Source of the DNA: Gammaproteobacteria bacterium
Lineage (GTDB): Bacteria; Pseudomonadota; Gammaproteobacteria; Ga0077536
Assembly (NCBI GenBank): GCA_020851775.1
Contig: JADZCB010000200.1
Location: 1 to 36,153 of the forward strand
Direction of reading: 5' to 3'
DNA length: 36,153 nt
Below, piece by piece: positions 1 through 36,153 of the stretch (positions within the stretch are counted from its first letter, which is position 1; each line of letters opens with the position of its first letter). Both the position numbers and the translations under genes were made by a program. Below the pieces are notes generated by a model. It was given only the letters and a program-made list of their open reading frames with translations. It was not told the origin of the DNA and searched no databases.

Positions 1-107
1 GCCTTCTTGCGCGGGATCAGGTAGTTCCGGCCGTATCCCGGCTTGACGCGGACCTTTTCGCCGAGCTTGCCGAGGTTCTGAATCTTTTCGAGCAGTATCA
101 CTTCCAT
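1..107 (-). CDS. rplI: 50S ribosomal protein L9, 5' part only (cut by window edge)
   Basis: Only the first 35 codons are present, starting at the ATG at 107 and running off the window. The N-terminus begins [16 protein letters not shown] and continues with [11 protein letters not shown], which is the typical L9 N-terminal domain that binds 23S rRNA at the base of the L1 stalk. The gene follows the DUF2232 gene by 79 bases on the same strand, in the usual place at the end of the rpsF-rpsR cluster. Identification is firm although the gene is incomplete. Confidence 0.95.
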
Positions 108-186
108 CGTCGGTCCCAACCTTGATTCACCAGTCTCGATACCTGCCGGCACGGCGTCGGCCGCGCGCGGTCCGCAAACGGCGGCG

Positions 187-1092
187 TCATCGGCGCGCCC
201 GCCGCAATTGTCTGAAATCAGCCACCTGGTCCGCGATGCCAGTCACCGCGAGCACCGTCGCGACGATATGCGGCATCAGGAATGCGAACACGTAGACCCC
301 GATGAGCCAGGGTCTGCGCGCCGGCGCACGGCCCGTGCGTTCATGCACCACGGCCAGCCCCTGGGCGGCGAACAATAGCACCAGCACGACGAACAAGTCA
401 CCGACCAGTCCGGCCGGCGCCGCGTTCGTCCGCACCAGCAACGCGGCGACGGCGAGCGCCGCGCCTGCGGCCGATACCCAGCGCGGCAACTGCAGCGCGC
501 GGAATTCCTCGGCGAAGGCACCCGGTCGATAGAGACCGGCCTGCCAGGCGCGCGCGAGCAACAGCATGCCGCCGAGACTCAGGCACATCACGGCGACCGA
601 AGCTTCGTGCATCACGCCCGCGATTGCGGCCGTTTCCTGTGCCGACAGGAATTCGCCGCCCTGTTCCCGGACGGCCGCGCCGAGATGCTCGAGCCGCTCG
701 GCCCAGAACGCATCGACGTCGCCGAGTGCCTGTCTGAGCATGTAGGCGAAGCCTGCGACGAAAGCCCCGAGCATCGCGAGCGCCGTGCCCTGACTGCCAT
801 GACCGCGCAGCACGACGGCCGCACACCAGATCGGCACCCACGGCAGCAGCACCACGATTCCGGCGCGCCCGACGTGGCCCGTCGCCGCCATCAGCACACC
901 GATGGCGAGCGCGAGTCCCATCACACCGACTTTCGCCCCTTCGAGCGCGCCGTGACGCAGCGTCACGAGACCGATGGTCGCGCCGCTCAGGATGAGAACC
1001 GGCGCGAACCATAGCGCCAGCAGCGAAAATCCGGCCGCAACGGCCGTCGCCGCCAACGGCCCGGTCATCGCGATGCGCGCGATCCCCCGCAT
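187..1092 (-). CDS. DUF2232 (YybS-like) multi-pass membrane protein
   Basis: A 301-residue, strongly hydrophobic protein with about eight predicted membrane segments, for example around residues 10-45, 53-75, 80-120, 165-185, 205-250 and 262-285. No catalytic motif is visible. It sits between rpsR and rplI, exactly where Pseudomonas and relatives carry a DUF2232 membrane protein, and that position is the main basis of the call together with its size and topology. The biochemical role of the family is not established; some members have been proposed to be transporter-like S components. The start at 1092 lacks a good ribosome binding site. A second in-frame ATG eight codons downstream is possible. 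Confidence 0.75.
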
Positions 1093-1131
1093 AGCGTCAG
1101 ATCGCGCGCCGCCGCGGCGGGCCGGGCCGGC

Positions 1132-1383
1132 TCAGTGCGAGTCGCTGTAAGGCAGCAGCGCGAGGAAGCGCGCGCGCTTGATCGCGATCGAGAGCTGGCG
1201 CTGGTAGCGCGCTTTCGTGCCTGAAATGCGGCTCGGCACGATCTTGCCGTTTTCAGCAACGTTCGCCTTCAGCGTGTTCAGGTCCTTGTAGTCGATTTCC
1301 TCGACTTTCTCGGCAGTGAACTTGCAATAGCGACGACGGCGGAAATGACGCGACCCACCGCCACGAGGTTTGGATTTCATCAT
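1132..1383 (-). CDS. rpsR: 30S ribosomal protein S18
   Basis: An 83-residue basic protein containing the S18 signatures [19 protein letters not shown] and [22 protein letters not shown]18 pairs with S6 on the 30S platform. Two consecutive ATG codons occur at the start. A strong GAGGAG ribosome binding site eight bases before the first one (1383) favours that choice. The gene begins 14 bases after the rpsF stop, so the two are co-transcribed, as expected for proteins that bind rRNA as a heterodimer. Confidence 0.97.
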
Positions 1384-1397
1384 GATTCGTACTCCTC

Positions 1398-1868
1398 TCA
1401 GGCGGCCGGCGCAGCGGCTTCGGTCTCGGCAGTGGCCGGCGCAGCGGCTTCGGTCTCGGCGGCAGCCGGCGCATCGGCGCGGACGTCGCGCTCGGCGCTC
1501 TGGGCGGCCTGTCGTGCGCGGCGCTCACCGTCACGCTCCTCCTGATCTTCCTTCGCCTTCGCCATCAGCGAAGGCTCGGTCAGCGCCTTGTCGCGCGCGA
1601 TCACGAGGTGGCGCAACACGGCGTCATTGAAGCGGAACGCGCTGACGAGTTCATTCAAGGTCGCGCTGTTGACCTCGATGTTCATCATCACGTAGTGAGC
1701 CTTGTGAATCTTGGTGATCGGATACGCGAGCTGGCGGCGGCCCCAGTCCTCGAGACGGTGGATCTGTCCACCGTTGCTCTCGAGCATGGTCCGGTAGCGG
1801 TCAATCATCGCGTTGACCTGCTCGCTCTGGTCAGGGTGGACCAGAAACACGACTTCGTAATGTCGCAC
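1398..1868 (-). CDS. rpsF: 30S ribosomal protein S6 with Ala/Glu-rich C-terminal tail
   Basis: A 156-residue protein. Residues 1-100 are a standard S6 fold, starting [18 protein letters not shown] and with the conserved [10 protein letters not shown] and HYVMMNIE segments. It starts with GTG at 1868, five bases after a GAGAGGAG ribosome binding site. Residues after about 105 form a charged then Ala/Glu/Thr/Pro-rich tail that ends in a near-perfect 10-residue repeat. S6 tails are variable between species and in E. coli the S6 tail is glutamylated by RimK. First gene of the rpsF-rpsR-DUF2232-rplI unit; its own promoter and leader lie upstream. Confidence 0.97.
1401..1475. repeat. 30-bp tandem repeat, about 2.5 copies, inside rpsF
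   Basis: Positions 1401-1430 and 1431-1460 are nearly identical 30-bp units, differing only in the first few bases. A third partial unit begins at 1461. Being a multiple of three, the repeat keeps the frame and encodes two copies of a decapeptide ([11 protein letters not shown]) at the C-terminus of S6. Copy number could vary without breaking the gene. Confidence 0.85.
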
Positions 1869-1928
1869 GGGTTCTCCTCTCGGCTATGAGCTTCCCGGAC
1901 TGGCGGTGAAGCAAGGAGATGATGAATA

Positions 1929-1973
1929 CGAGGGCGTGCCGGCCGGGTCGTCCCGGACGTCGTCATTCCCTCG
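1929..1973 (-). promoter_or_regulatory. Structured rpsF leader, candidate S6:S18 autoregulatory RNA
   Basis: On the minus-strand transcript, a 6-bp outer stem CGAGGG/CCCTCG (1968-1973 with 1929-1934) encloses an internal loop and a 5-bp inner stem CCGGG/CCCGG (1952-1956 with 1943-1947) capped by a 4-base loop. The 3' side of the internal loop reads CCGGCACG. It lies downstream of the predicted start of transcription and about 60 bases before the rpsF GTG. Many bacteria have an rpsF leader with a CCG-containing internal loop that binds the S6:S18 dimer. The match here is by position and general shape, not by a scored model. Confidence 0.5.
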
Positions 1974-1984
1974 GGGAGCCAGGG

Positions 1985-2014
1985 ATTGTAGTGGCCGGGC
2001 GACAGACCTGTAAA
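1985..2014 (-). promoter_or_regulatory. Sigma-70 promoter for rpsF-rpsR operon
   Basis: On the minus strand TTTACA (2014-2009) is followed after 18 bases by TACAAT (1990-1985). Both boxes are close to consensus and lie in the gap between rlmB and rpsF. Transcription would start near 1978, leaving a leader of about 110 bases before the rpsF start at 1868. This lets the ribosomal protein genes be expressed independently of rnr-rlmB. Confidence 0.7.
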
Positions 2015-2055
2015 GCCGCATGGCCCAGCCGCAGGGCGCAGGCCGTCCCGGCGCG

Positions 2056-2844
2056 TCACGCACCCGCGAGACGTTGGCGTCGGGCCTCGAAGAGGCACAC
2101 GGCGGCGGCCGTCGCGAGGTTCAGGCTCGACACGCTGCCGGCCATCGGAATCGCCACCAGCAGATCGCAGGTTGCGCGGGTCAGGCGTCGCAGACCTTCC
2201 GACTCGGCCCCGAGCACCACCACCAGCGGCACGCGCAGGTCGGCGGCATACAGCGAACCCGGCGCATCGTCCGTCGCCCCGACGACCCACAGGCCATCCT
2301 GCTTCAGGGCCTCGAGCGCCTGCACGAGATTCGCGACGGCGCAGATCGGCATCGAGTCGGCCGCGCCGCTCGCGACCTTGGCTGCCGCGGCAGTGAGACC
2401 GACGCTGCGATCGCGCGGCAACAGCACGGCATCGGCGCCGGCGCCGTCGGCGACGCGCAGACAGGCGCCGAGATTGTGCGGGTCCTGCGGATGATCGAGG
2501 GCGAGCACGAGTGGCGGCCGTGTCGCGGCCGCGAGTTGCGCGCGCAGCGCGGTGAGATCGAGCGGTGCCGGTGTGCGCCGTCGCAGCACCACGCCCTGGT
2601 GCACGGCCCCGTCGGTCAGGCGGTCGAGTGTCGTGACCGGCACCCGCTGCGGCCGCAGACCCGAGTGGGTCGCGGTCGCGGCCAGCGCCGCGAGTTCTCC
2701 ATGGTGCGCATCCTCGCGCAGCCACAGTTCGAGCACGTCGGGTGCGGCGCGCGCGAGCGCCGACTGACAGGCGTGGATGCCCCACACCAGCAGGGTGCCG
2801 GCGCCGCGCGGCTCGGCGCGTGCGTGTTCGCGACGCCGGCTCAT
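2056..2844 (-). CDS. rlmB: 23S rRNA 2'-O-methyltransferase RlmB (SpoU family)
   Basis: A 262-residue SpoU-type (SPOUT) methyltransferase. RlmB methylates the 2'-O of G2251 (E. coli numbering) in the 23S peptidyl-transferase region using S-adenosylmethionine. The N-terminal substrate-recognition domain begins LLVWGIHACQSAL. The three knot motifs are visible: DHPQDPHNLGACLR, VVLGAESEGL and IPMAGSVSSLNLATAAAV. Length is normal. The ATG overlaps the rnr stop by 4 bases (ATGA), so the two are translationally coupled, as in the conserved rnr-rlmB order. Confidence 0.95.
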   Translation of the reverse strand: MSRRREHARAEPRGAGTLLVWGIHACQSALARAAPDVLELWLREDAHHGELAALAATATHSGLRPQRVPVTTLDRLTDGAVHQGVVLRRRTPAPLDLTALRAQLAAATRPPLVLALDHPQDPHNLGACLRVADGAGADAVLLPRDRSVGLTAAAAKVASGAADSMPICAVANLVQALEALKQDGLWVVGATDDAPGSLYAADLRVPLVVVLGAESEGLRRLTRATCDLLVAIPMAGSVSSLNLATAAAVCLFEARRQRLAGA

Positions 2845-5006
2845 CGACGACGCTTGCGCCCGCCGTCGGCGTTCAGCGCAAAGTCGATCTGCCGCTCGTC
2901 GAGATTGACCCGCATGACCGTGACTTCGACGCGCTGGCCGACGCGGAATTCACGTTTCGTGCGTTTGCCGAACAGGCGGTGGCCGACCGCGTCGAACTGG
3001 TAGTAATCGTCCGGCAATGCCGTCACGTGCACGAGGCCTTCGACGAAACTCTCGTCGAGCTGCACGAAGAGCCCGAACGACGTCACGGCACTGACGATAC
3101 CGCCGAAGCGTTCGCCGACCTTGTCCATCATGTACTCGCACTTGAGCCAGGCGACCGCTTCGCGTGTCGCCTCGTCGGCGCGGCGCTCGGTCATCGACGT
3201 ATGTTCGGCGAGCGTGGTCAAGGCCTCGGCGTCGACCTTCAGCCGCCGGCGCCGCGCGAGGCGCTGCTTGATCGCACGATGCACGAACAGATCCGGATAG
3301 CGCCGGATCGGCGAAGTGAAATGCACATACGCTTCAAGCCCGAGACCGAAATGGCCGGCGTTCTCGCCGCGATAGACGGCGAGCTTGAGACTCCGCAGCA
3401 GCACTGTCTCGATGAGCTGACGATCGGGGCGAGCCTTCGCGGCGGCGAGCACGTGCGCAAAATGTCGCGCCTCGGGCGTGGCGCCGCCGGGCAGCCGGAT
3501 GCCCAGCTCGGACAGAAACTGGCGCAGCGCAATCAGCTTCTCCGGGTCGGGCTGGTCGTGCACGCGGTAGAGCGCGGGCAGGCCGTGCCTGCCGAGATAT
3601 TCGGCGGCGGCGACGTTCGCCGCGATCATGCATTCCTCGATCAGCTTGTGAGCATCGTTGCGCTCACGCACTTCGATGCGTTCGATCTTGCGCGCGCGGT
3701 TGTAGATGAACTTCGGCTCCAGCGATTCGATGTCCAGCGCGCCGCGAGTCTCGCGCTGACGACGCAGCGCCAGGTAGAGATCGTAGGCGTCGAGCACGTG
3801 TCCCTGCAGCGCGCTGAGCTCAGCACGCGGCGCGCAGAGCCAGCGCGCCACCTCTTCGTAAACCAAGCGTGCGTGAGAGCGGATGACCGCGTTGTAGAAG
3901 CGGTGCTTCAGCGCGACGCCCTCGGCCGAGAACCGCAGTTCGCAGACCAGCGCGAGCCGCTCGACGTCGGGATTCAACGAACAGATCCCGTTCGACAGCG
4001 CTTCGGGCAGCATCGGGATCACGCGATCCGGAAAGTACACCGACGTGCCGCGTTCGAGTGCCGTCGCGTCGAGCAGCGTGCCATCGCGGACATAGTGCGC
4101 GACGTCGGCGATTGCGACGTACAGCACGTAGCCGTCGCGCAGGCGTTTGCAGTACACCGCATCGTCGAAGTCGCGCGCGTCGCTGCCGTCGATCGTCACG
4201 AACGGCAGCTCGCGCAAATCGGTGCGCCCCTCGCGTTCGGCGGCCGTCACGTCGCGCGGGATGCGGGCGAGTTCCTCGTCGAGTTCCGGCGGCCATGCCG
4301 TCGGCAGGCCGTGGGCGCGAATCGCGACGTCGACCTCCATGCCGGGCGCCATGTGATCGCCGAGCACCTCGACGACGCGCGCGAGCGGCTGATAGCGTGC
4401 ATCGGGCTGCTGCACGATCGTCGCGACGACGATCTGGCCGTGCACGGCACCGCCTTCGTCGCCGGCCGGGATCAGGAGATCCTGATTGATACAGCGGTTG
4501 TCGGGTACGACAAAGCCGACTCCGCCCTCACGGAAGTAGCGGCCGACGACTTCGCTGTTCGCGCGCGACAGCACCTCGACGACGGTCCCGAACGGCCGGT
4601 CGCGATGATCGATGCCGGCGATGCGCACATAGACGCGATCGCCATGGAGCACGCGGCGCGCGTCGCGTGGCGCAATGTAGATGTCACGCTCGCCGCTGTC
4701 GGGTCGTACGAAGGCGTAGCCGTCGGGATGGCCGATCACGCGTCCGGCGATGAAATCCATCCGCTTGGCGAGACCGAAGCGGCGCGCGCGGGTTTCGACG
4801 AGCTGGCCGTCGCGCACCATCGCGGCGAGCCGGCGTCCGACACCATCGCGCGCGGCATCGCCGTCGACGTGCAGCGCCGCTGCGACGTCGTCGAAGGCGA
4901 GCGGTGCGGCGGCGCGCTCCAGGGCGCGCAGGATCTCCTCGCGCGTGGGGATCGGCACGTCGTGACGGGGTGGCTCTTTACTGCGTGTATCGCGTCTGCG
5001 GCTCAT
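2841..5006 (-). CDS. rnr: Ribonuclease R
   Basis: A 721-residue RNase II/RNB-family 3'-to-5' exoribonuclease. It degrades structured RNA and takes part in rRNA and tmRNA quality control. An N-terminal winged-helix region (about 20-80) and cold-shock domains (about 85-240) precede the RNB catalytic core. The core carries TIDGSDARDFDDAVY with the metal-binding aspartates D273, D279, D281 and D282, and later HFTSPIRRYPDL. A C-terminal S1 domain spans about 625-705, followed by a short basic tail. The length is shorter than the E. coli protein mainly at the tail. Its ATG at 5006 has only a weak ribosome binding site. First gene of the minus-strand cluster, diverging from tRNA-Leu 51 bases away. 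Confidence 0.96.
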   Translation of the reverse strand: MSRRRDTRSKEPPRHDVPIPTREEILRALERAAAPLAFDDVAAALHVDGDAARDGVGRRLAAMVRDGQLVETRARRFGLAKRMDFIAGRVIGHPDGYAFVRPDSGERDIYIAPRDARRVLHGDRVYVRIAGIDHRDRPFGTVVEVLSRANSEVVGRYFREGGVGFVVPDNRCINQDLLIPAGDEGGAVHGQIVVATIVQQPDARYQPLARVVEVLGDHMAPGMEVDVAIRAHGLPTAWPPELDEELARIPRDVTAAEREGRTDLRELPFVTIDGSDARDFDDAVYCKRLRDGYVLYVAIADVAHYVRDGTLLDATALERGTSVYFPDRVIPMLPEALSNGICSLNPDVERLALVCELRFSAEGVALKHRFYNAVIRSHARLVYEEVARWLCAPRAELSALQGHVLDAYDLYLALRRQRETRGALDIESLEPKFIYNRARKIERIEVRERNDAHKLIEECMIAANVAAAEYLGRHGLPALYRVHDQPDPEKLIALRQFLSELGIRLPGGATPEARHFAHVLAAAKARPDRQLIETVLLRSLKLAVYRGENAGHFGLGLEAYVHFTSPIRRYPDLFVHRAIKQRLARRRRLKVDAEALTTLAEHTSMTERRADEATREAVAWLKCEYMMDKVGERFGGIVSAVTSFGLFVQLDESFVEGLVHVTALPDDYYQFDAVGHRLFGKRTKREFRVGQRVEVTVMRVNLDERQIDFALNADGGRKRRR

Positions 5007-5016
5007 GCCTGACTCA

Positions 5017-5045
5017 TTGACTCACGTAGGTCGCTTCTGTAGTCT
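5017..5045 (+). promoter_or_regulatory. Promoter of tRNA-Leu
   Basis: TTGACT (5017-5022), 17-base spacer, TAGTCT (5040-5045), then a GC-rich discriminator GCGCG just before the predicted transcription start. A GC-rich discriminator is typical of stable-RNA promoters under stringent control. It lies in the 51-base gap between the rnr start and the tRNA, so part of it may overlap the rnr 5' leader on the other strand. Confidence 0.55.
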
Positions 5046-5057
5046 GCGCGTCGCTTT

Positions 5058-5142
5058 GCCGAGGTGGCGGAATTGGTAGACGCGCTGGTTTCAGGTACCA
5101 GTGGAGAGATCCGTGGAGGTTCGAGTCCTCTCCTCGGCACCA
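5058..5142 (+). tRNA. tRNA-Leu, anticodon CAG
   Basis: An 85-base class II tRNA with a 7-bp acceptor stem GCCGAGG/CCTCGGC and genomically encoded ACCA end. The anticodon arm is CTGGT/ACCAG with loop TTCAGGT, anticodon CAG at 5092-5094, which reads CTG codons. It has the long variable arm of leucine tRNAs and the T-arm core GGTTCGAGTCC. It closely resembles known gammaproteobacterial tRNA-Leu(CAG). It is a single gene, transcribed away from rnr. Confidence 0.97.
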
Positions 5143-5220
5143 AGCAACCAGACCTGCGTCGTGCCGATCCGCGCGCGGCGCCTCTCCCCGAATCCCCAGC
5201 GCCTGCTCCCCGCAGCGTCT

Positions 5221-6246
5221 TCACCCCGCGATCACCAGCGCGATCATCGTGCCCACGTAGCCAACGTAGATCGCACCATTCACCAGCAGATGCCATACGC
5301 GCAAGCCGCCGCTTTCCCGTCGCGCGTGCCAGTAGAGCCACAACGCCGCGCCGTACGTGATCAGAACGCCGGCCACGACTTCCGGCGTCGGCCGCCAAGG
5401 CGTGATCGCAAGACCGAGTGCCGGTAACAGGCTGCCCTGAAACACCATCGCCCCGGTGATGTTGCCGAAGGCAAGCGTATCCTTGCCGCGGCGGATCCAG
5501 ATCACGCTGTTGACCTTCTCCGGCAGCTCCGTCGCGATCGGTACGATGAGCAGCGCGAGCAGCAGCGGCGAGATGCCGAGTATGGCGGACAGGTGCTCGA
5601 CGCAGTAGACGAAGCCTTTCGCGCCGGCGATCAACAGCACGAGGCCCAGCGCCATCTGCGCCACGATCACGGGCATGTTCTGCGGCAGACCGATCTTCTG
5701 CAGGAACAGGAGACCATGTGCCTCGGTGCCGTGGCCGTTCTCGACGAGCTGGGCCGATACGCGCAACGTCATCATCACGTAGACGAAGTAGTTCAGCACC
5801 AGCGCGACCGCGAGACCCGCCCGCACCGTGGCCAGTTCGGGCGGGATGAACAGCGCGACGAAGGCCATCGCGAAAGCGGCGAGGAAGAACAGCAGATCGC
5901 GCTGCAATCCGGTGCGTTCGGGTCGCAGATGTCCATCCAGCCCGCGCCGCGCGAGCACCGACAACGCCATCACGCAGAGACTGAGTGTCGAGAGCATCAG
6001 CGGCGCACCGAGTATCGCACCGACGCCGATTTCCGCATTCAATTCGGCATTCGCACCGCCTGCGATCACCGCGACGACCGGGACCGTGCTCTCGGGCAGT
6101 GCAGTACCGACCGCCGCGAACAGGGATCCCGTCACACCTTCGGAAATCCCGAGGCGTTCACCGAGATGTTCGAGCGCATTCGTGAAGATCTCGGCGGCGA
6201 CGAGAATGATGAGCAGCGCAATTAACAGTTCGAAGCCCAGGACCAT
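5221..6246 (-). CDS. CaCA-family sodium:calcium (cation) antiporter
   Basis: A 341-residue membrane protein with about ten hydrophobic segments in two homologous halves, as expected for the Ca2+/cation antiporter (YrbG-like) family. The two alpha repeats that form the ion site are visible: GTALPESTVPVVAVIAGG near residues 47-64 and PIATELPEKVNSVIW in the second half, each with the family's acidic residue next to proline. It would exchange cytoplasmic cations against Na+ or H+ across the inner membrane; the exact ion cannot be read from sequence. The ATG at 6246 has GAGG five bases upstream. It diverges from uppP with 77 bases between. Confidence 0.85.
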   Translation of the reverse strand: MVLGFELLIALLIILVAAEIFTNALEHLGERLGISEGVTGSLFAAVGTALPESTVPVVAVIAGGANAELNAEIGVGAILGAPLMLSTLSLCVMALSVLARRGLDGHLRPERTGLQRDLLFFLAAFAMAFVALFIPPELATVRAGLAVALVLNYFVYVMMTLRVSAQLVENGHGTEAHGLLFLQKIGLPQNMPVIVAQMALGLVLLIAGAKGFVYCVEHLSAILGISPLLLALLIVPIATELPEKVNSVIWIRRGKDTLAFGNITGAMVFQGSLLPALGLAITPWRPTPEVVAGVLITYGAALWLYWHARRESGGLRVWHLLVNGAIYVGYVGTMIALVIAG

Positions 6247-6323
6247 GCTAACCTCGGTACCGCGCCAGGGCGGTCACATCATGCCCGCGGCCTATACCAT
6301 CCCAGCAGGCATGAAGGGCGACC

Positions 6324-7124
6324 GTGGATTTTTCTCTGTTTCTGAAGGCCGTGCTGCTCGGTATCGTCGAGGGCCTGACCGAGTTCCTGCCAATCTCGAG
6401 TACCGGACATCTGATTCTGGCCAGTGACTGGCTGGAGTTTAACAGAGCGGATGCAAAAACGTTCGAGGTGGTCATCCAGCTCGGCGCCATCCTGTCGGTC
6501 TGCTGGCATTTCAGGCAGAGGCTTGCCGGCGTCGTGCAGGGCCTCGGACGTGACGACGAGTCGCTGCGCTTCGTGCAGAACCTGCTGCTCGCGTTCCTGC
6601 CCGCGGCAGTGCTCGGCGGTCTGTTGCATGGGTTCATCAAGCATGTGCTGTTCTCACCGCTGGTCGTCGCGATCGCGCTGATCGTCGGCGGCGTCGTGAT
6701 CCTGATCGTCGAACGCTACGCGCCGGCGCCACGCGTGACGGACATCGCGCGGATCACGCCCGGTCTCGCACTGAAGATCGGCTTTGCGCAGACTCTCGCG
6801 CTGGTGCCGGGCGTGTCGCGCTCCGGCGCGACGATCATGGGCGGCATGGCCTGCGGACTCTCGCGGCAGGCCGCGACCGAGTTCTCGTTCTTTCTCGCGA
6901 TCCCGGTGATGTTCGCGGCGACGGCCTACGACCTCGCGAAGAACTGGCAGCATCTCGCCGAGGATTCCGCCGGTGTCTTCGCGGTCGGCTTCATCGCGGC
7001 CTTTCTGAGCGCGCTCGCGGCGATCCGCTTCCTGCTGCGCTTCGTGTCGACGCACGACTTCCGTCCGTTCGCGTGGTATCGCATCGTCTTCGGTCTCATC
7101 GTGCTCGCGCATCTCACCATGTGA
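6324..7124 (+). CDS. uppP: Undecaprenyl-diphosphatase UppP (BacA)
   Basis: A 266-residue integral membrane phosphatase that recycles undecaprenyl diphosphate to the monophosphate lipid carrier for peptidoglycan and other envelope polymers. Overproduction of the family gives bacitracin resistance. The signature [14 protein letters not shown] is at residues 16-29 and PGVSRSGAT at 162-170, containing the catalytic-site glutamate, serine and arginine (R166). Seven to eight membrane segments and the usual length. GTG start at 6324 with AAGGG seven to eight bases before it. Transcribed alone; a weak TATACC -10-like hexamer lies at 6293-6298. Confidence 0.96.
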
Positions 7125-7220
7125 GACCGCCGGGCGCCGCTGCGCCGCCGGCATGACCGATAGAACGCATTGGCAGGTGGATATGCCGAGATGTTAATTC
7201 CGCACGCATCCCGGCTTGCC

Positions 7221-7226
7221 TAGACT
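7221..7226 (+). promoter_or_regulatory. Candidate -10 box of cysJIG
   Basis: TAGACT at 7221-7226 with a poor -35 (TTCCGC, 7198-7203) 17 bases upstream, which would suit an activator-dependent promoter such as a CysB-controlled one. Start of transcription would be near 7233, downstream of an in-frame TTG at 7216 and upstream of the GTG at 7261, supporting the latter as start codon. No CysB site was recognised directly. Confidence 0.4.
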
Positions 7227-7260
7227 GCGCACTCCCTGTGTCTGCTGCGGAGCGCCGATC

Positions 7261-9087
7261 GTGTCCACTGCCGTCCTGCTCGATACCGCCTTGCCCGCCC
7301 GTCGCATCGATCTGCGCTCGCGCCTCGAACATGCGGTCGCCGGCGCGACCGATGAAGATCTGGTGTGGGCGAGCGGGTTTCTCGCCGGCCTGTCGGCGCG
7401 CGCGCCCTCGCATCGGCCTGAACCTCGCAGCGACGAGCGCCCCGCCGACACCGCACGCACCGCTTCGACGCTGACGATTCTCTACGCGTCGCAGACCGGC
7501 AACGGCAAGCGCGTCGCGCAGCGCGCGTTCGACGCGGCGACCGCGCAGGGCATCGGCGCGCGCCTCGTCAGCCTCGGCGATTTCAACCCGCGCCAGATCA
7601 GGCAGGAGCGCGCGATCCTGCTCGTCGTCAGCACGCACGGCGACGGTGATCCGCCCGACGACGCACTCGCGCTGCACCGGCTGCTCGGCGGGGGGCAGGC
7701 GCCGCGTCTGGAGCGCCTGACGTTCGGTGTCATCGCGCTCGGCGATTCGAGTTATCCGCAGTACTGCAAGACCGGTCGCGACTTCGACGCCCGCCTCGAG
7801 GCGCTCGGCGCGAAAAGGCTGGCGCCGCGCGTCGACTGCGATCTCGATTTCCATGCCGACGCCGAGCGCGGCGTCGCGGCGGTACTGACCGCGGTTGCCG
7901 ACCATGCGACCACGACACCGACCCGCATCACGCTGGTCGACAATGCGCCGCGCGTGCCGGTCGGCACGCCTGCCGGGATTCCCCATGCGAGCACCGTGAC
8001 CGCGAGCGTGCTTGCGAACCAGCGCCTGACCGGCCGGCATTCGACGAAGGACGTACGTCACCTCGAATTCGCGCTGGACACGACCGGGTTCGCTTACGAA
8101 CCCGGCGACAGCGTGACGGTGACGGCGCCGAATGCAGCGGCCGTCGTCGACGAGCTGCTGGAGACGATGGGCTGGTCGGCAGCGGAGCCCGTGCGCCTCG
8201 GCGAAGCGACGCTGCGCCTCGACGAAGTGCTGCGCTCGCGCCTCGAGCTGACGCTGCTCGCGCGCCCGACGCTCGCCGCGATCGCCGCGCGCAGCGATCA
8301 CGGCAGCCTCCACGCGGCACTGGCTGGCGACGGTGCCGCGCTCGCGGCCTACGTGCGCGACCGCCAGGTCGCCGACGTGCTGCGCGAGAGCGGCGCGCGC
8401 CTGAGCGCCCAGACATTCGTCGATATCGCGCGTCCGCTCACCCGCCGCGCCTATTCGATCGCGTCGAGTCGCCACGCCACCCCCGACGAACTGCATCTGA
8501 CGGTTGCGATCGTCGACGGCCGGCACGCTGGCCGGCCCCGTCCCGGTTGCGCGTCGGGCTTTCTCGCCGCGCGCGAAACCGGCGACGAAGTGACGCTCTC
8601 ACTGGAACGCAACCCGGCTTTCCGCCTGCCACCGAGCGACGATGCGGCGATCATCATGATCGGGCCGGGCACCGGCGTCGCGCCGTTCCGGGCGTTCGTC
8701 GAGGAACGCGTCGCGCGCGGGGCGCGCGGCCGCCACTGGCTGTTCTTCGGCGAACGCACGCAGCGCGAGGATTTCCTCTACCAGCTCGAATGGCAGCGGC
8801 ATCTGCGCCAGGGCGGACTCGCCCTGCTCGACGTCGCGTTCTCTCGTGACACGGCCCACAAGCTGTACGTCCAGGACCGGCTGCGGGAACGCGCACGGGA
8901 ACTCCATGCCTGGCTCGAGGAAGGTGCCCATGTCTATGTCTGCGGCGATGCGCAGCGGATGGCGAAGGACGTGCATCGCACGCTCGTCGACCTCGTGGCC
9001 CGGCACGGCGGGCTCGACGCCGAGGCCGCCGAGGATTACTGGCTCGAACTCAAGCGGCAGGGCCGCTATCAACGCGACGTGTATTGA
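7261..9087 (+). CDS. cysJ: NADPH-sulfite reductase flavoprotein (alpha) subunit
   Basis: A diflavin reductase of 608 residues from the GTG at 7261, passing electrons from NADPH through FAD and FMN to the CysI hemoprotein. The FMN flavodoxin domain has LTILYASQTGNGKR near residue 70 and ALGDSSYPQYCK. The FAD-binding part has RRAYSIASS near 396, and the NADPH part GPGTGVAPFR near 469. The C-terminus ends LKRQGRYQRDVY, matching the E. coli CysJ end. I chose GTG 7261 because GGAG lies eight bases before it; the TTG at 7216 has no ribosome binding site and probably precedes the transcription start. It ends two bases before cysI, so translation is coupled. Confidence 0.93.
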   Translation: MSTAVLLDTALPARRIDLRSRLEHAVAGATDEDLVWASGFLAGLSARAPSHRPEPRSDERPADTARTASTLTILYASQTGNGKRVAQRAFDAATAQGIGARLVSLGDFNPRQIRQERAILLVVSTHGDGDPPDDALALHRLLGGGQAPRLERLTFGVIALGDSSYPQYCKTGRDFDARLEALGAKRLAPRVDCDLDFHADAERGVAAVLTAVADHATTTPTRITLVDNAPRVPVGTPAGIPHASTVTASVLANQRLTGRHSTKDVRHLEFALDTTGFAYEPGDSVTVTAPNAAAVVDELLETMGWSAAEPVRLGEATLRLDEVLRSRLELTLLARPTLAAIAARSDHGSLHAALAGDGAALAAYVRDRQVADVLRESGARLSAQTFVDIARPLTRRAYSIASSRHATPDELHLTVAIVDGRHAGRPRPGCASGFLAARETGDEVTLSLERNPAFRLPPSDDAAIIMIGPGTGVAPFRAFVEERVARGARGRHWLFFGERTQREDFLYQLEWQRHLRQGGLALLDVAFSRDTAHKLYVQDRLRERARELHAWLEEGAHVYVCGDAQRMAKDVHRTLVDLVARHGGLDAEAAEDYWLELKRQGRYQRDVY

Positions 9088-9089
9088 TC

Positions 9090-10802
9090 ATGAATGAACA
9101 GCCGAACCCGTCGTTCGTCGAAGGCATCAAGGCGCGCAGCCGGCAGCTTCGCGGCACGATCGCAGAAGGACTCGCCGATCCGCTGACCGGCGCGATCAGC
9201 GACGACGACACCCAGCTCGTCAAGTTCCACGGGGTCTACCAGCAGGACGATCGCGATCTGCGCAACGAGCGCCGCGAGCAGCGCCTCGAGCCGGCCTGGC
9301 AGTTCATGGTGCGCGCGCGCGTGCCGGGCGGGATCTGCACGGCGGCGCAGTGGCTCGCGTTCGACGCGATTGCGTGCACGCATGCGAACGGCACGCTGCG
9401 GCTGACGACCCGCCAGGCCTTTCAGCTCCACGGCGTCCTGAAGCGCGATCTCAAGCCGGCGATCGCTGCGATCAACGGCGCCCTGCTCGACACGCTCGCC
9501 GCCTGCGGCGACGTCAATCGCAACGCGATGTGTTCAGTCCTGCCGCTCGTGCGCAGCGTGCATGCCGACGCGATCGATCTGACGCGCCGCCTCAGCGCGC
9601 ACCTGCTCCCGCGCACCGGCGCGTATCACGAAATCTGGCTCGATGGCGCGAAGCTCGTCGACACCCGGGAAGACGAGGAGCCGATCTACGGCCAGGTCTA
9701 CCTGCCGCGCAAATTCAAGATCGCTGTCGCCGTGCCCCCCGACAACGACGTCGACGCGTGGTCGCAAGACCTGGCGTTCATCGCCGTCGCCGCGCACGGC
9801 CGCATCGTCGGCTATGACGTGCTCGCCGGCGGCGGCATGGGCATGTCGCACGGGGATCCCGCGACCTGGCCGCGTGTCGCGGACACGCTGGGGCATATCC
9901 CGGCCGACGCCGCGATCGCGGTCGCCGAGGCCGTCGTCACCACCCAGCGTGATCACGGCGATCGCTCGAACCGCAAGCACGCACGTCTCAAATACACGAT
10001 CGAGGACATGGGGCTCGACGCCTTCCGCGCCGAAGTCGAACGGCGCGCCCGGATCACGTTCGCGCCTGCCCGCGAGCCGACGATACGCGACAACGCCGAT
10101 CCGCTCGGCTGGCGCACCGACGACAGCGGCGTCCATCACTACGGGCTCTACGTGCCGAGCGGACGGATCGTCGATACCGGCGCGTGGCGTGCGCTGTCCG
10201 GCCTGCGCACCATCGCCGCGCGCGGACTCGCGGAGTTCCGGCTGACCGCGAACCAGAACCTGATGCTCGCCGATGTCCCGGCCGAGCGGCGCGACGAACT
10301 GGCGGTGTTGCTGGACACGTACGGGCTTGCTGCCCCGGTGTCGAAACTGCGCCAGCTCGCCCTGGCCTGCGTCGGCCTGCCGACCTGCGGTCTCGCGATG
10401 GCGGAGAGCGAGCGCTATGCACCGGAGTTTCTCACCCGCGTCGAGTCCCTCGTCGCGAAACACGCGCTCGGCGATGCCGCGATCGGCATTCGTCTCACCG
10501 GCTGCCCGAACGGCTGCGCGCGTCCGTACCTCGCGGAAATCGCGCTCGTCGGCAAGGCCCCCGGTCGCTACAACCTCTATGTCGGCGGTACGCCGGACGG
10601 CCGCCGGTTGACGGTCCCGCTGCGTGACAATCTCACCGAGCCGCAGATCCTCGAGACGCTCGACGCGCTGTTCGCCCGGTATGCGGCCGAACGTCATGCC
10701 GGGGAGGCATTCGGCGCGTATGTGCGACGCGTCGGCATCGTGCCCGCGATCACCGACGGTCGCGAATTCGCCGCCGAAGTCGTGCGGCTCACCAGCGGCT
10801 GA
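9090..10802 (+). CDS. cysI: Sulfite reductase hemoprotein (beta) subunit
   Basis: A 570-residue siroheme/[4Fe-4S] enzyme that reduces sulfite to sulfide in six electrons for cysteine synthesis. The four cluster cysteines are C427 and C433 (CVGLPTCGLAMAESER) and C472 and C476 (TGCPNGCARP), followed by LVGKAPGRYNLYVGG, all as in E. coli CysI. The N-terminal half has the substrate-site segments LVKFHGVYQQDDRD and RLTTRQAFQLHG. The ATG at 9090 is preferred over an overlapping in-frame TTG at 9084. It lies between cysJ (stop two bases upstream) and cysG (9 bases downstream), and the three genes form one operon. Confidence 0.96.
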   Translation: MNEQPNPSFVEGIKARSRQLRGTIAEGLADPLTGAISDDDTQLVKFHGVYQQDDRDLRNERREQRLEPAWQFMVRARVPGGICTAAQWLAFDAIACTHANGTLRLTTRQAFQLHGVLKRDLKPAIAAINGALLDTLAACGDVNRNAMCSVLPLVRSVHADAIDLTRRLSAHLLPRTGAYHEIWLDGAKLVDTREDEEPIYGQVYLPRKFKIAVAVPPDNDVDAWSQDLAFIAVAAHGRIVGYDVLAGGGMGMSHGDPATWPRVADTLGHIPADAAIAVAEAVVTTQRDHGDRSNRKHARLKYTIEDMGLDAFRAEVERRARITFAPAREPTIRDNADPLGWRTDDSGVHHYGLYVPSGRIVDTGAWRALSGLRTIAARGLAEFRLTANQNLMLADVPAERRDELAVLLDTYGLAAPVSKLRQLALACVGLPTCGLAMAESERYAPEFLTRVESLVAKHALGDAAIGIRLTGCPNGCARPYLAEIALVGKAPGRYNLYVGGTPDGRRLTVPLRDNLTEPQILETLDALFARYAAERHAGEAFGAYVRRVGIVPAITDGREFAAEVVRLTSG

Positions 10803-10811
10803 GTCGGGCCG

Positions 10812-12260
10812 ATGTCGGACGCCTCATTCCTGCCGCTGTTCGTCGACCTGCGTGGCAGATCGTGCCTCGTCGTCGGTGGCGGCACCGTGGCCGCGCGCAA
10901 GGTCGACGCGTTGCTGACCGTCGGTGCTGCCGTCGACGTCGTCGCGCCGGCACTCGGGACCGCACTCGCGCGACTCGCGCAGGCCGGACACATCGTTCAT
11001 CACGCGCGCGAATTCGCCGTCACCGACGTCGACGGCCGGGTGCTCGTGATCGCGGCGACCGGCACCCGCGCGGTCAATGCAGGCGTCGCCGCCGCGGCGC
11101 AGGCGGCGGGCCGGCTCGTCAACGTCGTCGACGATCCCGCACTCAGCGGCGCGATCTTTCCGTCGATCGTGCGTCGTGGCGAACTGACCGTCGCAGTGTC
11201 GACCGGCGGCGCGGCGCCGGTGCTCGCGCGGCTCGTGCGTGCGCGCATCGAGGCCCTGCTGGCGCCTTCGCTCGGCGAATTGACCGCCCTTGCGGCCCGC
11301 TGGCGCGCCGACGTGCAGCGCCGTCTCGCGGCACTCGGCCCACGCCGTCGCTTCTGGGAACGGGTGTTCGAGCCGCGTTCGCCGGTCGTGCATGCATGCG
11401 AGGCCGGTGATCCCGCCGGCGCCGAGCGCGCGATGGCGGCCGCGCTCGCGGAAGCGGCTGCCGGCCGCGCGTCGCCGACCACCGGCAGCGTCGTCCTGGT
11501 CGGTGCCGGCCCCGGCGATCCATCGCTGCTGACGCTGCGGGCGCTGCGCGCGCTGCAGGAAGCCGACGTGATTCTGTACGACCGGCTCGTGTCGAGCGAG
11601 GTGCTCGAGCTGGCGCGGCGTGACGCGCGGCGCGAAGACGTCGGCAAGCTGACCGGCGCCGATCATGCCGCGGCCCAGGACACGATCAATGCGCGTCTCG
11701 TCGCCCTCGCCAGGCGCGGACTGCGCGTCGTGCGTCTGAAAGGCGGCGATCCGTTCATCTTCGGGCGTGGCGCCGAGGAACTCGCCGCGTTGCGCGCGCA
11801 GGCCATTCCGTTCGAGATCGTCCCCGGCATCACGGCCGCACTCGGATGTGCCGCCTATGCGGGGATTCCGCTGACGAAGCGCGCGACGGCCCAGCAGGTG
11901 ACGCTCGCGACGGCGCACTGCGCGAAATCGCTCGACAGGCTCGACTGGCCGCTGCTCGCGCAGGCACACCACACGGTCGTCTTCTACATGGGGGTCGGCC
12001 ACGCCGCGTTGATCGAAGCGCACCTGCGCGACGGCGGTCGTGCGCCGACGACACCCGTCGCCATCGTCGAGCGCGGTACGACCGCGCAGCAGCGCGTCGT
12101 CCGCACGACGCTCGCGACGCTCGCGCAGAGCGTCGAACGCGAACACGTGCAGGCGCCGGCCCTCATCATCGTCGGTGAAGTCGCCGCCGGCGAAGACTGC
12201 TTCCCGTGGTTCGCATCCGCGGCGCGTGACGCGACCGACGATTTCAGCATCGCGGCCTGA
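10812..12260 (+). CDS. cysG: Siroheme synthase CysG (SUMT / precorrin-2 dehydrogenase / ferrochelatase)
   Basis: A 482-residue fusion protein making siroheme from uroporphyrinogen III. Residues 1 to about 205 are the NAD-dependent dehydrogenase/chelatase module with CLVVGGGTVAARK, NVVDDPALSGAIFPS and AVSTGGAAPVLARL. From about 215 it is the uroporphyrinogen-III C-methyltransferase module with VLVGAGPGDPSLLTL, VRLKGGDPFIFGRG and VPGITAALGCAAYAGIPLT. It supplies the cofactor for the adjacent CysI. In the methyltransferase half, the segment usually read as GKRAG-H--PQ is GKLTGADHAAAQ, and the usual TGH segment is TAH, so the active-site loops diverge. The overall family identity is not in doubt. 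Confidence 0.95.
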   Translation: MSDASFLPLFVDLRGRSCLVVGGGTVAARKVDALLTVGAAVDVVAPALGTALARLAQAGHIVHHAREFAVTDVDGRVLVIAATGTRAVNAGVAAAAQAAGRLVNVVDDPALSGAIFPSIVRRGELTVAVSTGGAAPVLARLVRARIEALLAPSLGELTALAARWRADVQRRLAALGPRRRFWERVFEPRSPVVHACEAGDPAGAERAMAAALAEAAAGRASPTTGSVVLVGAGPGDPSLLTLRALRALQEADVILYDRLVSSEVLELARRDARREDVGKLTGADHAAAQDTINARLVALARRGLRVVRLKGGDPFIFGRGAEELAALRAQAIPFEIVPGITAALGCAAYAGIPLTKRATAQQVTLATAHCAKSLDRLDWPLLAQAHHTVVFYMGVGHAALIEAHLRDGGRAPTTPVAIVERGTTAQQRVVRTTLATLAQSVEREHVQAPALIIVGEVAAGEDCFPWFASAARDATDDFSIAA

Positions 12261-12293
12261 ATCTCGGCCGCGCCGCGGCGGCAGCCGGCGGCC

Positions 12294-12302
12294 TGATAGA
12301 AT
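12294..12302 (+). promoter_or_regulatory. Extended -10 promoter of alpha-2-macroglobulin/pbpC operon
   Basis: TGATAGAAT (12294-12302) is an extended -10 element, TG one base before TAGAAT. It is followed directly by GCCGGCGC. Start of transcription would be near 12309, about 24 bases before the ATG at 12333. A convincing -35 is not seen, as is common for extended -10 promoters. Confidence 0.5.
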
Positions 12303-12332
12303 GCCGGCGCCCTTTTCCGAGCGGTCGTCGTC

Positions 12333-15300
12333 ATGCGCGGAGCCTTCCTGTCGCGGTGCTGTCTGTGGCTACTCGTCGCCTGCGCAGGCGCTGCATCCGC
12401 CGCGCCGCGCGTGGAGTCGTTCAGTCCCGTCGGCGCAGTCAAAGGCGTGCGCCAGGTGCAGGTCCGTTTCGGCGCGCCGATGGTCGAGTTCGGTGATCCG
12501 CGTGCACCGGCACCGTTCACGATCGACTGCCCCGTTCCCGGCCGCTCGCACTGGGTCGACGATCGCCACTGGGTCCACGCCTTCGAGCACGATCTGCCGG
12601 GCGGCATCACGTGTCATTTCACCGTGCGCACTGCGCTGCGCACCACGGCCGGCGCGCCGCTGACCGGCGAGCGCCGTTACAGCTTCGACACCGGTGGCCC
12701 GACGATCGTCGCGAGCGAGCCGTGGGAAGGCGCCCAGATCGACGAGGAACAGGTGTTCCTGCTCGGCCTCGACGCGCCGGCGACGCACACGAGCCTCGAG
12801 GCCGGCGTGCACTGCCGCGTCGACGGCATCAACGAAGCGATCGGTGTCGAGGTTCTCACCGGCGACGCACGCCGCGCCGCGCTGGAGGCGAACGGCTGGT
12901 TCCTGCGGCGCTATGCGGCAGCCGTGATGAAGTCGCGCTACGAACAGGAGATGGTCGCGCGCACCGTCGACGATGAAGCGGCAGTACGCGCGCATTACGC
13001 CGCGCTCACCGACAGTCCGGACAGCCCGATCGTCGCGTTGCGCTGCCGGCAGCGGCTGCCGAACGCCGCGAAGATGTGGCTCGACTGGGGGCCCGGCATC
13101 ACCACCACGAGCGGTCTCACCGGCCGCGAGACGCAGACTCAGGCCTACACGGTGCGGCCGACGTTCCGCGCCACGTTCGGTTGCGAGCGGGTCAACCGTG
13201 CTGCGGCCTGCATGCCTGCGCGCGGGATGCGGCTGTCGTTTTCCGCGCCGGTCGCGCGCGACGATCTCGCACGCATCACGCTCGAGGATGCGCACGGACA
13301 CGCCTATCCCGTCACGGTCGAAGGCGACGCTGGCGAGGCGACGGCGCAGGGTGTGCACGTCGCGGGTCCGCTGCCGGCGCGCACGCACTTCCGTTTCACG
13401 CTGCCGTCTGCGCTCGTCGATGACGCCGGACGTACGCTCAGCGACGCGGCGCGTTTTCCGCTCGACGTCACGACCGATGAGGATCCGCCACTGGCGAAGT
13501 TCGCCGCGCGCTTCGGCATCATCGAACTCGCCGGCGACGCCGCGTTGCCGGTGACGGTACGCAATCTCGAACCCAATCTACTGCGCCGACCGACGCCGCC
13601 GGTGCACAAAATCGAACCCTCGCTGGGCGGTTTCGTGCGCGATCTCGCGGCGCGTGCCGGCGCCGTCGAGCGTGGCGACAGCGAACCGCCGTTGGCGGTC
13701 GCGTCGATCCGCGGCCGTGTGCTGAAAATCGATCCGGCGGAGACGGCACAGGTCGGACAATGGTTCGACGCGGTCGAACGCGCGGGTCGCGACGCCTACG
13801 CCTGGGACGACGCGCGTGCGGAATACGTGACGACGCAGCGTGCCGGCAGCATCGAGGTGCTGCAGAAGGCGCGCGACGCGCGTCTGCTCGAAGTCCCGCG
13901 CGCTGCGCCGGCCAAGGCGTTCGAAGTCATCGGCATTCCGCTGCGCGAGCCCGGCTTCTACGTCGTCGAACTCGCGAGTCCGCGGCTCGGCGCGGCGCTG
14001 TTCGGCACCACCGGTACCTATTACGTGCAGTCGCTCGCGCTGGTGACCAATCTCGCGGTCCATCTGAAGCTCGGCCGCGAGTCTTCGCTCGTGTGGGTGA
14101 CGGCGCTCGATTCCGGCAAGCCCGTCGCCGCCGCGGAAGTGATCCTCAACGACTGCGCGGGCAACACGCACTGGACGGGGACGACGGATGCGACGGGGCT
14201 CGCAGCGATCGACGTCGCGCTGCCCGCGCCGTCGGCGCGGCCGGCCTGCGCGTGGAATTCGCACGGCTTCGTCGCCATCGCGCGACACGGCGGCGATACG
14301 GGTTTCGTGGCGTCGGACTGGCAGCACGGGATCGCCACCTGGCAATTCGGTCTGCCGGCACCGTCGAACCCGGCGCCGCAACTCGTGAGCACCGTCTTCG
14401 ATCGCACGCTGTTCCGCGTCGGCGAAACGGTGCACATGAAGCACGTGATGCGCGAACGCACGACCCGGGGCTTCGCGCAGTGGTCGCCGCGGAGCCCTGT
14501 CCTGCGCGTGCGCCACGAGGCGAGCGGCGACGAATTCCCGCTGACGGTCGATGTCGCGACGGCGAGCGGCAATGCGACGTCGACATGGCGCATTCCGGCG
14601 AGCGCCAAGCTCGGCAGCTACATCGTCGAACTGATCGATGGTGAACGCACGTTCGGCGCCGGCAGCTTCCGCGTCGAATCCTTCCGCGTGCCGTTGCTGC
14701 GCGCCGAGCTGCAGCCGCGCGGCCTGCCGCTGGTGCGGGCGGACTCGCTCGCGCTCGACGTGCAGGTGAACTATCTGACCGGCGGCCCCGCCGCCGAGCT
14801 GCCGATCGGTCTGCGCGGCGTGATCGAAACGCGCGAAGTGTCGTTCGCCGACCATCCCGACGTCAGGTTCATGAACGGCAATGTCGAGACCGGCAGCGAC
14901 AGGCAGATCGAACAGCCATGGCGTGCGACGGATTCCGCCCCTGTCGACACCGAGGTGCTCGAGGCCCGGCGCGCCGTGCTCGACGCCGCCGGCGGTGCCC
15001 GCCTGACGCTCGACGTGCCCGACAGCGACCGGCCGCGGACACTCGTCGCCGATCTCGAGTATCCCGATCCGAACGGCACGACGTTGACGACCGCGGTGCG
15101 GGTGCCGCTGTGGCCCTCGCACGTGGTGCTCGGTGTGAAGCCCGACGGCTGGGCGCTGAGTCGCAAGGCGCTGCGTTTCCATGTCGTCGCCGTCGCGCTC
15201 GACGGCACGCCGCGCGCGAACATCGATGTCACGGTCGATCTGCTCCAGCGCAATACGTATTCACATCGCAAGCGACTGGTCGGCGGCTTCTATGCCTACG

Positions 15301-18167
15301 AACATCGCACGGAGGTGACGAAGCTCGGTGAAGCGTGCCGCGGGCGTACCGACGCACAGGGTCTGCTGGTCTGCACCGGCGAGTCACCCGCCAGCGGCAA
15401 TCTGATCCTCGTCGCCCATGCGCTCGACGCCGAGGGCCACGCGAGCCACGCGCACCGCGACGTCTGGGTCGCCGGCGACGACGACTGGTGGTACGCGGTC
15501 GGCGATCACGATCGCATGGATCTGATCCCCGAGCGCAAACGCTACGAACCCGGCGAGACGGCGCGGCTGCAGGTGCGCATGCCGTTCCGCACGGCACAGG
15601 CGCTGGTCACCGTCGAGCGCGAAGGCATCGTCGAGTCGTTCGTCACCACGTTGTCGGGCAAGGCGCCGGTCGTCGACGTCCCGCTGCACGGCGGGCACGC
15701 GCCGAACGTCTTCGTGTCGGTGCTCGCGGTACGGGGACGGGACACGCAGGTGCAGCCGACGGCACTCGTCGATCTCGGGCGGCCTGCCTACAAGCTCGGC
15801 ATGACGGAGTTGAAGGTCGGCTGGCGCACCCACGAACTCGACGTCAAGGTGACGCCGCGACGCACGGTGTATCAGGTGCGTGACGCCGCGCAGATCGACA
15901 TCGAGGTCACGCGCGCCGACGGCAGGCCGCTCGGTGCCGACGCCGAAATCGCGCTGGCGGCGGTCGACGAAGGACTGCTCGATCTGCGCGCGAACGAAAG
16001 CTGGAACCTGCTCGAGACGATGATGGGCCGGCGCGGTATCGAAGTGCAGACGGCAACGGCGCAGATGCAGGTCGTCGGTCGCCGGCATTACGGCCGCAAG
16101 GCCGTGGCGCCCGGTGGTGGTGGCGGCAGCGGCGGCGCGAACCGGATGCTGTTCGACACCCTGCTCGCGTGGCAGCCGCGCGTGAAACTCGATGCGCAGG
16201 GACACGCGCGGGTCAGCGTGCCGCTCAACGACTCGCTGACGAGCTTCCGGATCGCCGCCGTCGCGACCGCAGGCACCGGTCATTTCGGCGCCGGGACAGC
16301 GACGATCCGTACCACGCAGTCGCTGATGCTGTTCTCCGGCCTGCCGGGCGTCGTGCGTGCCGGTGATCGCTATCGCGCCGTCTTCACCGTGCGCAACGCG
16401 GACGAAGTGTCGCGCGTCGCGACGATCACCGCGGCAGTCAGCGCGGCCGATGGCGCGCCACTGCCGGCACTCGCGCCGCAAACAGTGGAACTGGCGCCCG
16501 CAGCGGCCCGGGAGATCGCGTGGGAGCTGACGGCACCGGCGAGCGGCGCGGAACTGCGCTGGCAGATCGCCGCGACGGTCGCCGACGAGGCAGCGCGATC
16601 CGATCGCCTTGCCGTGACCCAGCGCATCGTCCCGGCGCTGCCCGTACGCACGATCCAGTCGACGCTGCAGCAGGTACGCGACATCGTCGACGTGCCGATT
16701 GCCGCACCGGCCGATGCCCTCGCCGGCGGCGGCATCGCCGTCCGCCTCGACGCGAATCTCGCCGCGACACTCGACGGTGTGACGCAGTACATGCGCGAGT
16801 ATCCGTATCGCTGTCTCGAACAGCGCGTGTCGCGCGCGATTGCACTCGACGACGACGCGGCATGGCAGGCACTGATGGACGAATTGCCCGGCTATCTCGA
16901 CGCCGACGGCCTCGCCAAATACTTTCCGACGTCCGGCCCGGGCAGCGACGTGCTGTCGACCTACCTGCTCGCGATCGCTGCCGCCGACGGGCGCGCGATC
17001 CCGGATCCGGTGCGCGAACGCCTGCGTCAGGGACTCGTGAACTTCATCGAAGGTCGTCTGCACCGCGACTCACCGCTGGCGACCGCCGACCTGGCCTTGC
17101 GCCGGCTCGCCGCGATCGAAGCCCTGAGCCGCTATCCCGACGGCGTCCAGGCTGGCTGGATCGACAGTCTCGACATCGAACCGGCGCGCTGGCCGACCTC
17201 GGCGGTGATCGACTGGATCGATCTGCTGCAACGACATACCGGCCATCCCGACCGCGCTGCGCGCCTCGCCGAGGCGCTCGGCATCCTGCGCGCGCGCCTC
17301 TTGCTGCAGGGAACCACGCTGAACTTTTCGACCGCAGCGAACGACGCGTTGTGGTGGCTGATGTTGTCCGCCGACGTCAACGCGAACCGTACGCTGCTCG
17401 CGGTGATGGAACGCGCGGACTGGGCCGACGACATCCCGCGTCTGGTCACCGGCAGCCTGCATCGCCAGCGCGCGGGCCACTGGGACACGACGACAGCGAA
17501 CGCCTGGGGTATGGTCGCGATGCGGGCGTTCGCGCGTCGCTTCGAAGCCGCCGGAGTCGCAGGCCGCACGCGCGCGACGCTCGCGGACGCCGCGTGGACG
17601 GCCGATTGGGCGGGCGCGACGCCCCGCGCGCATGCGTTCGACTGGCCGGACGCGCCCGCGCAGTTGCGGATCACGCATGAGGGCAGCGGTGCACCGTGGC
17701 TCAGCGTGCAGAGCCGCGCGGCGATCCCGTTGCGCGTCCCGCTGTTCCAGGGCTTTGCGATCACGCGCACCGTCGTCCCGGTGCAGCAGCACACTCCCGG
17801 CCGCTGGCAGCGCGGTGACGTCTATCGCGTCCGGCTCGACGTCGACGCGCAATCCGACATGACCTGGGTGATCGTCACCGATCCGCTGCCAGCCGGCGCG
17901 ACCGCGCTCGGCGGCGCGCTCGGCCGCGGCAGCGAGGCGCTGGACGTCACGGCGGTCGAGCGCGTCGTGCCCGTCTTCGAGGAGCGCCGCGAAGAGGTGT
18001 TTCGCGCGTATTACGACTATGTGCCCAAGGGTCGCTTCCAGCTCGAATACAGCGTGCGGCTGAACAACGCCGGTGAACTGCAACTGCCGCCGACGCGGGT
18101 CGAGGCCTTGTACGCACCGGCGATGGCCGGTGAGCTGCCGAACGCGACGCTGAATGTCGAGCCATGA
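12333..18167 (+). CDS. Bacterial alpha-2-macroglobulin with thioester (YfhM/ECAM-like)
   Basis: A 1944-residue periplasmic protease trap. The N-terminus has an export signal; LVAC ending at Cys17 resembles a lipobox, as in lipoprotein homologues, but a signal peptidase I site at ASA-AP a few residues later is also possible. A long series of macroglobulin-type beta domains follows, then a Gly-rich linker near residue 1260, then the A2M domain with PLNDSLTSFRIAAVATAG. The helical thioester domain holds CLEQ at C1494-Q1497 after REYPYR, so the covalent protease-trapping bond can form. A protease cutting the bait region would be captured. The stop overlaps the pbpC start by 4 bases, the usual pairing in which damage to the wall and protease attack are handled together. 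Confidence 0.93.
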   Translation: MRGAFLSRCCLWLLVACAGAASAAPRVESFSPVGAVKGVRQVQVRFGAPMVEFGDPRAPAPFTIDCPVPGRSHWVDDRHWVHAFEHDLPGGITCHFTVRTALRTTAGAPLTGERRYSFDTGGPTIVASEPWEGAQIDEEQVFLLGLDAPATHTSLEAGVHCRVDGINEAIGVEVLTGDARRAALEANGWFLRRYAAAVMKSRYEQEMVARTVDDEAAVRAHYAALTDSPDSPIVALRCRQRLPNAAKMWLDWGPGITTTSGLTGRETQTQAYTVRPTFRATFGCERVNRAAACMPARGMRLSFSAPVARDDLARITLEDAHGHAYPVTVEGDAGEATAQGVHVAGPLPARTHFRFTLPSALVDDAGRTLSDAARFPLDVTTDEDPPLAKFAARFGIIELAGDAALPVTVRNLEPNLLRRPTPPVHKIEPSLGGFVRDLAARAGAVERGDSEPPLAVASIRGRVLKIDPAETAQVGQWFDAVERAGRDAYAWDDARAEYVTTQRAGSIEVLQKARDARLLEVPRAAPAKAFEVIGIPLREPGFYVVELASPRLGAALFGTTGTYYVQSLALVTNLAVHLKLGRESSLVWVTALDSGKPVAAAEVILNDCAGNTHWTGTTDATGLAAIDVALPAPSARPACAWNSHGFVAIARHGGDTGFVASDWQHGIATWQFGLPAPSNPAPQLVSTVFDRTLFRVGETVHMKHVMRERTTRGFAQWSPRSPVLRVRHEASGDEFPLTVDVATASGNATSTWRIPASAKLGSYIVELIDGERTFGAGSFRVESFRVPLLRAELQPRGLPLVRADSLALDVQVNYLTGGPAAELPIGLRGVIETREVSFADHPDVRFMNGNVETGSDRQIEQPWRATDSAPVDTEVLEARRAVLDAAGGARLTLDVPDSDRPRTLVADLEYPDPNGTTLTTAVRVPLWPSHVVLGVKPDGWALSRKALRFHVVAVALDGTPRANIDVTVDLLQRNTYSHRKRLVGGFYAYEHRTEVTKLGEACRGRTDAQGLLVCTGESPASGNLILVAHALDAEGHASHAHRDVWVAGDDDWWYAVGDHDRMDLIPERKRYEPGETARLQVRMPFRTAQALVTVEREGIVESFVTTLSGKAPVVDVPLHGGHAPNVFVSVLAVRGRDTQVQPTALVDLGRPAYKLGMTELKVGWRTHELDVKVTPRRTVYQVRDAAQIDIEVTRADGRPLGADAEIALAAVDEGLLDLRANESWNLLETMMGRRGIEVQTATAQMQVVGRRHYGRKAVAPGGGGGSGGANRMLFDTLLAWQPRVKLDAQGHARVSVPLNDSLTSFRIAAVATAGTGHFGAGTATIRTTQSLMLFSGLPGVVRAGDRYRAVFTVRNADEVSRVATITAAVSAADGAPLPALAPQTVELAPAAAREIAWELTAPASGAELRWQIAATVADEAARSDRLAVTQRIVPALPVRTIQSTLQQVRDIVDVPIAAPADALAGGGIAVRLDANLAATLDGVTQYMREYPYRCLEQRVSRAIALDDDAAWQALMDELPGYLDADGLAKYFPTSGPGSDVLSTYLLAIAAADGRAIPDPVRERLRQGLVNFIEGRLHRDSPLATADLALRRLAAIEALSRYPDGVQAGWIDSLDIEPARWPTSAVIDWIDLLQRHTGHPDRAARLAEALGILRARLLLQGTTLNFSTAANDALWWLMLSADVNANRTLLAVMERADWADDIPRLVTGSLHRQRAGHWDTTTANAWGMVAMRAFARRFEAAGVAGRTRATLADAAWTADWAGATPRAHAFDWPDAPAQLRITHEGSGAPWLSVQSRAAIPLRVPLFQGFAITRTVVPVQQHTPGRWQRGDVYRVRLDVDAQSDMTWVIVTDPLPAGATALGGALGRGSEALDVTAVERVVPVFEERREEVFRAYYDYVPKGRFQLEYSVRLNNAGELQLPPTRVEALYAPAMAGELPNATLNVEP

Positions 18168-20296
18168 AACGACGCAGCGGCGTCATGCTCGCGGCGCTCA
18201 CGATCGGCGCCGTCGTGCTCGGCGCGCTCGTCATCTCCGATCGCACACCTGAGGTACCGGACTTCGCCGCGGTCCGCGCCGCACATCCCGCCAGCGAATC
18301 GCGGCTGCTCGATCGTCATGGCCGGCTGCTCCACGAGCGACGCACCGATCCGACCCGGCGCCGCGGGCAGTGGACGCCGCTCGCCGCGATCTCGCCGCGC
18401 CTGCGCGACACCGTCGTCGCGCTCGAGGATCGGCGCTTTCCGCGCCACGCCGGCGTCGACTGGCTCGCCATCGCTGCCGCCCTGCGCGATGGTCTGCGCG
18501 GTCGGCCGCGCGGCGCCAGTACGATCACGATGCAGGTCGCCGCGCAGATCGAACCGGCGCTGCGCGCCGGCAAGCGCCGCAGCCTGACCCGGAAATGGCG
18601 CCAGATCACCGCCGCCCGTGCCGTCGAGCGCCGCTGGTCAAAGGCCGAGATCCTCGAGGCCTATCTCAATCTCGCGAGCTATCGCGGTGAGATCGCCGGC
18701 ATCGACGCCGCCGCGCGCGCGCTGTTCGGCAAGGCGCCGGTCACGCTCGATGCCGACGAGGCGCTGCTGCTCGCAGTGTCGCTGCGCAGTCCGAACGCCG
18801 CGCCGTCACGCGTCGCCGTGCGCGCCTGCCGGCACACCGCGTCGTCCGCTGCTTGCGAACGCCTGACGCGACTGGCGTTGACGCGGCTGACCGGCGTCCC
18901 GACCCTGACACCGGCAGCCGATCTCGCGCCGCACGTCGCACGGCGCCTGCTGCGCGGCGGCGACGCGACGCGGACGACGACGCTCGATGCCCGCCTGCAG
19001 CGGTTCGCGCTCGACAGTCTCGCACGCCAGTTGCGACAGCTCGCGCCGCGCAACGTCCATGACGGCGCCGTGCTGGCGGTCGACAACCGGAGCGGCGAGG
19101 TCCTGATCTATGTCGGCAATGGCGGCGTCTGGTCCTCGGCGCGACACGTCGACGGTATCCGCGCGCCGCGTCAGGCCGGCTCGACACTGAAACCATTCCT
19201 CTACGCGCTCGCCGTCGAACAGCGGCTGCTGACGGCCGCGTCGCTGCTCGAGGACAGCCCGATCAATCTCGAGACACCGACCGGCCTCTACGTGCCCCAG
19301 AACTACGACCATCGCTTCCGCGGCATGTTGAGCCTGCGCGCGAGCCTCGCCGGCTCGCTGAACGTGCCGGCGGTACGCACGCTGATGCTGCTCGGGCCCG
19401 ACGCGTTCGTCACGCGTCTGCGCGAACTCGGTTTCGACGGCGTCGACCGCGACGGCGACTATTACGGCTATGCGCTCGCACTCGGCGCCCCCGAGGTGAC
19501 GCTGTGGCAGCTCGTGAACGCCTATCGCACGCTCGCGAACGGCGGCCTGCGCTCGCCACTGAACCTCGAGCCAGGCGACGTCGCGGCACCGCAATCGACA
19601 GCGTCGCCAGCCGGTGCGATGCGTGCCGCTGCCGCGTTCGTCATCGGCGATGTGCTCGCCGATCGCGACGCGCGCAGCGCGAGCTTCGGGGTCGACAATG
19701 CGATGAATCTGCCGTTCTGGGCGGCCGTGAAGACCGGCACCAGCAAGCAGATGCGCGACAACTGGTGCATCGGATATACCGCGCGCTACACCGTCGGCGT
19801 GTGGATCGGCAACTTCGACGGCGCGCCGATGTGGGACGTCTCGGGCTTGAGCGGCGCGGCGCCGGTGTGGGCCGAGGTCATCAGCCAGTTGCAGGCCGCA
19901 GATCCGGGCACACCGCCGAGGCCGCCGGCCGCTGTCGAGCGCGTGCCGGTCCGCTTCGCGGGCACGGGAGAGCCTCCCCGCGAGGAATGGTTTCTGCGCG
20001 GCACGGCGACACGGCGGATCGAGCAGACGCCGCCGGCGCGCCGCCCCCCGCGCATCATCTATCCCGGCAACGGCAGCATCCTGGTCATCGATCCCGACAT
20101 CCCGTCACGCCACCAACGGGTGTTTCTCGCGAGTCGGCCATCGCATGCGGCATACACCTGGACGCTGGACGGAACCCCGCTGGCCGCCGCCGCGTGGGCG
20201 CCGCAGCCCGGACACCATACGCTCGACCTCATCGACGAAGACGGGCTGCGCGTCGATCGCGTGCGCTTCGCGGTGCGGGGAACGCCGCTGCCGTGA
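18164..20296 (+). CDS. pbpC: Penicillin-binding protein 1C
   Basis: A 710-residue bifunctional class A type PBP anchored by one N-terminal membrane helix (about 7-25). The GT51 glycosyltransferase domain has ALEDRRFPRHAGVDW with catalytic E88, GASTITMQ at 117-124 and RKWRQ. The transpeptidase domain has the active-site S340-T-L-K343, S398-L-N400 and KTGTSK at 523-528. The C-terminal 90 residues are the BiPBP_C-like domain typical of PBP1C, with the WTLDGTPL segment. All catalytic residues are present. It polymerises or repairs peptidoglycan in the periplasm. Translationally coupled to the alpha-2-macroglobulin by an ATGA overlap. Confidence 0.95.
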   Translation: MKRRSGVMLAALTIGAVVLGALVISDRTPEVPDFAAVRAAHPASESRLLDRHGRLLHERRTDPTRRRGQWTPLAAISPRLRDTVVALEDRRFPRHAGVDWLAIAAALRDGLRGRPRGASTITMQVAAQIEPALRAGKRRSLTRKWRQITAARAVERRWSKAEILEAYLNLASYRGEIAGIDAAARALFGKAPVTLDADEALLLAVSLRSPNAAPSRVAVRACRHTASSAACERLTRLALTRLTGVPTLTPAADLAPHVARRLLRGGDATRTTTLDARLQRFALDSLARQLRQLAPRNVHDGAVLAVDNRSGEVLIYVGNGGVWSSARHVDGIRAPRQAGSTLKPFLYALAVEQRLLTAASLLEDSPINLETPTGLYVPQNYDHRFRGMLSLRASLAGSLNVPAVRTLMLLGPDAFVTRLRELGFDGVDRDGDYYGYALALGAPEVTLWQLVNAYRTLANGGLRSPLNLEPGDVAAPQSTASPAGAMRAAAAFVIGDVLADRDARSASFGVDNAMNLPFWAAVKTGTSKQMRDNWCIGYTARYTVGVWIGNFDGAPMWDVSGLSGAAPVWAEVISQLQAADPGTPPRPPAAVERVPVRFAGTGEPPREEWFLRGTATRRIEQTPPARRPPRIIYPGNGSILVIDPDIPSRHQRVFLASRPSHAAYTWTLDGTPLAAAAWAPQPGHHTLDLIDEDGLRVDRVRFAVRGTPLP

Positions 20297-20350
20297 ACCT
20301 CACGCGGGGAATTCCGCGCACGCCGCGTCGCTGTATCGGCGAGCGGAACT

Positions 20351-20359
20351 TGTTAGGAT
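20351..20359 (+). promoter_or_regulatory. Extended -10 promoter close to the ferritin-like gene start
   Basis: TGTTAGGAT (20351-20359) fits an extended -10 element. Counting seven bases onward puts the first transcribed base at about 20366-20367, which is the A of the ATG at 20367. That would make the mRNA leaderless. No ribosome binding site is visible before the ATG, which agrees. Confidence 0.4.
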
Positions 20360-20366
20360 TCTGCGC

Positions 20367-21191
20367 ATGAAAGCTCACTGGCAACTCTCCGACCTGCACT
20401 GGGATGCCGTCGCCCCTGCGACGGTCGGTCCAGAACTCCTGCAAACCATCAAGACGGCCGCGCTGATCGAAGCGAACAGCGCCGACTACGTCGCCTATCT
20501 GCGCAACGTGTTCGCCGGCGACGACGACTTCACGCAGGCAGCCGAGCAATGGGGTATCGAGGAAGCCCAGCACGGCCGTGCGCTCGGTCGCTGGGCCGAA
20601 CTCGTCGATCCCGGTTTCGACTTCGCCGCTGCACTGGCGCGCTTCCGTGCCGGCTATCGCGTCCCGATTGACGTGCAGCAGTCGGTGCGCGGCTCGCGTA
20701 CCGGCGAACTCGTCGCCCGCTGTGTCGTGGAATCCGGAACCTGCTCTTTCTACTCGGCGCTGCGCGATGCCGCACCGGATCCGGTGCTGCGCGACATCTG
20801 TCACCGTATCGCGCAAGACGAAGCCCAGCATTTCCGGCTCTTCAAGCAGCATCTCGAACGTTACCAGCGACGCGAACCGCTGCGGCGGTGGACGCGCGCA
20901 CGGATCGCGCTCGGCCGGATCTTCGAGACCAGTGACGATGAACTGTCCTATGCGTATTACAGCGCGAACGTGCCCGCACACACGGCCTATGATCGCGTGC
21001 GTCACGGCACGGCCTACTGGCGTCGCGCGATGAGTTTCTACGCCGAGCGTCACTTGCAAGGTGCCGCACACATGGTGACGCTCGCGATCGGCAGCGCCCG
21101 CCTGTCACGCCACACGCGCCGGCTCGGCCGCCTCCTTTACCTCGTCACACGCTGGCGTCTGCGTCGCCTCGAAGCGGCCGGCGCGGCCTGA
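20367..21191 (+). CDS. Ferritin-like di-iron protein, function unknown
   Basis: A 274-residue soluble alpha-helical protein. It carries the classical carboxylate-bridged di-iron ligand set over four helices: E35, E66-x-x-H69 (WGIEEAQHGR), E122 (CVVESGTCSFY) and E152-x-x-H155 (QDEAQHFRLF). This places it in the ferritin-like superfamily, near rubrerythrin-like and acyl-ACP-desaturase-like proteins, but I cannot assign a substrate. The Arg-rich C-terminus (last 40 residues) is predicted helical and could be membrane-peripheral. The ATG at 20367 starts the conserved part; longer upstream frames run into pbpC. It is transcribed after pbpC with a 70-base gap and a possible own promoter, and converges with the fatty acid hydroxylase gene. 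Confidence 0.75.
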   Translation: MKAHWQLSDLHWDAVAPATVGPELLQTIKTAALIEANSADYVAYLRNVFAGDDDFTQAAEQWGIEEAQHGRALGRWAELVDPGFDFAAALARFRAGYRVPIDVQQSVRGSRTGELVARCVVESGTCSFYSALRDAAPDPVLRDICHRIAQDEAQHFRLFKQHLERYQRREPLRRWTRARIALGRIFETSDDELSYAYYSANVPAHTAYDRVRHGTAYWRRAMSFYAERHLQGAAHMVTLAIGSARLSRHTRRLGRLLYLVTRWRLRRLEAAGAA

Positions 21192-21235
21192 GCGATCGCG
21201 CCGGGCCGTCGACGCCGGCACCCCGGCGCGGGTGC

Positions 21236-22171
21236 TCAGAGATCGAGCGCCGAATCGGCTGGCGCGGCCTGATAGCGTTTCCACCTGAACGGCATCAGCA
21301 ACTGGCCGAGCAGTCTGCGCGGCATGCGATCGTGGATACCGATGAACCCGGGACCGGCTTCGCGCTTGTACAGCCAGGTGCCGAAGAGCTGGTCCCACAC
21401 GAGCAGGTTCTGACCGTAGTTGGTGTTGCCTTCGACGGGGCTCGTCGAATGATGCCAGCGGTGCAGGTTCGGCGTGTTGAACAGATAGTTCAGCCAGCCA
21501 CAGCGCATCGCGACGTTACAGTGGGTGAGGACACCGACGTAGGCGGTGATCGCGCTGACCCAGATGATTGCGTCCATCGAAATGCCGGTCGCGAGCAGGA
21601 ACGGCACGCTCGCGAGCACGCTCAGATTCGAGTCGATGAAGTGAAAGCGGCCGGTGTTGACGATCCACAGGCGCTTCACGCTGTGATGCACGGCGTGGAA
21701 GCGCCACAGCAGCGGCCATTCGTGGCCGAGGCGATGGGCCCAGTAGAGCCCGAACTCGGTGGCGACCAGGCCGATGATGATCTGCTGCCACAACGGCAGC
21801 GCACCGATCACGCCGCTGCCGCGATTGGCGAAGAACTCGAGACTCATCAACTGGATGATCGTGATCTGCACGAGGCCCTTGTTGAGCAGCGTATGGCCGA
21901 GATCGGCACCGATCTGACCGTCGTTGCGCCGCCAGTCGGAACGATACGGAAGGTGCTTCTCGAGCACGAACAGCCACAGCACGATCCACGCGTACGACAG
22001 GTTGAAGTAGATCGCGGGATGCCCGCGTGTGAACCCGATGGCGAGAATCGCACCGCTCGAGACGATGAGCGCCGGCCATGCGAACATCGCGATGAAGGAC
22101 GCGAGCGCACCACGCTCGCAGGCGTCGGCGGGCAGCACGGCGCCGCCCGGCAGGTTCGGATTGTCGGTCAC
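21236..22171 (-). CDS. Fatty acid hydroxylase / sterol desaturase superfamily membrane protein
   Basis: A 311-residue membrane protein from the GTG at 22171. It has several hydrophobic helices and the histidine clusters that bind a non-heme di-iron centre: HRLGH, then FHAVHHS, then NLHRWHHS. Members hydroxylate or desaturate lipids in the membrane; the substrate here is not known. A ribosome-binding-like GGAG lies 11 bases before the GTG. The frame is open to an ATG at 22234, but that would overlap the previous gene by 46 bases. It follows the secreted Cys-rich protein gene on the same strand, overlapping or nearly so, and is probably co-transcribed with it. Confidence 0.85.
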   Translation of the reverse strand: MTDNPNLPGGAVLPADACERGALASFIAMFAWPALIVSSGAILAIGFTRGHPAIYFNLSYAWIVLWLFVLEKHLPYRSDWRRNDGQIGADLGHTLLNKGLVQITIIQLMSLEFFANRGSGVIGALPLWQQIIIGLVATEFGLYWAHRLGHEWPLLWRFHAVHHSVKRLWIVNTGRFHFIDSNLSVLASVPFLLATGISMDAIIWVSAITAYVGVLTHCNVAMRCGWLNYLFNTPNLHRWHHSTSPVEGNTNYGQNLLVWDQLFGTWLYKREAGPGFIGIHDRMPRRLLGQLLMPFRWKRYQAAPADSALDL

Positions 22172-22188
22172 GCGCGCGCTTGCTCCGT

Positions 22189-22911
22189 CTACTGGCGGAC
22201 TGCCTCGGCCACCGGTTGTGTCGGCGCACTGCATTCGAGGCGCAGTGCGGTGCTCACTTCGTAGTCGTCACTGTCGCGGTCGCGCGCGAGACCGCAGTGT
22301 ACGCGCGTCTCGACCTGTAACCCGGCCTGGTCCGGCTCGATCGTGAACTGATAATTCGGGCTGCAGTTCGCTTCGCAGCGTCGGTAGAGTTCCTTGCCCT
22401 CCTCGCCGCGGCCTTGTGAAAAGGCCATCACCCAATCGTTCAGCGCGTTGATCGATTCGAAATGACGTGACGGAAATTCGAACGGACGCGCGCGCGTCTG
22501 CGCGTCGAGCTTGCGGCAGACGGTCTGCTGTTCCTGCTTCGGCAGTAGATTGATCGGACCGACCCGGTAGACGACGCGCGGTTTGTCGTCCCGGCAGTCG
22601 CCACAGGCGGTGGCGGCCGAGGCCGCCTTCTTCTGGCGATCGAGCGCTTCGTTCAGCAGCCGGCCGGCGACGGCCCGGATCGATGCGGGATGTTCCGCAA
22701 TGTTGTACATGATGCCGGCCGAGCCGACTTCGCTCGCGATCGGCACGTCGGCGACCCCGGGCTTGCACGACGGCGCGGGCACGCTCGGGGAGGTTGCTTC
22801 GGCGGGCGGCGTATCGATCTCATCGAGCCCGTCGGCACGCGCCACGACCATGACGCTCACCCCAAGCAGCAGGCCGGCGAGCAACGAGGTGTTGAAGAAG
22901 AAAGTCTTGAT
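22189..22911 (-). CDS. Unrecognised secreted Cys-rich protein, non-standard start
   Basis: I do not recognise this protein. The likely reading begins KTFFFNTSLLAGLLLGVSV and MVVARA, a clear signal peptide, then a mature part with nine cysteines (CKPG, ACGDC, VCRKL, RCEANC, VHCGL, LEC), suggesting a disulfide-bonded periplasmic protein. The best ribosome binding site, AGGAG (22923-22919), stands seven bases before ATC at 22911, not before ATG, GTG or TTG. The first ordinary in-frame start upstream is GTG at 22965, but that lies inside the predicted -35 box. A TTG inside the signal peptide is the other option. It precedes the hydroxylase gene on the same strand. Confidence 0.6.
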   Translation of the reverse strand: MKTFFFNTSLLAGLLLGVSVMVVARADGLDEIDTPPAEATSPSVPAPSCKPGVADVPIASEVGSAGIMYNIAEHPASIRAVAGRLLNEALDRQKKAASAATACGDCRDDKPRVVYRVGPINLLPKQEQQTVCRKLDAQTRARPFEFPSRHFESINALNDWVMAFSQGRGEEGKELYRRCEANCSPNYQFTIEPDQAGLQVETRVHCGLARDRDSDDYEVSTALRLECSAPTQPVAEAVRQ

Positions 22912-22936
22912 CGGGGATCTCCTGGCGACGCGCGGT

Positions 22937-22965
22937 AGTGTATGGGCGCCGCAGGCGATCGTCAC
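22937..22965 (-). promoter_or_regulatory. Promoter of the secreted Cys-rich protein gene
   Basis: Minus strand GTGACG (22965-22960), 17-base spacer, TACACT (22942-22937). Start of transcription would be near 22930, seven bases before the AGGAG ribosome binding site. This placement argues against translation from the GTG at 22965. Confidence 0.55.
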
Positions 22966-23068
22966 CTGCGGCGCGTGCGCAGCTTCGGAGATCCAGGCTG
23001 AACCGGCTGTGAACTGGATGCCGCGGACGGCCCGTGGACCGCCGCGGCGAAGACCTCGCGCCGGGCCT

Positions 23069-23467
23069 TCAGCCCATCACCTGCACCTTGTCGATCGCGA
23101 CCTTGTAGATCACGCGAACTTCATCTGGTCGGCGCCACGGATACTTGTCCTGGTTCAGGTACTTCTTCGCGAGGGCATCGATGTGCGCATCGCCGCCGGC
23201 TTCCGTCACCTCGACCACATGTCCCATGAGCTGCACGTAGCGATAGGGATTGTCCGGATCGAGGATCGACAGCGCGACCTTCGGTCGCTCGCGCATGTTG
23301 CGATCCTTCACGCGACCCTTCGCGGAATTGAGCAGGATGTGCTGACCATCGAAGCTGAACCAGACCGGCGTCACCTGCGGCGCGCCGTTCTTCATCGCCG
23401 TCCCGAGATGGGCGAAGGCGACCTTGGACGTCAGCAGATCGGTGAAGTTGGCGGGAACCTGCGCCAT
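23069..23467 (-). CDS. PNPOx-like (PPOX class) flavin/F420-dependent oxidoreductase
   Basis: A 132-residue split-barrel protein of the pyridoxamine 5'-phosphate oxidase-like superfamily. Typical segments are KVAFAHLGTAMKNGAPQVTPVWFSFDG near the N-terminus (two strands of the barrel), NSAKGRVKDRNMRERPKVAL, the flavin phosphate-binding region, and YRYVQLMGHVVEV. Members bind FMN, F420 or heme-derived ligands; the exact reaction is unknown here. The ATG at 23467 has GGAG six bases upstream. The frame is open further upstream but without homology-like sequence or ribosome binding site. It has its own promoter and is transcribed alone. Confidence 0.85.
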   Translation of the reverse strand: MAQVPANFTDLLTSKVAFAHLGTAMKNGAPQVTPVWFSFDGQHILLNSAKGRVKDRNMRERPKVALSILDPDNPYRYVQLMGHVVEVTEAGGDAHIDALAKKYLNQDKYPWRRPDEVRVIYKVAIDKVQVMG

Positions 23468-23497
23468 GGCGATCTCCGGTTGTGATGGGGGAGACCG

Positions 23498-23526
23498 AAG
23501 GTAGGCCGCCAGTTCAGCCCGGTCAA
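23498..23526 (-). promoter_or_regulatory. Promoter of the PNPOx-like gene
   Basis: Minus strand TTGACC (23526-23521), 17-base spacer, TACCTT (23503-23498). It ends about 30 bases before the ATG at 23467 and lies in the 195-base gap after the diguanylate cyclase gene. The rest of that gap holds only a GC-rich inverted repeat (23638-23653) without a U tract. Confidence 0.55.
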
Positions 23527-23662
23527 GGCGGGCATGACACCGATCGTGGGCGAGGAATGCGTGACGAGTCCGGCAGCGCGGCCGGCGCGCTGCGCGGTAC
23601 CGAGGCACGAGCAAGACCGATCGTTTCGAGCGAGCCCGCCGGCGCAGGCCGGCACGAAGCGC

Positions 23663-25393
23663 TCAGCGCGCCACTTCGACCCGATTGCGGCCGTCGCGCT
23701 TCGCCCGGTACAGCGCCTGATCCGCGCGATCGAACAAGGTGGCCAGGCTTTCCTGCTCACCGAGTTCGGCAACGCCGATCGAAACCGTGACGGGCACCGG
23801 CGAGCCCTTGAAGTGGAAGTTCGAACCGGCGATCTGGCGCCGCAGGTCCTCACACACCTCGAGCGCGTCCTCGAGTCGCGTATCGGTCAACAAGGTGACG
23901 AATTCCTCGCCACCGTAGCGGGCGAAGAGATCGGTGGCGCGGATGCGCTTCAACGCGATGCTCGCGGTATAGCGCAACAGCTTGTCGCCGGCCTTGTGAC
24001 CGAAGCCGTCATTGATGCGTTTGAAGTGATCGAGGTCGAGCATCGCGAGGCACAGTGGCGAGCGGTGACGCCACGCCCGTCTGACTTCGATCTGTGCGCG
24101 TTCCTCGTAAGCGAGCCGGTTCGGCGCACCCGTCAGCGTATCGCTGTGCGCCCGCGCCTGTTCGGCCTCGAGGTCTTCGCGCAGACGGGTCGATTCGCGT
24201 TCGAAGCTCTGCAGTCGCTGATTCAGATCGGCGATGCGCTGCTCGTAGGTTTCCTGCCTGTGCTGCTGCAGGTGGAGAAAGGTCGACATCGTCGCGCGTA
24301 TCGTCGCGACGCGGCGTTCGACCAGCGCGCGCAGATCGGCCGGCGGCCGTTCATCCTGCACCGCCGCGTCGATTTCGTCCATCTCGGCGTTGATGCCGCG
24401 GCTCAGCTCGCACGAGTGCAACGCCGCCGTGCGGCTGTGGTCGACGGCGTAACGCAGTTCGAGATCGATGACGCTCAGGTTCTCCGACGCCTGTTTGAGG
24501 TAATCCTCGAGCGTGCGCAGATCCTTGCGCATGAAGGCGTGCAGATCGTTCAGGAACTTGCCCGTCTCGCGCACCGGATCCGCACTCGCGCCGCAGCCGA
24601 GCGTCTCGCGCAGCCGTTGCGAGCGTTCCTCGAATTCGCTCGGCAGCAGCAGCCAGTCGAGCAACTGCGCGAGGCTGGTGCCGGGCTGTGCGTCCGGCGG
24701 TGTGCGGGCCGCCGGATCCTGTGGCCCGAGCGCGTCGCGCACGAGTTGCAGAAACCGGGACTCCAGCCCCTGGCGTGCAGCGGCACCGGCATCCTGCTGC
24801 CACGCGCTGCGCAGGCCGGCCGCGCGCTCGCGCAAGGCGTCGTGTGTGGCGAGTTCGTCGAGCACGCGCGGCACGATGTCGTCGGCTGGCGCCGACCCGC
24901 GACTGGGACCGGTCCGCGCCGAGACGGTGGCCGCGAGATCGTTCAACGTATTCGCCAGCAACGCGGCGACGCGCGCAGGATCCTCGCCGTTCTTCAGCCG
25001 TGACTGGATCTGTCTGAGTTCGATCGTCGTCTGTGCCGGCAGTCTCAGCGCCGCCAACAGGGTCTCGAGCGGCGCACGGCCGCTGTCCGTCGGCAGACTC
25101 GCGCGTTTGCGCGCCTGGGCAAGGCAGGCGTCGGCGATTTCGCCCAGCAGGCCGGCGCGAATCTTCGGTTCACTGCTGCTGCGCAGGTTGGTGCGCAGGC
25201 TGCTGAGCTGGCGATCGAGCCCGACGTCGAGCCCATCGAAGCATTGCGCGAATTTCAGCAAGGCCTGAACGAGTGCGCGTTCGCTCTGCGCCCAGGTCGC
25301 GCGCTCCTGATCGGCTTCGCGCGCGAGATCGCGGTAGCGTTGTTTCCAGTCCTGATCGGTGCCGAGGCGAGAGGTTTCGTTGACTGTCGACAT
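23663..25393 (-). CDS. Diguanylate cyclase (GGDEF) with long helical N-terminal region
   Basis: A 576-residue cytoplasmic protein from the ATG at 25393. Residues 1 to about 400 are mostly helical, with a conserved-looking DQDWKQRYRDLAREA start, and include a coiled coil near 365-405. They have no membrane segment and no recognised sensor domain. The C-terminal GGDEF domain carries the active-site GGEEF at 494-498 and the product-inhibition I-site R485-A-T-D488 exactly five residues before it, plus DLDHFKRINDGFGHKAGD and VTVSIGVAEL. It should therefore make cyclic-di-GMP and be feedback-inhibited. It starts 88 bases after imuB on the same strand. Upstream in-frame starts (for example 25447) are possible but overlap a hairpin and lack a better ribosome binding site. 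Confidence 0.9.
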   Translation of the reverse strand: MSTVNETSRLGTDQDWKQRYRDLAREADQERATWAQSERALVQALLKFAQCFDGLDVGLDRQLSSLRTNLRSSSEPKIRAGLLGEIADACLAQARKRASLPTDSGRAPLETLLAALRLPAQTTIELRQIQSRLKNGEDPARVAALLANTLNDLAATVSARTGPSRGSAPADDIVPRVLDELATHDALRERAAGLRSAWQQDAGAAARQGLESRFLQLVRDALGPQDPAARTPPDAQPGTSLAQLLDWLLLPSEFEERSQRLRETLGCGASADPVRETGKFLNDLHAFMRKDLRTLEDYLKQASENLSVIDLELRYAVDHSRTAALHSCELSRGINAEMDEIDAAVQDERPPADLRALVERRVATIRATMSTFLHLQQHRQETYEQRIADLNQRLQSFERESTRLREDLEAEQARAHSDTLTGAPNRLAYEERAQIEVRRAWRHRSPLCLAMLDLDHFKRINDGFGHKAGDKLLRYTASIALKRIRATDLFARYGGEEFVTLLTDTRLEDALEVCEDLRRQIAGSNFHFKGSPVPVTVSIGVAELGEQESLATLFDRADQALYRAKRDGRNRVEVAR

Positions 25394-25404
25394 GTCGATT
25401 TCCC

Positions 25405-25431
25405 GTGGTGAAGCTGTATCGTCTTCACCAC
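25405..25431 (-). promoter_or_regulatory. 9-bp perfect inverted repeat just before the diguanylate cyclase start
   Basis: GTGGTGAAG (25405-25413) and CTTCACCAC (25423-25431) form a perfect 9-bp dyad with a 9-base loop, ending 11 bases before the ATG at 25393. As RNA it would place the weak GGGA ribosome binding region at the foot of a hairpin; as DNA it could be an operator. It has no following U tract, so a simple terminator after imuB is less likely. Confidence 0.5.
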
Positions 25432-25481
25432 CGGTGGCCTTGAGCATCGCGCCGCAGATGCTGCTGTGCGGAGCCGGGACT

Positions 25482-27089
25482 TCATTCGAACAGGCCGTGC
25501 AGATACCAGCCGCGGCTTCCTCCCAGTTCGCGGAACACCCACCAGCGCGTGCCGTGCGAATCGCGCGCGACGAAGTAGTCGCGTGCGAGATCGACGCCTT
25601 CCCACCAGCCGCCCTGGACGCGTTCACGTTCGGGACTCAGCGTGAGGACACCGCCGAGCGCCGGCCGGCCGTTGCGCTCCGGCAGCGGCAACGGCTCGCG
25701 CGTCAGCCACAGCGGCCGGGACCGGCGACGATGGACGGGGCTGTCCGTCGTTACCGATCCCGACAGCGGTGTCCCGATCGGCACGGTCTGCATCGCCCGC
25801 TCGGGGCGATGGTCGGACCGGGCCACGATCTGTTTCAGCGCCGCGGCGCCGAGCCGTGCCTGCAAACGCTCGAGGAATTGCGGCCAGCGTTCCTCGCTTT
25901 CCTGCGCGGCCGGACCGCGCCGGAAGAGATCCTCCATCACGGGCACCTGCTGCACCTCGAAATCACCCGCCTCGAGTTCGATGGCGCGCACCGGTGACGT
26001 CAGCCTCCGTCGTGCGAAGTACTCGCGCGTCAACCGGGCGAAATGGGCGACATCGCGGCTCGGCGCGACGAGCGCGATGCGATGCGACGTGCGTTCGCCA
26101 TCACGGTGATGCAGCGTCCAGGTGAAGCCGCGCAGCACCGTCCCTTGCGCCCGCAGGTTTCCGCCGAGTTCGTGCAGCAGACGCTCCATGCCTGTCGCCA
26201 GCATCTGCACCTGGCGGATTTCCCACAGCAGATCGAGGCGCTCGGCGAAACATGCCGGCGGCGTGAACGCGGATCGCGGATCGGGCTCACGACCGAGTGC
26301 GCGATCGAACTCCTGCAGCAGGGCGGGTGCAAAACGCCGGGTGAGCCCCTCACGCGGCAGACGCCAGCAATCGCCGAGGGTATGGACGCCGATGCCATGG
26401 AGATCCTGGAGCTGTTTCACCGGCAGGCACAGCACGTCGAGCGGCAGCATGGCCAGCGCCGCCGGCAGTGCCGCGAGCGAGTCGATCGCTGCGGTCTGTC
26501 GCCCACGCGCGAGCCAGGTCGCCCCGCGCGGCGTCGGTGCGGCGGCGAAGGCGAAACCCTGCATGCCGAGTTCCCGCAGGCCGCGCCGCAGTCGCGACAA
26601 CAGGCCATGCAGTCCCCCGAAGAGCGCGAGGCTGCCGCGTACCTCGAGCAGCAGGGTGTCCGGCGCATCGACACTGACCACCGGCGTGAACTGCCAGGCC
26701 CAGGCGCAGAGCCGCGCGAGTGCTGCGTCTTCGGCGGCCGGCGTGCGCGCCAGCACCTGCACCTCACCCAGTGCATGCGCGGCGCCGGGCGCCATGCCGG
26801 GACGGATGCCGAGGCGTGCAGCTTCGCGATTCACGCAGGCGATGCGCTGACGCACCCCGTCGCCATCGACCAGCACGCAGGCGCGGCGTTCCGCATGCGC
26901 ACGGGTGATGATATCGAGCGCGAGCTGCGGCAAATGGATCGCGAGCCACAGGACCGGCGACGGCGTCGCCGCGGGCAGCGCACCGACCGGCACGGCGCGC
27001 GGTGGCGTGCGCGGCACGGAATGGATCAGCCGCTGCAAGGGTTGTAGCGGCGTAAGGACGGGTGAAACACCCTCACCGGGCTTGTTCAT
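25482..27089 (-). CDS. imuB: ImuB, inactive Y-family polymerase-like mutasome subunit
   Basis: A 535-residue DinB/UmuC-superfamily protein of the ImuB type. The N-terminus of the fold reads LWLAIHLPQLALDII where true Y-family polymerases have a catalytic aspartate, so the catalytic acidic residues are missing, as is typical of ImuB. A helix-hairpin-helix-like segment LQDLHGIGVHTLGDCWRL, a little-finger-like region and the C-terminal end WYLHGLFE also match. ImuB links ImuA and the error-prone polymerase DnaE2 to the sliding clamp in SOS mutagenesis. The ATG at 27089 has AAGGA seven bases before it. It follows imuA by 75 bases. dnaE2 is not downstream. Confidence 0.9.
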   Translation of the reverse strand: MNKPGEGVSPVLTPLQPLQRLIHSVPRTPPRAVPVGALPAATPSPVLWLAIHLPQLALDIITRAHAERRACVLVDGDGVRQRIACVNREAARLGIRPGMAPGAAHALGEVQVLARTPAAEDAALARLCAWAWQFTPVVSVDAPDTLLLEVRGSLALFGGLHGLLSRLRRGLRELGMQGFAFAAAPTPRGATWLARGRQTAAIDSLAALPAALAMLPLDVLCLPVKQLQDLHGIGVHTLGDCWRLPREGLTRRFAPALLQEFDRALGREPDPRSAFTPPACFAERLDLLWEIRQVQMLATGMERLLHELGGNLRAQGTVLRGFTWTLHHRDGERTSHRIALVAPSRDVAHFARLTREYFARRRLTSPVRAIELEAGDFEVQQVPVMEDLFRRGPAAQESEERWPQFLERLQARLGAAALKQIVARSDHRPERAMQTVPIGTPLSGSVTTDSPVHRRRSRPLWLTREPLPLPERNGRPALGGVLTLSPERERVQGGWWEGVDLARDYFVARDSHGTRWWVFRELGGSRGWYLHGLFE

Positions 27090-27164
27090 GGGGATGTCCT
27101 TGGGCTGTTGGGCTTGTCGTCATGTGCAATGGAGCGCCGCTCCCGGGTGCCATGTCGTTACGGG

Positions 27165-27869
27165 TCATGTCGAGGGATCGTGCAACTGCGCGGCCGCCGG
27201 CCCGACGCCGACGCCCGGATCGGGGACCCGGCAGGCGCGTGCCCGCAGGCTGCCGCGGCACTTGAGAATGGCGATGTCGAGCGCGACGCAAGCGGGTTGC
27301 GGCGTCAACAACAGGCGCAACGCGGCGGGCGAGGCTTGCGCGGCGCATTCGGCCGGCCGGAACAGCACGCCGAGCGTCCCGCCCGCTTCGCAGGCGAGTT
27401 GCAGACGCCGCAGACACAGCGCGTCGATCTCCCGCGGCCACAGCAACGCCGCGCCACAGCCCGGGAAACGAAGGGCTTGCTCGAAGGCCCACAGTACATC
27501 CGTATTCGCAGCGGCCGACGGCTGCGCAGCCCCCTCCATTCCCGGGGTTTCGGTCGCGAGATCGATGACCATCACGCGGCGCAACGCGAGGCCTGCCGTT
27601 TCGAGCGCTGGCGCATAAGGCTGATAAGGCGGCGCGACCCAGATCAGCCAGCGCGGCTCGTGGGACAGCCGGGCGAGGACGGGCAGCAGCAGACGCAGAC
27701 CACCGCTGCCCGGCCGGGCGGAAAGGATCTCGATCAGCCCCGGGAAGGGCCAGCCGCCCCCCGGCAGCATGGCATCGAGTGCGTCGAAGCCGGTCGGCAG
27801 GCCCGGTTCGGCGACCGCTTCGCCCGCTCGCCACAGTCGGGCCCGACGCATGATCTCCTCGAGGGTCAT
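27165..27869 (-). CDS. imuA: ImuA, RecA/SulA-like SOS mutasome protein
   Basis: A 234-residue protein with a RecA-like core. It begins MTLEEIMRRARLWR and carries LPTGFDALDAMLPGGGWPFPGLIEI, typical of the ImuA/SulA-like family, then AGLALRRVMVIDL and WPREIDALCLRRLQLACE. The Walker A motif is degenerate (ARPGSGGLRLL). ImuA acts with ImuB and DnaE2 in damage-induced mutagenesis, probably by interacting with RecA. The ATG lies 15 bases after the lexA stop, so it is transcribed from the LexA-controlled lexA promoter. Confidence 0.88.
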   Translation of the reverse strand: MTLEEIMRRARLWRAGEAVAEPGLPTGFDALDAMLPGGGWPFPGLIEILSARPGSGGLRLLLPVLARLSHEPRWLIWVAPPYQPYAPALETAGLALRRVMVIDLATETPGMEGAAQPSAAANTDVLWAFEQALRFPGCGAALLWPREIDALCLRRLQLACEAGGTLGVLFRPAECAAQASPAALRLLLTPQPACVALDIAILKCRGSLRARACRVPDPGVGVGPAAAQLHDPST

Positions 27870-27884
27870 CGGGGCGGCAGGGTT

Positions 27885-28496
27885 TCAACGCAGGCTCGTG
27901 CGCAGGACGCCGACGGCGAGACCTTCGATCGCGAGCGACTGGGTGCGCAGATCGATCTCGAGCGGAGCGAAATCCGGATTCTCGGGGAGCAGGCTCACGC
28001 GCTGGCCACGTCGACGAAAACGCTTGACGGTGACTTCGTCATCGAGACGCGCGACGACGATCCGGCCGTTGTCGGCGGTCGCGGTCGCGTGCACCGCGAG
28101 CAGATCCCCGTGCCGGATGCCGGCATCGCGCATGCTCATGCCATCGACCCGCAGGAGATAGTCCGCGCGCGGACGGAAGGTGGCAGGATCGATACGGAGC
28201 ATGTCCTCGACGTGCGCGGCGGCCAGCACCGGTTGACCGGCCGCGACGCGTCCGATCACGGGCAGGCCATCCTCGCCGCCCTCCGCCAATACACGGATAC
28301 CGCGCGAAGCGCCGGGCCGCAGTTCGATCGCGCCCTTGCGGGCCAGCGCCCGCAGATGTTCCTCCGCCGCGTTCGGCGAGCGGAAGCCGAGCGCCGCGGC
28401 GATTTCACTGCGTGTCGGTGGCAGACCATCCCGCTGCAGCGTCTCGCGAATGAAGGTCAGCACCGCGCGCTGGCGTTCGGTGAGTGCTTCGACCAT
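27885..28496 (-). CDS. lexA: LexA repressor
   Basis: A 203-residue SOS repressor-protease. The N-terminal winged helix covers about 1-65 with the recognition region [23 protein letters not shown]. The autocleavage site is A86-G87 (GRVAAGQ). The catalytic dyad is S121 in VDGMSM and K158 in EVTVKRF. RecA-stimulated self-cleavage inactivates it on DNA damage. All key residues are intact. An operator lies directly upstream, so the gene regulates itself together with imuA and imuB. dgkA, which is beside lexA in E. coli too, diverges from it here. Confidence 0.97.
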
Positions 28497-28502
28497 GGCC
28501 GC

Positions 28503-28522
28503 ACCTGTATGAATTTACAGGT
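28503..28522. promoter_or_regulatory. LexA operator (SOS box) in front of lexA
   Basis: CTGT (28505-28508), eight bases, ACAG (28517-28520), extended by flanking bases to perfect 7-bp arms CACCTGT/ACAGGTG (28502-28523). This is the E. coli-like SOS box. On the minus strand it lies just downstream of the -10 and covers the predicted transcription start, so bound LexA would block initiation of lexA-imuA-imuB. Confidence 0.92.
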
Positions 28523-28525
28523 GTG

Positions 28526-28553
28526 ATTATATCCAGCGACGCATCGCCTGCAA
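28526..28553 (-). promoter_or_regulatory. lexA promoter
   Basis: Minus strand TTGCAG (28553-28548), 16-base spacer, perfect TATAAT (28531-28526). The LexA box begins four bases further downstream. A strong core promoter held by a strong operator gives low basal and high induced expression. Confidence 0.8.
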
Positions 28554-28592
28554 GGCGGGCCGCGGCGCAGCAGGAAGCGCCGGCGCTTCGCT

Positions 28593-28598
28593 TATACT
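28593..28598 (+). promoter_or_regulatory. -10 box of dgkA
   Basis: TATACT at 28593-28598, followed by a GC-rich discriminator CGCGCCC. Transcription would start near 28605, about 60 bases before the dgkA ATG. No clear -35 is visible. It lies 40 bases from the divergent lexA promoter, so it is not covered by the SOS box. Confidence 0.5.
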
Positions 28599-28666
28599 CG
28601 CGCCCGGGTCCGCAGCGCATTCACGCACCCCGGCCCACGACCTCTTCATTGACACCAAAGTGACAG

Positions 28667-29041
28667 ATGGCGAGCGAAGTCAAAGGTCTGATTCGTATCT
28701 GGAAGGCCTGCGGCTATTCGCTGCAGGGCCTGCATGCAGCCTGGCGCCACGAGGCGGCGTTCCGCCAGGAATTCACGCTGACGCTGCTGCTGCTGCCCGC
28801 GGCGTGGTGGCTGGCGCGCGATGTACCCGAATTCGCGCTGCTGGTCGCGACGCTGCTGCTCGTGCTCGTCGTCGAACTGCTGAATTCAGGGCTCGAGACC
28901 CTCGTCGATCGCGTCGGCATGGAGCATCACGAACTCTCCGGACGCGCGAAGGATCTCGGCTCGGCTGCCGTGCTGCTGAGCCTCGTGCTGGTCGCGGTGG
29001 TGTGGGCCGCCGTCGCGTGGGTGAGATTCGGCCCGGGATGA
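28667..29041 (+). CDS. dgkA: Diacylglycerol kinase
   Basis: A 124-residue inner-membrane enzyme with three transmembrane helices, phosphorylating diacylglycerol to phosphatidate so it can be recycled. The signature VVELLNSGLETLVDRVG at residues 68-84 contains E70, N73 and E77, followed by EHHELSGRAKDLGSAAV, matching E. coli DgkA closely. Length is normal. The ATG at 28667 has only a weak ribosome binding site. It is transcribed divergently from lexA and converges with the kinase gene. A short hairpin (29047-29051 with 29060-29064) lies in the convergent gap but has no U tract. Confidence 0.96.
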   Translation: MASEVKGLIRIWKACGYSLQGLHAAWRHEAAFRQEFTLTLLLLPAAWWLARDVPEFALLVATLLLVLVVELLNSGLETLVDRVGMEHHELSGRAKDLGSAAVLLSLVLVAVVWAAVAWVRFGPG

Positions 29042-29088
29042 AGCAGCCCGGATCGCGTACCGGGTGGTGAGGAATCGTGCTCGGCCAT

Positions 29089-30369
29089 TCAGCGCCGTAA
29101 CGCGCTCGCGAGCTCCCGCGTGGTCTGCCGCAGACGTTCGATGAGGACGTTCTGAAAAGCCTTGCCGAGACGCAACTGACAGGGCAGCGAGGCCCAGTCC
29201 TTGAAATCGCGGTCGATCTTGACGACGGTGGTGTCGCGGTTCGCATTGACGGTGGCACTGCGACCACCGTCGGCGAGATATTCCATTTCGCCGAAGCAGT
29301 CACCGGGATCGAGATCGCGGATGCGCACGCCGTTGATCGATACCGCAACCCCACCCTCGGCGATCACGTAGAACGCGCGTTCCTTGTCACCCTCGGAGAA
29401 GATCGCCGCGCCCGTTTCGTAACGACGCCAGGTCGACACCTTGGCGATTTCCTTCAGTTCGTTCTTGCCGAATTCCCCGAAGAAACCGAGTTCGGCGAGC
29501 TTGGCGAGCTTCTGCTCGTCGGTCAGCACCAGCGGCAGATTGCGCGCATCGCCGAGCAGGCCGTCGAGATCGATGACGAGTTCGGCGCCGGTCTTGTAGC
29601 GCCGCTTGACGTCTTTCTCGAGCAACTTGCGCACGATGGGCCAGAGTTGATCGGGCAGATCGGGACGATGCTGGGCGAGCGGCGCAGGATCTTCGTGACA
29701 GACTTTCTGGATGAGGCCGGTCAGACCTTTCGCAGCGAACGGCGGCGTACCGGTCAGCATTTCGTAGAACACGGAGCCGAGCGAGAAGAGATCCGACTGC
29801 GGCGTAATTTCGGCATCGCGTGCCTGCTCCGGCGACATGTACAGCGGCGAGCCGAACCAGCCGACGATCTGTGTCTGATCGGCGCCCATGCGTCGCGCGA
29901 TGCCGAAATCGCCGAGCTTCGCGACCCCGTCCTTCGTCAGCATGATGTTGGCCGGCTTGATGTCGCGATGGAGCACGCCGTTGCGATGCGCGTAGTCGAG
30001 AGCGTCCGCCGCCTGGCGGATCACGCGGATGACCGTCGGCACCGGCAGCAATGATTCCTTGCGGCAGTAGTTGCGCAGGGTGTCGCCGCCGTCGATGAAC
30101 TCCATCACCATGTACGGCTGACCGTTGTCCTCGCCGGCCTCGTAGACCTTCAGGACGTTCTGGTGGTCGAGCCGGCCGGCCGAGCGTGCCTCGTTGATGA
30201 ACAGCCGGCGCGCGACGCCTTCGTTGTCGGCGTCGGCATTCGTGGCGAGCTTGATCGCGACGGGCCGATCGACGTAAGGATCGTGAGCGCGGTAGACGAC
30301 GCCCATCGCACCCCGCCCGAGTATGTCGATGACGTCGTACTTGCCAATCTTCGCCGGATTTTCGCTCAT
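29089..30369 (-). CDS. Ser/Thr protein kinase with C-terminal cyclic-nucleotide-binding domain
   Basis: A 426-residue cytoplasmic protein without membrane segments. The Hanks-type kinase domain covers about 10-270: glycine loop GRGAMG at 18-23, K40 in VAIK, E60, catalytic H134-R-D136 with KPAN following, D154-F-G156 and SPEQA at 179-183. All catalytic residues are intact. From about 295 to 390 it is a cNMP-binding domain with GDCFGEMEYLADGGRSATV, containing the phosphate-binding E361 and R370, so ligand binding is plausible. Fusion of kinase and cNMP domain in one bacterial protein suggests direct ligand control of kinase activity. Its ATG overlaps the stop of the PilZ/DUF1631 gene by 4 bases. 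Confidence 0.92.
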   Translation of the reverse strand: MSENPAKIGKYDVIDILGRGAMGVVYRAHDPYVDRPVAIKLATNADADNEGVARRLFINEARSAGRLDHQNVLKVYEAGEDNGQPYMVMEFIDGGDTLRNYCRKESLLPVPTVIRVIRQAADALDYAHRNGVLHRDIKPANIMLTKDGVAKLGDFGIARRMGADQTQIVGWFGSPLYMSPEQARDAEITPQSDLFSLGSVFYEMLTGTPPFAAKGLTGLIQKVCHEDPAPLAQHRPDLPDQLWPIVRKLLEKDVKRRYKTGAELVIDLDGLLGDARNLPLVLTDEQKLAKLAELGFFGEFGKNELKEIAKVSTWRRYETGAAIFSEGDKERAFYVIAEGGVAVSINGVRIRDLDPGDCFGEMEYLADGGRSATVNANRDTTVVKIDRDFKDWASLPCQLRLGKAFQNVLIERLRQTTRELASALRR

Positions 30370-33300
30370 GCTTCTGCCGTGAGGATCAGGCGCGTCGCCC
30401 GCGTCTGGTCGTGTATGAAATCGATGCCGAGCTCCCTGGCGAGATCGCCGATCCCGCTATCGCCCGCCTGCTTCACGATCGTCGACTTGCCCATGAAGTG
30501 AATCAGTTCGTTCATCGATTTCGCGATCGCAAAATCCTTCTGATGCTGGCGCGCGTCGGTGATGAAATCCTGCTGTATCGACACATAGTCGACGGCGAGT
30601 TCCTTCAGATATTCGTAGTTGGTGCGCGCGCCGCCGAACTCGCCGAGGATGAACTGGCACCCGAACTCACGCAGCGTATTGATCAGATCGGAGGTCTCCG
30701 CGAGCCTGGCGACCGCATCCTTGTCGGCGACCTCGAAACAGATCTTCGACGGCGGCACGGCCGTCTGCATCAGTTCGGCGATGATCGTGTTGGCGAGGCT
30801 TTCGCCATCGAGCGCCGCGCGCGACAGCGGCACGATGAAGGCGCTCACGCGCTCGACGTCGTCTTCGTTGCGCGCCATCCATGCCAGCGTGTGCTTCAAC
30901 ACCCACAGATCGACGTCGTAGGCCCGCGCCGACGTCGCCGCGGCCTGGCTGAACAGCGTCGGCGGCACGAGCTTGCCGTTGCGGTCCTCCGCACTGACGA
31001 TGACATAGGCCGCCGGCTGGGTCGCCGCCGCCAGGGCCCGCACTTCCTGGTACAGCAGCGCGAGCCGATCGCGATCGACCGCTTTCGTCACGTACGCCGC
31101 CATCTGTTCGAGCTGCTTGCGATGGCGGTTGTCGGTGCCGGCGATGAACACCGGCTTGTCGGACATGCCGCGCGCCGTGTTGCAGGCGTCGGCAACGGTA
31201 TTCAGCAGGTCCTCGGCCTTCGTCAGGTCGTCGTCGACTGCGAGCAGTCCCGCGACGCACTTCAAGGCCATGACGTCCCCTTCGTGCAGCGACTCGATGA
31301 GGTTCAGGGTCGCACACAACGCCTGCACTTCCTTGTACGCTGCCTGCAGCCCGCCGCGCTCCCAGTACACCGCAATCTCGCTGCCACCGAGCCGGCCGAG
31401 CAGGACCTGCTTGCGACCGTAGCGGGCCTGCAGGGCTTCGGCGACCCGCTTCAGCACACCGTCGCCGGCCTCGATGCCATGGCGATCGTTGATGGCCTTC
31501 AGGTTGTCGAGTGCGAGCTGGCACAGCACCGCGCCCGCATCGGATTTCCCTGCCGCCGGCAACTTGTCGTCGACCGCATGCACGAAGGACTTGCGGTTGA
31601 GCAGACCGGTCAGGGCGTCGTGGTTCGCGTGTTCGGCGACTTCGCCGTGCAGCTTGTTGACGACCCCGAACAGTGCGCGATCGACCGCCGCCGCGCCGTC
31701 GTCCGGCAAGGGCTTCAGCAGGCCGCGGCGCAGGTACATTGCGACCTGTTGCAGTGTCAGCGTCGAGGATTTCGTACCGCGCTGATCGACGAGCACGAAG
31801 GGGTTGTAATCGTCGCCGATCCACGCGAGCGTGACGAGCACCGCCTGCCGCGTGTTCGCATTCATCACGAGCCGGTCACCGACGTTCAGCGCCTTCGAGC
31901 GGTTCAGCCAGCGGTTCCACTCCGGCGGGAGCTCCTGCTGCGATGCCGTCGATTCCCCCGGCTTCACGCCCGATTTCTCGCGTCGCTCGCGCAGCACGAT
32001 CTGCTGTTCGTTCAGGCCCGCGACGACCTGCTGCACGTTCGTCTCGTAGCGCCGGCGCTGGTCGCGCAGGATTTCGTCGAGCTCGTTGATGATCGGATAC
32101 AGGGGATCGTGATTGCCGTCGAATTGGCGGTTGATGCCGTCGATGAGATCGCGCACGCGTGCCAGATGGTGTTCGACGTCCTGACCCTGCTCCTGACGCA
32201 GCAGGGAGACGCGGTTCAGCAACTGACGCAGCGGATGCTGGGTCTGGGAAAAGAACTCCTGATCGACCAGCGCGCCCTTGTGCACCACCGGTTGCAGGCG
32301 CTTGAGTTGCCCTTTTGCGAAGTCGGCGAGCATCGGATCCTGCAGCAAGGCCTGGAACAGGCTGACGATGACTTCGATTGCGTCGCTTTCGGTCTGGCCG
32401 ATCGCATGATCCACCAGCCCGTCGGCAGCGAGCGCCGCTTCGACGCGATGCTTGATGAAATCGGCGTCGAAGAGTTCGGGCTCGGCGTCTTCGAGCAATG
32501 CGTGCTGCAATGGCGTCAGGCCGCGGGCGATCTGCGCGCCACTGAAGTAGTGTCCGCCGGCGGGCAGCGCCGGCGCCGCAAACTGCGGCGCAAGCTGACG
32601 TCTCAGCGCGAGCTGTGTCTGCGCCGTGTGGTATGCCTGTTCGAGGCTCGGCAACACGGCGACCGATGGTCCATGGCCGAAGCCGCTGAACGTCGCGTCG
32701 CCTGCAAAGCCGCGATAAGCACCCCCAGCGCCGCCCATGCCCTCGACGTCCATCAGCGGTGGCAACGCCGGCATTGCCGCCATGACACTGCCGGCCGGCA
32801 TCGACGGGAATCCGGTCAACGATACCGGAGCACCCGGCGGGGCGGCCATGACGCCGCCAGGATACATCGCTGCCGGCGCTACTCCCGGAACGGAAACGTC
32901 CGGTACGCTGCCGGGTGCCGCAGCGCCTGCGGCACGCAGCCCGGCCGCGATCCGTTCGTATGCACCAAGTCCCTGTCCTGACAGCGGACCGGCCGGGTGG
33001 ATCGGATTCAGCATATCGCTCGGATGCGGGGGCTGGCTGCGCTCGAGAGGGGGAACCGGCGGGTTCGTCCGGCGGCCGGCACCCGGCGGCTTGAACGTTG
33101 CCCGCTCCTGTTCCAGCACGGGCATGATGCCATTGTCAATCAGAAGCTGGTTGACGGCATCGTAGAGACGGCCGAGATGCGGTTCGAGCACGCGGCGCAA
33201 TGTCTTGTAGGCCAGATCACTGGTCGCCTTGTTGACCAGCAGGCCTTTCATCGACTCCGCGAACGCATTGCAGACGACGGCCGGCCCGATCGGATTGCCG

Positions 33301-34112
33301 CTGTCATCGATCACGCGCCGCGCGAGCAGGCTCAGGCGGCGCGATGACGCGTACAGCGCCTCCTTGAAACGGCTCTCGAGCTCGGACACCGCCTCGGACA
33401 CCGACAGGAATTCCTCGAACTCGTCCTTGTCGACGAGCGAGAGATTCGACAACGACGTCACCTCGGCCGGCGTCGCGCGTTCGGCGAGCGGATTGCCGAG
33501 AATCGTGGCGCCGCGCCCCAGGATTTCGGGTACCTGGCGACGAATGGCGTCGGCACGGCGCCGCAGGCTCGACTGTGCATCGGTGAACAGCGTCGAATCG
33601 CGATTGGTCTTGGCGTCACGGGCGGCGGCAAAGAATGCGTCGCCGAGCTGACGGACGAACTCGTCGGTCATCGCTTGCGCCGTCGAGTCGACCAGGGTCG
33701 AGAGCCGCGGCAGGACACGCCCGAATTCCGGTGCGAAACGCTTTTGCGTGTCCGACATCGATTCGGTCGGCGACGGCGGCGTGTTGAGAGTCGCGAGACC
33801 CTGCAGCATCCCGATCGTCCTGGGATCGGGATCCTGGAACGCGACGCCGATGCCGGTCGGAATGACCCGACAGACGAGCAGTTTGAGCTGGAGATCCCGG
33901 CGTTCACCACCGACGACGAGGGCGAAATACAAGGTCGCCTTGTCGTGCATGTTGATGTGGCGAAGTTCACGTTCATCCGTCTGGATGAACATGCCGGCCA
34001 CGCAGAAGTCCTTGACGGTGCACGCGATCGGCGGCCGGCCGCTGATCGAGATCAGCGCGTCCAGACTCATCGGGATACGTGCGTAGCGCCGTCGCTCCTG
34101 ACCCTGGGCCAT
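30366..34112 (-). CDS. PilZ-DUF1631 protein with degenerate GGDEF and EAL domains
   Basis: A 1248-residue cytoplasmic protein. Residues about 6-108 resemble PilZ, with R8-xxx-R12 and D35-F-C-V-A-G40, where the usual Ser is Cys. About 120-790 is a DUF1631-like region, mostly helical, interrupted by a Pro/Gly/Ala-rich stretch near 345-480. A GGDEF-like domain follows (about 800-950) with GGSEI at 909-913 instead of GGDEF. An EAL-like domain ends the protein, with VSAED at 1039-1043 where EAL is expected and GEFGG near 1157 for the usual DDFG. Both enzyme sites therefore look dead, and the protein is probably a receptor or scaffold for c-di-GMP. Coupled by ATGA overlap to the kinase. Confidence 0.85.
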   Translation of the reverse strand: MAQGQERRRYARIPMSLDALISISGRPPIACTVKDFCVAGMFIQTDERELRHINMHDKATLYFALVVGGERRDLQLKLLVCRVIPTGIGVAFQDPDPRTIGMLQGLATLNTPPSPTESMSDTQKRFAPEFGRVLPRLSTLVDSTAQAMTDEFVRQLGDAFFAAARDAKTNRDSTLFTDAQSSLRRRADAIRRQVPEILGRGATILGNPLAERATPAEVTSLSNLSLVDKDEFEEFLSVSEAVSELESRFKEALYASSRRLSLLARRVIDDSGNPIGPAVVCNAFAESMKGLLVNKATSDLAYKTLRRVLEPHLGRLYDAVNQLLIDNGIMPVLEQERATFKPPGAGRRTNPPVPPLERSQPPHPSDMLNPIHPAGPLSGQGLGAYERIAAGLRAAGAAAPGSVPDVSVPGVAPAAMYPGGVMAAPPGAPVSLTGFPSMPAGSVMAAMPALPPLMDVEGMGGAGGAYRGFAGDATFSGFGHGPSVAVLPSLEQAYHTAQTQLALRRQLAPQFAAPALPAGGHYFSGAQIARGLTPLQHALLEDAEPELFDADFIKHRVEAALAADGLVDHAIGQTESDAIEVIVSLFQALLQDPMLADFAKGQLKRLQPVVHKGALVDQEFFSQTQHPLRQLLNRVSLLRQEQGQDVEHHLARVRDLIDGINRQFDGNHDPLYPIINELDEILRDQRRRYETNVQQVVAGLNEQQIVLRERREKSGVKPGESTASQQELPPEWNRWLNRSKALNVGDRLVMNANTRQAVLVTLAWIGDDYNPFVLVDQRGTKSSTLTLQQVAMYLRRGLLKPLPDDGAAAVDRALFGVVNKLHGEVAEHANHDALTGLLNRKSFVHAVDDKLPAAGKSDAGAVLCQLALDNLKAINDRHGIEAGDGVLKRVAEALQARYGRKQVLLGRLGGSEIAVYWERGGLQAAYKEVQALCATLNLIESLHEGDVMALKCVAGLLAVDDDLTKAEDLLNTVADACNTARGMSDKPVFIAGTDNRHRKQLEQMAAYVTKAVDRDRLALLYQEVRALAAATQPAAYVIVSAEDRNGKLVPPTLFSQAAATSARAYDVDLWVLKHTLAWMARNEDDVERVSAFIVPLSRAALDGESLANTIIAELMQTAVPPSKICFEVADKDAVARLAETSDLINTLREFGCQFILGEFGGARTNYEYLKELAVDYVSIQQDFITDARQHQKDFAIAKSMNELIHFMGKSTIVKQAGDSGIGDLARELGIDFIHDQTRATRLILTAEA

Positions 34113-34203
34113 GCTCGAGTATGTTCCCTTTGCTACGGTTGGCTGTTGCCGCGGGATGTTCTGTGCTGCCGACGGCCGACGGGACGAACCCGTATTCCTC
34201 TAA

Positions 34204-34215
34204 GGCATTGTAACA
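34204..34215 (-). promoter_or_regulatory. Extended -10 promoter of the PilZ/DUF1631-kinase operon
   Basis: Minus strand TGTTACAAT is an extended -10 with TACAAT at 34212-34207, followed by GCC. Start of transcription would be near 34200, leaving a leader of about 88 bases to the ATG at 34112. An AAAGGG ribosome binding site lies about 12 bases before that ATG. Confidence 0.6.
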
Positions 34216-34288
34216 TCGAAGTGTCGTCCCGCCGGCGACACATGCCGGCCCTTGCGGCGCTCGTGGCCGCGATCGTGGCGAGCTGTGC

Positions 34289-34294
34289 GACAAT
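34289..34294 (+). promoter_or_regulatory. Candidate -10 box of glnS
   Basis: GACAAT at 34289-34294 followed by GCC, about 48 bases before the glnS ATG. It mirrors the divergent operon promoter on the other strand. No good -35 is visible. The whole 229-base gap between the two divergent genes holds only these two promoter regions as far as I can see. Confidence 0.4.
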
Positions 34295-34341
34295 GCCTTT
34301 TTACAGCATGAACATCGGCCTCGCGTCGCCTCGACTTGACC

Positions 34342-36018
34342 ATGGATACATCCCCGGCCCGCACCAATTTCATCCGCGACATCATCGACGCCGACCTCGC
34401 CGGCCGTCGTCACACGACGGTCGCCACCCGGTTCCCGCCCGAGCCGAACGGGTATCTCCATGTCGGCCACGCCAAATCGATCTGCCTGAACTTCGGCATC
34501 GCCCGCGATTACGGCGGCACCTGCAATCTGCGCTTCGACGACACCAATCCCGAGAAGGAGAGCGAAGAGTTCGAGCAGTCGATTGCCGATGATGTGCGCT
34601 GGCTCGGTTTCGACTGGGCGGATCGCTATTACCACGCGTCGGATTACTTCGAACAGCTTCATGCCTATGCCGTGCAGCTCATCCAGGACGGCAAGGCCTA
34701 TGTCGACAGCCTGACGGCGGACGAAATCCGCCGGTACCGCGGCACGCTGACCGAGCCCGGTCGCGACAGTCCGTACCGCACGCGCCCGGTCGCCGAAAAC
34801 CTCGAGTTGTTCGCCCGGATGCGCGCCGGCGAGTTCGCGGACGGCACGCACGTGCTGCGGGCAAAAATCGACATGGCGGCGGCCAACATCAACCTGCGCG
34901 ATCCGACGCTCTACCGCATCCGCAAGACCACGCATCACCGTACGGGCGGCGACTGGTACATCTATCCGATGTACGACTACACGCACAGTATTTCCGATGC
35001 CCTGGAGCACATCACGCACTCGCTGTGCACGCTCGAATTCGAGGACCATCGCCCGCTGTATGACTGGGTCCTCGAACAACTGCCCGTGCCTTCGCGCCCA
35101 CAGCAGATCGAATTCGCACGCCTCGAGGTGAATTACACGATCACGAGCAAGCGCAAGCTGCATGCGCTGGTGCACGAGGGGCTGGTGTCGGGCTGGGACG
35201 ATCCCCGTCTGCCGACCTTGAAAGGCCTGCGTCGCCGCGGCTGTCCGCCGGAAGCGCTGCGTGACTTCTGCGAGCGGGTCGGCGTCACGAAGAAACAGAC
35301 GATCATCGACGTTGGCGTGCTCGAGAACTGCATACGCGAGCAGCTCGATCGCAGTGCGCCGCGGGTGATGGCGGTGCTCGATCCGGTGAAACTCGTGATC
35401 GAGAACTATCCCGAGGGTCTCGTCGAGGACATGGCGGCGCAGAACCATCCGAAGGACGAGTCCTTCGGCACGCGTACGGTGCCGTTCTCGCGCGAACTCT
35501 ATGTCGAGCGTGACGACTTCATGGAGGACCCGCCGAAGAAATTCTTCCGGCTGGGTCCCGGACGCGAAGTGCGGCTGCGCTACGGTTACCTCGTGACGTG
35601 CACGAATTTCATCAAGAACGACGCCGGCGAGGTCGTCGAGATCCGTTGCACCTACGATCCGGCGACCCGCGGCGGCAACGCGCCCGACGGCCGCCAGGTC
35701 AAGGGCACGATTCACTGGGTGTCGGCCGCGCATGCGGTCGATACCGAAGTGAGGCTCTACGACCGCCTGTTCGACGTCGAGGATCCCGGTGCCGCGGCGG
35801 ACTTTCGCGCGCACCTCAATCCACACTCGATGACCGTCGTCAGCGACGCGAAACTCGAACCGATGCTCGCCAACGCCGCGCCGGAAACGCGTTTCCAGTT
35901 CGAGCGGCTCGGTTATTTCTGCGCCGATAGAGTCGACCACCAACCTGGCCGGCCCGTCTACAACCGTACCGTGACCCTGAAAGACACCTGGGCCAAGGTG
36001 GCGGACAAGAAGGGTTGA
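34342..36018 (+). CDS. glnS: Glutaminyl-tRNA synthetase
   Basis: A 558-residue class I aminoacyl-tRNA synthetase charging tRNA-Gln. The Rossmann signature [16 protein letters not shown] spans about 31-46 with HVGH at 40-43. The KMSKS-equivalent is TSKRK at 268-272. [11 protein letters not shown] and [14 protein letters not shown] also match GlnRS. The C-terminal anticodon-binding beta barrels are present and the length is normal. I take the ATG at 34342; an in-frame TTG two codons earlier is possible and neither has a clear ribosome binding site. A GlnRS gene argues for direct glutaminylation, as usual in gammaproteobacteria. tRNA-Arg follows 55 bases downstream. Confidence 0.97.
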
Positions 36019-36056
36019 TCCCGCGGGCGGCAGGTGAGCCGTGCTGCCCGCCCCGC

Positions 36057-36062
36057 TACAAT
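36057..36062 (+). promoter_or_regulatory. -10 box of tRNA-Arg
   Basis: TACAAT at 36057-36062 followed by GCCGGCGC, placing the start of transcription near 36069, five bases before the mature tRNA. The -35 is poor (GTGAGC, 36034-36039, 17 bases upstream). The GC-rich stretch after the -10 suits a stable-RNA promoter. Confidence 0.5.
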
Positions 36063-36073
36063 GCCGGCGCGTC

Positions 36074-36148
36074 CTCGCCATAGTTCAACGGATAGAATGG
36101 GCCCCTCCTAAGGGCCAGATGCAGGTTCGATTCCTGCTGGCGAGGCCA
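36074..36148 (+). tRNA. tRNA-Arg, anticodon CCT
   Basis: A 75-base tRNA with acceptor stem CTCGCCA/TGGCGAG, discriminator G and encoded CCA. The anticodon arm is GGCCC/GGGCC with loop CTCCTAA, giving anticodon CCT for AGG codons. The T arm is GCAGG-TTCGATT-CCTGC and the D arm GTTC/GAAT. It resembles E. coli tRNA-Arg(CCU) in the anticodon and T arms. Minor arginine tRNA genes of this kind are frequent integration sites, but no attachment-site repeat or integrase is seen within the five bases left in the window. Confidence 0.95.
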
Positions 36149-36153
36149 TAGAC

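Follow-up and report, generated by a model that had tools for sequence, protein, structure and literature searches.

Start site of the secreted protein gene

The window, by which we mean the whole 36,153-nucleotide stretch of DNA that was analysed, carries a gene for a secreted protein that an earlier sequence-only reading had started at an ATC codon, and the locus therefore raises the question of whether translation begins at that codon and, if so, whether so weak a start is an accident or has been kept. We hold it very likely that ATC 22911 is the translation start. The span of the gene is most likely 22189 to 22911, the longer interval 22189 to 22965 being that of the open reading frame started with GTG. 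Our main reading, to which we give a probability of roughly 0.6, is that the AUC is translated and that this weak start is kept by selection for a low, IF3-sensitive dose of a protein that would be the partner of the hydroxylase encoded next door. The coordinates of the features are collected in Table 1. Read from ATC 22911 the N-terminus is IKTFFFNTSLLAGLLLGVSVMVVARA, which by eye resembles a signal peptide, and in the orthologues with ATC or ATT at this place (ATY copies) the N-terminal signal peptide from the proposed start likewise looks clear, as judged by eye.

Table 1. Features of the secreted protein gene and its surroundings in the window
Feature	Position	Strand	Basis or remark
CDS, secreted protein, 240 codons	22189..22911	-	Start ATC 22911-22909, stop TAG 22191-22189; sequence and orthologues
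Non-canonical start codon ATC	22909..22911	-	ATC/ATT at the same place in 17/35 scored orthologous starts, 10/10 in the genus
Shine-Dalgarno (SD) AGGAG	22919..22923	-	GGAG exactly 7 nt before ATC; duplex -7.4 kcal/mol
Signal peptide, by eye (K2, hydrophobic core, ARA cleavage site)	22834..22911	-	Sequence inspection
Mature domain, as modelled	22192..22803	-	AlphaFold2 mean pLDDT 88.4, 24-row alignment
Probable -10 box TACACT	22937..22942	-	Predicted transcript start about 22929-22930, leader about 18 nt
Possible -35 box GTGACG, contains GTG 22965	22960..22965	-	Weak match; 17 nt from TACACT
Downstream gene, fatty-acid hydroxylase family (PF04116)	21236..22171	-	Probable start GTG 22171, inferred
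Convergent conserved neighbour, perhaps ferritin-like	20361..21191	+	Present in 24/36 related loci

Start codons across orthologues

Orthologues were present in 30 of the 36 genomes of the GTDB family to which the window belongs, the closest being L002, which is 64% identical. A search of 22 genomes outside that family gave no matches, and 369 genomes of the class gave three, all within the family. The genomes of the relatives were assembled from metagenomes or single cells of uncultured bacteria. Several records titled as Klebsiella pneumoniae MAGs (L051, L053, L055, L057 and L066) also carry the secreted protein family; these labels are probably wrong, since the family was not found outside the window's GTDB family in the genomes searched.

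Starts were scored at 35 of the 37 gene places; L006, at a contig edge, and the truncated L036 were left out, and L079, which repeats L022, was excluded from the counts. Seventeen starts were ATC or ATT, 17 were ATG (among them the divergent L018, L020 and L034, whose labels are uncertain) and one was ambiguous. This last, L035, has a GTG and two ATC codons after GGGAG, and is counted below among 18 non-ATG rows and outside the 17 ATY copies. The sequence-only reading had advised checking the codon in relatives, and the check supports it: ATC or ATT is retained in three genera. All 10 scored copies in g1, the window's own genus, are ATY, as are four of six in g8 (the other two being ATG) and three of five in g10, where the remaining two are divergent copies labelled ATG. 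The unusual start is not universal, as the 17 ATG starts show, and no clear ATY was found in g3 (6 ATG), g7 (2 ATG), g6 (2 ATG) or g5 (3 ATG and the ambiguous L035).

The ribosome binding site AGGAG with its seven-base spacing, proposed from the window by itself, also holds in the relatives, as GGAG stands exactly 7 nt upstream of the start in 15 of the 17 ATY copies, the window included, a recurrence beyond coincidence. The exceptions, L021 and L033, lack GGAG and pair at only -4.2 kcal/mol. Among 14 ATY representatives (nine ATC, five ATT, no ATA) identity was 0.89 in GGAG, 0.33 in the spacer and 0.84 in the start codon, and on the coding side 0.66 in codon 2, 0.33 in codons 3 to 6 and 0.30 in codons 7 to 12; codon 2 begins with AA in 13 of the 14. 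The conservation of the start codon and of the SD is partly circular, because being ATY was the criterion for choosing these rows, and the SD helped in part to recognise them. That circularity does not touch the free variation of the spacer while both its flanks stay fixed, nor the lack of alternative starts, nor the fact that every scored copy in the genus (10 of 10) is ATY.

On a tree of the mature proteins (35 rows, with L035 omitted and L006 and L020 carrying no label) the division into ATY and ATG needs at least three changes, and that between ATC and ATT needs four. Since neither main clade of the family lacks ATY, it is probably old, several deep branches of the tree being weak. A recent point mutation from ATG, one of two origins that had been suggested for the codon, is refuted by the ATC or ATT found throughout the genus and in seven copies from two other genera. 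Sequencing error is ruled out together with it, as the codon recurs in 16 other copies. Conservation in the genus and in both main clades makes a rare start that has been kept the better reading.

Alternative in-frame starts

The GTG at 22965 is in frame and open, and was confirmed as the only canonical start codon upstream of the ATC when the frame was followed for 55 codons to the stop. Were it or another upstream canonical codon the start, the ATC would be an internal Ile codon. L008, L014 and L029 carry an upstream canonical codon as the window does, and these four are the only ATY copies that do so; in the other 13 of 17 the stretch from the ATY codon back to the upstream in-frame stop is free of ATG, GTG and TTG, and in L005, L019, L021 and L033 that stop lies 4 to 5 codons from the start. 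L002 has no canonical start in the 21 codons upstream, its GTG being out of frame because the distance from the -10 box to the ATC is 24 there and 25 in the window. The window's GTG moreover sits inside the possible -35 box, and the region around it aligns between genera as promoter-like DNA. On the missing codons, the distance shift and the promoter-like alignment GTG 22965 was rejected as the start, and we regard initiation upstream as largely refuted and very improbable. Orthologues with ATG or GTG elsewhere in the same frame had been named by the sequence-only reading as counting against it; none turned up within the genus, where the other nine scored copies have no canonical codon as far back as the stop. 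In other genera ATG does occur.

Equally improbable is a start at a downstream canonical codon, or a gene in decay. The window copy does contain TTG, GTG or ATG codons 9, 17 or 20 codons in, but starts there would cut into the signal peptide, and such codons vary in position between orthologues, L022 having none in the next 29 codons. Decay is opposed by a protein that is well conserved, with five invariant cysteines in one count and six in another.

Promoter and leader

The arrangement GTGACG-17-TACACT had been described as a good promoter. The hexamers are indeed present, and are also found in L002, but the adjective does not survive, as each hexamer matches at four of six positions by our own count and a strict promoter scan of the window reported none. 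A TAnnnT hexamer ends 24 to 27 nt before the start in 9 of the 17 ATY rows, while a comparison sample of 219 genes gave four hexamers at those four distances; of the other eight ATY rows, five have no TAnnnT within 44 nt and three have one at 30 or 35. The predicted leader of about 18 to 20 nt therefore follows from the spacing of 24 to 27 nt. No common hairpin was seen in the leader in single folds of 16 rows.

Farther upstream, about 47 to 63 nt before the start, a direct repeat like GTTAAG-N5-GTTAAG, with an 11-nt period, was observed in L003, L005, L019 and others, and is absent from the window and L002. We take this repeat to resemble the boxes of two-component response regulators.

ATG orthologues and a possible leaderless architecture

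The anti-SD duplex averaged -7.0 kcal/mol in the 18 non-ATG rows, L035 included, versus -2.0 kcal/mol in the 17 ATG rows (Mann-Whitney p 1.7e-6), a comparison in which the rows are related and the ATY rows were partly recognised by their SD. Three ATG rows of g5 and L031 reach about -6 kcal/mol. The difference would suit an explanation in which the ATC start is real and has no IF3-linked regulation, initiation running at a fixed low rate that is partly balanced by the strong SD, while ATG copies, whose SD is poor or missing, come to much the same rate. We think this possible, with the odds leaning against it. The same limits on the rows bear on its chief support, and sensitivity to IF3 is to be expected of any AUC start, so that this explanation departs from the selected, IF3-sensitive dose of our main reading mainly in whether the cell makes use of that sensitivity.

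Upstream of the ATG starts a different arrangement was seen. A TAnnnT box stands 7 nt before the ATG in L007, L030, L023, L024 and L028 and 6 nt before it in L025 and L026, that is, in 7 of the 16 ATG rows scanned (L020 was not among the 16). In the alignment L007 and L030, both of g8, retain the promoter columns of the ATY copies and have no leader. Genus g3 offers weaker evidence of leaderless messages, because its upstream DNA is AT-rich and has TAnnnT at several distances, and because L027 has none at 6 to 7 nt. In the genome sample of 219 genes, 10 hexamers lay 6 to 8 nt before an ATG versus 3.9 expected from the mean over distances, and leaderless genes could be widespread in the window's GTDB family. 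In that sample -10-like hexamers were commonest 7 nt before the ATG (six in 219 genes). Of 300 sampled ORFs, only 93 had a canonical start with an SD of at least 4 nt near the coding boundary.

infC, ORF sample and initiator tRNA

A further explanation would make the codon a habit of the lineage, through a second initiator tRNA for AUC and AUU or through a general use of Ile codons as starts. It draws on infC, which in the window's GTDB family begins with ATC in 16 copies and ATA in 11, together all 27 copies read. These came from 29 matches, L114 and L118 falling outside the reading pattern, and L102 has an ATT before its ATC; in the genome of the window itself, which is incomplete, infC was not matched. 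The infC start letter follows lineage, with ATC in g1, g8, g9 and g10 and ATA in g3, g5, g6 and g7.

The habit was looked for in 300 ORFs from 469 kb of five genomes. At sites with an SD of at least 4 nt neither ATC (0.85) nor ATT (1.02) was enriched, and when 5 nt or more was required the window gene alone was flagged (ATC 1/320, ATT 0/210, ATA 0/94), in a scan of limited sensitivity that flagged one of the four ATY-bearing loci sampled (the window, L038, L042 and L044), the L042 copy not being in the gene list. Lineage-wide ATC starts are thus not supported by this sample. The initiator-tRNA stem pattern TCGGGCTNATAACCCGA returned the anticodon CAT only, one copy in each of 30 of the 36 genomes, the window's included. 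No special initiator tRNA reading AUC was found within the stem pattern tested, which would miss a tRNA with another stem. With sampled gene starts and tRNA both against it, we give this explanation next to no credence.

Protein and gene neighbourhood

The window protein gave no Pfam match over the cut-off, no NCBIfam match and no match to PDB sequences at E up to 1. A Foldseek search with the model of the mature protein had no hit within the E limit of 0.001. The best fold match of the model (Z 5.2 over 118 residues, rmsd 4.2) is not a clear match among solved structures.

The product of the downstream gene has OlsE, an ornithine lipid hydroxylase, as its best NCBIfam model, at 294 bits and so below the cut-off of 475. 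Neighbours were surveyed in 36 related loci (L047 to L081 and L045). A close homologue of this hydroxylase (56-76% identity) lies directly downstream on the same strand in 25 of them, and in seven, the copies of the other clade, a distant homologue (27-34% identity) is adjacent on either side and either strand. This gives a hydroxylase-family neighbour in 32 of 36 loci; two have none (L076 and L078) and two end at a contig edge. Judged by gene order, the secreted protein family appears to be in durable partnership with a hydroxylase-family gene. Because of this adjacency our best guess is that the window protein, secreted or periplasmic, acts as partner to a membrane lipid hydroxylase.

For the convergent neighbour the ferritin-like hint comes from weak Pfam matches of a longer ORF, all below cut-off, and 20361..21191 itself has none. 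Elsewhere in the window, a bacterial alpha-2-macroglobulin gene adjoins that of penicillin-binding protein 1C on the plus strand (12399-20293), with homologues beside the locus in relatives; the pairing of these two is known elsewhere. On the minus strand, positions 29092-30363 encode a protein kinase domain fused to a cyclic-nucleotide-binding domain.

Comparison with known non-canonical starts

Non-canonical starts of this kind are already known (infC, pcnB, sigR, ccpN and cvfC1), and the secreted protein gene is, as far as its sequence tells, a new member, having ATC at an SD-fixed position, a strong and well-spaced SD, and conservation in relatives. In E. coli the AUU start of pcnB limits a chromosomal gene. 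The likeness to infC lies in a non-canonical AUH start with an SD, the start being ATC or ATA in the infC copies read here; infC differs in encoding the autoregulated factor itself, whereas the window gene encodes an unnamed secreted protein. With sigR of Streptomyces (PMC5472188) the window gene shares a rare start, a strong conserved SD, genus-wide conservation and its place as upstream gene of a pair. The sigR start is GTC, its product is a sigma factor and its control by IF3 comes from experiment (PMC5472188). The cvfC1 (AUU) and ccpN (AUA) genes of Staphylococcus aureus share with it a conserved AUH start and an SD, and differ in encoding a small protein and a transcriptional repressor, respectively, and in having been mapped by ribosome profiling; their SDs are extended and their yields are below that of AUG (PMC13009471). 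A likeness to leaderless AUG mRNAs (PMC9031893) is possible for the seven ATG orthologues with a TAnnnT box 6 to 7 nt upstream, whereas the window gene has an SD and a predicted leader. In the portions of the literature consulted, no secreted protein with a conserved AUC or AUU start was found.

Proposed mechanism and significance

The conserved odd start, mostly accompanied by a strong SD, suggests that weak, controllable translation is deliberate. In the mechanism we propose, the strong SD of the short leader, 7 nt before the AUC, would keep the 30S subunit correctly placed, and the usual initiator tRNA (anticodon CAU) would form a mismatch at the third position of AUC. IF3 would slow initiation at the AUC, so that output would be low and would increase as free IF3 becomes scarcer, in the manner of infC and sigR. 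Such low, IF3-sensitive expression would follow from what is known of the mechanism: IF3 represses the GTC start of Streptomyces sigR (PMC5472188), and in vitro, with AUU as the codon and CAU as the anticodon, extra IF3 meant that a smaller fraction of the product was full-length (PMC10158994). Selection would then keep the weak start because it holds the dose of a secreted, cysteine-rich protein low and sensitive to IF3; this protein may work with the membrane enzyme of the lipid-hydroxylase family encoded next door. The suggestion that this is a rare AUC start, possibly a regulated one, is accordingly upheld for the start by the conserved ATC or ATT, while control by IF3, like the low yield and the selection for it, is something that we infer.

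Few bacterial non-canonical starts have been characterised so far. Genes that have them are misplaced by start prediction, which takes ATG, GTG or TTG for granted (PMC5472188). Here such a start was found by comparison alone, for a secreted protein of an uncultured family, and tied to a hydroxylase-family gene. The finding suggests a screen for more such starts, in which an ATY column is sought at a fixed distance from the SD while the spacer drifts.

The second, apparently leaderless AUG architecture among the orthologues makes it testable whether IF3-sensitive initiation can be rebuilt from different parts. More infC lowers the translation of model leaderless mRNAs, in an account that also tells of conflicting results (PMC9031893). 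Since IF3 reportedly disfavours non-canonical starts and, when in excess, model leaderless messages too, selection might conserve IF3-sensitive initiation itself, the cis-solutions being interchangeable: an SD with AUC or AUU in three genera, or a leaderless AUG in L007 and L030 and perhaps in g3. We consider this unlikely. If it were true, the gene would naturally sense free IF3 or 70S initiation and would couple the state of the ribosome to an envelope protein and its lipid hydroxylase.

Follow-up and report, generated by a model that had tools for sequence, protein, structure and literature searches.

Does a Ser/Thr kinase fused to a cyclic-nucleotide-binding (CNB) domain work together with the large multidomain protein encoded directly upstream of it, and what has become of the enzymatic domains of that protein? 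The question is raised by two genes of contig JADZCB010000200.1, whose 36,153 nucleotides are referred to below as the window. The contig belongs to a draft gammaproteobacterial genome of 3.4 Mb in 453 contigs, and the nearest named relative, with 89% identity for the kinase, is the MAG Gammaproteobacteria bacterium Ga0077536 (unclassified Gammaproteobacteria at NCBI). Both genes lie on the minus strand (Table 1). The first encodes a 1248-residue PilZ-DUF1631-GGDEF-EAL protein that we call BIG, and the kinase gene starts within the BIG stop codon. Upstream of BIG lies a divergent gene which we take to be glnS-like, and downstream of the kinase a convergent, presumably dgkA-like gene, so that the pair forms a two-gene unit of its own. 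Consensus-based promoter scanning and a terminator scan of the locus gave nothing above chance level. Neither protein contains a membrane helix-like stretch, the highest 19-residue hydropathies in the two being 1.2 and 1.5. Elsewhere in the window (23663-25447), a diguanylate cyclase with a DGC-associated coil directly follows imuA-imuB- and lexA-looking genes (SOS mutagenesis), and some relatives (L186, L187) have a similar cyclase-like gene in this position.

Table 1. Features of the kinase-BIG locus (window coordinates) and related loci
Feature	Position	Strand	Basis
Kinase-CNB gene, 426 aa	29089..30369	-	Pfam PF00069 and PF00027; 24 orthologues of at least 60% identity in the order
CRP-like CNB domain, about residues 296-420; E361, R370, C-helix T416-T417	29110..29484	-	Pfam 315-388 and CRP-register alignment
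Hanks-type Ser/Thr kinase domain, residues 11-259; K40, E60, D136, D154 present	29593..30339	-	Pfam, motifs; closest solved sequences PknB/StkP
ATGA overlap, BIG stop and kinase start	30366..30369	-	Relatives show overlaps or short gaps
BIG gene, 1248 aa	30366..34112	-	ORF and Pfam
Pseudo-EAL, residues 1009-1233; 1 of 8 catalytic residues left	30414..31088	-	Pfam 1.6e-30; residue table
Pseudo-GGDEF, residues 829-981; signature GGSEI	31170..31628	-	Pfam 7.5e-20
C-terminal DUF1631 subdomain, residues 716-810; small SH3/Tudor-like beta barrel	31683..31967	-	AlphaFold2 model; weak structural matches, Z ≤7.5
DUF1631 region, residues 133-715; all-helical	31968..33716	-	Pfam 7e-76; AlphaFold2 model
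Low-complexity linker interrupting DUF1631, about residues 341-490	32643-33092	-	AlphaFold2 linker pLDDT <50
PilZ domain, residues 6-104; RxxxR and DFCxxG	33801..34097	-	Pfam 8e-7; motif kept across families
DUF1631 and REC-PAS-GGDEF-EAL-type gene loci	L207:7063-11905, L208:3072-7846, L209:1554-8090		

The 426-residue protein matched the Pfam families for kinases (5.5e-51) and cNMP binding (3.8e-16). The complete motif set of an active Hanks kinase was found, namely the Gly loop (GRGAMG, 18-23), the Lys (in VAIK), the alpha-C Glu (in NEAR), HRD (134-136), DFG (154-156) and an APE-like SPE (179-181), and it is conserved in the orthologues linked to BIG. Judged by these residues, the kinase is catalytically complete. 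The CNB domain carries an FGE motif that includes E361, then R370, and its last helix reads RLRQTT (412-417). E361, R370 and T416-T417 aligned with E72, R82 and T127/S128 of CRP, whose sequence set the register. Thr127-Ser128 is the base-contacting pair of CRP. The phosphate-cassette Glu and Arg, as well as RLxxT[TS] in the last helix, are kept in most linked kinases; this makes cAMP the first candidate for the CNB ligand, and we infer that it is most likely the one bound. The kinases of family f133 (see below) lack the threonine pair of the C-helix as well as some of the phosphate cassette, and may therefore bind another ligand. The host genome gave four matches to the class III cyclase family and 18 to GGDEF.

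BIG matched DUF1631 (PF07793) with 256.6 bits, against a curated cut-off of 33.7, together with the EAL, GGDEF and PilZ families. In its PilZ domain, RxxxR (8-12) is intact and the D/NxSxxG position reads DFCVAG (35-40), with Cys for Ser. RxxxR and DFCxxG are kept in nearly all complete linked BIGs and in most unlinked ones; the D/NxSxxG motif is lost in one BIG (G004). A PilZ domain with Cys in this place would probably still bind c-di-GMP. For DUF1631, AlphaFold2 gave a confident helical body, a disordered linker and the C-terminal barrel. Foldseek returned nothing at E ≤0.001 for the helical model, and no solved structure matched it. With VIA-align Z scores of at most 7.5, the best for the small barrel, we claim no named fold; helical matches to BAR domains and designed bundles were weak and were judged to be common arrangements. 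The DUF1631 part also matched the NCBIfam "PacR family protein" (5.8e-22, far below cut-off), a name for which our literature search turned up no explaining paper. A stand-alone DUF1631 gene lies near a REC-PAS-GGDEF-EAL-type gene, all motifs intact, in four genomes of the order of the window. Such a neighbour was seen in this order only and in 0 of 30 class-wide DUF1631 loci with 1.5-kb flanks, so that it argues only faintly for a Rosetta-stone link between DUF1631 and GGDEF-EAL.

The GGDEF signature of BIG reads RLGGSEI, where an active domain has GG[D/E]EF. The EAL domain was scored at eight catalytic columns (E, N, E, D, D, K, E, Q), those carried by the solved RbdA EAL and by the unlinked relatives, and BIG of the window retains one of the eight. 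Given GGSEI and this count, both domains are designated pseudo. The earlier note, whose ORFs, strand and ATGA overlap we recovered exactly, had read the locus in the same way: an intact Hanks kinase with a CNB domain keeping its Glu and Arg, and a 1248-residue protein with PilZ-, DUF1631-, GGDEF- and EAL-like parts, the last two pseudo.

Conservation of the gene pair in related genomes had been set beforehand as the main test that could refute the proposal, and the pair is conserved. Kinase orthologues (at least 60% identity) were found in 24 of the 36 genomes sampled in the order. One of them begins at a contig edge (G015) and was left out of the count; BIG lies directly upstream and on the same strand in all 23 orthologues with upstream DNA, mostly overlapping or less than 150 bp apart. 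These include G001, where the BIG frame is broken, and G006, where the kinase is split over two contigs, the junction being visible in both. The same pair is carried by ten genomes of five other gammaproteobacterial families (f133, f134, f67, f29 and f71), with identities of 46-52% for the kinase and 23-33% for BIG; BIG is frame-broken in G063 and very diverged in G234. The flanks vary by family, with glnS, dgkA and lexA in the order and other genes elsewhere. Neither this kinase nor a DUF1631 match was seen in genome G025 or in genera g7 and g9, whose genomes measure 1.4-2.3 Mb, and two incomplete genomes (G011 and G028) have no kinase and BIG fragments at contig ends. A phylum-wide search with the kinase, in a thin sample, gave close matches only within the same class.

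Of 65 kinases placed in a tree, the 31 that adjoin BIG formed one clade (SH-aLRT 99), as against 33 without BIG; in a careful kinase tree this clade had 100/99 support. When BIG proteins were compared without their catalytic columns, the 28 kinase-linked proteins likewise formed one clade (99). With one clade on each side, the coupling looks like a single event, and breakage was not seen. Because adjacency survives identities as low as about 23% for BIG and 46% for the kinase, changed flanks included, and each partner forms one clade, we conclude from this comparison of genomes that the two very probably function as a pair.

Proteins of the PilZ-DUF1631-GGDEF-EAL type also occur outside this pairing. 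Elsewhere the majority are found alone and have an intact EAL, and the 19 unlinked proteins that were read (several kb of flank in most) had no kinase of the family nearby. All eight EAL residues are kept in 18 of these 19. Only the second of a tandem pair of genes in G151 departs from this (L273:3968-11877; EAL 8/8 and 5/8, no kinase), which means that EAL loss also occurs without linkage. Among linked proteins only 2 of 28 (G168 and G375) have the complete set, both from f134, the earliest-branching family; a third f134 member retains 6/8, f133 proteins 4-5/8, and those of the window's order 0-2/8. The GGDEF signature is varied and degenerate throughout the linked clade, and mostly GSDEF or GGDEF in unlinked proteins. 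In the careful kinase tree, based on a gene independent of BIG, f134 falls outside the rest (91/93). Since this family holds the intact-EAL partners, linkage came before EAL loss. By parsimony, linkage takes a single change and EAL loss takes four, of which three fall within the linked clade. As linkage arose once, these data describe a sequence of events in one lineage, and not a statistical correlation or a repeated test.

Loss of the catalytic residues has left the pseudo-EAL well conserved. Mean identity within the order is highest for the EAL and the small barrel (0.51), followed by PilZ (0.42), GGDEF (0.38) and the linker (0.26). Pairwise dN/dS of the pseudo-EAL was 0.06-0.20 (five pairs), rough values because some dS are high, and points to a domain under purifying selection. 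A survey of Ser/Thr columns conserved only in the linked clade and outside the EAL fold, as candidate phosphosites, gave none that was convincing; that BIG is a substrate of the kinase is a guess.

The kinase-CNB family is rich in paralogues, some with neighbourhoods of their own. In the G096 genome, a kinase-CNB gene that does not belong to the BIG-linked clade is overlapped at its start by the gene of a GGDEF-EAL protein with intact motifs (L275:3712-6497), a second, separate joining of an EAL protein to such a kinase. In G000:C205 (L204, 1998-6380), a phosphoglucose isomerase gene lies between two kinase-CNB paralogues that are on the opposite strand. This layout recurs in several families (L202, L203, L212, L215, L216), elsewhere with a small gene that looks by eye like a CBS-domain gene, and these may possibly be cyclic-nucleotide kinases acting on sugar metabolism. 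The G000:C205 paralogues have the same domain order as the kinase studied here, and occur in the same genome, but have no BIG alongside and fall outside the BIG-linked clade. Downstream of BIG-linked kinases we observed an isocitrate dehydrogenase with C-terminal CBS domains (G063, L197:3475-6687) and, in f133, a gene that by eye resembles glycerate 2-kinase (L191:9718-10920, L192:10255-11418). An unlinked BIG-type gene (G213, L265:1-8463) lies near fliC-, flaG- and fliD-looking genes, again by eye, a hint of motility.

We propose that the two genes encode a dedicated signalling module, made of a kinase and its constant partner BIG. The kinase would be a catalytically competent enzyme of the cytosol, and binding of a cyclic nucleotide, in all likelihood cAMP, to its C-terminal CNB domain would gate it. 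In BIG, the PilZ domain would sense c-di-GMP and DUF1631 would provide a helical body. The tandem of pseudo-GGDEF and pseudo-EAL, having ceased to turn over c-di-GMP, would be kept as a docking and regulatory surface for the kinase, and perhaps also as a target of its phosphotransfer. As to its history, an ancestral PilZ-DUF1631-GGDEF-EAL phosphodiesterase would have joined the kinase gene once. The linked BIG would at first have kept its enzyme, in the manner of a trigger phosphodiesterase, a stage at which f134 may still be; the enzyme would then have been lost in the rest of the linked clade, the output moving from c-di-GMP hydrolysis to phosphorylation. This reading as a whole, with BIG as a former phosphodiesterase turned regulatory or scaffold partner of the kinase, is one we hold with moderate confidence, about evenly balanced between right and wrong. 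The fuller version, in which a cAMP-gated kinase captured the phosphodiesterase and made it, step by step, a dead c-di-GMP-sensing subunit of a two-messenger relay, with f134 intermediates keeping the enzyme residues, is put forward tentatively, and we would sooner expect it to fail in some part than to hold throughout.

All the domain types are known, and parts of the scheme have counterparts. The kinase and CNB domains share one chain, as they do in the cGMP-dependent kinase PKG, also found among the sequence matches. PKG has several CNB domains, placed before the kinase, whereas here a single one sits C-terminal to a kinase domain that most resembles bacterial PknB. Among solved GGDEF-EAL sequences, that of RbdA (PA0861) from Pseudomonas aeruginosa comes nearest to the family's C-terminal half; however, its 568-residue chain matches that half only, and its EAL has the catalytic residues that BIG of the window has lost. 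In Bd1971 of Bdellovibrio, a cAMP-sensing EAL phosphodiesterase (PMC6717892), a CRP-like cNMP domain is likewise wired to an EAL domain, so that cAMP and c-di-GMP signalling converge. That single-chain case shows that coupling of cAMP sensing to an EAL domain is possible in nature, but there the EAL is active, whereas here the sensor is on the kinase and the EAL on a second protein, its catalytic residues lost in this lineage. In the trigger phosphodiesterases PdeR and PdeL of E. coli, the EAL protein controls a bound partner and the enzyme serves as sensor (PMC5052742). Of the known schemes, we regard this one as the most fitting frame for the mechanism. The intact-EAL pairs of f134 would fit this description; in the window, the partner is a Ser/Thr kinase and BIG has no active EAL, as in most of the clade, where the proposed partner role would be what is left.

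Control might run in the opposite direction, with the kinase as output only: c-di-GMP on PilZ would switch BIG, which would set the kinase on or off allosterically, the CNB domain serving to dimerise or binding c-di-GMP rather than cAMP. The CNB domain of Xanthomonas Clp is reported to bind c-di-GMP. Preservation of the PilZ motif across linked families and loss of the C-helix pair in f133 agree with such a scheme, but the majority of linked kinases retain CRP-like contacts to cAMP and cyclases are present in the genome, and we consider it unlikely. We are just as doubtful that the genes merely share an operon for the same process, such as motility or surface life, and that their products never touch. 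Neighbours need not be partners, as shown by kinase paralogues adjoining phosphoglucose isomerase and isocitrate dehydrogenase genes, and direct contact of kinase and BIG is something we infer; yet co-expression alone accounts poorly for adjacency unbroken through deep divergence and changing flanks, for the co-absence of the two genes, and for a catalytic loss almost confined to linked BIGs.

Much less probable is that the linked pseudo-EAL/GGDEF still binds c-di-GMP and controls the kinase in this way. FimX, which is among the sequence matches, and LapD likewise carry a degenerate GGDEF next to a degenerate EAL domain in a single chain, and the pocket of FimX still binds c-di-GMP. So does that of LapD, degenerate EAL receptors being a known class (PMC5052742), and f134 members have a complete EAL site. 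In the lineage of the window, however, the pocket has other residues in place of its Glu, Asn, Asp pair, Lys, Glu and Gln. As residues for binding as well as for cutting are gone, a receptor of the LapD/FimX type is highly unlikely, which leaves PilZ as the only good candidate for a c-di-GMP site. The earlier note had suggested a two-protein system integrating a second messenger with Ser/Thr phosphorylation; its pairing is upheld by conserved adjacency and one clade on each side, while the c-di-GMP binding without turnover that it allowed the degenerate EAL now looks unlikely. Least credible of all is that BIG is a decaying phosphodiesterase with functionless relics for pseudo-domains: EAL and GGDEF signatures are indeed lost in this lineage, but the pseudo-EAL and barrel are the best-conserved parts of BIG, and the low dN/dS led us to reject decay.

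Returning to the proposed module of kinase and captured partner, our literature search found no cNMP-domain kinase adjoining a PilZ or EAL protein, in line with the statement of the earlier note that it knew of no such pairing, nor a linked loss of catalysis of this kind, nor any description of a protein-kinase relay using both cAMP and c-di-GMP in bacteria. If the proposal is true, cAMP, c-di-GMP and Ser/Thr phosphorylation would be joined in one two-gene module, and DUF1631 would gain its first functional setting. The family would then offer a natural series, from unlinked active through linked active to linked dead enzyme, that may show how a second-messenger enzyme becomes a signalling partner.
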